Part shown: positions 1 to 64,000 of the stretch, one piece after another | Layout of the letters: each line of letters opens with the position of its first letter | Position numbering within the stretch: the stretch's first letter is position 1 | Assembly: GCF_004116335.1 (NCBI RefSeq) | Contig: NZ_PDKN01000010.1 | Span: 1 to 64,000, forward strand | Direction of reading: 5' to 3' | Length of the DNA stretch: 64,000 nucleotides | Source: Candidatus Marinarcus aquaticus | GTDB lineage: Bacteria; Campylobacterota; Campylobacteria; Campylobacterales; Arcobacteraceae | The notes under the pieces: generated by a model | Told to the model about the DNA's origin: nothing | What the model saw: only the letters and a program-made list of their open reading frames with translations | Database searches by the model: none | Program-made: the position numbers and the translations under genes

Positions 1-2
1 GT

Positions 3-440
3 GTTACAAAAGATATATTAAACTTTAAAAATACCAATAGGGTTAATAGTGAAGACAAAGTACTTGAATTAAATAGTTTTGATTTTGAATTGTTTTCTGA
101 AACAGGAAATACCAGTAAAAAGATGACAACTAAAATAATACGGTTTAACAATTTTTTATTTGTCTCTATCCCTGCTGAAGTTAATTCAAGATATTATGTA
201 GAGTTATCGAACAGATATCCTAGCTTTTCAGTCTTTCCTTTAGGTTTAGCAGAAGATATTATAGGTTATTTGCCATATTATACTGAATGTGATGAATTTG
301 GATATGAAGTTAATTCATCGATAAATTATAATTGGGATAGTATAATTGATAAAAATTCTTTAAAAAAATATTTTGATACTTTAATTGATTCTATTGATCA
401 AACAATCACATCTAAAAGGCTTAAATGTGCAAATATATGA
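3..440 (+). CDS. Neutral ceramidase-like protein, C-terminal part (5' end outside window)
   Basis: The reading frame is open from base 3, so this is the C-terminal 145 residues of a longer protein whose start lies upstream. The TTG near base 90 is not a real start. The fragment reads like the end of neutral/alkaline ceramidase-family domains: a beta-strand segment RFNNFLFVSIPAEV followed by a GYLPYYTECDEFGYEV block, which matches the family pattern of P-G/A-E, then G-Y-x-P and GGYE. The family hydrolyses N-acyl bonds of sphingolipids, but in a polysaccharide cluster the substrate could be another N-acylated molecule. It overlaps the next gene by 14 bases, so the two are probably translated together. 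The family call rests on a short fragment only. Confidence 0.55.
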   Translation, partial: VTKDILNFKNTNRVNSEDKVLELNSFDFELFSETGNTSKKMTTKIIRFNNFLFVSIPAEVNSRYYVELSNRYPSFSVFPLGLAEDIIGYLPYYTECDEFGYEVNSSINYNWDSIIDKNSLKKYFDTLIDSIDQTITSKRLKCANI

Positions 441-1275
441 TTATTTAAAAAATGATTTGCAAAGTTTAGGAATAAAAAATGGGGATACTGTTTTAGTAAG
501 AGGAAACTTGGCGAAAGTTGGTAGAATAAAAAAAGATCTTTTTATCAACACTTTATTAGAAACTGTAGGAAAAGAAGGAACTATTGTTACATTAGCTTTT
601 ACAAAATCATTTGCATTCTATAAGTTGAACAAACAATATATCTTTGATGTTGATAGTATTCCTACTACAGGTGCCTTGGGAAAAGCATTTTTAGAACATC
701 CATCATCAGTACGTAGTTCTCATCCAACAAACTCCTTCTTAGCTATAGGGAAAATGGCTGACTTTATAATGAAAGACCATAATGAGGAAGAACTATCTTA
801 TGCACCTATGAAAAAACTTCTATCATTAAATGCAAAATTACTAAACTTTGGTATTATAAGTGAAAGTCCAGGCTTTACAACGGTACATTTAGTTCAAGAG
901 GAACTGGGATTAACAAAAAAATCTTTGTTGAAAAATTTCTTAAGAGTATATTATAAGGCTTCAACTAACGAAGTAAAACTATTTAAACGAAAAGATTTAG
1001 GAGGTTGTAGTGATGGCTTTAGTAAATTTTATAAATACTATATGGATGAGGGAAAATTAACATATGGGAAGCTTGGAAAAGCTGCAGCAATTATGATTAA
1101 TGCGCAAGATAGTTATAATATTGAATTAGACTTAATGAAAGAGAATCCTTCTTTTCATTTTTGTGATAATCCATTATGTTTCACTTGCAGATGTACATGG
1201 AAATATGATTTAAAATATTTACCTAACTATTTGATACTAAAAGTTATAAGTATGTTTAAAAAGGAAAAGAGATAA
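427..1275 (+). CDS. AAC(3)-family N-acetyltransferase, probably acting on a sugar
   Basis: About 282 residues, matching the antibiotic AAC(3)/YokD family: an N-terminal LGIKNGDTVLVRGNL segment, GKEGTIVTLAFT, then HPTNSFLAIG with the conserved histidine, and a glycine-rich LLNFGI strand. Members transfer an acetyl or other acyl group from CoA to an amine. In surface-glycan clusters they usually modify amino sugars rather than antibiotics. The frame is open further upstream to base 385, but I chose the GTG at 427. An AAAAGG ribosome site lies 8 bases before it, and this start leaves only a 14-base overlap with the previous gene. It ends one base into the next gene. The acceptor substrate is not shown by the sequence. 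Confidence 0.75.
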   Translation: MQIYDYLKNDLQSLGIKNGDTVLVRGNLAKVGRIKKDLFINTLLETVGKEGTIVTLAFTKSFAFYKLNKQYIFDVDSIPTTGALGKAFLEHPSSVRSSHPTNSFLAIGKMADFIMKDHNEEELSYAPMKKLLSLNAKLLNFGIISESPGFTTVHLVQEELGLTKKSLLKNFLRVYYKASTNEVKLFKRKDLGGCSDGFSKFYKYYMDEGKLTYGKLGKAAAIMINAQDSYNIELDLMKENPSFHFCDNPLCFTCRCTWKYDLKYLPNYLILKVISMFKKEKR

Positions 1276-2339
1276 TGATAAAAATACTTACAATATTAGG
1301 TGCACGGCCACAATTTATAAAAGCAAGTAGTGTTAGTCGTGAAATAGCAAAACATGATGAAATAAAAGAAGTTATAGTCCATACTGGACAACACTATGAT
1401 GCGAATATGTCAGATGTTTTTTTTGATGAGATGCATATACCAAAGCCTGACTATTTTTTAGGTATTGGAGGAAAATCTCATGGTGCAATGACGGGGCAGA
1501 TGATAGAGAAAATAGAAGAAGTAGCACTTAAAGAAAAACCTGACTGGATGCTCGTATATGGTGATACTAACTCTACATTATCAGGTGCTATAGTAGCAAG
1601 TAAACTTCATATAAAACTGGCTCATATAGAAGCAGGGTTAAGAAGTTTTAATATGTATATGCCAGAAGAAGTGAATAGAATACTTACCGATAGAGTAAGT
1701 TCTATTTTATTTTGTCCGACTGATACAGCAATCGATAACTTAAAAGTTGAAGGTTATGATAAATTTAATTGCGAAATAATTAAATCTGGCGATGTAATGC
1801 AAGATGGTGCAATGTTTTATAAAGAGTTTGCAAAAATACCTTCTCTTTTAAATATTAAATCTAATAACTTTATCTTGTGTACAATACACAGAGCTGAAAA
1901 TACTGATGATATTGCTAAATTAAGTCAAATTATTGATGCATTAAATACGATACATAAACAGCATCAAGTTATTTTACCCCTACATCCAAGAACTAAAAAG
2001 ATTATTGAAGAAAATTTTATACCTGTAGATTTTTCTATTATAGACCCAGTAGGATATTTGGAAATGGTATGGTTAATTGAACATTGTAGTTTTGTGATGA
2101 CGGATAGTGGTGGTTTACAAAAAGAGGCTTTTTTCTTTAAAAAGCCATGTATTACCTTAAGGGAAGAGACAGAGTGGATTGAGCTGGTTGAAAATAATTT
2201 TAATATTTTGGTTGGTTCAGATAGAAAAAAAATTATTGATGCTGTTCAAAAAGTTGATTCTATGAATTCGAATTATGAATTGAATTTATATGGAAAAGGA
2301 AAAGCAAGTGAGAACATTGTAAAGGAACTATTAAAATGA
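1275..2339 (+). CDS. wecB: UDP-N-acetylglucosamine 2-epimerase (non-hydrolysing)
   Basis: A 354-residue protein of the usual family length. It interconverts UDP-GlcNAc and UDP-ManNAc in the cytoplasm, supplying ManNAc-type sugars. Visible motifs are GARPQFIKA at the N-terminus, HTGQHYDANMSD near residue 37, HIEAGLRS near 117, a SGGLQKEA nucleotide-binding stretch near 278 and the downstream LREETEW segment. These are the conserved epimerase positions. The start overlaps the previous stop (ATAATGA) and the stop overlaps the next start, so it sits in the middle of a translationally coupled operon. A hydrolysing or 2,3-diacetamido-glucuronate variant (WbpI type) is possible and cannot be separated by eye. 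Confidence 0.88.
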   Translation: MIKILTILGARPQFIKASSVSREIAKHDEIKEVIVHTGQHYDANMSDVFFDEMHIPKPDYFLGIGGKSHGAMTGQMIEKIEEVALKEKPDWMLVYGDTNSTLSGAIVASKLHIKLAHIEAGLRSFNMYMPEEVNRILTDRVSSILFCPTDTAIDNLKVEGYDKFNCEIIKSGDVMQDGAMFYKEFAKIPSLLNIKSNNFILCTIHRAENTDDIAKLSQIIDALNTIHKQHQVILPLHPRTKKIIEENFIPVDFSIIDPVGYLEMVWLIEHCSFVMTDSGGLQKEAFFFKKPCITLREETEWIELVENNFNILVGSDRKKIIDAVQKVDSMNSNYELNLYGKGKASENIVKELLK

Positions 2340-3127
2340 TATATATATTATTGCCTGCATATAATGAAGAAGAGTCATTGGATTATCTTCTTCCAAAAAT
2401 TGATAAAGCTTTTAAAGAGGATATGAAACAGGAGTATCATATTATTGCCTGTGATGATGGTAGTAAAGATAAAACAGGAGAAAAACTAAGATTTTATTCT
2501 AATAGCTTACCTTTAACAATTATTACACATAAAATCAATAGAGGCTTGGGGGAGACATCTCGAGATCTTTTTGAAAAAGTTGCAGAATTATCAAATGATG
2601 AGGATATTGTTATTAGAATGGATTGTGATGATACACATGAACCAGAGTTTATACCTGGATTATTAGAAAAAATAGAAGAAGGGTATGATGTTGTGATTGC
2701 TTCTAGATTTGTTGAAGGTGGAGGGCAAGAAGGATTAGATAGTTACAGAGCTACAATCTCAAGATTTGCCAATTTATTTATGAAATTCTTTTTTCCTATT
2801 GATGGATTAAAAGAGTACTCAAGTGGTTTTAGAGCTTATCGGGCATCAACAATTAAACATGCAATTAATACATTTGGAAATCAATTTATACAACTTAAAG
2901 GTTTGGGATTTACTGCTACCTTAGAAAAAATAGTAAAGCTTAAGATTATAGGTGCAAAGTTTGGTGAATCACCATTTATATTAAGGTATCAGCAAAAACG
3001 AAGCGAATCAAAAATGGTTAGCTCTATAACAACTTTTGGATATGGAACTTTAGCTTTGCTTTATCATTGGCCTTGGGGTGGATGGAGAAGAAGCTATAAA
3101 AATATAAAAAAATTGCATGATGAGTAA
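2336..3127 (+). CDS. Family 2 glycosyltransferase (dolichol-phosphate-mannose-synthase-like)
   Basis: A 263-residue GT-A fold enzyme with LLPAYNEEESL at the N-terminus, the ACDDGSKDKTGE nucleotide-binding motif near residue 40 and RMDCDDTHEP near residue 100, which contains the metal-binding acidic cluster. The VIASRFVEGGGQEG segment is typical of the DPM1-like branch, which moves a sugar onto a polyprenyl phosphate at the cytoplasmic membrane face. No C-terminal membrane helices are evident, so it is the short soluble form. It overlaps wecB by four bases. Donor and acceptor are not predictable. Confidence 0.82.
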   Translation: MIYILLPAYNEEESLDYLLPKIDKAFKEDMKQEYHIIACDDGSKDKTGEKLRFYSNSLPLTIITHKINRGLGETSRDLFEKVAELSNDEDIVIRMDCDDTHEPEFIPGLLEKIEEGYDVVIASRFVEGGGQEGLDSYRATISRFANLFMKFFFPIDGLKEYSSGFRAYRASTIKHAINTFGNQFIQLKGLGFTATLEKIVKLKIIGAKFGESPFILRYQQKRSESKMVSSITTFGYGTLALLYHWPWGGWRRSYKNIKKLHDE

Positions 3128-3130
3128 ATA

Positions 3131-5005
3131 ATGTGTGGTATTGTTGGTTTTTTATCCGAACGTGAAGATAAAATAGGTATTCTTAAAAAACAATTAGAAA
3201 CACTTTATCATAGAGGTCCTGATGATCAAAGAACTTATATTGATAATAAGGTGGCTTTTGGACACTCTAGACTTGCTATCATTGATATAAACCATGCACA
3301 ACAACCTATGCAAAGTCTTGATGAAAGATATGTTCTTGTTTTTAATGGAGAGATATATAACTATTTAGAACTTAGACAACATCTTGTTTCAAAAGGAATA
3401 CAATTTAAAACATATTCAGACACAGAAGTGTTGTTGAATATGTATATTGTCTATGGTAAAGAGTGCGTTAATAAGCTTAATGGAATGTTTGCATTTGCAA
3501 TCTACGATAAGCACAAAAAATCATTGTTTTTAGCACGAGACCATTTTGGAATTAAGCCACTGTATTACACATATAAAGGAAATGATTTTATATTTGCTTC
3601 TGAAATAAAAGCTATTTTAAAATATCCAGAAATTAAAAAAGAAGTGGATCAACAATCTTTAAATGAGTATATGACTTTTCAAGTTATGTTAAAAAAGCAT
3701 ACACTCTTTAAAAACATACACTCTTTAGAACCAGGAACATTTCTTTACTTAGAAGAAGGAAAGATAAAAGAGAAAAAAAAGTATTGGGACTTTAATTATA
3801 ATATTGATGATTCAATAAGCGAAGAAGAATATACAACAGAACTTTTACATTTACTTGAAAACTCGCTAAATATCCAAACGCGTTCAGATGTTCCTGTCGG
3901 AGCATATTTAAGTGGTGGAATAGATTCTAGTTTAGTTTCAACTTTGGCATCGAAAAATTATTTTGGCGATTTTCATACTTTTAGTGGAGGGTTTAAGGAG
4001 TCTCCTGACTTTGATGAAACACAATATGCAAAAATAGTGCATCAATCAATTCATAGTGTACATCATGAAATTTTTCCTACGTCTAAAGATTTTTTAGATA
4101 ATTTTGAGAATATTGTGTATCATATGGACTATCCAGAAGCAGGTCCTGGAGTTTTTTCTCAGTATATGGTATCAAAACTTGCATCTGAACATGTAAAAGT
4201 TGTACTTGGAGGACAGGGTGGAGATGAGATATTTGGAGGCTATACTAGATATGCAGTAGCATATCTTGAGCAAGCACTTAAGGGAGCTATTTTTGAAACT
4301 TCAGAAGAAGGAAAACACTTAGTTACTTTACAATCTATTATTCCTAATATGTCTCAAATGAAAAATTATGTACCACTCTTAAAAGAGCAATTCAAAGAAG
4401 GACTTTTTGAACCTATGGATGAGAGATATTATCGTATGATGAATCGTTCTCATAATTTACACAAGATTTATAATCAAGGGTTTTTGTCTACCTTTGAGGA
4501 AGGACAACTTCTAGATAAGTTTAAACAAGTTTTTAACCATCCTGATACTAAATCATACTTTAATAAAATGACCCATTTTGATTTAAAGACACTCTTACCT
4601 GCTTTATTACACGTAGAAGATAGAATGAGTATGGCAGTGTCAATAGAGTCAAGAGTTCCTATTTTAGATTATAGAATAATAGAGCTTGCATCTAAAATGC
4701 CCCCATCAATGAAGTTTTCAGGCGGAAAAACAAAAGCAATGCTTATAAAATCAGTAAAAAATATATTACCAAAAGAGATAATAGAGAGAAAAGATAAAAT
4801 GGGTTTTCCAACTCCTATAAACAATTGGCTTGCTGGAGACCTAAAAGAGTATGCCCTTGATATACTGACATCTCAAAAAGCAAAACAAAGAGGCTATTTA
4901 AATACTCAAGCAATAGAAAAACAGATAAATGAAAGTGGAAAATTTAGCCGTGATCTATGGGGTGCCCTAAATCTTGAGATGTGGCATAGAAAGTATATAG
5001 ACTGA
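3131..5005 (+). CDS. asnB: Glutamine-hydrolysing asparagine synthase-type amidotransferase
   Basis: A 624-residue two-domain protein. Residues 1 to about 215 are a class II glutaminase starting with MCGIVGF, so Cys2 would be the nucleophile after Met removal. The C-terminal part is an ATP-pyrophosphatase synthase domain with SGGIDSS near residue 261 and the GGQGGDEIFGGY motif. The family amidates aspartate. Copies in polysaccharide clusters may instead amidate sugar acids (uronamides), and one amidotransferase per glycan cluster is a common pattern. It is followed with a one-base overlap by a polysaccharide deacetylase-like gene. Housekeeping asparagine synthesis remains possible, so the symbol refers to the family. 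Confidence 0.85.
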   Translation: MCGIVGFLSEREDKIGILKKQLETLYHRGPDDQRTYIDNKVAFGHSRLAIIDINHAQQPMQSLDERYVLVFNGEIYNYLELRQHLVSKGIQFKTYSDTEVLLNMYIVYGKECVNKLNGMFAFAIYDKHKKSLFLARDHFGIKPLYYTYKGNDFIFASEIKAILKYPEIKKEVDQQSLNEYMTFQVMLKKHTLFKNIHSLEPGTFLYLEEGKIKEKKKYWDFNYNIDDSISEEEYTTELLHLLENSLNIQTRSDVPVGAYLSGGIDSSLVSTLASKNYFGDFHTFSGGFKESPDFDETQYAKIVHQSIHSVHHEIFPTSKDFLDNFENIVYHMDYPEAGPGVFSQYMVSKLASEHVKVVLGGQGGDEIFGGYTRYAVAYLEQALKGAIFETSEEGKHLVTLQSIIPNMSQMKNYVPLLKEQFKEGLFEPMDERYYRMMNRSHNLHKIYNQGFLSTFEEGQLLDKFKQVFNHPDTKSYFNKMTHFDLKTLLPALLHVEDRMSMAVSIESRVPILDYRIIELASKMPPSMKFSGGKTKAMLIKSVKNILPKEIIERKDKMGFPTPINNWLAGDLKEYALDILTSQKAKQRGYLNTQAIEKQINESGKFSRDLWGALNLEMWHRKYID

Positions 5006-6321
5006 TGATAACTATTAAAACAAACCTCAAAAATACAAACTGGCTTAAATATATAATAGAGCAATTTAAAACTATTAATCTAGTTAATTTTGATATAGAA
5101 GTTATAGGCTTTGAAGCGAAAGCAAGATTTGATAATATTATATATTATACAGATACTTATATACAAAACTCTCTAAATATATTTAACTCAAATGAAATCT
5201 TGCCAAATGGAAAGATAGAATACATAAAAGAAAATTTATATATTTTGGAAAATACTAATACACAAGACGATAATTTTGAATTAAACTATGATATTTTTTG
5301 GAATGCATTCGTTTTTTTATCAAGATATGAAGAGCATTTGAGCGAAAAAAATGGTAAACATATATACAGCTATAGCCTAAATCATCCAAGAGTAGATAAA
5401 TCAAGTTTTGATATACCAATTGTCAATATACTATTTAATGAGTTAGAGATTTTTTTGAAAAATAATTTTCCAAATTTGGATTTTTGGGACGCAAAAAAGC
5501 CAATTATTGACTTGTCTCATGATGTTGACTATATAAATAAAACTTTTCAGTTAAGACTTAAGCAAACAGCATTTAATAGTTTTAATACTATTAAATCAAT
5601 ACTAAAACCAGAAAAATTTTTAAAAAATTTAAAAAAAACAATAAAATTTGCATTTTCAAATCCATCATATTGGTGTTTCGATTATTGGCAAAATTTAGAG
5701 AAATCACATAATAAAACTTCGACATTTTATATCTATGTAAAAAATGAATCAAAAAGTTTTAAATCGTGGCTTATAGATCCTTCTTATGATATAAAAACTA
5801 ATACTAAACTTCAAAATAATCTAAAAGAACTCTATGTAAATGGATTTAAAATAGGATTACATGGAAGTTATGATAGTGCAAAGAATTTTAATAGACTAAA
5901 AGAAGAAAAAGAGATACTTGAAAAAACTCTTGGGATTAAAGTGACAAAGACTAGACAACATTGGCTAAACTATTTTGAAGCAATCACTCCAAAGTCTCAC
6001 AGTAAATTATTTGAGCACGATTCTACCCTTGGATGGAATGATAGGATTGGTTTTAGAAGTGGGTGTGCTAGTTCGTATCATCCTTATGATTTTGAAAATC
6101 AAAAAGGATATGGGTATCAAGTCATACCACAGATTATAATGGATTCTAATGTATATGACTATACTGATGATGAAAAAATATTTCAAAAAGCCAAAGATAT
6201 GCTTACTACATCAAAAGAAGTATCAAAAACTACACATGTATCTATATCTTGGCATCAAAGAGTTTGTAGTAGTGATTATAAGTGGCATAAATTTTATGAG
6301 GAGATTTTAGATGATATATAA
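5005..6321 (+). CDS. Polysaccharide deacetylase-like protein (NodB fold)
   Basis: A 438-residue protein with an N-terminal region of about 165 residues of unclear fold, then a NodB-like catalytic region. I see IDLSHDVDYI near residue 172, carrying the H-D-V-D metal/acid motif, and GLHGSYDSA near residue 287, which matches the H-x-S/T metal motif. A late HVSISWHQR segment fits the last catalytic motif. This arrangement occurs in cell-surface loci of Bacteroidota and Campylobacterota. It would remove N- or O-acetyl groups from a glycan intermediate. No signal peptide is visible, so a cytoplasmic substrate is likely. It overlaps the next gene by 11 bases. Confidence 0.7.
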   Translation: MITIKTNLKNTNWLKYIIEQFKTINLVNFDIEVIGFEAKARFDNIIYYTDTYIQNSLNIFNSNEILPNGKIEYIKENLYILENTNTQDDNFELNYDIFWNAFVFLSRYEEHLSEKNGKHIYSYSLNHPRVDKSSFDIPIVNILFNELEIFLKNNFPNLDFWDAKKPIIDLSHDVDYINKTFQLRLKQTAFNSFNTIKSILKPEKFLKNLKKTIKFAFSNPSYWCFDYWQNLEKSHNKTSTFYIYVKNESKSFKSWLIDPSYDIKTNTKLQNNLKELYVNGFKIGLHGSYDSAKNFNRLKEEKEILEKTLGIKVTKTRQHWLNYFEAITPKSHSKLFEHDSTLGWNDRIGFRSGCASSYHPYDFENQKGYGYQVIPQIIMDSNVYDYTDDEKIFQKAKDMLTTSKEVSKTTHVSISWHQRVCSSDYKWHKFYEEILDDI

Positions 6322-7078
6322 GTATTTACCATATTTTATGTTCAAGCCATTGTTTGGGGATAGAAAAAAATGGGGACTGAAAGCAGATTTTTCTGATGAA
6401 GAGTATATTGAGGCATTAAAAGAGGAAAATGTACAAAAATTTTATCAAGATAATCAAAAAGGAAGTATTGGTACAACTGTGAATCATTTTGGTTTTAAAA
6501 TTATGGAACAGATTGATTTAACGGATAAAGTAGTTCTTGAAGTTGGTCCTGGAAGTATTGATCACTTGGATTACAATTCAACAAAACCCAAAAAATATAT
6601 TTTAGCAGATATAAGAAAAGAATTTTTAGAAATATCTCAAAAAAGACTTGAAGAATACTTTATTGAGGATATTGAAACTATAGAAGTGAGTGGTATTAAA
6701 ATAGGATTAGAAGATAATAATGTCGATATACTTATAACTTTTCATCAGTTAGAACATATTTATGAGCTAGAAGAGTATTTACAGGAGTTAAAACGAATAT
6801 TAAAGCCAAATGGTATTTTAATAGGTGCTGTTCCTACAGAGGGGGGGGTAGCCTGGGGATTCGGAAGATTTCTAACATCAAGACGATATGTGAAGAAAAA
6901 TATGGATTTTGATTACGATAAAATCATTTGTTGGGAGCATCCAAATTTTGTAAATAAGATTAAAAAACTACTTGATGAAAATTTTACAAATGTTCAGTCT
7001 ATAAAAAACCCTTTTGGTATATTGCCAATGGACTTTAACCTATCTTGGTCGTTTATTTACAGGAATGATAAAAAGTGA
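6311..7078 (+). CDS. Class I SAM-dependent methyltransferase with a G8 tract (possibly phase-variable)
   Basis: A 255-residue Rossmann methyltransferase. VLEVGPGSIDH near residue 77 is the SAM-binding motif I, and FHQLEHIYELEEYL near 155 is the methyltransferase-11 type motif around the substrate pocket. Downstream, at codons 177-180 (bases 6841-6848), there is an uninterrupted run of eight G residues in otherwise AT-rich DNA. In Campylobacterota such runs slip during replication and switch glycan-modifying genes on and off. In this sequence the gene is in frame (ON). It likely adds a methyl group to a sugar of the surface polysaccharide. It overlaps both neighbours. Confidence 0.78.
   Translation: MIYKYLPYFMFKPLFGDRKKWGLKADFSDEEYIEALKEENVQKFYQDNQKGSIGTTVNHFGFKIMEQIDLTDKVVLEVGPGSIDHLDYNSTKPKKYILADIRKEFLEISQKRLEEYFIEDIETIEVSGIKIGLEDNNVDILITFHQLEHIYELEEYLQELKRILKPNGILIGAVPTEGGVAWGFGRFLTSRRYVKKNMDFDYDKIICWEHPNFVNKIKKLLDENFTNVQSIKNPFGILPMDFNLSWSFIYRNDKK
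6841..6848 (+). repeat. Homopolymeric G8 tract inside methyltransferase gene
   Basis: Eight consecutive G bases follow ...CCTACAGA and precede TAGCC. The region's local base composition is strongly AT-rich, so a run this long is unlikely by chance. It encodes part of a Glu-Gly-Gly-Val stretch. Gain or loss of one G would shift the frame and truncate the methyltransferase. Confidence 0.9.
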
Positions 7079-8637
7079 ACATCTATAAACAAGTCTTAAA
7101 GCAAAACTTACATAAGCTTTTAAATCTTTACAATACTGATAAGTTTTCTACTACTTATGGTTATGCAGACCGTGAGTTTTGGGGTTGGAAGACAAAAGAT
7201 TTTGCAAATGCAACTTTACAAGGTGGAGTGCATAGTTTAGCTATTGCTCTTAAACTTGACTTATTCCAAAATAAAGAAGAATCTATTGTTTTAGAGATGA
7301 TAGATTCAGCTATTATGGCAATTGATAAGATAAAAGATAAAAATGGTTCAGTAATAGAAGCATATCCTAGAGAAAATTCATTTTGTGTGACTGCATTGGT
7401 CGCTTTTGATGTACTTTGGGCTATAAGATATCTCGAAAATATCCTAGATAATGAAACTAAGCAAAGATATTTAAAAGTTATAAAGCCACTGATTGAGTTT
7501 ATTACAAATAATGGTGAAGAACATGCAATTATTTCAAACCATTTAGCAACAGGTGTTGCCGCTATAACTTTATGGAATGAGATGAGTGGTGATGATAGCC
7601 CAAGAGATAAAGAGTTACTACAAATCATTTATGATAACCAATCAGATGAAGGATGGTACAAAGAGTATGAAGGGGCAGACCCTGGATATCAAACATTATG
7701 TACTTATTATCTATCTTGTGCTTATGAGATAACAAAAGATCATAAACTATTAGAATCACTTAAAAGATCAGCCAACTTTTTAAGTCATTTTATCCATCCG
7801 GATGGAACTATTGGTGGACTATATGGCTCAAGAAATACTGAGGTTTTTTATCCTGCAGGTATAATCACTCTTAGTGGTGAGATAAAAGAGTTTGCTATGA
7901 TGGCAAAATATTTAGAACCAAAAGAACAACATTTACTGCCTCAAAATATAGATATCGGAAACTATATACCTTTATTAAATGCATATGCAGTAGCAGCTTT
8001 GAAGTATGATGATGTAAAAGAAAATATAGAAAAAACAAAAATCTACCCTTTTTATATGAAAACTGAAATAAAAGATTTTAAACAAACTGGTATTCACCTT
8101 AATTCAAATGAAAACTATTTTGCAATACTTAATTATAAAAAAGGTGGTACGTTAAAAGTATTCAATCTAAATAATTGTAAATTGGATATTGAAGATGGTG
8201 GTTTATTTGGAACCTTAAATGACAGTCAAAAGTTTTCTACACAGCAGTTTGATGAAAAGATAGTTTTTAAAGATAATGTCATCCAAGCAAACTTTTATAA
8301 AATAAATGAATCTTTACCAAACCCTTTAAATTTCATCATCCTAAGAGTACTATCTTTAACAATTTTTAGATCAGTTTATTTAGGAAACCTATTTAAAAAG
8401 TTCATAGTAAATATGCTAATGACAGGAAAAAACAGAATAGATGGAAGTGTCAAAAGAGAGTTTGAATTTTTAGAAGATAAAATTATAATAAAAGAAGAGA
8501 TAGCTCAACCAAAAAACTGCAAAGAGATAAAACATATCGGTAAATCAAAATCTATTCATATGGCATCTAGTGGATACTTTATATCTCAAAACTTTGAAAA
8601 TAAAAACACAAAATTAGTGGAGTTTAAAAATGTTTAA
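7075..8637 (+). CDS. Predicted alpha/alpha-toroid protein, glycan-related, function unknown
   Basis: A 520-residue protein starting at GTG (7075), overlapping the previous stop by four bases. The first 300 residues are helical repeats with aromatic and acidic positions (for example EAYPRENSFCVTALVAFDVLW, then EGWYKEYEGADPGYQT and PDGTIGGLYGSRNTEVFYP), the look of an alpha/alpha barrel as in heparinase/alginate-lyase-type and other glycan-active enzymes. The last 150 residues look beta-rich, as in the C-terminal sandwich of heparinase-like lyases. I do not recognise a catalytic motif with certainty and see no signal peptide. Its place between a methyltransferase and an aminotransferase suggests work on glycan intermediates, but the function is not assigned. 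Confidence 0.6.
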   Translation: MNIYKQVLKQNLHKLLNLYNTDKFSTTYGYADREFWGWKTKDFANATLQGGVHSLAIALKLDLFQNKEESIVLEMIDSAIMAIDKIKDKNGSVIEAYPRENSFCVTALVAFDVLWAIRYLENILDNETKQRYLKVIKPLIEFITNNGEEHAIISNHLATGVAAITLWNEMSGDDSPRDKELLQIIYDNQSDEGWYKEYEGADPGYQTLCTYYLSCAYEITKDHKLLESLKRSANFLSHFIHPDGTIGGLYGSRNTEVFYPAGIITLSGEIKEFAMMAKYLEPKEQHLLPQNIDIGNYIPLLNAYAVAALKYDDVKENIEKTKIYPFYMKTEIKDFKQTGIHLNSNENYFAILNYKKGGTLKVFNLNNCKLDIEDGGLFGTLNDSQKFSTQQFDEKIVFKDNVIQANFYKINESLPNPLNFIILRVLSLTIFRSVYLGNLFKKFIVNMLMTGKNRIDGSVKREFEFLEDKIIIKEEIAQPKNCKEIKHIGKSKSIHMASSGYFISQNFENKNTKLVEFKNV

Positions 8638-9784
8638 GTTAACCCCTAGACTTAAACCTAACTACACTTTTAGTGACTGGATAGCAGCATTAAATATATT
8701 TCAAAAAAACCCAATAGACTCTTATGAAAAAGAGTTTGCAAATAAGTTTCAAAATTACTATGGGGTTATGTTTCAACATGGTCGAACAGGACTTTATGCT
8801 CTTTTAAAAGTATGGGAGCTTGAAAATGATGAAGTGATATGCCCTGCTTATACATGTGTAGTTGTTCCAAATGCTATAGTGCTTAGTGGAAATATACCAG
8901 TGTTCGTAGATAGTAGTAAAGAGAGTTTCAATATGAATTTAGAACTTTTAGAAAAAACTATAACTGAAAAAACAAAAGCCATAGTTGTAACACATATCTT
9001 CGGTTATCCTATGGATGTAGTAAAAGTACAAGAGATAGTAAAAAATGCAGAGCAAAAGTACGGACATAAAATATATGTGATACAAGATGCAGCTCATAGT
9101 TATGGAGCTAAATGGCAAGAGAAACTTGTGACTAAATATGGTGATGCGGCAATATTTGGCTCAAATATCAGTAAAGTTATCAATTCTATATTTGGTGGTA
9201 TGGTTAGTACAAACTCTAAAGAAACTTATGAAAAACTAAAGTCTTGGAGAAAAAGCAATTCAAAAGCATCAGGATTTTCAAAATCGATAAAAAGATTTAT
9301 CTATTTTGTAGCTGTAAATATTGCATTTAACTCTTATGTGTATGGGTTTGTTAATTGGTTGGAACGAATAGGTGCTTTAGATAGATTTGTAAAGTATTTT
9401 GAAGAAGATAAAATATATTTTCCTACTGATTGGGATATGATGCCTTCATCCATAGAAGCAAGAGTAGGACGAAATCAGCTCAAAAAATATAACTATATAA
9501 TGGAAAATAGAATTAAAAATGCTAAAAATTGGATAAATAAACTTCAAGATGAAGAGTGTCAGTTTATGCAAGATATGCAAGGCTCTACTTATAGTCACTG
9601 TGTGGCATTAGTTGAAAACAGGGATGAGTGGCTTGAAAAGTATAGAAATGAGGGGATTCAGCTAGGCATACTTATAGAATACTCTATACCATATATGAAA
9701 GCGTATGAGAGTTATAAGCGAGGGGAATATCCTGTAAGTTTAGAATACAGTAAAAAATCTATAAATTTTCCAAATTGGGTGTAA
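8630..9784 (+). CDS. DegT/DnrJ/EryC1/StrS-family PLP aminotransferase
   Basis: A 384-residue aspartate-aminotransferase fold enzyme that transfers an amino group to a keto-sugar nucleotide. Motifs are QHGRTGLYALLKVW near residue 45, AYTCVVVPNAI with the Cys/Thr pocket, IQDAAHSYGAKW near 155 with the PLP-contacting aspartate, and SNISKVI near 182 with the presumed Schiff-base lysine. The N-terminal segment LTPRLKPNYTFSDW and a hydrophobic KSIKRFIYFVAVNIAF stretch are shared with a subset acting in surface-glycan loci. It overlaps the previous gene by 8 bases. A second, more divergent member of this family lies at 14397-15479. Confidence 0.8.
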   Translation: MFKLTPRLKPNYTFSDWIAALNIFQKNPIDSYEKEFANKFQNYYGVMFQHGRTGLYALLKVWELENDEVICPAYTCVVVPNAIVLSGNIPVFVDSSKESFNMNLELLEKTITEKTKAIVVTHIFGYPMDVVKVQEIVKNAEQKYGHKIYVIQDAAHSYGAKWQEKLVTKYGDAAIFGSNISKVINSIFGGMVSTNSKETYEKLKSWRKSNSKASGFSKSIKRFIYFVAVNIAFNSYVYGFVNWLERIGALDRFVKYFEEDKIYFPTDWDMMPSSIEARVGRNQLKKYNYIMENRIKNAKNWINKLQDEECQFMQDMQGSTYSHCVALVENRDEWLEKYRNEGIQLGILIEYSIPYMKAYESYKRGEYPVSLEYSKKSINFPNWV

Positions 9785-9831
9785 AACAAAAAAAAGATAA
9801 AATTACGGATAGCTTTAAAGGACAAAAAAGA

Positions 9832-10746
9832 ATGTATCAGAATATTGAGTATTTAAAAATAAAAATTTATGAAAGTTCATCATTTCAAAAGAAAAAATTA
9901 GAACTTTTTTTTGAATCGAGAGAGAGTACTTTTCTAGATGAATTTGAACTGTTTCTAAAAGATTATATAATGTATTTAAATAAAAATAATATGACCATAG
10001 AGTATGGCATAGATGCTTATTTAAAAATGGTTAATGATATGTTTAAATCACAAGTAAAGTTTATGAGAACAGGTAAATACCCTGTATCTAAAACCAGTGA
10101 AGCCATTGATAATGTTTATAATGATAAAAAAGAGATGTTATCTTATATGATAGGACTTGCACTATCTCAATATTTGTGGAGTACTCATTACGAAATGTTT
10201 AATCATCTAAAAGATGAGTTAGAGAAAAATAAAAAAAGTATAAAAAACTATTTAGAAATTGGTCCAGGTCATGGATTATTTCTCAAAAATGCAATCGACA
10301 TCTTAGATAAAGATACAACAATGACTGCTATAGATATATCTCCTATATCTTTAGAAATTTCAAAGTCTATCATTGAGTATTTTTATTCAAGTAAAAATAT
10401 AGAGTTTATAAATGAAGATATGTTAAAACTTGAGTTAGATTCAAATTGTGATTTTATAGTTATGGGTGAAGTTATTGAGCATGTTGAAACACCAGAACTT
10501 TTATTGAAAAAAGTTTCAAGATTATTGAGTCAAAATGGAAAAGCATTTTTATCAACTTGTGTTAATTGTCCTGCAATAGACCATGTGTACCATTTTCATA
10601 CAGTAGATGAAATACGAAATATGTTTAGTAAATGTGGATTAGAAATAGTTTCCGAAAAAGTTTTGCCTGTTGAAAACTTACCAATGTGTGAAATCGTAGA
10701 TAAGAAAATAACTATTAATTATTCAGCAATAGTGAAAAGGGCTTAA
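9832..10746 (+). CDS. Class I SAM-dependent methyltransferase
   Basis: About 304 residues. NYLEIGPGHGLFLKNA near residue 140 is SAM motif I, and FIVMGEVIEHVETPELLL near 205 is the methyltransferase-12/23 type motif. The first 120 residues form a helical N-terminal extension. The frame is also open to a TTG at 9775 inside the preceding gene, but I chose the ATG at 9832. It has an AAAGGA ribosome site 9 bases before it, whereas no such site precedes the TTG. It is followed one base later by a MaoC-SDR fusion gene, so it may methylate a sugar or an acyl chain in the same pathway. Confidence 0.75.
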   Translation: MYQNIEYLKIKIYESSSFQKKKLELFFESRESTFLDEFELFLKDYIMYLNKNNMTIEYGIDAYLKMVNDMFKSQVKFMRTGKYPVSKTSEAIDNVYNDKKEMLSYMIGLALSQYLWSTHYEMFNHLKDELEKNKKSIKNYLEIGPGHGLFLKNAIDILDKDTTMTAIDISPISLEISKSIIEYFYSSKNIEFINEDMLKLELDSNCDFIVMGEVIEHVETPELLLKKVSRLLSQNGKAFLSTCVNCPAIDHVYHFHTVDEIRNMFSKCGLEIVSEKVLPVENLPMCEIVDKKITINYSAIVKRA

Positions 10747-10747
10747 A

Positions 10748-11932
10748 ATGACTAGATATGAAAAAATCAATATTGGTGATACAGCAGAGATAAAACATAC
10801 TATTTCAGAAGAGGATATAAAAAAATTTGTTGATTTAAGCGGTGATGATAATAGATTACATATAGATAAAGAGTTTGCAAGTAAAACATCATTTAAAAAA
10901 CCAGTTGCCCATGGCATGATAGGAGCTTCATTTATATCTACAATAATTGGCACTAAAATACCAGGTGATGGTGCATTATGGTATGCACAAAATTTGGAGT
11001 TTTTATTGCCTGTTAGAGTTGGTGATAAGCTTACAATTATGGCAAAAGTATTAAAAAAGATAGATAGACAAAATAGTATTGAGCTCCAAACAGATATATT
11101 TAATCAACACAAACAAAAAGTTACTGCAGGTATTGCAAAAGTAAAGATTATAGAAGATGAGAAAAAAGAAGACATAGAAGATCAACAGGTTGAAAAAGTT
11201 GCTTTAATAGTAGGTGCAACTGGCGGAATTGGTTTTGAAACTGCAAGAACTTTAGCAAAAGATGGTTTTGAGTTAATCCTTCATTATAACTCCAACAAAT
11301 CAAAAGCAGAGCAGCTTAAAGTTGAACTTGAGAATCTCACAGATCAAAAAATTATTTTAGTTCAAGCGAACCTTTTAAACGAACAAGAGACAAATGAAAT
11401 GTTTTTTGAAATAAAACGATACTTCAATTCAATAACTTCGTTTGTAAATGCTTCTACTTTGCATTTTGGAAATATTAAAGTAAACAGTTTAGAATGGAGC
11501 GATATGTCTTCTCAAATTGATATAAATATTAAATCAAACTTCAATTTAATAAAAAAAATTATCCCATTTATGGAGGTAAATAGTTATGGTAAAGTTGTTT
11601 TTATAACAACTCAAGCAACAGAGCAATTTAATAGCGAATGGTTGCATTATATTACTGCAAAATCTGCTTTAAATGGATTTGCTAAAGCATTGGCTATTGA
11701 ACTAGCTTCAAAAGGTATTAGGGTAAATTTAGTTTCTCCTGGGATGACAGATACAGAGCTTATTTCTGATATTCCAGAAAAAGTCAAACTTTTAACCTCT
11801 GCAAAAACTCCTTTAAAAAGACTTGCAAAACCTCAAGATATAGCAAATACTATAAGCTATTTAGTATCCGAAAAATCTGATTTTTTAACAGGTGAAACCG
11901 TTAGAGTCAATGGTGGGCAGGTGATGATATGA
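10748..11932 (+). CDS. MaoC-like (R)-hydratase fused to SDR oxidoreductase
   Basis: A 394-residue fusion. Residues 1-135 are a hot-dog MaoC/PhaJ hydratase domain with LSGDDNRLHIDKEFA, which holds the D-x-N-x-x-H catalytic pattern, and KKPVAHGMIGASF. After a short charged linker, residues 152-394 are a short-chain dehydrogenase with VGATGGIG near 155, the YITAK active-site Tyr/Lys near 300 and a SPGMTDT segment. Together they would interconvert enoyl, (R)-3-hydroxyacyl and 3-ketoacyl thioesters. With an ACP three genes on, the substrate is likely ACP- or CoA-bound, perhaps giving a 3-hydroxyacyl group to be placed on an amino sugar. Fusion of these two activities is uncommon outside multifunctional enzymes. 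Confidence 0.82.
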   Translation: MTRYEKINIGDTAEIKHTISEEDIKKFVDLSGDDNRLHIDKEFASKTSFKKPVAHGMIGASFISTIIGTKIPGDGALWYAQNLEFLLPVRVGDKLTIMAKVLKKIDRQNSIELQTDIFNQHKQKVTAGIAKVKIIEDEKKEDIEDQQVEKVALIVGATGGIGFETARTLAKDGFELILHYNSNKSKAEQLKVELENLTDQKIILVQANLLNEQETNEMFFEIKRYFNSITSFVNASTLHFGNIKVNSLEWSDMSSQIDINIKSNFNLIKKIIPFMEVNSYGKVVFITTQATEQFNSEWLHYITAKSALNGFAKALAIELASKGIRVNLVSPGMTDTELISDIPEKVKLLTSAKTPLKRLAKPQDIANTISYLVSEKSDFLTGETVRVNGGQVMI

Positions 11933-13632
11933 TGGAGATGAAATATAGTGAAATAATCAAAGAAAATAAAAAATTAGAACAAACAGATAAACATTCATAT
12001 AAGATAGCTATTCTGTCAAATATTATGGTGCATCAATCAAAAGAGATATGTGAATACACTTTGAGAAAAAATGGCATCAATGCAGAAGTTATTTTAGGAG
12101 ATTATGACAATATAGTTCAAGATAGTCTTAAATATCAAAAAGTTAATGCCGTTTTAATTTTTTGGGAATTGTGGAATTTTATAGATGGTTTACAGTATAA
12201 AATAGAATTATTGAGTGATGAGGAATTTAGTGCAATAATCAATAAAACTAAACAAGAGGTTGATATGGTTTTTAATAACTTGTCAAAAGTATCATTGGTG
12301 GTAGTAAATAGATTTTCATCTATAGTATTTAATCATCTTAGTTTAAAGGAAAATAGGTTAAATATTTTAGTAGCAGAACTGAACCAATATTTAGAATTAA
12401 AAAAAAATATTAAATTAATAGATATTGATAAAGTTATTGCTTCACTTTCTATTGGTAGATCTATAGATTTACGATACTACTACTCTTCAAAAACACTTTA
12501 TAGTATTGATTTTTATAAAAAATATTTTGAATATATAAAACCTGTGTTTTTATCTGCAAATGGCAAGACAAAAAAAGCATTAATCTTTGATTGTGATAAT
12601 ACATTATGGAAGGGCATTTTGGGAGAAGATGGATTTGATAAAATCAAAATGTACGAAGAAGTTCAATACTTAGCTGTTCAATTAGCAAAAAGAGGAGTTA
12701 TAATAGGACTTTGTAGTAAAAATAATCTTCAAGATGTAGATGAAGTCTTAGAAAAACACCCAGATATGATTTTAAGAGATGAACATATTGTCATTAAAAA
12801 AATAAATTGGGAAGATAAAGCATCAAATTTAAAAGCAATAGCAAAAGAGCTAAACATTGGACTTGATAGCTTGGTATTTATAGATGATTCTAATTTTGAG
12901 GTGAACCTTATAAAAGAAAAATTTCCAATGCTTAATGTCTTTCAAGTACCTAAAAAAGAGTACGAATATGCAATGATGATGAGAACAATAAGTAATCTTT
13001 TTTATAATTCAAAAGAGACTAAAGAAGATTTAGAGAAAGTCAAAATGTATAAGGCTCAAGTTGCAAGGACAGAAGTGGAACAAAGCATAGGAAATATAGA
13101 AGAGTATCTTAAGTCATTAGAATTACAGATTACAATCTATGTGGATGATTTAAAACTGGTACCAAGAATATCACAAATGACGCAAAAAACAAATCAATTT
13201 AATTTAACAACGAAAAGATATACTGAAACAGATATAAAAAATTTCATCAATAGCTCTAAACATATCGTTATAGCTATAGGGGTTAACGATAAGTTTGGTG
13301 ATAATGGAGTCGTTGGGCTTGTAATAATAGAATATAATGATGATTTTGGTATAATTGACACTTTACTTATGAGCTGTAGGATTTTAGGCCGAAATATAGA
13401 GTATAAATTTATGGATACTATTATTGATATTTTGAAAGAAAAAAATATTTCTAAAATAGAAGCACAATATGTGAGAACATTGAAAAATGAGCAAGTAGTA
13501 GACTTGTATGATAGGTATGGATTTGAGATAGTAGAAAGAAATGACAAAAATATTAAATATCAACAACATATTAAAGAGTATAAAAAGAGAGATTTAAATT
13601 ATATAGGAGTGAGAAGTGGAAGCGAAAATTAA
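11929..13632 (+). CDS. FkbH-like HAD-IIIC family protein (glyceryl- or acyl-ACP-forming type)
   Basis: A 567-residue protein. The N-terminal 200 residues form an SGNH-like/FkbH N-domain. The HAD core has ALIFDCDNTLWKGILGEDG near residue 220 with the two catalytic aspartates, followed by VFIDDSNFEVNLIKE near 325. The C-terminal 170 residues resemble a GNAT-like domain. In polyketide pathways FkbH-type enzymes take 1,3-bisphosphoglycerate, dephosphorylate it and load glyceryl onto an acyl carrier protein. The ACP gene follows directly and overlaps by 17 bases, which supports a loading role. The acyl group made here, and its final place on the glycan, are inference. Confidence 0.82.
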   Translation: MMEMKYSEIIKENKKLEQTDKHSYKIAILSNIMVHQSKEICEYTLRKNGINAEVILGDYDNIVQDSLKYQKVNAVLIFWELWNFIDGLQYKIELLSDEEFSAIINKTKQEVDMVFNNLSKVSLVVVNRFSSIVFNHLSLKENRLNILVAELNQYLELKKNIKLIDIDKVIASLSIGRSIDLRYYYSSKTLYSIDFYKKYFEYIKPVFLSANGKTKKALIFDCDNTLWKGILGEDGFDKIKMYEEVQYLAVQLAKRGVIIGLCSKNNLQDVDEVLEKHPDMILRDEHIVIKKINWEDKASNLKAIAKELNIGLDSLVFIDDSNFEVNLIKEKFPMLNVFQVPKKEYEYAMMMRTISNLFYNSKETKEDLEKVKMYKAQVARTEVEQSIGNIEEYLKSLELQITIYVDDLKLVPRISQMTQKTNQFNLTTKRYTETDIKNFINSSKHIVIAIGVNDKFGDNGVVGLVIIEYNDDFGIIDTLLMSCRILGRNIEYKFMDTIIDILKEKNISKIEAQYVRTLKNEQVVDLYDRYGFEIVERNDKNIKYQQHIKEYKKRDLNYIGVRSGSEN

Positions 13633-13837
13633 ACGAGTTATGAGCGAAGTGTTAGGGATTGATGAGACACTAATTACAGATAATACTTCACCCGAAACAA
13701 TCGAAAGCTGGGATTCATTGAAGCAGATGAACTTAATAGTTGCATTTGAAGAGGAGTTTGATATAGAACTAAGTGATGAAGATATATCTGAAATGCTAAA
13801 CTATAAATTGATTGTAGAAGTAATTAAAGAGAAATGA
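13616..13837 (+). CDS. Acyl carrier protein
   Basis: A 73-residue acidic helical protein with the phosphopantetheine site in the motif SWDSLKQM (serine near residue 33). It starts at GTG inside the end of the FkbH-like gene, and its stop overlaps the start of an acyltransferase gene. It would carry the acyl or glyceryl unit between these enzymes. It is not next to fatty-acid synthesis genes, so it is a dedicated carrier rather than the housekeeping AcpP. Confidence 0.88.
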   Translation: MEAKIKRVMSEVLGIDETLITDNTSPETIESWDSLKQMNLIVAFEEEFDIELSDEDISEMLNYKLIVEVIKEK

Positions 13838-14400
13838 GTTATTTTTTTCATACATTAAAACAATACAGTATTAAACAACTATTCAAACGATTGATTGAAG
13901 AGTATGTTTGGTGGATTGTTCGAAATTGGCCTGGGTATGAGGGAATGCTACTTCGTTATTGGATTTTGAAATTTTTAGTAAAAAAAATTGATGGAATGTG
14001 CTATATAAGTCAAGGATGTACAATAACTAATTGTAGAAATATTATAATTGGTAAAAATTTTGCATGTAATCGCAATGTTATCATAGATGGTACAGGAGGG
14101 CTTACAATTGGAAATGATGTAGGATTTGGCCCAAATTGTGTATTGTTAACTCATGAACATACCATGTTTACCTCAAAAGGGTATTTTGTTGATCAAAATT
14201 ATAAAAGTAAACTTACTAGTATTGGAAACAATGTTTGGATATCATCAAATTGTTTTTTAAAAGCAGGAGTTAAAATAGGAGATAATGTTGTTATTGCAGC
14301 TAATTCTCATCTGATAGATGATGCTCCAAACGGTTCAAAATGGATAGGAAATCCAGCAAAAAACTATTATAAAGTTATGAGAGAACATATTAAAAAATGA
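13834..14400 (+). CDS. Left-handed beta-helix (hexapeptide) acyltransferase
   Basis: A 188-residue WbbJ/maltose-acetyltransferase-like protein. Hexapeptide turns are visible (IIIGKNF, LTIGNDVGFG, SIGNNVWISS, KIGDNVVIAANS), with a THEHTMF loop that supplies the likely catalytic histidine, and a terminal WIGNPAKNYYKV. It would acylate a hydroxyl or amino group of a sugar. Because it is joined by overlap to the ACP gene, the donor may be the acyl-ACP rather than acetyl-CoA; that is inference. Confidence 0.8.
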   Translation: MSYFFHTLKQYSIKQLFKRLIEEYVWWIVRNWPGYEGMLLRYWILKFLVKKIDGMCYISQGCTITNCRNIIIGKNFACNRNVIIDGTGGLTIGNDVGFGPNCVLLTHEHTMFTSKGYFVDQNYKSKLTSIGNNVWISSNCFLKAGVKIGDNVVIAANSHLIDDAPNGSKWIGNPAKNYYKVMREHIKK

Positions 14401-15479
14401 TTTCATATATAGGTCCCCAGTTTACTATTAGGCAATGGGTAACAAGCTTGGTAAACTATAGAAAGAATAGTCAAAACTTAGGAAAAGATTTAGCTAAAGA
14501 TGGCAACTTAATATTAAAAATAAAACAACGGTATGTGTTGTATGAGATAATTAAAAAATTGAATTTGAATGAAACTTATATATTGCTACCGACTTATACT
14601 TGTCATTCCCTGTTGGAGGTTATTAAAGAAACAAAAAATAAGCCTTTATTCTACTCGGTAAAAGATTTTACTGTAGATGGGAACGAAATACATAAATATA
14701 TTAAGAAATATAACATTTCAATCATGATTGTTTCTGATGTCTTTGGTATTAAAGTAGCAGTCCCTTCAGGGCTTTATTCTGAGGATATAATTTTCATTGG
14801 TGATTTTGCTCACCATATTAACTTTATACATAAAGATGATGAAAGAAAGTTTGATGTAGCTATGTATAGTTCATCATTTTATAAGCCAATGATATCTAAT
14901 GGAATAGGTATAGGAATTGTTTTAAATCAAAAAAAAGTAAATATTGATTCGGTAAGCATATTGAAAAATAACTTTTTTAGTGTTCTAGGTAGTTTTTCCC
15001 GTTTATTTTTAATACAACTATTATTAAATTCAAATTTTTTAAAATTTTTTATTAATGATAAAAAAGAAAATTCAAGTATCATTTTTGATGTTAAAGAATG
15101 CAAAAAAATCCCATCAGTATATGATTTTTCTTTGTTATTTAATTACAAATTAAATGAAAGAAAAATTCTTAATCATTTAAGTAGAAAAAGACAAAGAATG
15201 ACTGAGAAATATAAAAATTTAAGTTTTTTGAGACTATATGCAGAGGAAGAAAAATCAACCTATTTTAATGTTTTAGTAAAAAATAAAAAAAGATTTCAAG
15301 CATATTTACTCAATAAGAAAATTTTTACTGGAAGTGTTTTTACAGATTATGCTGGAAAAGAGTATGTTGAAAATACGGATGCAAAACAGTTGTCTGATGC
15401 AGTAATTAATTTGCCTTTTATAAATGAACATGATGAAGAATATATTTACAATGTAATTAGGAAATATAAAAATGTTTGA
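14397..15479 (+). CDS. Divergent DegT/DnrJ-like PLP-fold protein
   Basis: A 360-residue protein that aligns by eye with DegT/DnrJ aminotransferases: LPTYTCHSLLEVI equals the substrate-pocket motif, FIGDFAHHINF takes the place of the E/Q-D-A-A-H motif with an aspartate kept, and SSSFYKPMISNGIGIGIV carries a lysine where the Schiff base forms. Many other family positions differ, and the protein is AT-rich in codon use (many Lys, Asn and Ile). It could be an active aminotransferase with another substrate or a catalytically weak paralogue. It overlaps both neighbours. Confidence 0.6.
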   Translation: MISYIGPQFTIRQWVTSLVNYRKNSQNLGKDLAKDGNLILKIKQRYVLYEIIKKLNLNETYILLPTYTCHSLLEVIKETKNKPLFYSVKDFTVDGNEIHKYIKKYNISIMIVSDVFGIKVAVPSGLYSEDIIFIGDFAHHINFIHKDDERKFDVAMYSSSFYKPMISNGIGIGIVLNQKKVNIDSVSILKNNFFSVLGSFSRLFLIQLLLNSNFLKFFINDKKENSSIIFDVKECKKIPSVYDFSLLFNYKLNERKILNHLSRKRQRMTEKYKNLSFLRLYAEEEKSTYFNVLVKNKKRFQAYLLNKKIFTGSVFTDYAGKEYVENTDAKQLSDAVINLPFINEHDEEYIYNVIRKYKNV

Positions 15480-16428
15480 TTATAAAATATATCAAAATCA
15501 AGAATTTTTACAAATTTTAGAAGATGTTTATCAAATTGAAAAAGTAAAAATTTTTGAAGATGAACAGCTAAATAATATTACCACTTTTTATCAATCTAAA
15601 AAGAAAAAGGGTAATATCTTTAATATGCCTTTTAATTTTTATTACACTCCACATTTTTCTGAAGAGAATAAAAATGTGTTTTTTGATCAATTGAATAAAT
15701 TTTCAATTCAAAATAACAGTAATATAGTAATTAAATCTTTAATAAAATATGATGATTTCCATTATGTAAGTCAAAATATGAATAGTATTTTAGATGTTTC
15801 GAAAGTTAATTCATATGAAGCTTATTTTAACTCATTAAGAAAAAACTTTAGACAAAACATAAGGACTTCTTACAATAAATTACCTAATGATATTGAATTT
15901 AAAATCATTAACAATATTAATGAACTAGAATTATTTTACATTACTCTTTCTGAATTATATATTGATAAACACAAAATGGTTTTTCAACCATTTGATTTGT
16001 ACCGAAAATTGTTTGAATCTGGTATTGCCAAGTATTTTGTCTATAAAAAAAACAATCAAATTTTATCAGCCATAGTGATTATTGAAGATGAAAATAAAGT
16101 ACATTATAATTGGGGAATTACTCACAATGATTATTATAAATATTCGCTTAACACATTATTAGTTAATGAAATGATAAAACATTACTTTGATAAAAATATT
16201 CAATATGTTGATTTTGGGGCAACACCAAATAGTGATGAAAAACTTTTATATTTTAAATCAAGATGGGGTTGTGAACATTATTCAGTTTATGAATATTACA
16301 CACTCAATAAACCTTTAGAAATAGATTTAAATAATAGCTATAAGTTGCCTAGAAATATATATTCTAAATTTCCAAAACCATTTTTAAGATGGTTAATGCC
16401 AAAGATAGTTCCATGGTTAGTGCATTAG
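15472..16428 (+). CDS. FemAB/BioF2-like GNAT acyltransferase
   Basis: A 318-residue protein with the FemAB-like pattern: a SLRKNFRQNIRTSYNKL basic helix near residue 125, LSAIVIIEDENKVHYNWG beta strands near 200, and the closing YVDFGATPNSDEKLLYFKSRWGCE block, which is the hallmark of the peptidoglycan-type aminoacyltransferase and PEP-CTERM FemAB families. Relatives transfer amino acids or acyl groups to peptides or glycans. In this cluster it may place an amino acid, or a product of the nearby KamA and AMP-ligase genes, on the polysaccharide. The donor is unknown. Confidence 0.65.
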   Translation: MFDYKIYQNQEFLQILEDVYQIEKVKIFEDEQLNNITTFYQSKKKKGNIFNMPFNFYYTPHFSEENKNVFFDQLNKFSIQNNSNIVIKSLIKYDDFHYVSQNMNSILDVSKVNSYEAYFNSLRKNFRQNIRTSYNKLPNDIEFKIINNINELELFYITLSELYIDKHKMVFQPFDLYRKLFESGIAKYFVYKKNNQILSAIVIIEDENKVHYNWGITHNDYYKYSLNTLLVNEMIKHYFDKNIQYVDFGATPNSDEKLLYFKSRWGCEHYSVYEYYTLNKPLEIDLNNSYKLPRNIYSKFPKPFLRWLMPKIVPWLVH

Positions 16429-16444
16429 TGTATAGGAATTTGAA

Positions 16445-17389
16445 ATGAAGTTAATAAAAATATTGTTCTTTATATTAGTTCTATTTCTAATTTACTTTAG
16501 TATAAAAAATATTGATATAGAATTGTTTTTTAATAATTTTGATCGAGATTTTATTAATGCTTTGTTATTTGCTCAAATTCCAATATTTATTTCATCAATT
16601 TTCTTTACTCTCAGGCATATGTTTTTTATTGATAAAGCGTTGAGGTTTTCTATAGCTTTTAACGCTATGCTTTTAAGTGTAGGTTTAAACTATATAGTTC
16701 CTGGTAGGATTTCTGAATTAATTAAAGCCACATATATAAGAGATAAGTCTAATATTGGTTTTAGTATAGGTATTGGAGCTGTATTTTTAGAAAGATTTGC
16801 AGATTTAATAGTTTTAGCTTCCATAGCACTTGCAGGTTTAACTTTTTTTGCTATGGATATTCAAGGTAACTCATTAATAATTGTTATGTTCTTAATATGT
16901 TTGATTGTAGCAGTGATTTATTTTGAAAAAAATATTTTATTTCTTTTAAATAAGTTAGTTCTAAATAAAAAGTTAAATAACTTTTTAAATACTACATATC
17001 AACATATAAAGAGTCAAGTTTTTACAAAAAAATTTATTATAGGTCTTATATATACTTTTGTAATATGGTTTTTTTCTTCTTTGACGATATTTGTTTTTTT
17101 AAATATAGCAGGAGAAATAAAACTTTCTTCATTAGAAATTCTTATGATTTTACTTGGTGGAGCCATCGGTTTGGCTATACCAGCATTACCAGGTGGTATA
17201 GGTACTTTTGAAGCTATAGTAGTAACTATTTTGATAAAATACGGATATGACTTTAACTCTGCACTGGCATTAGCAATAGGTCTTCGAATAAATAATATGC
17301 TGTTTGTATTACCTTATGCACTCATTATAGCGTTTAAAAATGGTACAGGGCTTAATAAACTGTATAAAGATTTAAGAAAAAAAGGTTGA
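16445..17389 (+). CDS. Lysylphosphatidylglycerol-synthase-TM / flippase-like membrane protein
   Basis: A 314-residue integral membrane protein with roughly eight hydrophobic helices. It shows the family signatures of UPF0104/AglD-type proteins: LRHMFFIDKAL, GLNYIVPGRISELIKATYIRD and LALPALPGGIGTFEAI-like segments with conserved glycine and proline. Such proteins occur in lipid-linked oligosaccharide loci and are proposed to move polyprenyl-phosphate sugars or lipids across the membrane. It lies just before a large membrane protein gene and 16 bases after the FemAB-like gene. The function is inferred from family and location. Confidence 0.75.
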   Translation: MKLIKILFFILVLFLIYFSIKNIDIELFFNNFDRDFINALLFAQIPIFISSIFFTLRHMFFIDKALRFSIAFNAMLLSVGLNYIVPGRISELIKATYIRDKSNIGFSIGIGAVFLERFADLIVLASIALAGLTFFAMDIQGNSLIIVMFLICLIVAVIYFEKNILFLLNKLVLNKKLNNFLNTTYQHIKSQVFTKKFIIGLIYTFVIWFFSSLTIFVFLNIAGEIKLSSLEILMILLGGAIGLAIPALPGGIGTFEAIVVTILIKYGYDFNSALALAIGLRINNMLFVLPYALIIAFKNGTGLNKLYKDLRKKG

Positions 17390-17395
17390 TAAAAT

Positions 17396-19366
17396 ATGAA
17401 TAAACAAAAAGAATTTTATAATAATAAACTTAGAATTTTAATATATATAGTTCTTTTTTTATTATCAATATTTGCATGGTATCAATATACATATGATTTA
17501 GATATAAAAAATGCACTGTGGGGTTCATCTCCATTTGAATTTCTTGAGACCAGAAAATCTTATATTCATGTGTTAGGCTATCCTTCTGGTATTGAAGCAA
17601 TGGTTGGTTCCTTCTTTATGTATATTTATATATTTTTATATGATATTCTTCATATTGATGGATTGATAGCTGAAAAAATAGTGATTTTTTTTGAAATATT
17701 TTCAAAAATCATTGCAGCTTATATTATCGTGAATGTATTATTTAAAGATGAGCAAACTGTAAAAAAAGATACTATTTTTTTTATTTTAGCTCTTTTTTGT
17801 ATCAGTGGATATGCATTGTATTCTGATTTATCACGATTTGCCAATCCTTTTTTTGTTGGTTTATATTACAATATTGCAGATTCTTTTCGGTTAATTGCAA
17901 TCGCATTATTTTTAAAAAGAAAGTTTTTATTAGGTGCGGTTATATTATCCTTGTCTTTATTAACACATCCTTTGTATGCCGTGATTGGTGCATTCTTTAT
18001 TTTCTCTTGTTTTGTATTTGCTTTTAAACATTTTACAAAAAAAGAGTATATTCAAATATTTTTAAGTAGTTTAATATTTATTATAACTTTAGTAGTTGTC
18101 TATTTCAATATTTCTTTAAATGATTATCTAGAAGTTACTCAAAAAGTATCAAAAGAAGTATTTATACAATGGTCTCTTTTTAATAATTTCCACTGGTATC
18201 CAATAGAATATGGTCTTTTTGGAGTGTATCATTATGAAAGATTTTTGGGATTTATTACAATAAGTCTATTGTTTTTGTATTCTTTATATGCTAAAGAGAA
18301 ATTGACCTTTATAGATAAACAAGTTTTTATTGGTTGGTTATCTATGATATTTTTGACTATACTAGGAGTATACTTCTCTTGGTCAAAAGAGAGTGTATTT
18401 ATGATTAAACTTTCTCTAACAAGGGCCAGTTTATTGGCACTTGAAATATCTATACTATATATTGTATATCGATTTGTCTCTGATATATTTAATGTAAATA
18501 AAAGCATTATTATAAGAAGTTTGTCTTTTGTACTATTGATCTCTCCTTTTTTAATTAAAGCCCCGTTTTCCTACGGAATTTCTATTTTGCTTATAGTATA
18601 TCACTCTTTTTATAATCGAAAAAATTTGCAATATAACACTCTTTTTATAATGTTATGGTTATTAATAGTAAGTTCATTTATACTTCTTGTGTATTATAGT
18701 AGGGCAGGTTTAATAGATTTAAATTATTATGAAAATTATTTTGGAACATATTTTTTAGTAAAGTTGTTTATTGTAGTTACTATTGTTTTAATTATGGGTA
18801 ACATCATTAAACTTAAATTACTAAAAGTAATCGGTCTTTTGGGAATGATTTCTTTTATTTCTTTTTTATCCTATGCTTGGCTTAGTTCAAGAGTATTACT
18901 GAAAGAAAATATTCAGTTGTATGCTAAAGATTATAAAGCAGTACAATTGTGGGTAAAAAATAATACAAAAAAAGATGCAAAATTTTTATTGGATCCTTCG
19001 TTAGGATCAGGATGGCGGTTATATTCTCAACGTGCATCATTTGGGACATATAGAGAATGGACACACAATGCATGGCTATATACCCAAAATTTTGATTATT
19101 ATGAAGAGGGAATAAAGAAATTTAATGAATATAATGTAAACTTAGAACAGGCACGATATAATATTCAGCCAAGATTACAACACTATAAAAATCTTGAGCA
19201 AGACTTACAAACTTATTTTTATAGTTTTGATAAGCTATGGTTTGATAAAGTTGCTCAAAAATATGATTTAGATTATATTGTAATGATAAAAAGTCAAATA
19301 AAAAAAGAATTGAATTATAATAATGTTTATGATAATGATTCTTTTATTGTATATAAAATAAAGTAA
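17396..19366 (+). CDS. Polytopic membrane protein, GT-C-like, unknown
   Basis: A 656-residue protein with about 12 or more hydrophobic segments in the first 520 residues and a soluble C-terminal tail of about 140 residues. An early EFLETRKSYIHVLGYPSG loop and a SLLTHPLYAVIG segment are conserved-looking features of GT-C-type transferases and related DUF6798-like proteins. The tail has VKNNTKKDAKFLLDPSLG and THNAWLYTQNFDYY, also seen in such proteins. It may use polyprenyl-phosphate sugars on the periplasmic side. I cannot name a definite substrate. An AAAGG ribosome site precedes the ATG. Confidence 0.6.
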   Translation: MNKQKEFYNNKLRILIYIVLFLLSIFAWYQYTYDLDIKNALWGSSPFEFLETRKSYIHVLGYPSGIEAMVGSFFMYIYIFLYDILHIDGLIAEKIVIFFEIFSKIIAAYIIVNVLFKDEQTVKKDTIFFILALFCISGYALYSDLSRFANPFFVGLYYNIADSFRLIAIALFLKRKFLLGAVILSLSLLTHPLYAVIGAFFIFSCFVFAFKHFTKKEYIQIFLSSLIFIITLVVVYFNISLNDYLEVTQKVSKEVFIQWSLFNNFHWYPIEYGLFGVYHYERFLGFITISLLFLYSLYAKEKLTFIDKQVFIGWLSMIFLTILGVYFSWSKESVFMIKLSLTRASLLALEISILYIVYRFVSDIFNVNKSIIIRSLSFVLLISPFLIKAPFSYGISILLIVYHSFYNRKNLQYNTLFIMLWLLIVSSFILLVYYSRAGLIDLNYYENYFGTYFLVKLFIVVTIVLIMGNIIKLKLLKVIGLLGMISFISFLSYAWLSSRVLLKENIQLYAKDYKAVQLWVKNNTKKDAKFLLDPSLGSGWRLYSQRASFGTYREWTHNAWLYTQNFDYYEEGIKKFNEYNVNLEQARYNIQPRLQHYKNLEQDLQTYFYSFDKLWFDKVAQKYDLDYIVMIKSQIKKELNYNNVYDNDSFIVYKIK

Positions 19367-19374
19367 AGGCAAAA

Positions 19375-20010
19375 ATGTTACAAAACTTTAAGGAAGTATA
19401 TGTCTTAGCACCACATACAGATGATGGAGAATTAGGTGCAGGTGGTACAATAAGTAAACTCGTAGAAGCTGGAGCAAATGTATATTATTTTGCATTTTCA
19501 ACTGCAGAGCAATCTGTTCCAGAGGGATTTCCTAAAAATATTTTAAAAAAAGAAGTTATTGAGGCTACTTCTAAATTAGGTATAAAAAAAGAAAATGTCA
19601 TAATTTATAATTATGAAGTAAGAAAATTAAATTATGTTAGGCAAGAAATTTTAGAAAGTCTTATAAAACATCGACAAGATTTAAAGCCTGATTTAGTTCT
19701 AATGCCCTCACTTAATGATATACATCAAGACCATAGTACAATAGCGCAAGAAGGATTAAGAGCCTTTAAAAATACTACAATTTTAGGATATGAACTTATT
19801 TGGAACAATCTTACATTCAATACTACATCCTTTATTAAACTTGACAAAAAACATGTACAGATGAAGTGTGATGCACTTAAAGAATATAAATCACAAGGAA
19901 TTAGGGACTATATGAGTGAAGAGTTTATTTTTTCATTAGCAAAAACGAGAGGAGTACAAATAGGTACACAATATGCTGAAAGTTTTGAGGTAATAAGATG
20001 GGTGATTTAA
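19375..20010 (+). CDS. PIG-L family deacetylase
   Basis: A 211-residue LmbE-like zinc amidase. LAPHTDDGELGAGG near residue 11 is the P-H-x-D-D metal-binding motif, and PSLNDIHQDHST near residue 118 supplies the second histidine motif. The family removes N-acetyl groups from GlcNAc-containing molecules, which would free an amine for the acyl groups made by neighbouring genes. It overlaps the following adenylating-enzyme gene by 13 bases. Confidence 0.85.
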   Translation: MLQNFKEVYVLAPHTDDGELGAGGTISKLVEAGANVYYFAFSTAEQSVPEGFPKNILKKEVIEATSKLGIKKENVIIYNYEVRKLNYVRQEILESLIKHRQDLKPDLVLMPSLNDIHQDHSTIAQEGLRAFKNTTILGYELIWNNLTFNTTSFIKLDKKHVQMKCDALKEYKSQGIRDYMSEEFIFSLAKTRGVQIGTQYAESFEVIRWVI

Positions 20011-21248
20011 TTTTAAAAGAAAATTTTGATTTAGAATCAATTAAGTTGAAAAATGATTTTTATAGTGATAAATATTACGATATAAAAATGTTTGACGACC
20101 TTCCTTTAACCACGAAAGATGAATTACTTAAAAACCAAGTAAAGTATCCACCTTATGGAAATTTTAGAGATAATGACATTTTGATTGAACAGATTTACAG
20201 AACAAGTGGAACTACTTCTAAACCATTAATGCTTTCATTTTCAAAATACGATATAGAATATATTACTGATATTGGTGCAGATTGTTTTCGGTATTCAGGA
20301 ATGGGAAGCATTGGTAATAAAGAGATTGTTATTAATTGCTTAAATCTTTCAATGTGGGCGGGAGGTTTTTTTGATGCACAATCGATGATGAAAACGGGAG
20401 TGCAGGTTATTAATTTTGGTACAGGAAATACAAATGAACTTATAAAACTCATTCTTGATTTAAGTTTATCATTTAAAGTTTCTCTTCATTGTACCCCTTC
20501 TTATTTGCCAATCATTGAAAAAAGGTTTTATAGTGAATTTAAAAAATATCCTAGAGATCTAAATCTTTTTAAATTATATTTAGGAGCTGAAGGTGGCATT
20601 CAAAATAATGAATTTAGAAATAATTTAATAAAAAAATGGGATTGTGGAATATATAATGCTAACTATGGTATGAGTGAGATATGTTCTATTATGGCATCTG
20701 CGAATGATGAAAATATGTTAAAGTTTTCTGAAAAACTTTTTGAGAGTTATTATGTTGAGTTAAATATTGATAATAGATTAATTAATATTTTAGATGCCAA
20801 TATTGATGAGCAAGGAGAGTTGGTAATAAGTTCATTCAATAAAGAAAGCCAACCCTTAATTCGATACTCTACAAAAGAAAAAATTAAAATAGTTAAAAAA
20901 GAAAATAAAAGTATATTTTTTGAGGTTATAGGTAGAAGTGATGATATGATTGTAGTCAAAGGGATTAATTTTTTTCCTGAGCAATTAAGAAGTGTAATCT
21001 CTGAGTTTAAAGAGTTATCTGGACAGTATCAATTACAAATTCATAAAAATAATAATAATGAAATCACTGATGTTAATTTAATTTGTGAGTTAAGTAATGA
21101 AGAACATAAATTAGATAATAAAACACTTCGTGATAAATTAATCTATAAGATAAGGAATGAATTAACAGTGAGTGTAGATGTTAACTTTACTTATAAATTT
21201 GAGATTTTAGGAAATAAATTAAAACTAATTAATATAGTTAAAGGATAA
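19998..21248 (+). CDS. PaaK-like AMP-dependent synthetase/ligase
   Basis: A 416-residue member of the ANL superfamily in the phenylacetate-CoA ligase branch. YRTSGTTSKPLML near residue 67 is the phosphate-binding loop, NYGMSEI near 222 is the A5 motif, and FEVIGRSDDMIVVKGINFFPEQL near 310 contains the hinge region. It would adenylate a carboxylic acid, then pass it to CoA, an ACP or an amine. It stands between a deacetylase and an LpxD-like acyltransferase, so one reading is that it activates the acid that is later put on a sugar amine. The substrate is unknown. Confidence 0.75.
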   Translation: MGDLILKENFDLESIKLKNDFYSDKYYDIKMFDDLPLTTKDELLKNQVKYPPYGNFRDNDILIEQIYRTSGTTSKPLMLSFSKYDIEYITDIGADCFRYSGMGSIGNKEIVINCLNLSMWAGGFFDAQSMMKTGVQVINFGTGNTNELIKLILDLSLSFKVSLHCTPSYLPIIEKRFYSEFKKYPRDLNLFKLYLGAEGGIQNNEFRNNLIKKWDCGIYNANYGMSEICSIMASANDENMLKFSEKLFESYYVELNIDNRLINILDANIDEQGELVISSFNKESQPLIRYSTKEKIKIVKKENKSIFFEVIGRSDDMIVVKGINFFPEQLRSVISEFKELSGQYQLQIHKNNNNEITDVNLICELSNEEHKLDNKTLRDKLIYKIRNELTVSVDVNFTYKFEILGNKLKLINIVKG

Positions 21249-21250
21249 AT

Positions 21251-22204
21251 ATGTATTTATTAAAAGAGTTTGAATTTGAAGCATCAGAAATTGCTAAAAT
21301 AGTTTCAGGAAAATTAATTGGTGAGGATATTGTTGTCAATTCAATTAAAAGTTTAGGAGAACAAGAAACAGGAAGTATTACAGTATGTTATCCTAAATTT
21401 AAAGACAAATTAGTAAGTATCACAGAAAAGTGTCTGGTTTTTTGTACTGCAGATACAGTAGTAGAAAATAGTAAATTATCTTTTATTGTATGTGAAAACC
21501 CAAAGTTTTCTTTTTTTGACTTTGTAAATAATTATGTAGTTACAGAAACAAATTACTCAAATTTTGAAATTGTTTCTAAAGTTTCTGATAACTTTCCTGC
21601 TGTTGAATTTGGATATAACGTTAAAATAAATAAAAATGTTGTAATCGCTCCAAAGACAAAAATAGGCTCAAATGTAATTATAGGAAATAATGTAGTTATA
21701 CGAAGCAATGTAACAATAGGAAATAATGTTATTATTAAAGATAATACAATAATTGGTTCAGAAGGTTTTGGTTTTGTCAAATCTGAAAATGAAGTGATAC
21801 ATATACCACAACTAGGTGAGATAAGAATAGATGATAATGTAATTATTGGGTCATGCTGTACTATTGAAAAACCAGCATTAGGGAGTACTATTATTGAACA
21901 TTCAGTTAAAATTGATGATTTAGTACAAATTGGACATAATCAAGTAATAGGTGAAGGTACAATGATAACTACAGGATTTAAAGCAATTGGTGGAGCAAAA
22001 ATTGGTAAAAATTGTTTTATAGGTATGGGTGTTACTGTAGTTAATAAAAAAGCTAATATAGGTGATAATTGTTTTATTGGTGCAGGAACAATATTGACAA
22101 AGTCAGTAGAAAATAATAGTACAGTTTACAATAAAATAGAAACAATATTTACTCCAAATACACATTTAGATGAAATGTTAACAACACCAAAGAAAATTAA
22201 GTAG
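21251..22204 (+). CDS. LpxD-like N-acyltransferase (left-handed beta-helix)
   Basis: A 317-residue protein with the LpxD layout: an N-terminal uridine-binding-like domain of about 95 residues, many hexapeptide repeats (KIGSNVIIGNNVVI, TIGNNVIIKDNTIIG), then DDLVQIGHNQVIG with the catalytic histidine of the LpxD QIxHN motif, and a short C-terminal helix. LpxD acylates UDP-3-acyl-glucosamine in lipid A synthesis. A second, cluster-borne copy more likely acylates a surface-glycan sugar amine using an acyl-ACP. It follows the PaaK-like gene by two bases with an AAAGGA ribosome site. The housekeeping lpxD is expected elsewhere. Confidence 0.75.
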   Translation: MYLLKEFEFEASEIAKIVSGKLIGEDIVVNSIKSLGEQETGSITVCYPKFKDKLVSITEKCLVFCTADTVVENSKLSFIVCENPKFSFFDFVNNYVVTETNYSNFEIVSKVSDNFPAVEFGYNVKINKNVVIAPKTKIGSNVIIGNNVVIRSNVTIGNNVIIKDNTIIGSEGFGFVKSENEVIHIPQLGEIRIDDNVIIGSCCTIEKPALGSTIIEHSVKIDDLVQIGHNQVIGEGTMITTGFKAIGGAKIGKNCFIGMGVTVVNKKANIGDNCFIGAGTILTKSVENNSTVYNKIETIFTPNTHLDEMLTTPKKIK

Positions 22205-22212
22205 GAATTAAA

Positions 22213-23298
22213 ATGGCAGGATTATTAGAAAAAATTACAAAAAATCAAAAACCTAAAACAAGTAGATATATTAAAGATTTATTGGAATTAGCAGAAAAGA
22301 ATCATGGTGTAAATTCTTCAGAGTATAAAGGTATTTATAATCAATATTTTAAAATGCCAGAGATTGAAGATAAATATTTAGTTAATAGAAGGCATTATGA
22401 AGCAGAAATGGGAGAAGGTCTACCTAAAGGATTAGAGAGACTATATAAAAGAACAGTTGTAATTGATCTGCTATCAAGTTGTGCAGCTGAGTGTGTATAT
22501 TGTTTAAGAGGATATTATGAAAGTTTTGCATTAACTAATAAAGATATGGAAGATATAGCAATATATTGTGGCAATGATGAAAATCTAAAAGAAGTCTTAA
22601 TAACAGGAGGGGATCCTTTAATTTCATTTAAAAAATTAAAAACTTTGATTTCTGAACTGGCAATACATGCTCCAAATATTAAGTTTGTACGAATAGGAAC
22701 AAGATTACCAGTCCATGATCCTTATAAAATAAATGAAGAATTATTTGTATTTTTCAATTCTATGAGAGAGAGGTTTGTTTTTGAAATTGCCTGTCAAATC
22801 AATCATCCTTTTGAAATACAGGAAAAGACAATAGAAGTTTTAAATGATTTGCAAAAAAGTGGTTGTAGAATTTATAGTCAAAATGTCTTACTTAAAGATG
22901 TAAATGACAATGTTGACACATTAATTGAGCTATATGATAAATTAAGATATTTAGGAGTTACACCACATTACTTCTTCCATGCAGTTCCTATGAAAGGTAC
23001 GAATGGGTTTAGAACAACAGTTCAAAAAGGTATAGAACTCATTAAAAAGCTTACAACGAAAGGTGAAATTAGTGGAAGAGCTAAACCCCAATATGCACTA
23101 ATGACTGATATTGGAAAAGTAACATTATATGAGAATACTATACTTGGTAAAGAAGGAAATTATGTTATTGTAAAGACAGAGTATACATTAGAAGATAGAA
23201 AAAAATGGAATCCAAATTATACTTTACCTGATACCGCGTTTGAAAATGAAGATGGAACATTGAGTGTTAAATATTTAGATGCTATAGAAGAGAAATAA
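22213..23298 (+). CDS. KamA-family radical SAM amino-acid 2,3-aminomutase-like protein
   Basis: A 361-residue radical SAM enzyme. Cys90, Cys94 and Cys97 form the C-x3-C-x2-C iron-sulfur motif (SCAAECVYC), ITGGDPLI near 130 is the SAM-binding GGDP motif, and a late ISGRAKPQYALMTDIGKVTL segment matches the region that holds the PLP lysine in lysine 2,3-aminomutase. It would move an alpha-amino group to the beta carbon. EpmB-type enzymes of similar length act on lysine for EF-P, but this gene is inside a glycan cluster and has no efp neighbour. A product such as a beta-amino acid for glycan decoration is plausible; the substrate is not known. Confidence 0.78.
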   Translation: MAGLLEKITKNQKPKTSRYIKDLLELAEKNHGVNSSEYKGIYNQYFKMPEIEDKYLVNRRHYEAEMGEGLPKGLERLYKRTVVIDLLSSCAAECVYCLRGYYESFALTNKDMEDIAIYCGNDENLKEVLITGGDPLISFKKLKTLISELAIHAPNIKFVRIGTRLPVHDPYKINEELFVFFNSMRERFVFEIACQINHPFEIQEKTIEVLNDLQKSGCRIYSQNVLLKDVNDNVDTLIELYDKLRYLGVTPHYFFHAVPMKGTNGFRTTVQKGIELIKKLTTKGEISGRAKPQYALMTDIGKVTLYENTILGKEGNYVIVKTEYTLEDRKKWNPNYTLPDTAFENEDGTLSVKYLDAIEEK

Positions 23299-24498
23299 AT
23301 GTCTAAAAAAGTTATTTGGCTGATTAATCATTATGCATTTCCTTTTGAATATGGTTTTCACACTAGACAACACACTATCGCAAAAATGCTTAATGATTTA
23401 GGATATAAAGTAATTGTATTTACATCATCTTTTAATCATTTAAAAGTAAAGAGGGTTGAGGTAGAGAATATATATAAAGAAGAAAAACATGATAATATAA
23501 AATACATTTGGATTAAAACTCAAGAATATGAAGGAAATGGATTCAAAAGAGTTAGAAATATATATGAGTTTTCAAAAAAGTTAAATAAAATTTATAAAAG
23601 TTTTACAGAGAGACCTGATTTTGTTTGGGTATCTTCACCTCACCCTTTTAGTATCTATAATGGGATAAAAATAAAAAAATATTTTCAATGTAAGTTTCTT
23701 TTTGAAGAGAGAGATATTTGGCCTTTAACTTTACAAAGTATAAATGGAGTTAGTAAATATAATCCTTTAATAATCTTATTTAGATATCTACAACTCCAAG
23801 CATATAAACATAGTGATTTAATAATAACTCCACTGGATAACTTAAAAGAGTTTGTAGAAAAAAGTGGTTATAAAAATAAAACTATAGAATATTTCCCTCA
23901 ACCTTTTATACCATTTCAAATAGAAAAATTCGATTTAGATTTACCTAGAGATAAGTTTATTGTAGGCTATGTTGGTAGTATAGGGCACTCTAACAGTGTA
24001 ATGAACCTTGTAAAAGCTGCGCATTTATTAAAAGATAGAGCTGATCTTTATTTTATTATGGTTGGTAGCGGGCCACAACTTGATGAATTAAAAGTATACG
24101 TAAATAAGAATTCTATGAATAATATAAAGTTTTTCGGAATGTTAGAAAAAAGAAAGGCTATGTATATTTTATCGCAATCAAATATTCTGTATATTGGAAA
24201 TCCTAATATAGAACTTTATAAGTATGGTATTGGATCAGTTAAATTAGTTGAATATTTATGGTGTAATAAACCAATTATTAATGCAACTAATATATCAAAT
24301 GACTTGGTTTCTTTATCAAATAGTGGAATAGTTATAGAGTGTGATAATGAAGAAAAATTGAGAGATGTTATTTTGAAGTTTAAAGACGATAATAAGATAT
24401 ATGAAAATTTTTCAAATAATGGTCAAAAATTTGTTAATCAAAATTTTCTTCAAGAAAAACTTCAAAAAAAATTAAAGTCTATTATGGATAGTTTATGA
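23299..24498 (+). CDS. Family 4 glycosyltransferase
   Basis: A 399-residue GT-B enzyme, WcaI/WbuB-like. The N-terminal half has NHYAFPFEYGFHTRQH and FLFEERDIWPLTL. The C-terminal half has FIVGYVGSIGHSNSVMNLVKA near 215, MVGSGPQLDELK near 255 and the donor-binding IELYKYGIGSVKLVEYLWCNKPI stretch near 310. Such enzymes usually add the second sugar (often FucNAc-type) to the undecaprenyl-diphosphate sugar made by a WecA-like transferase, and the next gene encodes one. It starts right after the KamA stop and overlaps the next gene by four bases. Confidence 0.85.
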   Translation: MSKKVIWLINHYAFPFEYGFHTRQHTIAKMLNDLGYKVIVFTSSFNHLKVKRVEVENIYKEEKHDNIKYIWIKTQEYEGNGFKRVRNIYEFSKKLNKIYKSFTERPDFVWVSSPHPFSIYNGIKIKKYFQCKFLFEERDIWPLTLQSINGVSKYNPLIILFRYLQLQAYKHSDLIITPLDNLKEFVEKSGYKNKTIEYFPQPFIPFQIEKFDLDLPRDKFIVGYVGSIGHSNSVMNLVKAAHLLKDRADLYFIMVGSGPQLDELKVYVNKNSMNNIKFFGMLEKRKAMYILSQSNILYIGNPNIELYKYGIGSVKLVEYLWCNKPIINATNISNDLVSLSNSGIVIECDNEEKLRDVILKFKDDNKIYENFSNNGQKFVNQNFLQEKLQKKLKSIMDSL

Positions 24499-25457
24499 TT
24501 TATATTATTTTTTTACTTATATCTTTTACGCTTACATTTTTTATAAAATATTATGCTATAAAAAAATCTTTGATGGCACAAGTAAATGAACGAAGTTCTC
24601 ATACTGTTCCAACACCTCATGTTGGAGGTATTGCTATTGCAGTTACTTGGTTTATAGGTTTATTTTATTTATATCTTAATTATGAAATAGAAAGTAATCT
24701 TTTTTACGCTTTATTAGTAGGGTGTATTATAAGTATAATAAGCTTTTTTGATGATTTATATGAATTGAGTCCAAAGATAAGGCTGACTGTACAAGCTTTG
24801 GTTGCAATCTTTGGGCTTTCTTTTTTAGGTGGTTTTGAAACTTTAACTTTTGGTTTGTTCGATATTTCAAATTCTATTGTTACAAATGTTTTTGCTTTTT
24901 TTCTTATTGTTTGGTTTATAAACCTTACAAATTTTATTGATGGCATTAATGGATATGTTGGAAGTGAATTTGTCTTTTTATCACTTGCTGGGTTTATTTT
25001 ATTTGCTGATGCACATTTTTTAGTACTAGGTGTTTCTGTTTTAGGATTTTTGTTTTGGAATTGGAACAAGGCAAAAATTTTTATGGGTGATGTTGGAAGT
25101 ACACTTCTTGGATACAACGTAGCAATTTTTACCTTATATTATGCCAATAATGAACCGAATAACTTTTGGTTGTGGATTACACTTTTTTCTCTTTTTTGGT
25201 TTGATGCAACTATTACATTAATAAGGAGAAAATTGAATAAAGAGAAGCTAAGTCAAGCTCATAAAAAACATGCATATCAAAGGCTTACACAAGCTGGATG
25301 GAGCCATTATAAGGTTACAAATTACTCAATTATTATTAATATATGTATATTTAGTGTAGTCTATCTAATATCAAATATATTAATTTCTTTCATATTTGTA
25401 ATTTTGGTATTATTTTGTACAATGCGTTTTGTTGATTTCAAAAAACCATTTAATTAA
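24495..25457 (+). CDS. WecA/WbpL-like polyprenyl-phosphate sugar-1-phosphate transferase
   Basis: A 320-residue polytopic membrane protein of the MraY/WecA superfamily. Family signatures are VNERSSHTVPTPHVGGIAI near residue 31, FFDDLYELSPKIR near 83 with the aspartate pair, NFIDGINGYVGSE near 150, KIFMGDVGSTLLGY near 195, and a final HKKHAYQRLT loop. It starts glycan assembly by transferring an amino-sugar phosphate to undecaprenyl phosphate on the cytoplasmic face. With the preceding GT4 it forms a typical WbpL/WbuB-like pair. Confidence 0.88.
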   Translation: MIYIIFLLISFTLTFFIKYYAIKKSLMAQVNERSSHTVPTPHVGGIAIAVTWFIGLFYLYLNYEIESNLFYALLVGCIISIISFFDDLYELSPKIRLTVQALVAIFGLSFLGGFETLTFGLFDISNSIVTNVFAFFLIVWFINLTNFIDGINGYVGSEFVFLSLAGFILFADAHFLVLGVSVLGFLFWNWNKAKIFMGDVGSTLLGYNVAIFTLYYANNEPNNFWLWITLFSLFWFDATITLIRRKLNKEKLSQAHKKHAYQRLTQAGWSHYKVTNYSIIINICIFSVVYLISNILISFIFVILVLFCTMRFVDFKKPFN

Positions 25458-25468
25458 TGTAAGATACA

Positions 25469-26800
25469 ATGATAGAAATATTAAAAACCCCTTCTCAAAT
25501 AGTCCAGAATAAAATTACTCTTTGGTTAAACCATCTTTTAGTGTTGTATACATTTTTAATTTCCATTAATAATAATGCAAAAAGTTCACTTTTTTTTGTA
25601 ATATTAGTGCTTTTTTTATATCGACGTGATTATATTAAATATACAAAAGAAGTTTTTTCAAATAAGATTGTTCAAGCATGTTTATTGTTTTATGCTATAA
25701 ATGCATTTGGTATGTTATATACTGATAATATTGAGTATGGGAACGATCATATGGATCGTGTCAAATATTTACTTTTTCCATTAATATTCCTCTCTTTTCT
25801 CGATATAAGGTTTGTGAAGAGAATTATAGCTGCTTGTATTCTAGGAATGTTTGTTTCTATCAGTTTTTCTTATTTGGTACATCTAGGAATATTTCCATAT
25901 GAATTGTCAATTGGTAAATATGAAATTTGGAAGACATTTGCATATAGTCCAGCACCATTTCTATCTCATGGAGAACATGGTGTTGGTATAGCTTTAGTAA
26001 TAGCCTTTCTATTTTATTACATATTAAATATTAAAGATAATTTTGTATGGAATAAAGTCATTGCAACTTCAATGATTTTGATAGCATTGATTAACATGTC
26101 ATTTATAGCAAGTAGAACAGGGTATATGACACTAATAGGAGTAATTGTAATAACAGTTCTTCTTACGTATAAAGAAAATATTAAATATCTTGTAATATCA
26201 CTTTTTCTATTTTTTATTGCATGCTTTTTGTTATATTCTTTTTCAACGACAGTTAATCTTAGAGTGGATAGAGCAATAGATAATTTTGAAAAAGGTATGA
26301 CCTCTAAAAAATTTTATGAGAATGGTTCAACGGCACAGAGAATAGGCTTAACTTTGTATTCAATGGAAGTGATTAAAGAGAATCCTATATTTGGAGTGGG
26401 AACAGGTGACCATATGGATGAATTGAGAAAAAGAATACCCGAAGAAGAAAAAAGATTACGCGAAATTTCAAAACCGCATAACTTGTATGTACAAATTCCG
26501 ATGCAAATAGGAATATTTGGTTCATTAAGTTTTATTTATTTAATCTATATAATTTATAGTTATAAAAATACAACCAGAGAGAAAAAAGATATATTAATAA
26601 TAATGACTACTGCCGTGCTTGTATTTATGGCTGGTGGTATGTTGTATGGTACATTTGAGTTACCACTTTTTATGGTTATTATCACAGCTATGATAGCAAC
26701 AAAGACACAAAATATTGAAGTAAAACCTATTGATAGATATTTAATGCTTAAATATTTGGGCTGGATAGTTCTATTTTTGATTATAGGCATTACGCGTTAG
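25469..26800 (+). CDS. O-antigen ligase/polymerase family membrane protein
   Basis: A 443-residue protein with about 10 to 12 hydrophobic helices and a large periplasmic loop. SRTGYMTLIG near 215 and the loop segment GSTAQRIGLTLYSMEVIKENPIFGVGTGDH near 285-315, followed by PHNLYVQIPMQIG, are typical of the Wzy_C/WaaL family. It joins O-antigen units to lipid A core or polymerises them in the periplasm. It is the last gene of the AT-rich polysaccharide cluster. Ligase and polymerase cannot be told apart here. Confidence 0.8.
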   Translation: MIEILKTPSQIVQNKITLWLNHLLVLYTFLISINNNAKSSLFFVILVLFLYRRDYIKYTKEVFSNKIVQACLLFYAINAFGMLYTDNIEYGNDHMDRVKYLLFPLIFLSFLDIRFVKRIIAACILGMFVSISFSYLVHLGIFPYELSIGKYEIWKTFAYSPAPFLSHGEHGVGIALVIAFLFYYILNIKDNFVWNKVIATSMILIALINMSFIASRTGYMTLIGVIVITVLLTYKENIKYLVISLFLFFIACFLLYSFSTTVNLRVDRAIDNFEKGMTSKKFYENGSTAQRIGLTLYSMEVIKENPIFGVGTGDHMDELRKRIPEEEKRLREISKPHNLYVQIPMQIGIFGSLSFIYLIYIIYSYKNTTREKKDILIIMTTAVLVFMAGGMLYGTFELPLFMVIITAMIATKTQNIEVKPIDRYLMLKYLGWIVLFLIIGITR

Positions 26801-26830
26801 TATAACAGTGATATTTTTATTACTTTTTAG

Positions 26831-26836
26831 TATAAT
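26831..26836 (+). promoter_or_regulatory. -10 box of dehydratase gene
   Basis: A perfect TATAAT preceded by a T-rich tract (TTTTTAG) lies 34 bases before the GTG start at 26870. Lack of a clear -35 with a T-rich stretch is usual for Campylobacterota sigma-70 promoters. Confidence 0.6.
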
Positions 26837-26869
26837 GAAGTTCATAGATTCAAAAAAGGCATTCAGCTA

Positions 26870-28600
26870 GTGTTTAAAGTCGATAAACGAATACTTAATT
26901 TTCTTGTTATTATTTTTCTTACAACCATCACATTTACATGGACATTTTTTATCTTTCATCAAGAGATTATTTGGAGTGTTGTAGGATTTGTTATCTCCTT
27001 ACGAATCATAGCTTCTGTTCTTATATTTAAAGATTATAGTCTCAGTTGGAGTAAAGTAACCCAACGCACCTTTTTAATCAAGTGTGTGGTTTATTTGGCT
27101 GCATTTATTGTTTACTTACCATTTCTATATGGAAAAGTGCGTTTTGCACTTTTAGCCAGTGAGTTTGCATTTTATCTTTTAGCAATCACTTTTTTTATGT
27201 ATGCGTATCACTATTTTGTAAATCGCTCTCGTGTGAGTAAAACGAAAACAGTTGTGATTTATGGTGCAGGACAAGCAGGAACAAAACTTGAAAATGAATT
27301 CCGTAACAGTGAATACAAAGTAAAATATTTTGTAGATGACAGTAAAATTTTACAAAAAAGAAGTATTGATGGTGTGCGTATTGTCTCAAGAAGTCGTTTG
27401 AAAAAATACATGGGTAGTGAAAAGTTTGATTTACTCATTGTCGCTATTCCCAGTGCCAGTAAACGACGAGTTCAATACATCTATGAAAAGCTGAGCCCTC
27501 ATTTTAAAAATGTTAAAATTCTTCCTTCTTTAGATGAAATTTTACGAGATAAAGAGTTTACAACACAATTAAAAGATATCTCTGTAGAAGATCTATTAGC
27601 ACGACATCCTAAAGATTTAGATAAGAGTTTGATTCAATCCTTTATTAAAGACAAAAAGGTACTTATCACAGGTGCAGGTGGAAGTATTGGCAGTGAAATT
27701 TGCAGACAGTGTGCTTCATATGAAGCAAAAGAGTTAATTCTGCTTGATCACAGCGAGTACAATCTCTACTCTATTGCAGAAGAGTTATGTGCATATAAAC
27801 CCAAACTGGTCATGCAATCAGTAGTCAATAAAGAGTTACTTGATAAGACCTTTGAAAAGTTTAAACCTGATATTGTTATTCATGCTGCAGCTTATAAACA
27901 TGTGCCTTTGGTTGAAGACAATATCACGGAAGCCATTTTAAATAATATCATTGGAACTAAAAATAGTATTGATTGTGCTATTAAGCATAAGGTACAAAAG
28001 TTTGTACTTATCTCTACAGATAAAGCAGTTAGACCCACAAATGTAATGGGTACGACCAAACGTATTTGTGAGCTGTATGCACAAAATGTTGATGCTTGTC
28101 ATACAGAAATTGTGGCTGTGCGATTTGGTAATGTATTAGGAAGCAGTGGAAGTGTTATTCCTAAATTTAAAGCACAAATTGCATCAGGTGGTCCTATTAC
28201 AGTAACGCATCCTGATATCACACGATACTTTATGCTCATACCAGAAGCCTGTGAATTGGTACTTCAAGCAGCCAGTATTGCAAAAGGTGGAGAAATCTTT
28301 ATTTTAGATATGGGTTCACCCATTAAAATTGTGGATTTGGCTAAAAAAATGATTGAACTCAGTGGTAAAGATGAGGTTCAAATTGAGTTTTCTGGATTAA
28401 GACCAGGAGAAAAACTCTATGAGGAACTTCTTATAAATGACAGTGATAAAACCACACAGTATGAGTCTATTACTGTTGCAGGTGATACTCCATATGAAAT
28501 TTCAAAACTCAATCATGATATTTTTGAACTCATTAATACAAAAGATAAACTCTCAAAATTAAAAGAGATAGTCCCAGAGTTTAATCACCAAATCAATTAA
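26870..28600 (+). CDS. PglF/WbpM-type UDP-HexNAc 4,6-dehydratase
   Basis: A 576-residue membrane-anchored dehydratase. Four hydrophobic helices occupy about residues 8-125, followed by a Rossmann domain (IYGAGQAGTKLENEF near 137), then the catalytic SDR domain (VLITGAGGSIGSEICRQC near 265, HAAAYKHVPLVE near 345, STDKAVRPTNVMGTTKR near 385). The NVMGxTK motif has Met where classical enzymes have Tyr, the form known from WbpM-like dehydratases. The product is a 4-keto-6-deoxy sugar used for QuiNAc, FucNAc or bacillosamine. It starts at GTG, has its own promoter, and its base composition is clearly less AT-rich than the cluster before it. Confidence 0.88.
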   Translation: MFKVDKRILNFLVIIFLTTITFTWTFFIFHQEIIWSVVGFVISLRIIASVLIFKDYSLSWSKVTQRTFLIKCVVYLAAFIVYLPFLYGKVRFALLASEFAFYLLAITFFMYAYHYFVNRSRVSKTKTVVIYGAGQAGTKLENEFRNSEYKVKYFVDDSKILQKRSIDGVRIVSRSRLKKYMGSEKFDLLIVAIPSASKRRVQYIYEKLSPHFKNVKILPSLDEILRDKEFTTQLKDISVEDLLARHPKDLDKSLIQSFIKDKKVLITGAGGSIGSEICRQCASYEAKELILLDHSEYNLYSIAEELCAYKPKLVMQSVVNKELLDKTFEKFKPDIVIHAAAYKHVPLVEDNITEAILNNIIGTKNSIDCAIKHKVQKFVLISTDKAVRPTNVMGTTKRICELYAQNVDACHTEIVAVRFGNVLGSSGSVIPKFKAQIASGGPITVTHPDITRYFMLIPEACELVLQAASIAKGGEIFILDMGSPIKIVDLAKKMIELSGKDEVQIEFSGLRPGEKLYEELLINDSDKTTQYESITVAGDTPYEISKLNHDIFELINTKDKLSKLKEIVPEFNHQIN

Positions 28601-28601
28601 C

Positions 28602-29192
28602 TTACTGCTTACAAATAAACTCAAAAAGGGTGTCGATGTACTCATTGACCTCTTTTTGTATCTCACAGCACTCTTTACTCAAAGAAGAGAGTAAAAATCC
28701 CACATATGTATTTAAAATACCATTGATTAAATGAGAACTTTTACTTTTTAGTTTTTCTGTATGTATGGCATTGTCTAAAATTGTTTGAAGATGCTCTGTG
28801 TTTTTTTCATACCAACGCTCTTGAAATGCAATCAACTCGGAGTTTGTTTTGTAGTATGAGATACCAATAAATATTTTTAGAACCAGTCGGTAATGTTCAT
28901 ATTTATCTTCATAAAGTGATAAAAAAAATATTTTGAGTTTCTCTTTGAAAGTGGCTTGCTTTTCTATACGCACAAGTACATCTTGCATGTATTGTTCTTG
29001 TAAAATATACATCAGTTCCACTACAATGTCCTCTTTGCAAGTGAAGTATTCATAGATGGTACCTTTGCCTATATTGGCTGCTTGGGCAAGTCTTGAGATG
29101 GATATATCAGTAAGATTGTGTTTTAAAATAAGAGGTAGACACGACAGGGCAATGGCCTGTCGTTTTTTAGCTTTGTCTACGATTGGTGACAT
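28602..29192 (-). CDS. TetR/AcrR-family transcriptional regulator
   Basis: A 196-residue protein. The N-terminal helix-turn-helix reads ISRLAQAANIGKGTIYEYF near residues 30-50, the TetR DNA-binding signature, followed by an all-helical ligand/dimer domain. It is the last gene of the minus-strand efflux operon, starting 2 bases after the permease stop, and ends 1 base from the convergent dehydratase gene with no visible terminator between. It probably represses this pump operon or another target in response to a drug-like ligand; which one is not shown. Confidence 0.85.
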   Translation of the reverse strand: MSPIVDKAKKRQAIALSCLPLILKHNLTDISISRLAQAANIGKGTIYEYFTCKEDIVVELMYILQEQYMQDVLVRIEKQATFKEKLKIFFLSLYEDKYEHYRLVLKIFIGISYYKTNSELIAFQERWYEKNTEHLQTILDNAIHTEKLKSKSSHLINGILNTYVGFLLSSLSKECCEIQKEVNEYIDTLFEFICKQ

Positions 29193-29194
29193 GG

Positions 29195-32100
29195 TTATTC
29201 AGATTTCTCTTTACTCAACTTTGAGATTAAGATATAAAAGAGTGGAATGAATAAAATGGCAATAAAGGTTGCCGTTAACATTCCTCCAATAACACCAGTA
29301 CCAATTGAGTGCTTACTTGCAGCACCTGCACCACTACTAATTGCAAGTGGTAAAACCCCAACGGTAAATGCCAATGAGGTCATAATAATTGGACGAAGTC
29401 TCACTTTTGCTGCTTCTAATGCTGCATCCACTAAGTTAAACCCTTCTTTTCGTTTTTGCAGAGCAAACTCGACAATCAAAATGGCATTTTTAGCAGCAAG
29501 TCCAGCAAGCACAAGCAGTCCAATTTGGAAGTAGATGTTGTTATCTAAGCTTCGTAAGTTCGTTGCTAAAATTGCCCCAAAGATTGCAAATGGTACGGCT
29601 AAAACAACGGAGATTGGGAGCAACCATCTCTCATAGAGGGCACACAGAATTAAGAATAGGAATACAACCCCAAAAATAAACGCTTGTGCTGAACTTCCAC
29701 CAATTTGTTTCTCTTGATATGCCGTACCTGTCCAACTGATGGTATACCCTTCAGGTAAAATTTCATTGGCAACCTCTTCAATGGCATTCAGTGCATCCCC
29801 TGAACTGTATCCCGGAGCTGGTTGTCCAGAGACTTTTGCTGCTTGAAAAAGGTTAAACCTTTCAATAATATCTGCCCCCACCACTTTTTTATAGGTAATA
29901 AATGAGTTAATAGGGAGTAACTCTCCATTGCTTGAACGTACAAACACTTTTTGAAAATCATCAATATTGTTTCGGTACTCATCGGTTGCTTGTAGGTTTA
30001 CTCGATAGGTTCTTCCATACAGTGAGAAGTCATTGACATAGTAACTTCCAAAAGTGGCATTAATGGTGCTGTAAATATCATTGATACTTACCCCTTTTGC
30101 TTTGGCTTTTTCAATGTCTACATCCACTTTAAACTGTGGAATGGTGGCAGAAAGTGCTGTTCTGACACCCACAAGTTCTGGTCTTGTTCGAGCCTTTTCC
30201 AAAACCTTATTCACCACATTACCTAAATCTTCAATGCTTCCACCTGTACGGTCTTGTACATACATATCAAATCCACCCGTAACACTCATCCCCATAATAG
30301 GTGGTGGTACAACGGCAAAAGAGAACCCTTCACTCGTACCCATGAGTTGTTTACTGAACTTTTGCAACAGTGCTTGTGCCTCTTGTTCTGGATTGGGTCG
30401 CTCATCCCAATCTTTAAGTTTAATAATTGTTGCAACCGTGTGCGTTCTTTGAGCTGAGGTTGTAAAGTCATAACCTGCAAGCGTAATAATATTTGCTACG
30501 TTTGGATCTTTTTCAATGATGGCATTGATCTCTTCAGAAAGCTCCAATGACTTTGATAAAGAGTATCCCGGAGGGTTAAATCCAAAGATGAAAATCGTCC
30601 CTTGGTCTTCATCAGGCAAAAGCCCTGTTTTCATCGATTTGAACATATCGTATGAAATAAACAATAAGCCCGCATAAAGCAACACAGAGATTAAAGAGAA
30701 GCGTATGGTTTTTTTAACCAAATAGGAGTACCCTTGTGTTGCTTTTGCAAACATTTCATTGAACCATTTGAAAAATCCTTTGGGTTCATGTTTTTTGTTT
30801 TTTAAAATCTTTACACAAAGAGCCGGGGTCAGTGTTAATGCTACAAATCCTGAAATCAACACAGAGATAACAATGGTAATAGCAAACTGTCGATACATCT
30901 CACCAGAGAGACCTCCCATAAAAGCAACCGGAATGAAAATGGCTCCAAGAACTAAGATAATTGCAATTAAGGCACCTGTAACTTCACGCATGGCAATAAA
31001 GGCTGCTTCTTTGGGTTTGTGCCCCTCTTCCATGTGACGTTCGATGTTCTCAATAACAATAATGGCATCATCTACAACGATTCCAATGGCCAGAACCAGA
31101 CCAAACAGCGTCAGTAAGTTGATACTGAATCCTAAGGCATACATACCTGCAAAGGCACCCACAATTGATATTGGTACAGCAATAAATGGGATAATGGTTG
31201 CTCGCCAACTTTGTAAAAACAAGAAGATGATTAAAATTACTAAAATCAAGGCTTCAACGAATGTTTTAACCACTTCTTCAATGGACGCTGAAATAAACTT
31301 TGTACTGTCGTATGGAATACTGTATGTCATATCTTCAGGGAAGTTTTTTTGTGCTTCCTTTAAAGCTTCTGAAATGGCATTGGCGGTATCTAGTGCATTC
31401 GCACCACTTTGTAAAAAAATACCAATGGGAATAGATGCTGCGTTATTCAGTCGTGTTTGCATACTGTAATCACCTGCTCCTAAGTCGATATTGGCAATGT
31501 CTTTGAGTTTTAGGCTACTTCCATCTTCATTGGCTCGAATGACAATATCACCAAACTGTTTAGGGTCTTCGAGTCGTTTAGGTGTTTGAATGGTATACGT
31601 ATACATTTGCTTATTAGCAATGGGTTCAGCTGCAATTTTACCTGCAGCGTATTGGTTATTTTGCTCTTGAATCGCTGTGATAACATCCGTCGTAGCTAAT
31701 TCATATTTAGAGAGTTTTAACGGGTCCATCCAAATTCGAATAGAATAATCTTTAGCACCAAAAATTCGAGCATCCCCGACACCTTTTACACGTTTTAATG
31801 ACTCAACCATATTGAGTAAGGCATAGTTTGATAAATAGATGCTGTCATAGGTATTGTTGGGTGATTGAAGCATAATAAACTGCAAAATACTTGGACTTCT
31901 CTCCCCTACCACAACACCCAATCGTTGGACTTGTTCAGGCATTTTTGCCAACGCTGCTTGAACACGGTTATTGACATCAATCTTCGCTGAATCAGGGTCG
32001 GTTCCTACTTCAAAGAAGATGTTGATACTTAATCGTCCACTGTCTTCTGCAACTGAGTTCATGTAAAGCATGTTTTTAGCACCATTGATTTGTTCTTCAA

Positions 32101-32296
32101 GGGGTGCTGCAACAGTCTTAGCAATCGTATCGGCACTTGCTCCTGGGTAAGAGGCACTTACAATAATTTGTGGAGGCAATACTCTTGGATACTGTTCAAT
32201 GGGAAGATTGAACATGGCAATCAGCCCCGTTAAAAAGATAACAATCGATAAAACTCCTGCAAAAACAGGTCTTTTAATAAAAAATGAAGATATCAT
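29195..32296 (-). CDS. RND efflux pump inner-membrane permease (HAE1/AcrB type)
   Basis: A 1033-residue permease with the standard 12-helix, two large periplasmic loop layout. It begins ISSFFIKRPVFAGVLSIV as HAE1 pumps do. The proton-relay aspartate pair is in LAIGIVVDDAIIVIENIERH near 405, and a second conserved helix reads GLAAKNAILIVEFA near 930. It exports hydrophobic drugs, bile-like compounds or solvents from the periplasm together with the adaptor and TolC gene products. The start overlaps the adaptor stop by four bases. Length and motifs are complete. Confidence 0.93.
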   Translation of the reverse strand: MISSFFIKRPVFAGVLSIVIFLTGLIAMFNLPIEQYPRVLPPQIIVSASYPGASADTIAKTVAAPLEEQINGAKNMLYMNSVAEDSGRLSINIFFEVGTDPDSAKIDVNNRVQAALAKMPEQVQRLGVVVGERSPSILQFIMLQSPNNTYDSIYLSNYALLNMVESLKRVKGVGDARIFGAKDYSIRIWMDPLKLSKYELATTDVITAIQEQNNQYAAGKIAAEPIANKQMYTYTIQTPKRLEDPKQFGDIVIRANEDGSSLKLKDIANIDLGAGDYSMQTRLNNAASIPIGIFLQSGANALDTANAISEALKEAQKNFPEDMTYSIPYDSTKFISASIEEVVKTFVEALILVILIIFLFLQSWRATIIPFIAVPISIVGAFAGMYALGFSINLLTLFGLVLAIGIVVDDAIIVIENIERHMEEGHKPKEAAFIAMREVTGALIAIILVLGAIFIPVAFMGGLSGEMYRQFAITIVISVLISGFVALTLTPALCVKILKNKKHEPKGFFKWFNEMFAKATQGYSYLVKKTIRFSLISVLLYAGLLFISYDMFKSMKTGLLPDEDQGTIFIFGFNPPGYSLSKSLELSEEINAIIEKDPNVANIITLAGYDFTTSAQRTHTVATIIKLKDWDERPNPEQEAQALLQKFSKQLMGTSEGFSFAVVPPPIMGMSVTGGFDMYVQDRTGGSIEDLGNVVNKVLEKARTRPELVGVRTALSATIPQFKVDVDIEKAKAKGVSINDIYSTINATFGSYYVNDFSLYGRTYRVNLQATDEYRNNIDDFQKVFVRSSNGELLPINSFITYKKVVGADIIERFNLFQAAKVSGQPAPGYSSGDALNAIEEVANEILPEGYTISWTGTAYQEKQIGGSSAQAFIFGVVFLFLILCALYERWLLPISVVLAVPFAIFGAILATNLRSLDNNIYFQIGLLVLAGLAAKNAILIVEFALQKRKEGFNLVDAALEAAKVRLRPIIMTSLAFTVGVLPLAISSGAGAASKHSIGTGVIGGMLTATFIAILFIPLFYILISKLSKEKSE

Positions 32297-33390
32297 AGCT
32301 GTTTCGCTTTATTGACTATTTGAACTTTTGTGTCAGGTCTGAGTTTTGCAAGGTTACTTATAACAATTTGTTCATTGGCTTTGATACCATCTTTGATTAC
32401 TATACCTTTCGTAACTAAATCACCGGTGAGGACAGGTCGTACTTTGGCAATACCGTTGGCATCAATCACATACACAATATTTGCTTGGGCTGTTTTTAAA
32501 ACCGCATTTTCAGGAACTACAAAAACATCGCCTAAAGAGAGATTGGAGATCTCTACTTTCGTGAAATTCCCTACAATCAGTTCATTATTTGTGTTTTCAA
32601 ACTTTGCTCTTAAAAGTAAGGTATCCGTTTGAGAATCCAGTTTTGGAGCAATATAATCAATCATTCCACCTGTCACTTTGTGACCACCATTTTCAATAGC
32701 AATTTCACTTTTCCCTGCTCGAATTTGAGATAAAAAGCTTGAAATATCATCTTTAGTCAATGAAAATTCAACATGCACAGGATCAATGGCTGTAATGGTT
32801 ATAAGCAGAGAATTATCATCATTGCTTCCAACTAAATCTCCAATATCACTCTTTTTAATACCTGCAATTCCATCAATAGGAGAGGTGACAGTGGTATACC
32901 CGTACTCAATTTTTGCTTGAGTGAGTTTCGCTTTGGCATCTTCATAGGTATAAACATACGCATCATAATCTTGTACACTGATGGCTTTACTCTCTAAAAG
33001 GGCTTGGGCTCTTTTATAATCTTTATTGGCTTTGTTATAATTGGCTTGTGCTTGGTCTAAATTGGCTTTGTATGTATCTTGCTCAATGGTATAAAGCAGT
33101 TGGCCTTTGTGAACGAATTCACCCTCTTTAAAATGTTTTTTCTTTAAGATACCTTGCACTCGGGCATTCACATCTGCTTCTTCAAAAGGTTTGATTAAAG
33201 CTGGGTAACTTTTTGTTGTTGTCACCTTTTCATTTTTGACACTGAAAACCTGTACAGGCAGTCCAGCATTTTGTGCTGTTGCATTTTGCGGTTTTTTTTG
33301 TTCATCGCTGCATGCAGTGAACCCTAAAATAAGTGTGGTTGTAATTAATAATTTTGAACCTACTAAAAGGCACTTCTTCTGTGTTATCAT
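32293..33390 (-). CDS. RND efflux periplasmic adaptor (membrane fusion protein)
   Basis: A 365-residue AcrA/MexA-type protein. An N-terminal signal ends in LGFTACS, a lipobox-like site, so it is probably a lipoprotein anchored to the inner membrane. PFEEADVNARVQGIL and FVHKGQLLYTIEQD are the first lipoyl half. A helical hairpin follows (ANYNKANKDYKRAQALLES), then GYTTVTSPIDGIAGI as the second lipoyl half, and beta-barrel sections. It links the permease to the outer-membrane TolC channel. It overlaps genes on both sides by four bases. Confidence 0.92.
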   Translation of the reverse strand: MITQKKCLLVGSKLLITTTLILGFTACSDEQKKPQNATAQNAGLPVQVFSVKNEKVTTTKSYPALIKPFEEADVNARVQGILKKKHFKEGEFVHKGQLLYTIEQDTYKANLDQAQANYNKANKDYKRAQALLESKAISVQDYDAYVYTYEDAKAKLTQAKIEYGYTTVTSPIDGIAGIKKSDIGDLVGSNDDNSLLITITAIDPVHVEFSLTKDDISSFLSQIRAGKSEIAIENGGHKVTGGMIDYIAPKLDSQTDTLLLRAKFENTNNELIVGNFTKVEISNLSLGDVFVVPENAVLKTAQANIVYVIDANGIAKVRPVLTGDLVTKGIVIKDGIKANEQIVISNLAKLRPDTKVQIVNKAKQL

Positions 33391-34613
33391 TGTACATAAT
33401 CCTTTAAATTTTCTCCACTGTGATAAAAAATGGTTGCTTTTTTTACTTCTAAATCATACTTGGCAGCTTTTAAAGTACTAATAGCGTCATACTTCTCTGT
33501 TAATGCTTCTAAATAAGCTACATTATCAATTAATCCATTTTGGAATTTTGATTTAATCACTTCATAAGCCGTTTGAGCAGCTTCTAAACCTGCTTGAGCC
33601 GATTTAATTTTCATTTTTGCAATTTCATATGCTCGATTTGCCAGCTGTAAATCAACATTTGCTCTGTTCTTTTCATACTCATATTGAGATTTCAGACTCA
33701 AATATTTTTTGTATTTGGATTCTGTTTTATTCATTGTTTCACCAAATGAGAAGATGTTCCATGTTAAGTTAACTGAAAAAACATTTTGTTCATCTATAGA
33801 GCTCTCATAAGCACTGTTTTCATACTTCAAATCATAGTATGTGTAGGTGTCATTAAGAGTGATCGTTGGGAAATAATCCCCTTTTTCAATATCTGCAGCA
33901 TTGTCTGATGCTTCTACATCATACTCCAACGCTTTGATATCCGCACGATTCATTGTGAGATTGTTCTTAGGTGCTTCTAAAACGGCTCCGGCTTCAATCT
34001 TAACAGGTTGACCTGTAATATACTCCAAATTATGTGTGATGGTTTCAAGTTGTAACTCAATTTCATGTAGGTCAACATTGGAACTTTGCACACGTGAAAT
34101 AATTTTTTGCAGTTCATCTTCTGTTGTACTGCCTACTTCAAAGAATTTTTCCAGTCGTTTGTATTGTGCTTGAAGTTGTTCAATCTCTTTTTGTTTGGCC
34201 TCTTGTTGAGCTAACAAGGAGAGATAGTTGTAGTAGTATGTTACCACATCCAAGGCAATTTGGTTTTTGACGGAATTTAAAGTCTGTTCTGAACTCTTGA
34301 TGTCACTTTGATATTTAAAAAAGGTATTCTCTCTTTTTCCTCCATCAAAAAGTGTCAAGCTCACTTTCCCATATGCTTGAGAACCTTTGTCAGGTACTGA
34401 AGCCGTCTCTTTATTGGTTGATGAGTAACTGGCACCTACATCCACACTTGGGTAGTAACTGCTTTTGACTCCTTTATATTCATATTGCAAAGCTTCTAAG
34501 TTGTATTGGTAAGCGTTTACCATTCTATTTTGCAGTGATAAATCCAATAATTCGTTTAATGTATGCCCCCACATAAAAAGGGGAGTTAAAAAAATAAAAT
34601 ATATTTTTTTCAA
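33387..34613 (-). CDS. TolC-family outer-membrane channel protein
   Basis: About 408 residues. Long amphipathic helices with heptad-like repeats (ALQYEYKGVKSSYYPSVDVG, KSAQAGLEAAQTAYEVIKSKFQNG) and two similar halves are typical of TolC/OprM. The frame is open to a TTG at 34646, but I chose the TTG at 34613. It is preceded by an AAGGAG ribosome site 5 bases away, and this start gives the signal peptide KKIYFIFLTPLFMWGHT. It is the first gene of the efflux operon, facing the divergent marR gene across an operator-like region. Confidence 0.87.
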   Translation of the reverse strand: MKKIYFIFLTPLFMWGHTLNELLDLSLQNRMVNAYQYNLEALQYEYKGVKSSYYPSVDVGASYSSTNKETASVPDKGSQAYGKVSLTLFDGGKRENTFFKYQSDIKSSEQTLNSVKNQIALDVVTYYYNYLSLLAQQEAKQKEIEQLQAQYKRLEKFFEVGSTTEDELQKIISRVQSSNVDLHEIELQLETITHNLEYITGQPVKIEAGAVLEAPKNNLTMNRADIKALEYDVEASDNAADIEKGDYFPTITLNDTYTYYDLKYENSAYESSIDEQNVFSVNLTWNIFSFGETMNKTESKYKKYLSLKSQYEYEKNRANVDLQLANRAYEIAKMKIKSAQAGLEAAQTAYEVIKSKFQNGLIDNVAYLEALTEKYDAISTLKAAKYDLEVKKATIFYHSGENLKDYVQ

Positions 34614-34624
34614 TTGCGCTCCTT

Positions 34625-34642
34625 TATCTTGCTGGAAAGATA
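34625..34642. promoter_or_regulatory. Operator-like site 1 in efflux/marR divergent region
   Basis: The 18-mer TATCTTGCTGGAAAGATA is an imperfect palindrome (TATCTT/AAGATA arms). A near copy lies 37 bases further on. The site is in the leader of the efflux operon, just before its TTG start, and is a likely target of the adjacent MarR protein. Confidence 0.5.
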
Positions 34643-34661
34643 ACAAAGTTTCTCTTAAAAT

Positions 34662-34679
34662 TGTCTTACTAGAAAGATA
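34662..34679. promoter_or_regulatory. Operator-like site 2 in efflux/marR divergent region
   Basis: TGTCTTACTAGAAAGATA matches site 1 at 15 of 18 positions in the same orientation. It lies 23 bases before the marR -10 box and overlaps the probable efflux promoter on the other strand, so one bound regulator could control both genes. Confidence 0.5.
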
Positions 34680-34702
34680 TATTATTTTAACTTTATTTTT
34701 GT

Positions 34703-34708
34703 TATACT
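34703..34708 (+). promoter_or_regulatory. -10 box of marR gene
   Basis: TATACT after the T-rich TTTATTTTTGT. Only six bases separate it from the ATG at 34715, so transcription would begin at or next to the start codon and the mRNA would be leaderless. No ribosome site is visible. Confidence 0.5.
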
Positions 34709-34714
34709 TCTCTT

Positions 34715-35197
34715 ATGGATAAACATTACTTAGAACACTTTTTCGAACGCACGGGCAAACTTAAAGGGTATGAAGTAGCAAATTTCACCCTTCCTTTGAC
34801 ACTGATTTATAAAAATATGTTCAATGAAACGGAGCATCTTCTAAAAACCAAGTTCAATATGATTCACTCTGAATTGGATGTGTTAGCAGCACTTTATTTT
34901 AATGGCAAAGTACTCTCTCCAACAGAGCTTTATGCTGCAACTGTATTCTCTTCAGGTGGAATGACAAAAGTGCTTAAAAAGCTTGAAGCTTCAGGTCTAA
35001 TCAGTCGGGTGCCTTGTGCCAAAGATAAACGTAGTACACTCGTTAAAATTGAGAAACAAGGTGAAGAGTTAGTTGAAGATTCATTGCAAGAGGTGTTGCA
35101 AACACGAAAACCAATGTTCGATATTTTAAGCCATAAAGAGCAAGAAGATTTGAAAAAAATTCTTAAAAAGTTAACCTTACATTTAAGCGATAAATAG
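34715..35197 (+). CDS. MarR-family transcriptional regulator
   Basis: A 160-residue winged-helix protein with LDVLAALYFNGKVLSPTELYAA, SGGMTKVLKKLEASGLISRV and CAKDKRSTLVKIEKQGE, the recognition helix and wing of MarR proteins. It is divergent from the RND efflux operon and probably represses that operon and itself through the two repeated sites between them. The hydrogenase operon starts 110 bases downstream on the same strand. An ACTAGAAAG word shared with site 2 occurs at 35221-35229, so an effect on the hydrogenase promoter cannot be excluded. Confidence 0.85.
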   Translation: MDKHYLEHFFERTGKLKGYEVANFTLPLTLIYKNMFNETEHLLKTKFNMIHSELDVLAALYFNGKVLSPTELYAATVFSSGGMTKVLKKLEASGLISRVPCAKDKRSTLVKIEKQGEELVEDSLQEVLQTRKPMFDILSHKEQEDLKKILKKLTLHLSDK

Positions 35198-35306
35198 TAT
35201 CTTGACACTATTTTAACATAACTAGAAAGTGAAAGATGGTATGATAGGTTTCATATCGTTTTGAAATTCTTTTATTCAAGTATCAATCAAATGAAAAAGA
35301 GGTTAT

Positions 35307-37727
35307 ATGCATATTGTTATCATTGGTGGAGGAATCGCAGCAGTATACGCTGCTAATCATATCAAAGCACTTGACTCCTCACATGAAATTACACTATTGA
35401 GTAATGAAGCGTATGTTCCTTATGATCGTATACATCTGTGTCGTCTTATCAATCACAAATCTACTTTAGACAATATTGCTTTGTCTTTACATCATGAAGT
35501 CAAACTTCTTTTAAATCAAGTCGTTACGAATATTGATACTAAAAACAATACCATCAGCAGTAACGAACAAACCATCCATTATGACAAACTCATTCTTGCC
35601 ACAGGTTCCACTCCTCTTTCATTAATTGATGTAACACAACATAAAAATTGTGCTGTCTTTCGAAGTGCATCTGATGCACAACTTATAAGAGAACACACAA
35701 AAGAACAAGAAGTGGTGATTGTGGGAAGTGGATCCATTGCTTTAGAGCTTTTAGAGACTCTAAAAGATATGCAAGAGATTAAAGCTATTACTCTTTTAGT
35801 GCGAGCGCATCATCTCTACAGCAAAGAGTTAAGTAAAGAAGCACAAACCATCATTGAAAAAAGCTTTTTGCAAGACCCGCGTGTACGAATACTCTATGAT
35901 GATGAAATCATCAATTATGATATTGAGTCACAAACCATTAAAGCCATTGAAACTAAAAGAATCAAAATAAACAACCCTTTTGTGGTGTTTGGTATTGGAA
36001 TTTCTCCTGCTGTAGAGAGCTTTAAACCGTTTGTAGAAGTTGAAAAAGGCATTGTTGTTAATGCTTTTATGCAAAGCAGTCATCAAGATATTTACGCCAT
36101 TGGAGAGTGTGCACAAGTTAAAGAGTATGACTATATTGCAGGACATGTGAAACAGTGTACCCAACAAGCTCAAATTGCAGTGCAACATATGCTTGATAAA
36201 GAGTGTGAACCTTTTAGTTTAGGTGTATCTACAGATATGTTAAAAGTGGGTGAGTTTGATTTAGTAGAAGTGTGCAGTGCAGACTTTGAATCGCCATTTG
36301 AAAAAGTGGTTATTCATTCAAAAGAGCACAATCGAGTGGATGAATACTTTCTAAAAGGTAAACAGCTCGTACGATTTATTGGTATCAATTCCAATGTGGA
36401 CATCGCATATTTAGAAAATATGATGGATTCAAACAGCAGTTTGGATTTGAATTATGTGTATGACAATCGACTCATAGGCGAGCGTGGACGTTTGATTTGC
36501 TCGTGTGAACATCTCTATTATCAAGATTTGGTGGATTTGGTGGTGCAAACAGGTGTGGATGGTTTTGAAACCTTTAAAGAGTTCAGCTCTGCTGGAAGAG
36601 TGTGTGGTCGTTGTAAAACGATGATTGAAGATGTGATTGCATCTTCGCAAGAACTCATTGATCCTCTTATGCCACGAAAAACAGCTCAACAAATCAAACA
36701 AGAAAAAGAGCTTAAAGAGGTTGAACAAAGACTCAATAAATTTAAACGACTGCATCCTTTAAACCAATTGGATGAATCCAATTTAGACGCCGCAATGAAA
36801 ATGGTGGATGTCGCACAAGATGAACTGAACAGTTGGGTTTCAATGGTCACAGCCAACATGCAACTGCATCCTGCGTTTGAACCGTTGGTCAAACAGAGTG
36901 TTAAAACACTCAATAAAGTACCCATTATTTGGTTGGAACTCTCTGATTGCAGTGGTAACAGTGAAGCGTTTATTAAAACCACCAATCCCACTTTGGAGGA
37001 TTTGATTTTTGACTATATCTCTTTGGATTATCACGAACTGCTTATGAGTGCCAGTGGTAATCAAAGTGAAACGGTTTTAGAAGAGGTGATTCATCAATTT
37101 AAAAATGAGTATGTACTTATTGTAGAAGGGGCCATTCCTTTAGGTTTGGATGGAAAGTATCTTCGAATAGGACCTAATGGGGAGACAGGTTTAGCGTTGT
37201 TGCAACGATGTGCCAAAGATGCAGCACTGATTTTAGCTGTAGGAAGTTGTGCATTTGATGGTGGAGTCGTAGCTGCAAGTCCCAATCCCACCAATGCCGT
37301 AGGCGTTGCACAAGCACTTCACAGAGAGGATGTGATTAATATCACGGGGTGCCCAACGAATCCTGTGAACATTGTAGGAACCCTGCTTTCATATTTGATG
37401 TTTGAAGAGCTTCCTAAGCTTGATGAGTTTAATCGACCTTTGTGGGCGTATGAGGGAAGAGTGCATGACAATTGTGAACGACGAGGGCATTATGAGTTGG
37501 GAGAGTTTGTCAAACAATGGGGCGATGAAGGGGCTAAAAAAGGGTGGTGCTTGTTTGAGATGGGATGCAAAGGGCCATATGCCCATGTGAATTGTCCTAC
37601 CATGAAGTTTAACCAAGGTACCAGTTGGCCTGTTCAAGCAGGACATGGATGCATGGGATGTACTGAAAAAGGGTTTTTTGATAAGTTTGCCAATGAACGA
37701 CCCATACAAGAGGGACAAGAAGCATGA
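35307..37727 (+). CDS. Flavoprotein-[2Fe-2S]-NiFe hydrogenase small subunit fusion
   Basis: An 806-residue three-part fusion. Residues 1 to about 300 are a pyridine nucleotide-disulfide oxidoreductase with FAD site IIGGGIAAVYAAN, NAD(P) site VIVGSGSIALEL near 138 and IYAIGECAQ near 255. Residues 390-440 are a BFD-like [2Fe-2S] domain with Cys398, Cys400, Cys433 and Cys436. After a helical linker, residues 540-806 are a NiFe hydrogenase small subunit with Cys548, Cys648 and Cys682 for the proximal cluster and further His/Cys ligands. The fourth proximal position is Asn551 (CSGN). No Tat signal is present, so it is cytosolic. It should pass electrons from H2 to FAD and NAD(P) or another carrier. 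An AAGAGG site precedes the ATG. Confidence 0.88.
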   Translation: MHIVIIGGGIAAVYAANHIKALDSSHEITLLSNEAYVPYDRIHLCRLINHKSTLDNIALSLHHEVKLLLNQVVTNIDTKNNTISSNEQTIHYDKLILATGSTPLSLIDVTQHKNCAVFRSASDAQLIREHTKEQEVVIVGSGSIALELLETLKDMQEIKAITLLVRAHHLYSKELSKEAQTIIEKSFLQDPRVRILYDDEIINYDIESQTIKAIETKRIKINNPFVVFGIGISPAVESFKPFVEVEKGIVVNAFMQSSHQDIYAIGECAQVKEYDYIAGHVKQCTQQAQIAVQHMLDKECEPFSLGVSTDMLKVGEFDLVEVCSADFESPFEKVVIHSKEHNRVDEYFLKGKQLVRFIGINSNVDIAYLENMMDSNSSLDLNYVYDNRLIGERGRLICSCEHLYYQDLVDLVVQTGVDGFETFKEFSSAGRVCGRCKTMIEDVIASSQELIDPLMPRKTAQQIKQEKELKEVEQRLNKFKRLHPLNQLDESNLDAAMKMVDVAQDELNSWVSMVTANMQLHPAFEPLVKQSVKTLNKVPIIWLELSDCSGNSEAFIKTTNPTLEDLIFDYISLDYHELLMSASGNQSETVLEEVIHQFKNEYVLIVEGAIPLGLDGKYLRIGPNGETGLALLQRCAKDAALILAVGSCAFDGGVVAASPNPTNAVGVAQALHREDVINITGCPTNPVNIVGTLLSYLMFEELPKLDEFNRPLWAYEGRVHDNCERRGHYELGEFVKQWGDEGAKKGWCLFEMGCKGPYAHVNCPTMKFNQGTSWPVQAGHGCMGCTEKGFFDKFANERPIQEGQEA

Positions 37728-39388
37728 AGAAAATAGTCATTGATCCTATTACAAGAATTGAAGGGCATTTACGAGCAGAAATACAGGTCAATGAAAAAGG
37801 CATTGTCCAAGAAGCGTATGTGAGTGGACAACTCTTTCGTGGTATTGAACTGATTTTAAAAAACAGAGACCCAAGAGATGCAGGATTACTTGCAGGAAGA
37901 ATTTGTGGAGTGTGTACCAATTCACACTTTAGAGGTTCCATTCAAGCTGTTGAAAATGCCTATGAGATAAAAACGCCTAAAAATGCCAGTTTAATACGTG
38001 ATCTTATGAGCATGGCTCTTTTTATTCAAGACCATGTGGTGCATTTTTACCAATTGCATCTGTTGGATTATGTGGATGTGACCCGTGCTTTACAGGCCAA
38101 TGCAAAACAGACCAGCAAAGAGGCACACTTGTATTGTAACCGACCTTTTAGAAACTCACACACTCATTATGAAGCGGTATTGCAACGTGTTGAGAATTTT
38201 GTACAAGCGGGGCGGTTGGGACCCTTTAGTAATGGTTACTGGGGACACAAAGCGTACAGACTTTCAAGCGAACAAAACCTTTTATTGCTTTCGCACTATT
38301 TTGAAGCCTTGAAATTTCAAGTGAAGATTTCTAAAGCCATTGCTATTTTTGGTGGGAAGACGCCTCATCCTCAAAGTTTGGTTGTAGGTGGAGTCACGAG
38401 CGTTGCAGATATGTTAAATCCTCAACGACTCAATGACTTTTTGTTTATCATGAAAGAGGCGAGTGATTTTGTCAATCGAGCCTATATTCCTGATATGAAA
38501 CTTTTGGCCAAAGTCTATAAAAAGCAGATGAAAAGAGGGGAAGGCAGAGCCAATGGCAACTTTCTAAGTGCGGGTGGTTATGACATTGATGAGCAGACAC
38601 AACTCTTTAGTTCAGGTGTCATCTACGCACACGATTTTGATAACATTGAAGTCTTTGATGCTTCAAAAATCAGTGAAGAGGTCAAACAAGCATGGTACAA
38701 CAATGAAAATCCCAATCAGGTAGAGTACACCGATTTAAACCCTGATGGCTCTTTAAAAACCACATATCATAATGACAAATACTCTTGGGTAAAAGCACCA
38801 CGTTATGGTGGCCAGACAATGGAGACGGGACCACTGGCGAGAGTTTTTATAGGTTATGCCAAAGGCAATGAAACCATAACGCATTTTACCCATGAGTTTT
38901 TAGAAGCATGCCAGTTAGAGTTAATGGATTTAAGCAGCAGTGTGGGAAGAAACTGTGCCCGAGCGATTGAGACACAAATCATTTGTGAATATATTTTTAA
39001 ACTCATCTCTAATTTGATTCAAAATGTGAAGTATTATGATACTCAAACATGGCAAGCATATGATATGGATGTGTATTCACAAACAGCTGGAACGACTTTT
39101 TTAGAAGTACCTCGTGGCATGCTGATGCATCACGTTCAAATCAAAAATCAACGCATTCAAAACTATCAAGTCATTGCCCCTACGACGTGGAATGCCAGTC
39201 CTAAAAATGGGGATGATAAAAGAGCAGCTTATGAAGAGGCACTCGTAGGATTACAATTGCACGATGTGAATCAACCGTTAGAAGTATTACGTGTATTACA
39301 CTCTTTTGATCCCTGTTTGGCGTGTGCGGTACATGTGATTGATTGCCAAGGAAACAGCATGGCACACTATAAATTAACAACAGGCTAA
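37724..39388 (+). CDS. hupL: NiFe hydrogenase large (catalytic) subunit, group-2-like
   Basis: A 554-residue catalytic subunit with both NiFe ligand motifs: RICGVCTNSHF near residue 62 and SFDPCLACAVHV near the C-terminus. Fifteen residues follow the motif's histidine, so a maturation protease of the HyaD/HupD kind should cleave the tail. The start overlaps the fused small-subunit gene by four bases, so the two are made together. Lack of an export signal on the partner places the enzyme in the cytoplasm. No maturation genes (hyp, protease) are in this window. Confidence 0.93.
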   Translation: MKKIVIDPITRIEGHLRAEIQVNEKGIVQEAYVSGQLFRGIELILKNRDPRDAGLLAGRICGVCTNSHFRGSIQAVENAYEIKTPKNASLIRDLMSMALFIQDHVVHFYQLHLLDYVDVTRALQANAKQTSKEAHLYCNRPFRNSHTHYEAVLQRVENFVQAGRLGPFSNGYWGHKAYRLSSEQNLLLLSHYFEALKFQVKISKAIAIFGGKTPHPQSLVVGGVTSVADMLNPQRLNDFLFIMKEASDFVNRAYIPDMKLLAKVYKKQMKRGEGRANGNFLSAGGYDIDEQTQLFSSGVIYAHDFDNIEVFDASKISEEVKQAWYNNENPNQVEYTDLNPDGSLKTTYHNDKYSWVKAPRYGGQTMETGPLARVFIGYAKGNETITHFTHEFLEACQLELMDLSSSVGRNCARAIETQIICEYIFKLISNLIQNVKYYDTQTWQAYDMDVYSQTAGTTFLEVPRGMLMHHVQIKNQRIQNYQVIAPTTWNASPKNGDDKRAAYEEALVGLQLHDVNQPLEVLRVLHSFDPCLACAVHVIDCQGNSMAHYKLTTG

Positions 39389-39392
39389 AACC

Positions 39393-41141
39393 ATGATACT
39401 TCTTTTAGGATTGCCTCTTTTAACGGCTCTTTGTGCGTTTGTTTTTAATCACTTATGGCGAAATGTTGTGGTAATATTATGCGTGATTGTGGTCACCTTT
39501 TTGTCCATTGATATTTATTTAAATGCAGATATTGTGGCACTCTCTTTCTCTACTTTGATGCATCAGTTTTTCCGTATTTTAGATGTATTGGTTTTACTCT
39601 TTTTTTTGGTTGAAGGGGTACGGCATTTGCACATGCCCACGATGATATTGGCAATCATTCAATTGATTTTATACTCCTTTGTTTTATTGATGCCCTCAAA
39701 TCATGGTATTGATATCATTATGGATGATTTAAGTGCAGTGATGTTTCTTATTATTAATATTGTAGGGGGCTTGATTACTCTGTTTGCTTTAGAGTATATC
39801 AAAAGAGAAAAATGCAGTCCAAAAAGAAAAGGGTATTTCATCGCGTTACTTCTGTTTTTTATCGCTGTGATGAATCTGTTGGTGGTGTGCAACTCTTTGG
39901 AACTGCTTTTTTTATGTTTTGAACTCACCACACTGTGTTCATACTTATTGATTCAATTTCGGCAAGACAGTGTGAGCAAAGCCAACGCATTACGAGCATT
40001 GTGGATGAACCAAGTGGGCGGTATTGCGATTCTATTTTCATTGTTGAGTGCGTTGTATTATTATGAAACACATTTTTTCAATGAACTGTTTGTGCAAGTG
40101 GAACCTTCCATGTTACTTCCTATCGCACTGTTGGTGTGTGCAGCGTATGTCAAAGCAGCATCTTTGCCCTTTCACAGTTGGCTTTTAGGTGCCATGGTCG
40201 CGCCCACACCAGTGAGTGCTCTTTTACACAGTGCAACGATGGTGAAAATCGCTCCATTTTTTATCTTAAAACTCTCAGTGGTTTTTACCTATGAAATCAG
40301 TATGAGTGTGGCACTGTTTGGGGCATTTGTTTTTTTTGCTGCTTCTGTTTTGGCCTTGAGTAAAACGGTTTTTAAAGAGATTTTGGGTCTCTCCACGATT
40401 GCTCTTTTAGCACTGATGATGTCGTTGGCCAGTTTGGATTCTGAGGAGGCTAAAGAGGCGGCATTGTGGTTGATGCTCTTTCACAGTATTGCTAAAGCAT
40501 TGCTTTTTTTACAAGCAGGGGTTTTAGAAAAAATCAATGGCATAAAAGATATCAATGAGTTTGATGAAATGGCGACCAAAACACCGATGGTACTTTTCTA
40601 TATGGTATTGGGATTTGCCTCTTTAACCCTGCCTCCATTTGCAGCATTTTTAGGAAAATTTATGGCCATTGAGTCTTTGGCTGCATTGATGTTTGAACAC
40701 ATGAGTTATTTGGTTGTGTTGCTCTTTATTCTTTTGGGCAGTGTGGTATTGACACTTCTTTATTTCAAACTTATGAGCAAAGCATTTCTACAAAAAGCCT
40801 TTACACATAACGAGTCAAAAAAAATACCTCTGTTGTTTACTTTGCCTTCATTATTGCTTGCATTGATGTTGTTTGCCAGCATGTTTTTGGTTCTGAAACT
40901 GCAATTTTTAAGTCAAATACAGATGTGGTTGCCATTAAGTTTGCTTCTTTTAGTGCCTCTTTTGTTGCTGGTGATGAAGTTTAAAAAAGCAACGTATGTG
41001 GGAGAGTATAATTGTGCAGAAAGAGAGAGTTTTGTTGTAGGGTGTTATTCATTTGAGATATCAAATAACATTACTCAACTTTTAAGTGCCATTGCCATTG
41101 GTTTGATACTCATTACTTTGGTGTTTGGAGTCTTTGCATGA
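39393..41141 (+). CDS. echA: Ech-type hydrogenase ion-translocating subunit (NuoL/M-like)
   Basis: A 582-residue polytopic protein of the proton-conducting Nuo/Mrp antiporter family. CAAYVKAASLPFHSWLLGAM with the buried lysine and APTPVSALLHSATMVK near residue 265 are the central helix signatures, and a conserved glutamate lies in an earlier helix (SLELLFLCFELTT). It would move protons or sodium as electrons pass between ferredoxin and H2. It lies four bases after the cytosolic hydrogenase large-subunit gene, and five further subunits follow in the same order as in archaeal echABCDEF. Confidence 0.85.
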   Translation: MILLLGLPLLTALCAFVFNHLWRNVVVILCVIVVTFLSIDIYLNADIVALSFSTLMHQFFRILDVLVLLFFLVEGVRHLHMPTMILAIIQLILYSFVLLMPSNHGIDIIMDDLSAVMFLIINIVGGLITLFALEYIKREKCSPKRKGYFIALLLFFIAVMNLLVVCNSLELLFLCFELTTLCSYLLIQFRQDSVSKANALRALWMNQVGGIAILFSLLSALYYYETHFFNELFVQVEPSMLLPIALLVCAAYVKAASLPFHSWLLGAMVAPTPVSALLHSATMVKIAPFFILKLSVVFTYEISMSVALFGAFVFFAASVLALSKTVFKEILGLSTIALLALMMSLASLDSEEAKEAALWLMLFHSIAKALLFLQAGVLEKINGIKDINEFDEMATKTPMVLFYMVLGFASLTLPPFAAFLGKFMAIESLAALMFEHMSYLVVLLFILLGSVVLTLLYFKLMSKAFLQKAFTHNESKKIPLLFTLPSLLLALMLFASMFLVLKLQFLSQIQMWLPLSLLLLVPLLLLVMKFKKATYVGEYNCAERESFVVGCYSFEISNNITQLLSAIAIGLILITLVFGVFA

Positions 41142-41962
41142 TAGAGTCTGTTTTCATACTTTTAGCACCCATCATAGGAGCGTTGCTTTATGGTTTTGAA
41201 CGCATTGTCAAAGCACGCATGCAAAACAGAATGGGACCACCTTTATTGCAACCTTTTTATGACATGTTTAAATTGATGCAAAAACGCTTGTATTTGATTC
41301 ATGCACCACATGCTTTGTTCGCTTTACTACACTTTATCACTTTGTGGATGGTGGTGGCCTTTATTATTTTAGGTGACAATCTTTTATATAGTATCTTTTT
41401 ACATCTGTTGGCCACTATTTTTTTAATCATGGCGGGTTTCAGTGTACGAAGTGCCTACTCTCATATGGGTGCAAATCGAGAGCTTTTAGCACTGTTAGCC
41501 TATGAACCCATACTCATTTTAATGGCTGTAGGTTTGTATTTGTATACAGGCAGTTTTAATATCTCGATGATTCGAACGTTTTCAAGCAGTTTGCCTCAGT
41601 TGTTGTTGCTCTTTTTGTCTTTGGCTTTAATCATCCCCGTTAAGCTAAAAAAATCACCTTTTGATGCAACTTCTGCACACCAAGAGATTGTGGGTGGTGT
41701 GGAGATTGAGTACAGCAGTTGGATGTTTGAATTTTTATACATGGCCAAATGTTTGGAGTATGTTTTTGTTTATTTATTGGTGGCACTTTTTGCGGGTAAC
41801 TCTTTGAGCTTGGCTCTCCTGTTAGTAGCCACTGTTTTTTTAATGGTAAACTTAGTGGATAACAGTACTGCCAGAGTTAAAATACAAGATTTGATGAAAA
41901 TGGTGTTGGGATTTGGTCTGATTTTAAGTATTATGAATATTGTAGGACTCTATTTTGTTTAG
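41138..41962 (+). CDS. echB: Ech-type hydrogenase membrane anchor (NuoH-like)
   Basis: A 274-residue membrane protein of the NuoH/HycD/EchB family, with about eight helices. RIVKARMQNRMGPPLLQPFYD near residue 22 and SPFDATSAHQEIVGGVEIEYSS near 180 are the two conserved cytoplasmic loops that contact the peripheral arm. It joins the hydrogenase module to the antiporter subunit. It overlaps genes on both sides. Confidence 0.9.
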   Translation: MIESVFILLAPIIGALLYGFERIVKARMQNRMGPPLLQPFYDMFKLMQKRLYLIHAPHALFALLHFITLWMVVAFIILGDNLLYSIFLHLLATIFLIMAGFSVRSAYSHMGANRELLALLAYEPILILMAVGLYLYTGSFNISMIRTFSSSLPQLLLLFLSLALIIPVKLKKSPFDATSAHQEIVGGVEIEYSSWMFEFLYMAKCLEYVFVYLLVALFAGNSLSLALLLVATVFLMVNLVDNSTARVKIQDLMKMVLGFGLILSIMNIVGLYFV

Positions 41963-42482
41963 TTTTAAATGGTTTAAGAAAAAATCCCCTTGGATATTGC
42001 ACTACAATGCAGGCAGTTGTAATGGGTGCGATATAGAAATACTCGCATGTCTCTCTCCCAAATATGATTTAGAACGCTTTGGAGTGATAAATTGTGGTAA
42101 CCCTAAACAAGCTGATATTTTTTTAGTCACTGGACCTGTGACCTATCGTTCAAGAGAGCGTTTGATACAACTCTATACCCAAATACCTGAACCCAAAGTG
42201 GTGATTGCAGTTGGAAGTTGTGCGTGCACGGGTGGGATATTTAGAAGTATGTACAACGTTGAAGATGGGATTGACAGATATATTCCCGTGGATGTGTATA
42301 CGCCCGGGTGTGCGAGCAGTCCAGAGTTGATTATGGATGCAGTTATTCAAGCCGTTGATATCTTTGAACACAAAAATCAACAACTGCAAAGTGCGAAAAA
42401 ATTGTACCGACAACCTGTTTTTGAACAAGGACGTTTTTGTGTAAGTAATGTGGCAAAGAGTTTGAAGGATAAAGATGAATAA
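41955..42482 (+). CDS. echC: Ech-type hydrogenase small subunit (NuoB-like)
   Basis: A 175-residue NuoB/HycG/EchC protein. Four cysteines for the proximal [4Fe-4S] cluster are visible: NAGSCNGCDIE near residue 21 (two), AVGSCACTGG near 84 and VYTPGCASSPE near 115. It receives electrons from the ferredoxin subunit and passes them to the NiFe site of the neighbouring large subunit. Unlike the fused small subunit upstream it is short and carries only one cluster, as in energy-converting hydrogenases. Confidence 0.92.
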   Translation: MFSFKWFKKKSPWILHYNAGSCNGCDIEILACLSPKYDLERFGVINCGNPKQADIFLVTGPVTYRSRERLIQLYTQIPEPKVVIAVGSCACTGGIFRSMYNVEDGIDRYIPVDVYTPGCASSPELIMDAVIQAVDIFEHKNQQLQSAKKLYRQPVFEQGRFCVSNVAKSLKDKDE

Positions 42483-42825
42483 AATAGCTGTTGAATTAGA
42501 TGAACTTTTTAGTATGATAGAGCGTTTTTATGATAAAACAAAACACTCTTTTTTAACCTTAAATGCATTGAGTGTCGATGAAGATACGATTGAAGTACAG
42601 TGGATATTTTCACACTATTATGAAAAAGAGCATATCACGCTGTTTTATGCACTCATCAACCCCAATCAAACCATTCCCAGTATTACTTCCCTTATTCCAT
42701 CTGCTGTGATTTCTCAACGAGAGATTGTAGATATGTTTGGAGTGAAAGTGGAAGATACACAAGCAGGTCTTTATTTGGATGAGGACAGCGTGAAAGCACC
42801 TTTACGAGTAGGATATGGGCTATGA
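42475..42825 (+). CDS. echD: Ech-type hydrogenase NuoC-like subunit
   Basis: A 116-residue protein of the NuoC/HycE N-domain/EchD type. The main recognisable part is PSITSLIPSAVISQREIVDMFGVKVED, where the E-R/D-E-x-x-D-M-F-G pattern is the complex I 30-kDa subunit signature. It is a structural element of the peripheral arm. As a separate short gene it matches Ech rather than formate hydrogenlyase, in which NuoC- and NuoD-like parts are fused. Confidence 0.82.
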   Translation: MNKIAVELDELFSMIERFYDKTKHSFLTLNALSVDEDTIEVQWIFSHYYEKEHITLFYALINPNQTIPSITSLIPSAVISQREIVDMFGVKVEDTQAGLYLDEDSVKAPLRVGYGL

Positions 42826-43907
42826 AAAAAAATATTCAAATCCCTTTAGGTTCGCAACACATTGCTTTAGTTGAACCTGTGAAGTTTCGTTTTGAGTGTG
42901 AAAATGAACGCATTAAAGAAGTGAGCAGTGATGTAGGGTTTGTACACAGAGGAGTCGAACAAGCGTGCGTAAGCAAGTTTAAATTTGATGCCATACCCTA
43001 TGTGGTTGCACGTGTGTGTGGTTTGTGTGCCATTACGCACTCTTTGGCGTATACTCAAACCATTGAGGAGATGCTTGAAGTAGAACTTAATGATAAGATT
43101 CAATACTTACGAACCTTGATGATTGAATTGGACAGAATTCATTCTCATATGCTGTGTCTTGCACATGTGTGTGAAAATGCAGGTTTTGAAGCAATGTTTA
43201 TGGATATCATGGCCAAACGAGAACCCATTATGACACTTCAAGAGCTCATCAGTGGAAACCGAATACAGTTTGATTATATCTCTATTGGAGGAGTGAACAG
43301 AGATATTACTCCTGAAATACAAAAACGAGGTTTAGAGATTTTAGCTGCATTAAAAGAGGAGATTCTACTTTATATTCATGAGTTTCAAAACAACTGGTCA
43401 TTGTCTTTAAAGTATAAAGGCGTAGGTGTATTAACGTTGGATGAAGCAATGAGTTATAATGCCATTGGTCCCTTAGCTCGTGCAAGCGGATTGGCTACTG
43501 ATGTGCGAGCAGAGACAAGTCGTTTACCGTATGATAAAATAGGGTATGAGATGGTACTTGAACACACAGGGGATGTGTTTGCAAGAAACCAAGTACGACT
43601 CAAAGAGATTTTAAACTCCATTGCTATGTGTGAGAATATTTTTGAGGGCTTACCTCAAGGAGAGATTCAACAAAAAGTCAAAGGCAAACCCAATGGGGAG
43701 AGTTTGGTACGTTTGGAAGCACCTCGTGGAGAGTTGATGTATTATGTCAAAGGCAATGCCAAACCGATGTTAGAGCGTGTGCGTATTAAGACACCGACCT
43801 TTTCATGTATTCCAGCATTTATGGAAGTATTTAAAGAGGAAGTGTATGCAGATGCTCCTGCGATATTGGCCTCTTTTGATCCTTGTTTATCGTGTACGGC
43901 GAAGTAA
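42822..43907 (+). CDS. echE: Ech-type hydrogenase large subunit (NiFe-binding, NuoD-like)
   Basis: A 361-residue NuoD/EchE protein that keeps the NiFe ligands complex I has lost: RVCGLCAITHS near residue 64 and FDPCLSCTAK at the C-terminus. The protein stops three residues after the last ligand cysteine, so no cleavable C-terminal tail is present; CooH-like enzymes and some regulatory hydrogenases also lack it. It catalyses H2 production or oxidation at the membrane's cytoplasmic face. It overlaps the NuoC-like gene by four bases. Confidence 0.92.
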   Translation: MKKNIQIPLGSQHIALVEPVKFRFECENERIKEVSSDVGFVHRGVEQACVSKFKFDAIPYVVARVCGLCAITHSLAYTQTIEEMLEVELNDKIQYLRTLMIELDRIHSHMLCLAHVCENAGFEAMFMDIMAKREPIMTLQELISGNRIQFDYISIGGVNRDITPEIQKRGLEILAALKEEILLYIHEFQNNWSLSLKYKGVGVLTLDEAMSYNAIGPLARASGLATDVRAETSRLPYDKIGYEMVLEHTGDVFARNQVRLKEILNSIAMCENIFEGLPQGEIQQKVKGKPNGESLVRLEAPRGELMYYVKGNAKPMLERVRIKTPTFSCIPAFMEVFKEEVYADAPAILASFDPCLSCTAK

Positions 43908-43910
43908 ATA

Positions 43911-44303
43911 ATGCGTTGGTTTTTTGAACGATTTTTAAACCTTTTTAGAAAACCTCAAACGGTGAACTACCCCAAAGAACCGCTTGAAAAAATAAAGAAC
44001 TCTCGAGGTTTAATTGAGTATGGGGAAGAGCACTGTATTTACTGTTTAAAGTGTGAAAAAGCATGCCCACCCAATGCGATTCTTTTTGTTCCCACAAACC
44101 ATCCAACCAGTAACGAGCACAATAAAAAATCGCTTACATATGAGTACAATCCTTGGTTGTGTATCTATTGTGGAGAGTGCGTACGAGCTTGTCCTAAACC
44201 ACAAGAAGCTTTATGGCAAAGCAATAAAAAACCCTCCATTGCATTGGGGCATCAAGAAGTGAATGAAAAATGGTTTGAAATTGAAAAATTAAAGTCAAAA
44301 TGA
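43911..44303 (+). CDS. echF: Ech-type hydrogenase ferredoxin subunit (2x[4Fe-4S], NuoI-like)
   Basis: A 130-residue polyferredoxin with two clusters: CIYCLKCEKACPP near residue 43 and CIYCGECVRACPK near 83. It links the hydrogenase to soluble ferredoxin. It is the last gene of the echA-F set. Its final 14 codons and the following bases are part of a 63-bp segment that appears again, diverged, at 49838-49900. There a stop-terminated WFVIEKLKSE end is still readable. I see no terminator directly after the gene. Confidence 0.88.
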   Translation: MRWFFERFLNLFRKPQTVNYPKEPLEKIKNSRGLIEYGEEHCIYCLKCEKACPPNAILFVPTNHPTSNEHNKKSLTYEYNPWLCIYCGECVRACPKPQEALWQSNKKPSIALGHQEVNEKWFEIEKLKSK

Positions 44304-44319
44304 TGGTGTTTTATAAATA
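44257..44319 (+). repeat. 63-bp direct repeat copy A (end of echF)
   Basis: It matches 49838-49900 at about 54 of 63 positions with no gaps. It covers the last codons of the ferredoxin gene (NEKWFEIEKLKSK and TGA), the 7 bases after it and the stop codon of the AraC gene on the other strand. It marks the left edge of the iron-uptake block. Confidence 0.8.
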
Positions 44320-45264
44320 ATATCTTTTTTGTTTTTTCCTAATATTAATGGGAGAATACCCAAAATGTTTTTTAAATACAGTACTAAAATGACTTATATT
44401 TTTATACCCTACTAAATAAGCAGCCTCGGATATATTTATATCATCTGTTTCTAAAAGTTTTTTTGCTTTATTCAGTCTATACTCTTGTAAAAGTCCATAA
44501 ACCGTATTGCCAAAAAGTTGCTTGAAACCTTTTTTTAATTTGAATTCATTTATAGCTGATTTATGTGCTAATTCTTTTAATGAAGGAGGATTGTTAATGT
44601 TTTCAAAAAGTATCTCTTTTGCTTTATGTAAAGCCTCTATATCCTTTTTATTTAAAAAGTGTAAACTCTTAGATGAAGATTCATTTAGATTATTGATAGT
44701 ATTATATGTTAGTTCTAATATTTTTGATTCATAATACAAGTCTCTAATGTTCTCTTCTATTAATGTAATTTCACTAAGTTCTTTTAATAAAATATTTTGC
44801 TGTAATAAAATTTGGTTACTTAAATTTAAAGATAATTTATTTTCATCTTTAATAAGAGATTCTAATAAGTTATCCTCAAAAACTAAATAATGAAAAATAT
44901 ATTTTTTATTTTTTTGATATAATGCTTTTTCTTTTAAACCATTAAATCTTTGCCCTTTATAATATGTATTTGTGTTTAAATCTAAACTACTTGAATAATT
45001 ATTAGATTCCATTTTAATATTTGTACTTGTATTAAAAATCAAATAAGAAATATTTTTATTGTATTGTCCTTCTAAAATAGTATCTTCGTGAAAAGTTGCA
45101 ACACAAGAAGAATAATTTATTCCTGAACCTGTATTAAAAAAATTCAAACTCATATTTCCAAAATCTTCTTCCAAAATAATACTTCCGCTATTTCTTTTTT
45201 CATAAGGAGAAAATTCTTTTTCTATTCTATCCCATAATTGACTTGTGCTTATATATGTACCCAT
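44311..45264 (-). CDS. AraC-family transcriptional regulator (PchR-like)
   Basis: A 317-residue protein. The C-terminal 100 residues hold two helix-turn-helix units: PSLKELAHKSAINEFKLKKGF and INISEAAYLVGYKNISHFSTVFKKHFG, ending NIRKKQK as AraC proteins do. The N-terminal 200 residues are a ligand-sensing domain of the type seen in siderophore regulators such as PchR. It is divergent from a TonB-dependent receptor gene and probably activates it when the cognate siderophore is present. It is clearly more AT-rich than the hydrogenase genes next to it. Confidence 0.82.
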   Translation of the reverse strand: MGTYISTSQLWDRIEKEFSPYEKRNSGSIILEEDFGNMSLNFFNTGSGINYSSCVATFHEDTILEGQYNKNISYLIFNTSTNIKMESNNYSSSLDLNTNTYYKGQRFNGLKEKALYQKNKKYIFHYLVFEDNLLESLIKDENKLSLNLSNQILLQQNILLKELSEITLIEENIRDLYYESKILELTYNTINNLNESSSKSLHFLNKKDIEALHKAKEILFENINNPPSLKELAHKSAINEFKLKKGFKQLFGNTVYGLLQEYRLNKAKKLLETDDINISEAAYLVGYKNISHFSTVFKKHFGYSPINIRKKQKRYYL

Positions 45265-45312
45265 TAAATACCTTTAACAAAAATATTAATCCCTAAAAGA
45301 AAATATTAATAT

Positions 45313-45327
45313 TGATAACTGTTTTCA
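45313..45327. promoter_or_regulatory. Fur-box-like palindrome
   Basis: TGATAACTGTTTTCA is a 7-1-7 inverted repeat with six of seven pairs intact, close to the TGATAAT-N-ATTATCA Fur consensus. It lies 7 bases before a TATAAT -10 box and upstream of a TonB receptor gene, as expected for iron repression. Confidence 0.5.
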
Positions 45328-45334
45328 ATTAAAT

Positions 45335-45340
45335 TATAAT
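45335..45340 (+). promoter_or_regulatory. -10 box of TonB-dependent receptor gene
   Basis: A perfect TATAAT 30 bases before the ATG at 45371. The ribosome site TAAGGAGA follows. Confidence 0.55.
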
Positions 45341-45370
45341 TCATCTTAATTTTTCATTAAGGAGACAAGA

Positions 45371-47482
45371 ATGAATATAAAAAAGATATTAAAACTATCA
45401 ATAATATCTCTTATGGCAAGTCAATATTTATATTCTGAAGAGCTAAAAGAGGATACGAAAGATACAGTCAGTCTACCATCTATCACAATAAATGCGAGAA
45501 AAGAAACCGAAGATGCACAAGAACTACCTTTTGGAATTTTTGTAATAGATGGAAAAGAGATCAGAGAAAAAGGTTTTTTCAGTACAGAAGAGATATTGCG
45601 AACAACACCAGGTGTAAGTATCAACACTTCAGGTGGAGCAAATGTTTCAAGTGTATCTATTCGTGGTGTAGGAGCACTATATCCACTTAGTATGGATGAT
45701 GCTTCTGTCGCTGTTAATATGGATGGCTCACCTATAAGCTCTAGGCATTTGTCATTAGCTACTTTTGATATAGAACAAATAGAAATATTAAAAGGTTCAC
45801 AAGGAACACTTTTTGGAGGGTTAGGTGGTGCAGGAGCAATCAATATTACAACAAAAAAACCTACTCAATATACTGAAGGCTATTTTCAAAGTGAATTTGC
45901 AGAAGAGGAACATAAAGTAGATTTAGCAATAGGAGGATCGTTAACTGAATCTTTAAGTACCCGTATTGCAGTACATCAATCATCATATGAATATCCCATT
46001 ACAAATATTCAAACAGGAGAACCCGTTTCACAACCAAACCTTTTAGGTGTTAGAGGAGGTTTACTCTGGGATATTTCTGATGATACATCAGCTTTATTAA
46101 CCATAGAACATCAAAAGAGTGAGCATATGGGAGAAAACATCGTTTTACAACCTTATAATGATGACCCTAAGATGGATCTGACCCCAGGTATTTATGATAA
46201 TAGCTATAAAGAGCTAGACAAACAGTCTCTTCAAATAAAACACATTTTTAATAATAGTCAATTAACATCTATCTCTTCTTATTCTGATGTTTATAATATT
46301 TCACCTGTCGTTTTTGATCGTCTTGTTTATCAAGCAATGATGGGTTCTTCTAATGAGTATTGGAGAGAACAAGAATCATCAGATAAAGTATTTACTCAAG
46401 ATTTAAGACTCTCTTCTTTGCCAGGAGCTGATATTTTTTGGGTAGTAGGAGCCAGTTTTTTAGATTCTGACAGAACATATAATCACTCTCGTATGGGAGG
46501 AGCTAATTTTGTAGTATATCCAGGAAATCACCAATTTAGGGATTTTGATACTAAAAGATATGGAGTTTATGCAGAAACTACAATTCCAATAAATGAGAAA
46601 TGGAAAATTACAGGTGGCATTAGACAAACGTGGGATTATAAAAAATATAAGGCTACTTATACTCAAAATTTTAACAGTGTTCAAGATCATGATGAGCTTA
46701 ACGATAGCTTTACGACGGGTCGTCTGGGAGTAACTTACGCTTTAGATGAAGACTCAAATCTCTATGCAACTGTTTCAAAAGGGTATAACCCAGGAGGATT
46801 TCAAGATTATGGAGAAAATAAAGGAGATGCAAAATTTAAAGCAGGAAGTATTTACTCAGCTGAAGTTGGTATAAAATCAGAACTTTTAAATCATAGATTA
46901 AGAATAAACAGTTCAATTTTTTATACCAGTGTAAAAGATAATTATATGATTGATAGTACAGGTGTTTCCTCTTTTGTTGTCAATGCTGATACCAAAAGTA
47001 TAGGGTATGAATTAGCTCTAAATTGGTTGGTAACTGAAAATTTTAATCTTGCAGGAAATTTTGCTTATACAGAAGCAACGATTAGAGATTATGTCAATAA
47101 TTCTTTGGGTGGTCCTGTTGATTCAGGAAATGAGGTTCCAGATACTCCTAAAGTTCAGGGTACTATCTCTTTAGCATATAAAAAAGCATTACCAAATATA
47201 AACATATTAAATGCTAGTAGTAAATTAAATACCAGATTAGACTATACATATATGTCAAAAAGAGCTGCTGATGTACAAAATCATTATGATTTAGATGCCT
47301 ATAGTAAAGTTGATATGCATGTTGGTTTAATTTCAGGAGATAAAGAAATTTATATTTATGGTAAAAATATTTTTGATGAATATTATGATTTATATGGATT
47401 TTATGATAATGCAACTTCTGTAAAATATGGTGCACCATCAAAAGGACGAATTGTAGGTCTAGGATTTAAATATACTTTCTAA
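45371..47482 (+). CDS. TonB-dependent outer-membrane receptor (siderophore type)
   Basis: A 703-residue receptor. A signal peptide (KKILKLSIISLMASQYLYS) precedes a TonB-box-like DTVSLPSITINA. The plug domain has IREKGFFSTEEILRTTPGVS and GGLGGAGAINITTKKP, followed by a 22-strand barrel with a terminal GLGFKYTF whose last residue is the usual aromatic. It imports an iron-siderophore or similar metal complex using TonB energy. With the divergent AraC gene it resembles pyochelin/yersiniabactin-type receptor-regulator pairs, but the ligand is unknown. A hairpin terminator follows the stop. Confidence 0.87.
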   Translation: MNIKKILKLSIISLMASQYLYSEELKEDTKDTVSLPSITINARKETEDAQELPFGIFVIDGKEIREKGFFSTEEILRTTPGVSINTSGGANVSSVSIRGVGALYPLSMDDASVAVNMDGSPISSRHLSLATFDIEQIEILKGSQGTLFGGLGGAGAINITTKKPTQYTEGYFQSEFAEEEHKVDLAIGGSLTESLSTRIAVHQSSYEYPITNIQTGEPVSQPNLLGVRGGLLWDISDDTSALLTIEHQKSEHMGENIVLQPYNDDPKMDLTPGIYDNSYKELDKQSLQIKHIFNNSQLTSISSYSDVYNISPVVFDRLVYQAMMGSSNEYWREQESSDKVFTQDLRLSSLPGADIFWVVGASFLDSDRTYNHSRMGGANFVVYPGNHQFRDFDTKRYGVYAETTIPINEKWKITGGIRQTWDYKKYKATYTQNFNSVQDHDELNDSFTTGRLGVTYALDEDSNLYATVSKGYNPGGFQDYGENKGDAKFKAGSIYSAEVGIKSELLNHRLRINSSIFYTSVKDNYMIDSTGVSSFVVNADTKSIGYELALNWLVTENFNLAGNFAYTEATIRDYVNNSLGGPVDSGNEVPDTPKVQGTISLAYKKALPNINILNASSKLNTRLDYTYMSKRAADVQNHYDLDAYSKVDMHVGLISGDKEIYIYGKNIFDEYYDLYGFYDNATSVKYGAPSKGRIVGLGFKYTF

Positions 47483-47505
47483 AAAGTAGGCTTCGTGCCT
47501 GCTTT
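47483..47505 (+). terminator. Intrinsic terminator after TonB receptor
   Basis: Stem AAAGTAGGC and GCCTGCTTT with loop TTCGT and one G-T pair, directly after the stop codon. The U tract is short (TTT), so strength is moderate. Confidence 0.6.
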
Positions 47506-47558
47506 AAGTTCATAATCTTTTTAGTTCTTATGCCACATTTTTATAAAGGAAACCAGAT

Positions 47559-47630
47559 ATGAAAAAAAGTATCATGTTTTTAACGGCTAAACTTCTTAAA
47601 ATACCAAGAGAGAAGTTCCTCCTCTCTTAA
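47559..47630 (+). CDS. Possible 23-residue peptide or gene remnant
   Basis: An ATG with an AAAGGA ribosome site 8 bases upstream opens a short frame beginning MKKSIMFLTAKLL and ending FLLS before TAA. The start looks like a real translation signal, with basic then hydrophobic residues as in an export signal. The frame ends after 23 residues, so it may be the broken front of a lost gene between the two receptors. It could also be chance; no homology is recognised. Confidence 0.25.
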   Translation: MKKSIMFLTAKLLKIPREKFLLS

Positions 47631-47633
47631 TAT

Positions 47634-49742
47634 TTAGAAAGCGTATTTTAAAGAAAGTATGGCACTTCTAGGTGCCCCAATAGCCACTTGACTATAAAAA
47701 CCTACATTTGAATAATACTCTTCATCAAAAACATTATCGATATTTAATTGTGCGGATAGATTTTTTGTAAATCTATATTTTGCCATTGCATCCACAATCG
47801 TATAAGCCTCTTGATATACTCCACTGTTTTCAGTTGCAGTTTGCCAATTTAACCCAGCTCCTAAACTTAATTTTTCAAGATCATATTTTGTAAATAGTTT
47901 AAATGTTTTTCTTGCTTGATTTTGATTGACATCATTTTTATCAGCATCCCTTGCAATAAATTGTGCATATCCTGCACTAAGACTCCAATTTTCTGTAATT
48001 TCTCCATTGATTTCTATTTCAAAACCTCTACTTGTCGTTCCTTCAGCTGCCACACTTGCAACAGATGTTGTTCCTGGAACAAAGGCTCCTGTTGGATCAT
48101 TTTGTGCTAACTTATCTTGTTCAATTCTAAATACTGAAAAACTTGCATCTAACTTGTCATCAAAAAACTCTGCTTTTATTCCCGTTTCATAACTTTTTCC
48201 TTCGATTGGATCTAAGAAACTTCCGCTTGAATCTCTTTCATCTTGAGGTTTAAAAATATCAGTATAACTTGCATAAATTGAGTAATCATCGGTTATATCA
48301 TAGACCAATCCAATATATGGAGTAACAATATTGTCATGTTCATAACTTAAATTAGTTACACGTTCTTCTTTTTCATAATTTGTAATCCTTGCACCTGTAA
48401 TTAACTTTACACTATCACCAAGTGAAAATCTACCTGCTAAGTATGCGCCTATTTGTTTAGTCTCTGAGTCTAGGTTTAAATCTTTTTTTCCAAAGTTTGG
48501 TTCATCAATATTTCCATCCCATTCAAAGAAATTCCCTAAAGAACCAACAGACGCACTGGCTGAATATGCTTTAGCCTTTTGTTTGTTATATAACACACCG
48601 GCTAAAACTTCATGCTCTTGTCCTGCAAGTTCAAATGGAATAGAAGCATAAATATCAATATTATCTTGTTCTCTTTCAAAATCACCTAAATAACCACTTC
48701 CTGATAATCCTAATCCCGTATTTTTATCTAAGTTTCCAGAAGCATAGGAAAGTTTTAGGTCTGCATTATTGTCTGTTTTCGAATAGCCTGTATATATTTT
48801 AATATCATTTTTAAAATAGTGTTCTAATTCAATAAAATAGTTTTTATTTTCAGAAGTCCAATAACTCCATTTAGGAGCGGTTGTTTTAGAAGAATCCCAA
48901 TTGGTTTTTGTTCCATCTGAAAATTTAGAAGGTAAACCTCCCCACATGCTACCTCTTGGGTCATTATCTTGATAACTTGCTCCTATAGAAAGCTTTGTAT
49001 TGTCCGTTAAATCTGCTTCAACAATTCCATAAAATACTTTTTTCTCTTTTTCATAATAGTCTTCAAAAGACTCTTTATCTTCTAAACTTGCAGCAAATCT
49101 TGCTCTGATTTTTCCATCTTGTGTAAGTGGAGTAGAGATATCAACACTCCCTTTATATTTATTCCAACTGCCACCTTCAATACTTATATTACCCGTTAAC
49201 TCTTTACTGTTTGCTCTTTTTTTGATTAAATTAATAGCTGCAGAAGGATCACCTGCTCCACTAATCAGACCATTGGCACCTCTTACAATCTCTACTCTAT
49301 CGTAAATTGTTAAGTCTTGTTGAGATTCCCCTGTACTGTATCCAGAATTCCAACTGGTTGTAATTCCATCAATTTGGTAATTACCGATATTAAAACCTCT
49401 TGCAGAAAAAGATTGCCTTTCACTGTCTGATCTATTTACTGATAATCCAGTGACACTATTGACTACATCTGCAATTGATTCTAACCCTCTGTCTTTTATC
49501 TGTTCATTTGTTATAACGCTTACAGACTGAGGGGTATGTTTAGGTGATAGATTTAATCTTGTTGCACTCTTCATTGAATCAATGGTATAAGAACCCGTTG
49601 ATTCAGTATCACTTGAACTAACAATATCCACTGTTCCAAGAGATGTTTTATCTTTTTCATTTTCAGCTGCGAATACTGAACCATGAATTAAGAAGGCTGC
49701 ACAAAGAGATAAACCAAATATTTTTTTATTTCTTATGTTCAC
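47634..49742 (-). CDS. TonB-dependent siderophore receptor (FhuE/FpvA-like)
   Basis: A 702-residue receptor starting at GTG with an AAAGGA ribosome site. A signal peptide (KKIFGLSLCAAFLIHGSVFAA) is followed by LGTVDIVSSSD and the plug: SPKHTPQSVSVITNEQIKDRG, FSARGFNIGNYQIDGI, GRANGLISGAGDPSAAINLIKKR-type features of ferric-hydroxamate and pyoverdine receptors. The barrel ends in SLKYAF with a terminal Phe. It imports a ferric siderophore. It is convergent with the other receptor gene and has no regulator of its own. Confidence 0.9.
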   Translation of the reverse strand: MNIRNKKIFGLSLCAAFLIHGSVFAAENEKDKTSLGTVDIVSSSDTESTGSYTIDSMKSATRLNLSPKHTPQSVSVITNEQIKDRGLESIADVVNSVTGLSVNRSDSERQSFSARGFNIGNYQIDGITTSWNSGYSTGESQQDLTIYDRVEIVRGANGLISGAGDPSAAINLIKKRANSKELTGNISIEGGSWNKYKGSVDISTPLTQDGKIRARFAASLEDKESFEDYYEKEKKVFYGIVEADLTDNTKLSIGASYQDNDPRGSMWGGLPSKFSDGTKTNWDSSKTTAPKWSYWTSENKNYFIELEHYFKNDIKIYTGYSKTDNNADLKLSYASGNLDKNTGLGLSGSGYLGDFEREQDNIDIYASIPFELAGQEHEVLAGVLYNKQKAKAYSASASVGSLGNFFEWDGNIDEPNFGKKDLNLDSETKQIGAYLAGRFSLGDSVKLITGARITNYEKEERVTNLSYEHDNIVTPYIGLVYDITDDYSIYASYTDIFKPQDERDSSGSFLDPIEGKSYETGIKAEFFDDKLDASFSVFRIEQDKLAQNDPTGAFVPGTTSVASVAAEGTTSRGFEIEINGEITENWSLSAGYAQFIARDADKNDVNQNQARKTFKLFTKYDLEKLSLGAGLNWQTATENSGVYQEAYTIVDAMAKYRFTKNLSAQLNIDNVFDEEYYSNVGFYSQVAIGAPRSAILSLKYAF

Positions 49743-49837
49743 AATATTTCCTTTCTGATAGTAATTATTAAAATTAAAATAAACGAATTATTTCTTAATT
49801 ATTCTTAGAAGAAAATTGTAAAATATCCGAACATGAT

Positions 49838-49900
49838 AAGGAAATGAAAAGTGGTTTGTAATTGAAAAATTAAAGTCAGAATAATTGTGTTTTATGTATA
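49838..49900 (+). repeat. 63-bp direct repeat copy B (echF-end remnant)
   Basis: A diverged copy of 44257-44319. Read in the same frame it still gives NEKWFVIEKLKSE and TAA. Upstream of this the frame is stopped and no ferredoxin sequence remains. It marks the right edge of the iron-uptake block, and its end overlaps the -10 box of the next gene. Confidence 0.8.
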
Positions 49901-49902
49901 CT
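49897..49902 (+). promoter_or_regulatory. -10 box of diguanylate cyclase gene
   Basis: TATACT 25 bases before the ATG at 49928, with the ribosome site AAAGGAAAA between. It lies at the very end of repeat copy B. Confidence 0.4.
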
Positions 49903-49927
49903 AAGCTATACAAAAGGAAAACATCAG

Positions 49928-51781
49928 ATGAGTTCAAAACAGTTTCGGTTTATGTTCTTTTTATATTTTATGATTTTTGGATTGGTGATTACTGTTTGCA
50001 GTTCTATTATTGGATATGAACTGCAAATGCAAAGCATTGATGAACAAATAGATAAAAATGCCCAAGAAGTAGCGATGGTCAAAAAAAACATTACGCTTAA
50101 ACCCATTTTATACAAGATGGATATGTTGCTTATGGCCTTGGCACACAATGAGAGTTTAAAAAATTATATAACCGATAAAAATGATGGTCAAAAAGAGGTT
50201 GTTAAGAATCTCTTTTTGACCATAGCGATGACCGATCAATATATTATGCAAGCGCGTTATATTGATGAATCGGGAATGGAGGTTATACGTGTTGATCGTT
50301 TGAACCTTTTTGATAAACCTTTTATGGTTGAAGATAAACACCTTCAAGATAAAAGCAGAAGAGATTACTTTACAAGTGTTAAAAATACACATAAAAACGC
50401 CATTTGGTACTCCAATATTGATTTGAATATTGAAAACGGAAAAATTCAAGTTCCCTATGTACCGACCATTCGCATTGCAACGCCACTGTATGTATATAAT
50501 GAATTTAAAGGTATGGTGATTTTAAATCTTTTGGCTAAAGAGATTTTAAACAGTTTGAATAAATCTGCCTCTTTTGAACACTATATCGTGGATAAAGAGG
50601 GGAATTATATTTTACATCCCAATGAACGTTACTCATTTTCAAAATATAAAGGTATCAATCGAACACTTTATGATGATTTTCCTACAACAGCAACTCAGAT
50701 ACTCTCACATCAAACCAAAGGAAAAGAGTTTTATACGGTGCCTTTAGAAGATGTGCTAGAGAATAATGATCAAGCAATTTTAGTATTGAAACCTAAAAAA
50801 GAGTATGAAAGCAGTTTGATAAAAACCAATCTGAAGACCACTTTTTGGGTACTGCTTTTAAGTATTATCATCAGTATTCCCTTGGCACTGTATGCTTCAC
50901 TGGTGCCTTCTAAACTTCAAAAAGAGCTGCTCTCCTCTAATAAAGAGTTACAACGTTTTAAAAAAATCATTGATACCCATGTGATTACAGCAACAACACA
51001 ATTAGACAGCATCATAACTTCTGTGAGTAAAGCGTTTGTGAAAGCTTCAGGGTATCAAAAAGATGAACTTATTGGTGAAAAAATGAATATTATTCGCCAT
51101 CAACAGACTCCCAAAGAGCTCTTTACACAATTATGGAGTACCATTGAAAAAGGTGAACAGTGGAAGAGTCAGATTAAAAACCGACGTAAAGATGGCAGTG
51201 AGTACTGGTTGGAACAAAATATTATTCCTATAAAAGATGAAGAGGGTAATATCGTAGAGTACATGGTCATTGGAGAAGATATCAGTGCCAAAAAAGAGCT
51301 GGAATCTCTTTCGATGATTGATCAGTTAACGAAAATATATAATCGAAGAAAACTTGATGAGATACTTGATCATGAGTTTAATCGTGCTATTCGATATGAA
51401 AAACCATTAAGCATCATGCTCATTGATATTGACTTTTTTAAAAAAATCAATGATACTTACGGGCATCCTATTGGCGATGAGGTGTTGTATAGTGTGGCTC
51501 AAACTTTTAAAAATCATATTCGAAGTACCGATTATGTAGGACGATATGGAGGAGAAGAGTTTATGATTATTTGCCCTGAAACAAAAAAAGAGGATGCCAT
51601 GATTTTGGCTGAGAAACTTCGAAAAACGATTGAAGAGTATCCTTTTAAAGTGATTAAAAATGTGACTGTGAGTATTGGTGTGAGTGAATATATCGCTGAA
51701 TTTTCTGTAAATGAGGTCATAGAAAGAGCAGATAAAGCATTGTATAAAGCAAAAGCACAAGGCAGAAACCAAGTCATTTAG
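49928..51781 (+). CDS. Membrane sensor diguanylate cyclase (Cache-PAS-GGDEF)
   Basis: A 617-residue protein. A first membrane helix lies at residues 6-32, followed by a periplasmic dCache-like domain of about 260 residues, a second helix near 300, a PAS domain (residues 340-455, with KASGYQKDELIGEKMNIIRH) and a GGDEF domain. The active-site motif is GRYGGEEF near residue 540. Five residues before GGEEF is RSTD, an intact inhibitory I-site, so product feedback is likely. It makes cyclic di-GMP in response to an external signal. No EAL domain is present. Confidence 0.88.
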   Translation: MSSKQFRFMFFLYFMIFGLVITVCSSIIGYELQMQSIDEQIDKNAQEVAMVKKNITLKPILYKMDMLLMALAHNESLKNYITDKNDGQKEVVKNLFLTIAMTDQYIMQARYIDESGMEVIRVDRLNLFDKPFMVEDKHLQDKSRRDYFTSVKNTHKNAIWYSNIDLNIENGKIQVPYVPTIRIATPLYVYNEFKGMVILNLLAKEILNSLNKSASFEHYIVDKEGNYILHPNERYSFSKYKGINRTLYDDFPTTATQILSHQTKGKEFYTVPLEDVLENNDQAILVLKPKKEYESSLIKTNLKTTFWVLLLSIIISIPLALYASLVPSKLQKELLSSNKELQRFKKIIDTHVITATTQLDSIITSVSKAFVKASGYQKDELIGEKMNIIRHQQTPKELFTQLWSTIEKGEQWKSQIKNRRKDGSEYWLEQNIIPIKDEEGNIVEYMVIGEDISAKKELESLSMIDQLTKIYNRRKLDEILDHEFNRAIRYEKPLSIMLIDIDFFKKINDTYGHPIGDEVLYSVAQTFKNHIRSTDYVGRYGGEEFMIICPETKKEDAMILAEKLRKTIEEYPFKVIKNVTVSIGVSEYIAEFSVNEVIERADKALYKAKAQGRNQVI

Positions 51782-51819
51782 TTGTAAATGAAAGTAGTAG
51801 TATTTAAAAGATTGTTTGC

Positions 51820-51825
51820 TATAGT
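51820..51825 (+). promoter_or_regulatory. -10 box of histidine kinase gene
   Basis: TATAGT 21 bases before the ATG at 51847, preceding the GAAGGA ribosome site. Confidence 0.4.
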
Positions 51826-51846
51826 ATGTGTATTGAAGGATAAACA

Positions 51847-54156
51847 ATGAAGTTCCTAAAAGAGGAAAAACAACTGGTACGTTTGATACAAGTTGGACCG
51901 GCTATTTTTAGTACCATTATTCTGTTGACTTTAATCACTTTTATACTTTGGAACAAAGAACAACAACTTAAAAGAGAGATTGAAACGGTCACTGAAGTCT
52001 ATTATGAAGATCATAAGCATGAACTCTATAATAAAGTCAATATCATCCATGAACAACTTCAAGAATTTGTACACAATGAAGAAAATGAACTGAATAAAGA
52101 GTCTTTAAATCGTGTTTATGATGCTTATACTATAGCAGAAAATATCTACAACAAATACCAAAACACTAAGTCCAAAGATGAGATATTGCAAATCATCATA
52201 GAGGCTTTAAGAGGGATTCGTTTTTTTGATCAAAAAGGGTATTTTTTGATTTTTGGTTTGGATGGAAAAATCTATTTAAATGATGCTTTCCCTCAAACAG
52301 AAGGTTCCAATATCAAACAATACTCCAAACAGTTTGAAGCCTTAGAAGAAATTTTAAACACAAAAAAAGAAACGTACTACAGTTGGGATTGGTATAAACC
52401 TGAAGATCCTCATACCCTTTATAAAAAAAGAGGCTTTTTTAAACGGTTTGAACCTTATAATATCATGTTTGGTACGGGGCATTATATGGATGATTTTGTA
52501 AAATCCAATCAAGAAAAGTATCTGGCAGAACTCTCTAAAATACGATACAGTTCCAAAGATGAATACATATTTGTAGTGGATTATACGGGGACAATGTTAA
52601 CGCATTTTGATTCTCATTTTATAGGAACCAATGCCTTAAATTGGAAAGATCAAAATGGTTTTAAATTCATGAAAGCGATGATTGATTTAGGGAAAAAAAA
52701 GAGCGAAGGCTTTGTAAAATATGACGGTGTTGTACGTCCTTCAACGGGCTATAAAACAGAAAAAACCTCGTATATTAAAGTATTTGAACCTTGGCAATGG
52801 GTGATTGGTTCAGGGTTTTATAATGAAGCTTTAGAAGAACTGATTTCTGCTAAAAAAACAGAGATAGAAAAAAAGAGTTTAGAAAATATTCAAACAGTTT
52901 TCCTCTTTTTAATTTTAACGACAATAGGAGTTTTAATACTTTCATCTATGGTGGCCCGAATTTTAAAAGAGAAGTTTCAACGTTTTAAAAGAAGCTTGGC
53001 ACATGAGTTGCTTAAAAATGAGAGACAAAATGAGATACTACAAGAGACGTTAACAGAGAAAATAGAGTTAGAGAATGTTATTTTTAACTCCAATATGGTC
53101 TCCATTACAGACATAGAAGGAAATATTTTGTATGCCAATGATGCTTTTTGTCAAATCACTGGTTACAGTAAAGAGGAACTCATAGGGCATAATCACAGTA
53201 TTATGAAATCACCTCAAACTAAAAAAAGTGCACATAAAGCTTTGTGGAATACGATTTTAAATGGTGATATCTGGAGAGGAATCAGTCATAATATAACAAA
53301 AGAGGGCAAAGATATTTATTTGAATACCACGATTTCCCCTTTACGAAATAAAAATGGAGAGATAGTAAAATTTATTGCCACGCGGTTTGATATGACGGAA
53401 AAGGTTAAAGCCGATTTTGAGTTAAGAAAAAAGGAGAATATCTTAGTTCAACAAAGTAAAATGGCTGCTATGGGAGAGATGTTGGGTGCCATTGCACATC
53501 AATGGAGACAACCCCTTTCGGTCATCTCCATTGCTTCAACGGGTGTTAAAATGCAAAAAGAGTTGGATGTGTTAAGCGATGAATTTTTATATGAATCAAT
53601 GGATTCGATTAATGATTCGGTACAGTATCTTTCTCGAACAATTGATGATTTTAGAAATTTTTACAATCCCAATAAATTAGAATCCAATTTTGATATACAA
53701 GATGCTTTGGATAAAACCTTTAATCTTGTTAAAGTGCAGTTTGAAAATAACTGCATTCAAGTCATTAAAGATATTCAAAGTGTAAAACTCTTTGGCTTGC
53801 ATAATGAACTTTTACAAGTTATTATTAATATTTTAAACAATGCCAAAGATCAGTTGGTGCTTACACAAAGCAGAGACAAATATGTGTTTGTTACGGCCAA
53901 AAAAGAGAATGAAAATTTAACAATAACAATTTGCGACAGTGCTGGTGGCATAAACAAAGAGCATCTTTTAAAAATCTTTGATCCCTATTTTACAACCAAA
54001 GATGAACATCATGGAACCGGTATTGGACTTTACATGAGTCAAGAAATCATAGAGAAAAACATGGGTGGAAAACTTGAAGCATATAATCAAACCACTGAAC
54101 ATGAAGGCAGAAGCTATTTTGGGGCATGTTTTAAAATTACATTACCAATAAGGTAG
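51847..54156 (+). CDS. Cache-PAS sensor histidine kinase, orphan
   Basis: A 769-residue kinase. A membrane helix at about residues 18-38 is followed by a large periplasmic region with two Cache-like modules (YSWDWYKPEDPHTLYKKRGFF, then KTSYIKVFEPWQWVIGSGFY), a second helix near 350, a coiled coil and a PAS domain (NSNMVSITDIEGNILYANDAF). The phosphoacceptor is in GAIAHQWRQPL near 549, and the ATPase domain has NAKDQ, DSAGGI and GTGIGLYMSQEI. The H-box is the kind common in Arcobacter and Sulfurimonas. No response regulator is next to it. The cognate regulator may be elsewhere. Confidence 0.88.
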   Translation: MKFLKEEKQLVRLIQVGPAIFSTIILLTLITFILWNKEQQLKREIETVTEVYYEDHKHELYNKVNIIHEQLQEFVHNEENELNKESLNRVYDAYTIAENIYNKYQNTKSKDEILQIIIEALRGIRFFDQKGYFLIFGLDGKIYLNDAFPQTEGSNIKQYSKQFEALEEILNTKKETYYSWDWYKPEDPHTLYKKRGFFKRFEPYNIMFGTGHYMDDFVKSNQEKYLAELSKIRYSSKDEYIFVVDYTGTMLTHFDSHFIGTNALNWKDQNGFKFMKAMIDLGKKKSEGFVKYDGVVRPSTGYKTEKTSYIKVFEPWQWVIGSGFYNEALEELISAKKTEIEKKSLENIQTVFLFLILTTIGVLILSSMVARILKEKFQRFKRSLAHELLKNERQNEILQETLTEKIELENVIFNSNMVSITDIEGNILYANDAFCQITGYSKEELIGHNHSIMKSPQTKKSAHKALWNTILNGDIWRGISHNITKEGKDIYLNTTISPLRNKNGEIVKFIATRFDMTEKVKADFELRKKENILVQQSKMAAMGEMLGAIAHQWRQPLSVISIASTGVKMQKELDVLSDEFLYESMDSINDSVQYLSRTIDDFRNFYNPNKLESNFDIQDALDKTFNLVKVQFENNCIQVIKDIQSVKLFGLHNELLQVIINILNNAKDQLVLTQSRDKYVFVTAKKENENLTITICDSAGGINKEHLLKIFDPYFTTKDEHHGTGIGLYMSQEIIEKNMGGKLEAYNQTTEHEGRSYFGACFKITLPIR

Positions 54157-54180
54157 TCCTTTTTTTAGTTAAAAAGAGGA

Positions 54181-54186
54181 TATAAT
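54181..54186 (+). promoter_or_regulatory. -10 box of RimB-like gene
   Basis: A perfect TATAAT 26 bases before the chosen ATG at 54212. Confidence 0.5.
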
Positions 54187-54211
54187 ATGGCTTTAATTTA
54201 TGAGGAACACT

Positions 54212-54640
54212 ATGAACGATAAAAAGATTATAGGTCGAAGAGAGATTGTCTCTATTTTAGAGTTGGAACTTGAAGACCTTGATGCCAAAATTGATACGGG
54301 TGCAGATTCAAATGCATTGCATTGTGATGATATTTTTGTTGATGATGAAAACTTTGTACACTTTAAACTATTAGATGAAGTACATCCATCGTATCATGGA
54401 AAACAGATGAAAATGCCACTGTATAAACTCAAACGAGTAAAGAGTTCAAACGGAGAGACGCAAGAGCGTCCAAGTATTAAAGTCACTGTAGAGTTTTTCG
54501 GCAAAAAATACAGAAGTGTGATCTCTTTGACCAATCGAGCAGACATGAAATATCCCATGCTCATTGGAAGACGTTTTTTAAGTAAACGATTTTTAGTGGA
54601 TGTTTCACAAGATTATTTAACAAAAACATATAAAGGATAA
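54212..54640 (+). CDS. Retropepsin-like protease of the RimB/Zn_protease family
   Basis: About 142 residues. [10 protein letters not shown] is followed by [17 protein letters not shown], the D-T-G-A aspartic-protease-like motif of this family, and [16 protein letters not shown] at the end. The family is often annotated as ATP-dependent zinc protease. In pseudomonads RimB is made with RimK and trims glutamate tails from ribosomal protein S6. I chose the ATG at 54212 rather than 54200 because a GAGGA ribosome site fits it. It is followed after 2 bases by rimK. Confidence 0.8.
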
Positions 54641-54642
54641 TA

Positions 54643-55578
54643 ATGCGAGTCTATATTTTATCAAGAAATAAAAGTTTGTATTCTACCCAACGTTTGGTTG
54701 AAGCAGCAGAAGAAAAAGGTTGGGAAGTTCGTGTTATTGACTATTTAAAGTGCAGTATTGAAATCATGAAAAATGAGTTGAAAATCAACTATTTAGGGAA
54801 AGAGTTACCCGTACCTGATGCGATTATTCCAAGAATTGGTGCGAGTAGAACGTTTTATGGAGCAGCGATGGTGCGACACTTTGAGATGATGGATGTCTTT
54901 ACAGTTACAGGAAGTTTGGCCATTAAACGAAGCCGAGATAAACTGCGAAGCCTTCAAATCTTGTCTAAAAATGGTGTGGATATGCCAAAGACCGTTTTTG
55001 CTTCAAATAAATCAAATGCCAAAGACGTCATTGAGTTAAGTGGTGGTGCACCGTTGGTTCTAAAAATTTTAGAAGGCACACAAGGGGTTGGAGTGGTTTT
55101 AGTTGACAGTGAAAAAGCGGCTAAATCTGTTCTGGATGCTTTTTATGGGATGGATGTAAATTTACTGGTTCAAGAGTACATTGAAGAAGCAGGAGGAGCA
55201 GATATTCGAGCTTTTATTGTAGGTGGTGAAGTCGTTGGTGCCATGAAACGACAGGGAGCTGAAGGGGACTTTAGGTCTAATTTACACCAAGGAGGCAGTG
55301 CCTCTGCTTATAAACTCAATCGAAAAGAGAAAGCCACGGCATTGGCTGCAGCCAAAGCAATGGGCTTAGGTATTTGTGGGGTGGATATGATCCCATCTAA
55401 AAGAGGTCCACTGGTCATGGAAGTGAACTCATCTCCTGGTTTAGAAGGAATTGAGGCATCAACAAAGATTGATATTGCAGGAAAAATTATGGAGTTCATT
55501 GAGAAAAATGCCATTGATAAATCGGCTAATGGAACGAAAAAAAGACGACGAATTAAAAAAGATAACATTGGAGCATAA
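54643..55578 (+). CDS. rimK: RimK-family ATP-grasp alpha-L-glutamate ligase
   Basis: A 311-residue ATP-grasp enzyme. [23 protein letters not shown] near 105 and [20 protein letters not shown] near 135 are ATP-binding. [27 protein letters not shown] and [29 protein letters not shown] are the central and terminal RimK motifs. It adds glutamates to the C-terminus of ribosomal protein S6 and changes which mRNAs are translated. It has an AAAGGA ribosome site and forms an operon with the RimB-like and desuccinylase-like genes. Confidence 0.9.
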
Positions 55579-55584
55579 GGGGTA

Positions 55585-56628
55585 ATGACTAAATTGATTA
55601 TTGGTGGGGTTGAGATTTTAAAAGGAAGTCGTCAAACGCTCAATATTGAGTTACCTAAATTGTATAATACACCAACAAATTTACCCGTGCGTGTGATACG
55701 AGGGAAAAAAGATGGCCCCACCGTATTTATCAGTGCCGCCATTCATGGAGATGAACTCAATGGTATTGAAATCATTCGACGTATTCGAAAGCTGAAGATT
55801 TTAAGTCGTTTAAAAGGCACACTGATTCTTGTTCCTATTGTCAATGTCTATGGTATCATGACGCTTTCACGCTATTTGCCTGACCGACGGGATTTAAATC
55901 GAAGTTTTCCTGGAAGTACACGTGGTTCATTGGCCAGTCGTGTGGCAAAAATTTTTTTTGATGAGATTGTCAGCAAGTGTGATTTGGGAATCGATTTGCA
56001 CACGGCATCCATTCATAAGTCAAACTTACCACAAGTGCGTACAAACTTGAACAATGAATATACCTTTAATTTGGCCAAAGCCTTTGAAGCACCTGTGGTA
56101 TTGCACTCAGAGTTACGTGATGGTTCTTTAAGAGCGGTGGCTCAAGACAGAGGTATTCCTATCTTACTTTATGAAGCAGGGGAAGCATTGCGATTTGATG
56201 AAACCAGTATTCGAATCGGGGTAAAAGGTATCATCAATGTTTTAAGAGAAAACGGTATGTTGCCTAAAGTGCAAGAGAAAAAGCGACAACGCATCCCTGT
56301 AGTTACACGAAGCAGTCAATGGATACGAGCGAGTGAAAGTGGCATGATTCGTACGATTAAAGCTTTGGGAGATACCGTACAAAAAGATGAAATCATTGCT
56401 TATATTGACGAACCTTTGGACAATAACACGTATGAAATACGTTCGGTTTTTGATGGTATCATCATTGGCAAATCAGAGATTCCGCTTGTTCAAGAAGGGG
56501 ATGCCGTTTTTCATATTGCAAAGTTTAAAAACCTCGAAACGGCTGAAAATAAAATAGAATATTTCAGTGAAGATGCGATTGAATACAGTGAGTTTCATGA
56601 ACTCAATAATGAAGAGATTATTGAATAA
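55585..56628 (+). CDS. Succinylglutamate desuccinylase/aspartoacylase-family hydrolase
   Basis: A 347-residue zinc hydrolase. ISAAIHGDELNGIEIIRRI near 50 is the H-x-x-E metal motif, LPDRRDLNRSFPGS holds substrate-binding Arg/Asn residues, GIDLHTAS near 138 has the second metal histidine region, and EAGEA near 200 the catalytic glutamate. A C-terminal beta-rich domain (VQKDEIIAYIDEP) resembles a lipoyl-like fold. It commonly accompanies rimK. It may remove glutamates or N-acyl groups from the modified product, though this is not proven. Confidence 0.83.
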   Translation: MTKLIIGGVEILKGSRQTLNIELPKLYNTPTNLPVRVIRGKKDGPTVFISAAIHGDELNGIEIIRRIRKLKILSRLKGTLILVPIVNVYGIMTLSRYLPDRRDLNRSFPGSTRGSLASRVAKIFFDEIVSKCDLGIDLHTASIHKSNLPQVRTNLNNEYTFNLAKAFEAPVVLHSELRDGSLRAVAQDRGIPILLYEAGEALRFDETSIRIGVKGIINVLRENGMLPKVQEKKRQRIPVVTRSSQWIRASESGMIRTIKALGDTVQKDEIIAYIDEPLDNNTYEIRSVFDGIIIGKSEIPLVQEGDAVFHIAKFKNLETAENKIEYFSEDAIEYSEFHELNNEEIIE

Positions 56629-56643
56629 AAAAAGAGAGAAGGT

Positions 56644-57189
56644 ATGGAAAAAAATATTGTTTTAACATTGGTTTTATTGGTATCCACGATTATCATGCTC
56701 AGTGGTTCAAAATATTTTTTGCGTAAGATTGGAAATACAAAAAGAGTCAATGCAAAAAGAGTTTTTTATATCTCAAAATCGATCAATGTCATTGTCATTG
56801 TGGTGGCACTTTTTTTAGCTGCGGCCATTTGGAGTATGAACTTTGATGGTATTTTGATTTTTATCTCCTCTATTTTTGCTGTCATTGGAATTGCTCTGTT
56901 TGCTCAATGGTCGATTTTAAGTAACTTAACTTCCAGTATCATTATCTTTTTTACTTTTCCAGCAAGAGTAGGGGAGCGCATTAAAATAGTTGATGGAGAT
57001 AACTCGATCACAGGAAAAATTGTGGAAATTTCACTCTTTCAAATACACATTGCCAATGAAGAGGGCGATTTGGTCATTTACCCCAATAATCTCTTTATTC
57101 AAAAGCCCATTATTAAAATCAATAAAAAGCAAAACAAAGAGGTGAAACCAATCAAAAAGGTGAAAAAAAATGATGACAGCAAAACTTGA
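56644..57189 (+). CDS. Small mechanosensitive-channel (MscS) family protein
   Basis: A 181-residue protein with three hydrophobic helices (residues 5-20, 40-62, 70-88). The pore-lining helix region leads into SNLTSSIIIFFTFPARVGERIKI, the MscS signature, followed by a short beta domain (GKIVEISLFQIHIANEEGDLVIYPNN). The C-terminus is a lysine-rich tail. It is shorter than E. coli MscS (286 residues). It probably opens under membrane tension. It overlaps the CorA-like gene by 20 bases. Confidence 0.8.
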   Translation: MEKNIVLTLVLLVSTIIMLSGSKYFLRKIGNTKRVNAKRVFYISKSINVIVIVVALFLAAAIWSMNFDGILIFISSIFAVIGIALFAQWSILSNLTSSIIIFFTFPARVGERIKIVDGDNSITGKIVEISLFQIHIANEEGDLVIYPNNLFIQKPIIKINKKQNKEVKPIKKVKKNDDSKT

Positions 57190-57952
57190 TAAATTTCACT
57201 TAAAGGATATCATGAATGAGGAACACCCTTCAATGTTCACTTTGCATGATGAGTATGATATCCTCATCATGAGATTGCCTTATCGACACGATGATGAATA
57301 TACTTATGTCAGTCATGCCTTTGTCTTCACGGACGAGTCGTACTATTATTATGATAAAAACAAAGGCTCTTTTGAAGATTTAAAATCCATCAATGGGGTT
57401 TATACTTTGTTGAATCGAAAAATCAATCTGACCATGCAAATGACCGATGATATTTATGATAACATCGAAATCATTGAAGATGGATTTTATGAGTCAGAAT
57501 ATCTCAAAGGCTTTAATCATGTCTGGTTTTCATATAAAAACTCTTTAATCAAAATCAATCGAGTTTTAAATAAAACCATCGAACAACTCAAACGGTTTAT
57601 TCAAAATTATAAACGCGAAGATGACTTCTTACAAATCAATTTCAGTGACCTTTTAGAGCATCTAGAGAGAACCCATCGTACGGCCACACACTCTTTAGAG
57701 AAACTCGATGCGTTGTATAACTTCTATGTGAGTACCAGCAATGAAAAAATGAACCGTACTATTTATGTGTTGACCCTTCTTTCAGGTATTTTTCTGCCTT
57801 TAAATCTGATTGTAGGATTTTTTGGTATGAACACCACAGGTTTGCCTTTTAGTCAGACAGAAAACGGTACCTTTTCTGTTATTGTTATGTTGGGTTCCAT
57901 GGGAATTGCTGCTTATTTACTCTTGCTTTTATTAAAACGAAATCAAACTTAA
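57170..57952 (+). CDS. CorA-like divalent cation transporter family protein
   Basis: A 260-residue protein with a cytoplasmic N-terminal domain, a long helix (KINRVLNKTIEQLKRFIQNYK) and two C-terminal membrane helices. VGFFGMNTTGLPF carries the GMN ion-selectivity motif between them. At 260 residues it is shorter than classical CorA (about 320). It likely conducts Mg, Co or Zn ions. Overlap with the upstream MscS-like gene suggests coordinated synthesis. Confidence 0.82.
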   Translation: MMTAKLDKFHLKDIMNEEHPSMFTLHDEYDILIMRLPYRHDDEYTYVSHAFVFTDESYYYYDKNKGSFEDLKSINGVYTLLNRKINLTMQMTDDIYDNIEIIEDGFYESEYLKGFNHVWFSYKNSLIKINRVLNKTIEQLKRFIQNYKREDDFLQINFSDLLEHLERTHRTATHSLEKLDALYNFYVSTSNEKMNRTIYVLTLLSGIFLPLNLIVGFFGMNTTGLPFSQTENGTFSVIVMLGSMGIAAYLLLLLLKRNQT

Positions 57953-57961
57953 AGGATACGA

Positions 57962-58912
57962 ATGCGTATAGGGGTTTCAGCTTGTTTATTGGGAAATATG
58001 TGTCGATATGATGGTGCACATGCTAAAGATGATTTTGTAGTCAATCAACTTCAAAACTATTTTGAGATGGTACCATACTGTCCTGAAGCGATTGTTTTTG
58101 GAACACCTCGAGATACAATTCGATTGGTGGAGTTTGAACACCAAATTAAAGTCCTCACCAATAAAGAACAAAATGATGTTACGCAAGTGCTCAGTGATAT
58201 TTCTCAAAGTTGTGCTTCACAAATTGCCGATGAAAACCTATGTGGTTTTATTTTAAAATCCAAATCTCCCACCTGTGGGTTAGAACGGGTAAAGGTGTAT
58301 GAACCCAACAGCCATATGTGTGAAAAAAAAGGGGAAGGACTTTTTGCAAAATCGATTAAAGAAAAATACCCCTATTTGCCTTTAGAAGAGGAGGGGCGAT
58401 TGCAAGATGATTGGCTCAAAGAGAACTTTTTAATGCAAGTGTTTGCTTATAAAGATGTCCATGAGTTTCTGGCAACCTCTCCTTCTTTTAATGAATTGGT
58501 GAAATTTCATACAAGTTATAAGTATCTGATTTATGCAAAATCTCATGAAGCGTATAAAAGCATGGGAAACATTGTGGCCAATCATGAAAAAAAGAGTCTA
58601 GAAGAGGTGTTGACTTTGTATAAAGAGCATTTCTTAAAAGCCATAAGCATGAAAGGCAGTATTAAAAACACCTATAATGTACTGTTGCATATTTACGGAT
58701 ACTTTAAAAAAGTGATTTCAAAAGATGAGAAAGAGGAGATGCTCAAAGCCATTGATGAGTATAAAATGCAAATCATTCCTCTCATAGCCGTCATTAAAAT
58801 CATCAATCTTTATACCCAACGATTTGATATGGAGTATCTTAAAACACAGAAATTCTTAAAACCTTATCCCAGTGAACTGGCACTTCGTTCAAGCCTTAAG
58901 GCGAATAAGTGA
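57962..58912 (+). CDS. DUF523-DUF1722 two-domain protein (YbgA-like)
   Basis: A 316-residue protein. Residues 1-150 are DUF523 with GVSACLLGNMCRYDG, MVPYCPEAIVFGTPR and LKSKSPTCGLERV, with several conserved cysteines that could bind metal. Residues 185-310 are DUF1722 (YbgA domain). It overlaps the photolyase gene by four bases. The E. coli ybgA gene is likewise next to phr. The biochemical role is unknown, though the stable pairing suggests a link to light or DNA repair. Confidence 0.85.
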   Translation: MRIGVSACLLGNMCRYDGAHAKDDFVVNQLQNYFEMVPYCPEAIVFGTPRDTIRLVEFEHQIKVLTNKEQNDVTQVLSDISQSCASQIADENLCGFILKSKSPTCGLERVKVYEPNSHMCEKKGEGLFAKSIKEKYPYLPLEEEGRLQDDWLKENFLMQVFAYKDVHEFLATSPSFNELVKFHTSYKYLIYAKSHEAYKSMGNIVANHEKKSLEEVLTLYKEHFLKAISMKGSIKNTYNVLLHIYGYFKKVISKDEKEEMLKAIDEYKMQIIPLIAVIKIINLYTQRFDMEYLKTQKFLKPYPSELALRSSLKANK

Positions 58913-60258
58913 AGCAAATCTTATGGTTCAGACGAGATTTACGTATCACTGACAGTGCACTTTTAGCACACGCAACAGGAGAAGTACTTCCTATTTTTAT
59001 CTTTGATGAACATATTTTAAAAAATCTTCCCAAAGAGGATAAACGTGTTACGTTTATTTATGAAAGTGTGTTGGCTTTAAAAAAGCAACTGCAAACATTG
59101 GGATTGGATTTGGCTATTTTTTATGGTAAGCCTGAAGATATTTTCAGCAAGTTGGTACAACAAGGTTTTGATGAAGTGTTGTGCTCCATTGATTATGATG
59201 CCTATGCCATACAACGAGATAAAACCATTGAGTCTATACTTCCAATGCATCGTTTTTTAGACTCTTTTATCCTTGACCCCAAAGAGCACTTCAAAAAAGA
59301 TGGCACCCCTTATAAAGTATTTACCCCTTTTTACAATGCACTTGAACCACTGCATAGTGCACTTAAATTAGAAGAGTACCAATATTCAAATGCATGCATT
59401 AAAGCTTCATTTGATTATGACAACACTCCTTTATTAGAAGAGTTGGGGTTTGTTAAAACCACACTGCCAGCGTTTTTATACCAAAGTGCACATGAACTCT
59501 TAGAAGCGTTCTCTTTAAAAATTGCACTTTATGAAAAAGAGCGAGACTTTTTCCATATTGATGCCACTTCAAAACTCTCTGTGCATTTACGTTTTGGCTT
59601 GATTTCACCCAAAGAAGTCTTTAATTATGTGAAAACTTTGGCCCCCACTTCAGGTGCCGCTTGTTTTATCAAAGAGCTTTTTTGGAGAGAGTTTTATAAC
59701 TACATACTCTATCATTTCCCTTACAGTGAATTTGAAAACTTTAACGGGCAAATTTTGAAATGGCCCAACAGTGATCAAGCGTATGAGAAGTGGTGCAATG
59801 CACAAACGGGTGTGCCTATTGTGGATGCTGCCATGCGATGCTTAAATGAAACGGGTTGCATGCACAACCGTCTTCGTATGATTGTGGCATCGTTTGCAAC
59901 GAAAAATTTGCTCATACCTTGGAAACGATGTGAAGCCTATTTTGCACTGAAACTTTTAGATTATGAAGCCTGTTCCAATGTCGGATCTTGGCAGTGGGCC
60001 GCAAGTACAGGAGCAGACAGTGTGCCTTATTTCCGACTTTTTAATCCCTATTTGCAATCAAAAAAATTTGACAAAGAGGGGCAATTTATTAAACACTATT
60101 TACCTGAACTACAAGAGTGTGATGCAAAGCTTTTTCATATAGAAAATGGTTTAAAACAAAACCTTTTTTTAGAATACCCACCTTTATTGATTGGCATCGC
60201 GTATTCTCGTGAGAGAGCACTGCAATTTTATAAAAGAGTAAACACAACAAAGCCCTAG
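58909..60258 (+). CDS. phrB: Deoxyribodipyrimidine photolyase
   Basis: A 449-residue class I photolyase/cryptochrome. An N-terminal antenna-binding domain begins ILWFRRDLRITDSALL. The FAD domain contains KELFWREFYNYILYHFP near 262, ETGCMHNRLRMIVASFATK near 320, and LDYEACSNVGSWQWAASTGADSVPYFRLFNP near 350-380, with the tryptophans used for electron transfer. It repairs UV-made pyrimidine dimers using blue light. It starts at GTG within the end of the DUF523 gene. Confidence 0.92.
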   Translation: MKQILWFRRDLRITDSALLAHATGEVLPIFIFDEHILKNLPKEDKRVTFIYESVLALKKQLQTLGLDLAIFYGKPEDIFSKLVQQGFDEVLCSIDYDAYAIQRDKTIESILPMHRFLDSFILDPKEHFKKDGTPYKVFTPFYNALEPLHSALKLEEYQYSNACIKASFDYDNTPLLEELGFVKTTLPAFLYQSAHELLEAFSLKIALYEKERDFFHIDATSKLSVHLRFGLISPKEVFNYVKTLAPTSGAACFIKELFWREFYNYILYHFPYSEFENFNGQILKWPNSDQAYEKWCNAQTGVPIVDAAMRCLNETGCMHNRLRMIVASFATKNLLIPWKRCEAYFALKLLDYEACSNVGSWQWAASTGADSVPYFRLFNPYLQSKKFDKEGQFIKHYLPELQECDAKLFHIENGLKQNLFLEYPPLLIGIAYSRERALQFYKRVNTTKP

Positions 60259-60280
60259 CCAAAAACAATAACAAATATGT

Positions 60281-60286
60281 TATAAT
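60281..60286 (+). promoter_or_regulatory. -10 box of mreB gene
   Basis: A perfect TATAAT 26 bases before the ATG at 60312. A ribosome site (GAAGGG) follows. Confidence 0.5.
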
Positions 60287-60311
60287 CTTACAAAAATGAA
60301 GGGCGGTGCAG

Positions 60312-61343
60312 ATGATTTTGAATAAAATAATTGGTCTATTTTCAAAAGATATTGCAATGGATTTAGGAACAGCCAATATTATTGTGTCAGTAAAAGACAG
60401 TGGTATTGTCATCAATGAACCCACTGTCCTTGCAATACAAGAGGATCGATATGGTAAAAGCAGAGTCTTAGCAGTCGGTCAAGAAGCCAAACAGATGTTG
60501 GGTAAAACACCAGCTCATATCAGAGCGATACGACCGGTTCAAGATGGCGTGATTGCTGATTTTGAAGCCACAGAGATGATGATTAAATATTTCATCAACA
60601 AAGTACATAATCGAAAATCTTTTTTAAAACCACGTGTGGTCATTTGTGTACCCTATGGGGTTACACAAGTAGAGAGAAATGCGGTGAAAGATTCTGCATT
60701 TAATGCAGGAGCACGAGAAGTTATTTTAGTAGAAGAACCAATGGCTGCTGCTATTGGTACAGGTATTCCTGTAGGTAACCCCGAAGGACATATTGTGGTG
60801 GATATTGGTGCAGGTACCACCGAGGTTGCTGTGACATCATTGGGCGGATTGGTTTTGTGTAAAGCCACTACATCTGCTGGAGATAAGTTTGATCAAGCCA
60901 TTATTAATTATGTCAAACAAAACTACAATCTCTATATTGGTGAAAAAACAGCTGAACATATTAAAATAGAGATTGGAGCGGCTGTTAAACTTGAAAATGA
61001 GCTCAAAATTCAAGTCAAAGGGAGAGATAATTCAGGTTTGCTTTCAACCATTGAGTTAGGAAGTGAAGGGGTTCGAAGTGCCATTAAAGAGCCTCTTAAA
61101 GACATCATCAATGTGATTAAAAATGTGTTAGAAAATATGCCTCCTGATTTGGCCGCTGATGCAGTGGATAATGGCGTTATTTTAACAGGGGGAGGCTCAT
61201 TAATACGTGGATTAGATGAGTATATTTCAAGCATCATTAAACTTCCTGTACGAGTCTCTAAAGAGCCACTTTTAGCTGTTGCATATGGTACAAGTGAAGT
61301 GATTAATGATAACGATTTACTCAAATTGATTTTTAACGAATAA
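60312..61343 (+). CDS. mreB: MreB-family actin-like cytoskeletal protein
   Basis: About 343 residues. IAMDLGTANIIVSV is the phosphate-1 loop, VDIGAGTTEVAVTSLGG the phosphate-2 loop and ILTGGGSLIRGLDEYI the adenosine motif. A short amphipathic N-terminal helix (ILNKIIGLFSK) would bind the membrane. It guides cell-wall synthesis and rod shape. I chose ATG 60312 over GTG 60306 because the ribosome site GAAGGG has better spacing. mreC and mreD do not follow: the next gene codes for a SYLF protein. Confidence 0.92.
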   Translation: MILNKIIGLFSKDIAMDLGTANIIVSVKDSGIVINEPTVLAIQEDRYGKSRVLAVGQEAKQMLGKTPAHIRAIRPVQDGVIADFEATEMMIKYFINKVHNRKSFLKPRVVICVPYGVTQVERNAVKDSAFNAGAREVILVEEPMAAAIGTGIPVGNPEGHIVVDIGAGTTEVAVTSLGGLVLCKATTSAGDKFDQAIINYVKQNYNLYIGEKTAEHIKIEIGAAVKLENELKIQVKGRDNSGLLSTIELGSEGVRSAIKEPLKDIINVIKNVLENMPPDLAADAVDNGVILTGGGSLIRGLDEYISSIIKLPVRVSKEPLLAVAYGTSEVINDNDLLKLIFNE

Positions 61344-61357
61344 AATTCGTTATTTAT
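61335..61357 (+). terminator. Intrinsic terminator of mreB
   Basis: Stem AACGAAT, loop AAA, stem ATTCGTT, followed by the T-rich ATTTATTT. It overlaps the mreB stop codon. Confidence 0.55.
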
Positions 61358-61379
61358 TTGTCTCATTTGGTTTTTATGG

Positions 61380-61385
61380 TATAGT
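61380..61385 (+). promoter_or_regulatory. -10 box of SYLF-protein gene
   Basis: TATAGT 30 bases before the ATG at 61416, preceded by TTTTTATGG and followed by a GAGGTGA ribosome site. Confidence 0.45.
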
Positions 61386-61415
61386 TTTTGTATATATTAG
61401 AAATGAGGTGAAGAG

Positions 61416-61982
61416 ATGTCAAAAATATTTAAACTTATTTCCATGCTAATAATGTATGTTTTTTTATCAGGTTTCGTCAGCAGTAACAGCGCGCAAGAGG
61501 ACAGAGATGAAATTTTAAAAATGAAGAAAGAGACATTGGCATTATTAAAAGATAATGTTGAAGCCCAAATGCTTATGAATCGAGCATATGGCTACGCAGT
61601 GTTCAGTAACGTTGGAGTCAATGTCATACTCTTTTCAGCAGAAGGGGGGTATGGAGTTGCTCATGATAACCTTACAGGAGAAAACATCTATATGAAGATG
61701 GTTTCAGCTGGAGCAGGGTTTGGATTTGGTTTAAAAGATTTTCGAGCAGTATTCATCTTTGAAAATAGAAAAGTTTTTGAAAACTTTGTTAATTATGGAT
61801 GGGAAGCCAATGCCCAAGCAGATGTTGCAGTCAAAGCTGAAAATAAAGGTGCAGCAGTAAATGCAGCTATTACCATTGCTCCAGGAATTAAATTGTATAA
61901 GATCACAAAAAACGGGGTAGCACTGCAAGCGACCATTCAAGGGACAAAATACTGGAAAGATGATCGATTGAACAACGAATAG
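61416..61982 (+). CDS. Exported SYLF/YSC84-domain lipid-binding protein
   Basis: A 188-residue protein. A signal peptide is visible (KIFKLISMLIMYVFLSGFVSS), then a SYLF domain: AYGYAVFSNVGVNVILFSAEGGYGVAHD, MVSAGAGFGFGLKDFRAVFIFEN, with the AQADVAVKAENKG strand and QGTKYWKD at the end. The family binds phosphoinositides or other lipids in eukaryotes. Bacterial secreted members are of unknown role, probably in the envelope. It has its own promoter, and its stop is 6 bases from the first repeat unit of the small-RNA promoter that follows. Confidence 0.83.
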   Translation: MSKIFKLISMLIMYVFLSGFVSSNSAQEDRDEILKMKKETLALLKDNVEAQMLMNRAYGYAVFSNVGVNVILFSAEGGYGVAHDNLTGENIYMKMVSAGAGFGFGLKDFRAVFIFENRKVFENFVNYGWEANAQADVAVKAENKGAAVNAAITIAPGIKLYKITKNGVALQATIQGTKYWKDDRLNNE

Positions 61983-61987
61983 TTGTG

Positions 61988-62041
61988 TTAATTTTTTGTT
62001 AACGTTTTGTTGTCTCACAATTAACGGTTGAGTGTTATAAT
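61988..62041 (+). promoter_or_regulatory. Promoter of small RNA 1 with four 11-bp-spaced TTAAC-like units
   Basis: Units begin at 61988 (TTAAT), 61999 (TTAAC), 62010 (TTGTC, degenerate) and 62021 (TTAAC), each 11 bp apart. The -10 TATAAT begins at 62036, 15 bp after the last unit. Tandem 11-bp repeats next to a -10 box are how PhoB/OmpR-type response regulators bind activated promoters. The same layout recurs base for base in spacing at 62181-62234. Confidence 0.65.
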
Positions 62042-62047
62042 TTTTTT

Positions 62048-62152
62048 ATCAATAAGTTATAGGCGTATAACTTACTGTTTAAGATAATTATATTTACGAT
62101 TTTTCATTCTCTCCCAAATAGGTACTCTCTTTTAGAGGGTACCTATTTTTTT
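62048..62152 (+). ncRNA. Predicted small RNA 1 (about 105 nt)
   Basis: Predicted from promoter and terminator. Transcription should begin at the A of ATCAATAAGT, six bases after the -10 box. A 5' hairpin has a perfect 9-bp stem (TAAGTTATA, loop GGCG, TATAACTTA at 62053-62074), then an AT-rich segment, then CTCTCCC next to the terminator. There is no ATG, GTG or TTG between the hairpin and the terminator, so it does not look coding. Its start ATCAATAAGT, length and layout match small RNA 2. No known RNA family is recognised. Confidence 0.65.
62116..62152 (+). terminator. Intrinsic terminator of small RNA 1
   Basis: A 14-bp stem AAATAGGTACTCTC/GAGGGTACCTATTT with one T-G pair, loop TTTTA, and a run of T to 62152. 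Very strong by inspection. Confidence 0.88.
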
Positions 62153-62180
62153 GCTTGTTTTTTATGTGAAAATGACCTAG

Positions 62181-62234
62181 TTAACCATTGGTTAACCATT
62201 GATTGGTTTTTTGTTAAGGCAAACAGATTATAAT
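62181..62234 (+). promoter_or_regulatory. Promoter of small RNA 2 with four 11-bp-spaced TTAAC-like units
   Basis: Units begin at 62181 (TTAAC), 62192 (TTAAC), 62203 (TTGGT, degenerate) and 62214 (TTAAG), then TATAAT at 62229, 15 bp after the last unit. Spacing is identical to the promoter of small RNA 1, although the bases between the units differ. TTAACCATTGGTTAA at 62181-62195 is also a perfect palindrome. Confidence 0.65.
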
Positions 62235-62240
62235 TTAATT

Positions 62241-62346
62241 ATCAATAAGTAACCAGTCACTTTACTTATTGAAACAGCGACTAACGTAAATTTAGACTCC
62301 CTCCTTTAATATAAAAAAGACACCCACCCTCGGGTGTCTTTTTTTT
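62241..62346 (+). ncRNA. Predicted small RNA 2 (about 106 nt)
   Basis: Starts with the same ATCAATAAGT as small RNA 1, at the same distance from its -10 box. A 5' hairpin pairs CAATAAGT (62243-62250) with ACTTATTG (62264-62271). A mostly unpaired middle follows with CTCCCTCC at 62298-62305, which could pair with GGAGG-type ribosome sites, then the terminator. There is no ATG on this strand. It appears to be a tandem paralogue of small RNA 1 that has diverged except in promoter, 5' end and overall plan. Confidence 0.65.
62313..62346 (+). terminator. Intrinsic terminator of small RNA 2
   Basis: Stem AAAAAAGACACCC/GGGTGTCTTTTTT with loop ACCCTC and T run to 62346. A textbook hairpin and U-tract. 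Confidence 0.9.
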
Positions 62347-62358
62347 GCTTTTTTTTGA

Positions 62359-62364
62359 TATACT
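62359..62364 (+). promoter_or_regulatory. -10 box of truD gene
   Basis: TATACT after a long T run, 19 bases before the ATG at 62383. The ribosome site is weak (AAAAAGAA). Confidence 0.45.
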
Positions 62365-62382
62365 TCCCTAAAAAGAACAATC

Positions 62383-63381
62383 ATGACGCGAACCTTTATC
62401 CAAGACTATACCCCACTTCATTTCAAGTTTTATCAAAACGTGGATGACTTTATCGTTGAAGAAGAACCCATTACGTTTACCAATAAAGGGAATTTTCTTA
62501 TTTTAAAAATACGAAAGAAGAATTTGGGTACGTGGGATTTAATAGAGAAGCTCTCAAAGGGACTTAACATCTATGATCATGAGATAGGTTATGCGGGGCT
62601 AAAAGATAAAAATGCAACCACCACACAATACATCTCCATACCAAGAAAATATGCCAAAGATATTAAAAAATTCAGACACAATAAAATTGAGATATTGGAG
62701 AGCTTTTTACATAAAACCAAGCTCAATATAGGGGATTTAAAAGGCAATACTTTTACGATTCGATTGCATGAAGTTAAACCAAAAATTGTACCTATGATTG
62801 AAAAAAGAGTCAAAGAGATAGCCAAGATAGGATTGCCAAACTTCTTTGGTTTTCAACGATTTGGAAAAGATATTGAACAAAACTTAGAAAAAGCACAAAA
62901 AATCATCTATGGTGACTTAAAGATACGAGACAGAAAACTGGAAAAGATGTTGATTTCGGCGTATCAAAGTGATTTCTTTAATAAATGGTTGTCCAAAAGA
63001 GTTGAGCTTTCAAAAGAGGAGTTTAAACTGCTGGATGGTGATGTGATGATGCAGTTAGACAATGATAAGCTCTTTACTCCAAAGCAAATAACACCAGAAA
63101 TCATCAAAGATTTTAAAGCACATAAAATTGTACCAACAGGGTTGTTGTGTGGAAGAAATGTCTTTAAAAGTATGGGAGAAGCCAGAAAGCTTGAAGCGCA
63201 GTTTGATGATACCTATATTCAAGAAAAAGGCTTAAGACGACCGGCGATTGTTTTTATTACAAATCAAAGTGTTTCATACAATGAAGAAGAGCAGACGTGT
63301 ACGTTGAGATTTACTTTGCCTAAAGCAGCTTATGCTACGGTACTAATAGAAAATATACTCAATACCAATATCAAACTATAA
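62383..63381 (+). CDS. truD: tRNA pseudouridine(13) synthase TruD
   Basis: A 332-residue pseudouridine synthase that converts U13 of tRNA(Glu). The active-site region reads IGYAGLKDKNATTTQYISI near residue 68 with the catalytic aspartate after GLK. NFFGFQRFGKD near 152 is the second TruD motif, and the terminal part has the TruD insertion domain. Length fits the epsilonproteobacterial form. It starts after the two small-RNA genes with its own -10 box and is convergent with the lipoprotein gene; the two genes overlap by 6 bases at their ends. Confidence 0.92.
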   Translation: MTRTFIQDYTPLHFKFYQNVDDFIVEEEPITFTNKGNFLILKIRKKNLGTWDLIEKLSKGLNIYDHEIGYAGLKDKNATTTQYISIPRKYAKDIKKFRHNKIEILESFLHKTKLNIGDLKGNTFTIRLHEVKPKIVPMIEKRVKEIAKIGLPNFFGFQRFGKDIEQNLEKAQKIIYGDLKIRDRKLEKMLISAYQSDFFNKWLSKRVELSKEEFKLLDGDVMMQLDNDKLFTPKQITPEIIKDFKAHKIVPTGLLCGRNVFKSMGEARKLEAQFDDTYIQEKGLRRPAIVFITNQSVSYNEEEQTCTLRFTLPKAAYATVLIENILNTNIKL

Positions 63382-63954
63382 AGAGGTGTTAGCAACCTCT
63401 TTAATCAACTCTTCAATGGACATTTTAAGTACCTCATTAAGAGCTTGTACGTAACCATAAGGTGTGTTTTCTTTACACTTTAAGCGTCTGTTGATTTGCT
63501 TACTTAAAAGTAAATTTCCCTTTTCAATAAGCTCAAAACTCATTGAAAGCATGGCATAGGATTCACCCCTCTCATGCAGATGATACATTTTATTGACCAC
63601 CGTATTTAAATAGATATCAGGAGTAAGGCGTGAACTGCTCATGCTTTGATGTTTAAACAGTTTAGCTTGAGCAAAGGCTTGTGTGAGTTGCAGTTGTAGC
63701 ATGGAAGAGGGAAAATCAATCCAACGGTTCTTTGCATACGCATCATATTCATACGCTTTGGTGGTATAAAAGATATTTTTAGTAGCAAATGCTCCATTGA
63801 TATAAGGCTGATTAATAAAAATGGTTTTATTTATGGTTTTGCTTGTCTTGCTTTGTGTATGAAAGTCAATGGCATAGGTGTTGAATGTAGGACTGTTTTT
63901 AACTGAGCATCCTGTCAATAACAACAGTATTAATAATATTGCATAATGTTTCAT
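63376..63954 (-). CDS. ABC-transporter auxiliary lipoprotein (PqiC/MlaD-partner type)
   Basis: About 192 residues. A lipoprotein signal KHYAILLILLLLTGCSVK ends in the lipobox L-T-G-C. The mature part matches ABC-transport auxiliary proteins: AYEYDAYAKNRWIDFPSSMLQLQLTQAFAQAKLF and a long beta-sheet region. The frame is open to 63972, but the ATG at 63954 has an AGGAGA ribosome site and gives a proper signal. Such lipoproteins work with MCE/Mla lipid-transport systems at the outer membrane. The end of an upstream gene of the same operon lies just before it. Confidence 0.8.
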   Translation of the reverse strand: MKHYAILLILLLLTGCSVKNSPTFNTYAIDFHTQSKTSKTINKTIFINQPYINGAFATKNIFYTTKAYEYDAYAKNRWIDFPSSMLQLQLTQAFAQAKLFKHQSMSSSRLTPDIYLNTVVNKMYHLHERGESYAMLSMSFELIEKGNLLLSKQINRRLKCKENTPYGYVQALNEVLKMSIEELIKEVANTSL

Positions 63955-63955
63955 T

Positions 63956-64000
63956 TTACTCTCCTGGACCATATTTAATTGGTTTCTCTTTAAAAAGAAT
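63956..64000 (-). CDS. C-terminal end of an upstream gene, probably MCE/MlaD-family (partial)
   Basis: On the minus strand the frame entering at base 64000 reads LFKEKPIKYGPGE and then TAA, one base before the lipoprotein start. Fourteen residues cannot identify a family. The guess of an MCE/MlaD protein rests only on the usual gene order with this type of lipoprotein. Its stop is nearly joined to the next start, so the two are one operon. Confidence 0.4.
   Translation of the reverse strand: MLFKEKPIKYGPGE

Follow-up and report, generated by a model that had tools for sequence, protein, structure and literature searches.

The window (the whole 64,000-nt stretch of DNA that was analysed) carries two tandem sRNA-type units in the interval from a SYLF-lipoprotein gene to truD, both on the plus strand and contained within positions 61983-62382, the features of which are collected in Table 1. 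Each unit comprises a TATAAT box, the common sequence ATCAATAAGT, which begins 6 nt past that box (at 62048 and 62241), a hairpin at the 5′ end, a part that is rich in C/U and unpaired, and an intrinsic terminator, and on all of these elements sequence, folding and terminator calls agree with what a sequence-only reading of the region had described. The predicted 106-nt RNAs fold at -27.2 kcal/mol (sRNA1; z -5.1 against dinucleotide shuffles) and -28.3 kcal/mol (sRNA2; z -6.5), and both terminators, which the search placed at 62116-62148 and 62313-62344, are among the three terminator-like sites detected, as compared with 0.7 expected. An ORF check of both units found no gene-sized ORF over either of them, in keeping with the earlier remark that they have no start codons of note, and the impression that they belong to no known RNA family was borne out by a search of the whole window against Rfam (release 15), which yielded nothing at the gathering threshold and only sub-threshold noise at loose thresholds. 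In the whole genome, the exact combination TATAATN6ATCAATAAGT occurs at these two sites only. As a family signature ATCAATAAGT was rejected, near matches elsewhere being no commoner than the control; it is simply the 5′ arm of the first hairpin.

Table 1. Features of the two tandem units upstream of truD (window coordinates)
Feature	Position	Strand	Basis
sRNA1 putative regulator-binding array, TTAAT/TTAAC/TTGTC/TTAAC	61988-62025	+	sequence, exact match to family pattern
sRNA1 -10 box, TATAAT	62036-62041	+	sequence
sRNA1, predicted transcript of ~105-106 nt	62048-62153	+	fold z -5.1; positional counterpart in sister species G001
sRNA1 5′ hairpin, CAAUAAGUUAUA-GGCG-UAUAACUUACUG	62050-62077	+	folding
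sRNA1 seed, UUUUUCAUUCUCUCCCA	62099-62115	+	17-nt perfect complement of SD and AUG of Opr porin mRNA
sRNA1 intrinsic terminator	62116-62152	+	terminator search
sRNA2 putative regulator-binding array, TTAAC/TTAAC/TTGGT/TTAAG	62181-62218	+	sequence, exact match to family pattern
sRNA2 -10 box, TATAAT	62229-62234	+	sequence
sRNA2, predicted transcript of ~106 nt	62241-62346	+	fold z -6.5; 75% identity with G001 unit 2
sRNA2 5′ hairpin, UCAAUAAGUAA ... UUACUUAUUGA	62242-62272	+	folding
sRNA2 C/U-rich anti-SD box, AUUUAGACUCCCUCCUUUA	62290-62308	+	pairs best with the start region of porin C6
sRNA2 intrinsic terminator	62313-62346	+	terminator search

A good -35 hexamer is lacking in both units. Its place is taken by four TTAAC-like half-sites with an exact 11-bp period, the last of which lies 10 nt upstream of TATAAT in both units (TTAATTTTTTG-TTAACGTTTTG-TTGTCTCACAA-TTAACGGTTGA-GTGTTATAAT in unit 1 and TTAACCATTGG-TTAACCATTGA-TTGGTTTTTTG-TTAAGGCAAAC-AGATTATAAT in unit 2), and these arrays, which the sequence-only reading had overlooked, are the most telling element of the locus. 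Both fit the array pattern with 0 mismatches (2 matches versus 0.32 expected when up to 2 mismatches are allowed). Response regulators of the OmpR/PhoB type bind to half-sites repeated in the same orientation, each taking up one turn of the helix, with the last at the -35 position; judged by its sequence, the array has the layout of sites for regulators of this type.

A genome-wide search with the pattern TTAAYN6TTAACN6TTGN8TTNAN11TANNNT, allowing up to one mismatch and using the reversed pattern as a control, returned three matches in the 2.53-Mb genome, all of them exact, and none for the control. Two are the promoters of sRNA1 and sRNA2, while the third precedes the gene for HtrA, a trypsin/PDZ protease, with genes for a response regulator of the OmpR type and for a histidine kinase coming immediately after it (all three proteins were identified by Pfam). 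All three promoters are found in the sister species (G001) as well. Altogether, the pattern is present in 79 out of 104 Arcobacteraceae genomes, as opposed to five hits for the reversed pattern over all genomes together, and the sequences found downstream of the arrays across the family fall into two main classes, namely htrA genes on the one hand and, on the other, non-coding units that reach a terminator after 70-130 nt.

A shorter version of the array pattern picked up the promoter of an EptA-type phosphoethanolamine transferase gene (G000:C3:301411-301447), in which three 11-bp half-sites, TTAAC/TTAAC/TTGAG, precede TATAAT, and the regulon may thus extend to lipid A modification. The TTAAC array resembles Bacillus PhoP boxes, but its interpretation as a Pho box was dropped, the other arrays being those of the htrA and eptA promoters. 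A different TTAAC-type array, TTAACANAAA.TTAACA..TTAATTATTAATTAACAAA, recurs in one genus (e.g. G032:C5:117743, G019:C16:306942 and G108:C2:66718), and in several genomes of genus g10 TTAAC-like boxes are also found before rpmB, which codes for ribosomal protein L28.

Judging from the array that its operon has in common with the sRNAs, the most likely activator is the CprR-like regulator encoded directly after htrA, the orthology of which to CprR we infer only from the htrA-response regulator-kinase gene order. In Campylobacter jejuni, htrA presumably adjoins CprRS. The CprRS system of that species (cj1227c-cj1226c) is OmpR-like and affects envelope genes, including htrA (PMC4518328, PMC9449129). 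No sRNA was tied to its regulon in the papers found, whereas here the array is common to the htrA operon and the sRNAs.

A second operon (L120, 1501-2559; L133, 2150-2780) codes for an LTXXQ (CpxP/Spy-like) protein, an OmpR-type regulator and a kinase, and possibly represents a second, cross-talking envelope-stress system. The region upstream of it contains a similar but degenerate array with the same 11-bp geometry, and the regulator of the sRNAs could therefore be that paralogue, or both. If so, the sRNA family and its targets would stay the same, with the LTXXQ/CpxP-linked paralogue as the activator or with sites common to both regulators. We regard this as rather unlikely: 11-bp-phased TTAAC/TTTAT half-sites do precede the -10 box of LTXXQ-regulator-kinase operons in G014/G030 and in G000, and the two regulators are ~45% identical, but these arrays are degenerate, and it is only at the htrA operon that the full sRNA pattern is found in G000 and G001.

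Collecting the non-coding units across Arcobacteraceae gave 65 distinct sequences with a median length of 117 nt (range 68-133 nt). A hairpin ahead of the terminator is present in all 63 units examined, nearly always beginning within the first 14 nt, and the first 42 nt fold with a mean z of -2.4 versus shuffles. The stem sequences vary freely, as exemplified by AAGAAG/CUUCUU, AUAAGUAG/CUACUUAU and GAGAGGGA/UCCUAUCUC. The pentamer GCGAA, often on the 3′ side of the loop, occurs in 51 of the 63 units, the expectation for a shuffled unit being 0.03; as it is frequent rather than universal, it was not required for family membership. It is absent from both window units, though outside its hairpin sRNA2 carries AGCGAC (62276-62281). 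The terminator is preceded by a C/U-rich box, which reads UUUCCUUGUGUG in four genera and UCUCCU in others; the boxes in the present genome are CUCUCCC and CUCCCUCC. No consensus structure emerged from RNAalifold on an alignment of 36 members, as their lengths differ too much, while folding of each sequence separately worked. An Rfam search of 20 family loci returned one tRNA only and no sRNA match. With the phased array of four half-sites, and with the 5′ hairpin, the C/U box and the terminator all contained within 68-133 nt, both window units have the features of the family, and the sequence evidence supports their assignment to a previously unnamed Arcobacteraceae sRNA family that is widespread in Arcobacter-type bacteria.

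The box of sRNA1 includes CAU: UUUUUCAUUCUCUCCC is complementary to GGGAGAGAAUGAAAAA, i.e. to a ribosome-binding site with AUG and lysine-type codons after it. Among the gene starts found in the genome, an exact GGGAGAGAAUGAAAAA is present at one only, that of an Opr-family porin (G000:C8), a PDB search with which returned nothing. Its predicted duplex with sRNA1 is made up of 17 uninterrupted bp (mRNA positions -8 to +9) over the SD and AUG, with a net binding energy of -25.1 kcal/mol, as compared with -10.4 ± 2.8 kcal/mol for sRNAs with a shuffled centre. Two porin paralogues, C4 and C6, which had been found through protein homology, independently of the pattern, both yielded predicted sRNA1 pairing energies below those of all 52 window genes serving as background, and the energy predicted for C6 with sRNA2 is below all 52 as well. 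The search for a perfect start-region match to the CU box of sRNA2 gave only cases with one mismatch, for instance at a ferritin-like gene. In the sister species, sRNA1 places the porin found third among 51 start regions; in other genomes porins are favoured in the pairing ranks, though not unique (median rank fraction 0.26).

In those genera that have the UUUCCUUGUGUG box, the gene starts carrying ACACAAGGAAA belong mostly to envelope proteins (20 out of 30 by hand count), including TonB receptors, OmpA, MlaA, a porin, DUF3373, a lipoprotein and periplasmic binding proteins; in genera without it, ACACAAGGAAA is found, among the hits fetched, mainly before cytoplasmic genes (aroQ, rpsB, metK). 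The main exception in the former genera is the recurrent match to a cytoplasmic enzyme, prs (ribose-phosphate pyrophosphokinase), the starts of which carry ACACAAGGAAA in two genera; in two of them prs is immediately followed by a gene for OmpA. It may be either a conserved cytoplasmic target or part of a co-regulated operon.

Anti-SD boxes do pair with many mRNAs, and it could be argued that the units are general anti-Shine-Dalgarno sRNAs, which would lower the translation of many mRNAs under stress and involve no dedicated porin programme. Every box is indeed a complement of SD sequences, moderate pairing is seen for many genes, and prs is matched repeatedly. Nevertheless, we find this explanation quite unlikely, since the perfect 17-bp pairing with one porin runs through AUG into the first codons, independent porin paralogues exceed the 52 background genes, and outer-membrane proteins predominate among matches to the 11-nt seed in the genera that own it.

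The comparison with related genomes proposed in the sequence-only reading revealed a tandem pair in the corresponding position in the sister species, where it lies between an mreB-like gene and truD, directly after the former, and without the SYLF gene. The second units of the two species are 75% identical, while the first units agree only in position, promoter array and type of C/U box. Comparison with relatives by plain DNA similarity yielded a single useful syntenic hit. Two other genera have a single unit ahead of truD, which indicates that the locus is old, and synteny with truD is maintained in g1, g14 and g15. Tandem pairs were found in at least 10 genomes from four genera, with more than two units in some genomes. 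The equal length of the two units, which had been emphasized in the sequence-only reading, holds for this genome and is not conserved, as the sister-species units measure 78 and 101 nt and the family as a whole spans the range given above. The old duplication it had suggested is weakly supported by the twins themselves, which are 59% identical here (50% when shuffled) and 57% in the sister species; those found elsewhere are 71-93% identical. Finally, of the twin-sRNA system that had been suspected, the two sRNA genes outside Rfam are supported, but twin-ness does not define it, in view of the single units before truD in other genera and of the genomes with more than two.

Unit 2 ends 36 nt ahead of the start codon of truD, which is on the same strand, and the two units might thus be read as tandem conditional terminators in the 5′ leader of truD, i.e. 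as attenuators and not as free sRNAs. This is very improbable, given that each unit has its own promoter, that in most relatives either the units are located elsewhere or truD lacks them, and that a separate TATACT (62359-62364 in the window), seemingly truD's own -10 box, lies between the second terminator and truD in both species, so that the sRNA units need not be its leader. That the units are not transcribed at all, with promoter array and terminators kept by chance, is scarcely credible, because promoter, hairpin, box and terminator are conserved over many genera despite extensive stem variation. The TruD-like pseudouridine synthase adjoining the sRNAs (62383-63381) has 332 aa; a second one, of 370 aa (G000:C1:268112-269161), is ~48% identical to it in the N-terminal part, and such a pair of TruD-like enzymes per genome recurs across Arcobacteraceae.

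The closest parallel is provided by LhrC1-5 of Listeria monocytogenes, a multicopy family induced by LisRK under cell-envelope stress, in which redundant CU-rich sites bind envelope-protein mRNA and block translation, and Hfq is not required (PMC4132741). What has been proven for LhrC is the logic of a C/U box directed at the SD of envelope-protein mRNA, in an sRNA that an envelope-stress two-component system induces (PMC4132741). Both are multicopy sRNAs, and the window units have a C/U-rich, single-stranded, SD-complementary site, while the array shared with htrA would be in line with two-component induction here. In contrast, LhrC is from a Gram-positive bacterium and targets a cell-wall adhesin, whereas here there is one C/U box per RNA and the predicted targets are porins and other outer-membrane proteins; no sequence relation was found between them, as judged by the Rfam non-match. 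In enterobacteria, the envelope-stress-induced MicA and RybB down-regulate major omp mRNAs (PMC1804206), which is reminiscent of the predicted pairing of the window sRNAs near the ribosome-binding site of omp mRNA; MicA and RybB, however, depend on a sigma-E promoter and Hfq, unlike the present units with TATAAT and an 11-bp array, no Hfq found and no Rfam match. Another sRNA arm fed by a two-component envelope-stress system is the Cpx-controlled enterobacterial CpxQ. It is released from the cpxP 3′ UTR by cleavage and depends on Hfq, while the window units have their own promoters. Within Campylobacterota, NikS of Helicobacter pylori represses several outer-membrane proteins at mRNA leaders under the control of NikR and nickel (PMC8322730). 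NikS and RepG resemble the present units in being Campylobacterota sRNAs that act without Hfq or ProQ (PMC8322730); they differ in that NikS is NikR-controlled and phase-variable, RepG targets a G-repeat, both are single-copy, and neither promoter nor structure is held in common. Arcobacter sRNAs of this kind are described in no paper found. By analogy, the sRNA circuit is best read as comparable to MicA/RybB and, more closely, to the LisRK-driven LhrC; in neither case was homology in sequence detected.

On the basis of the arrays, folds, terminators, conservation and complementarity, we consider it probable that these are trans-acting, base-pairing sRNAs of Arcobacteraceae which are activated by an envelope-stress regulator and repress outer-membrane proteins, here Opr porins, without Hfq. 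In such a scheme, cell-envelope stress would activate the OmpR/PhoB-type response regulator of a two-component system, which would bind the four 11-bp-spaced half-sites standing in for the -35 box and turn on htrA together with the sRNAs. The 5′ hairpin of each sRNA would be protective and its C/U-rich box exposed, with the intrinsic terminator at the end; the box would pair with the SD/start region of outer-membrane mRNAs, in this case those of Opr-family porins, and block their translation. With the array common to the htrA operon and the sRNAs, one signal would result in production of the HtrA protease/chaperone and put a stop to the synthesis of porins burdening the envelope. Repression would be Hfq-independent: no Hfq was found in four Arcobacteraceae genomes, with a positive control search, and its absence in C. 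jejuni has been noted (PMC3847290). It is also conceivable, though unlikely, that the GCGAA hairpin loops dock an RNA-binding protein replacing Hfq in a large Hfq/ProQ-independent Campylobacterota regulon, with the C/U box being freely retargeted in each genus.

Campylobacterota lack Hfq, and the sRNA family described here offers, for a whole bacterial family, a testable answer to the question of how they shut off outer-membrane proteins under envelope stress, to which no answer was found in the searchable papers. It supplies a promoter code defining the regulon, about 65 sRNAs and a predicted 17-bp duplex at a porin start codon, and its GCGAA loops, together with a seed that changes between genera, make it a good system for the study of Hfq-free target finding and retargeting.
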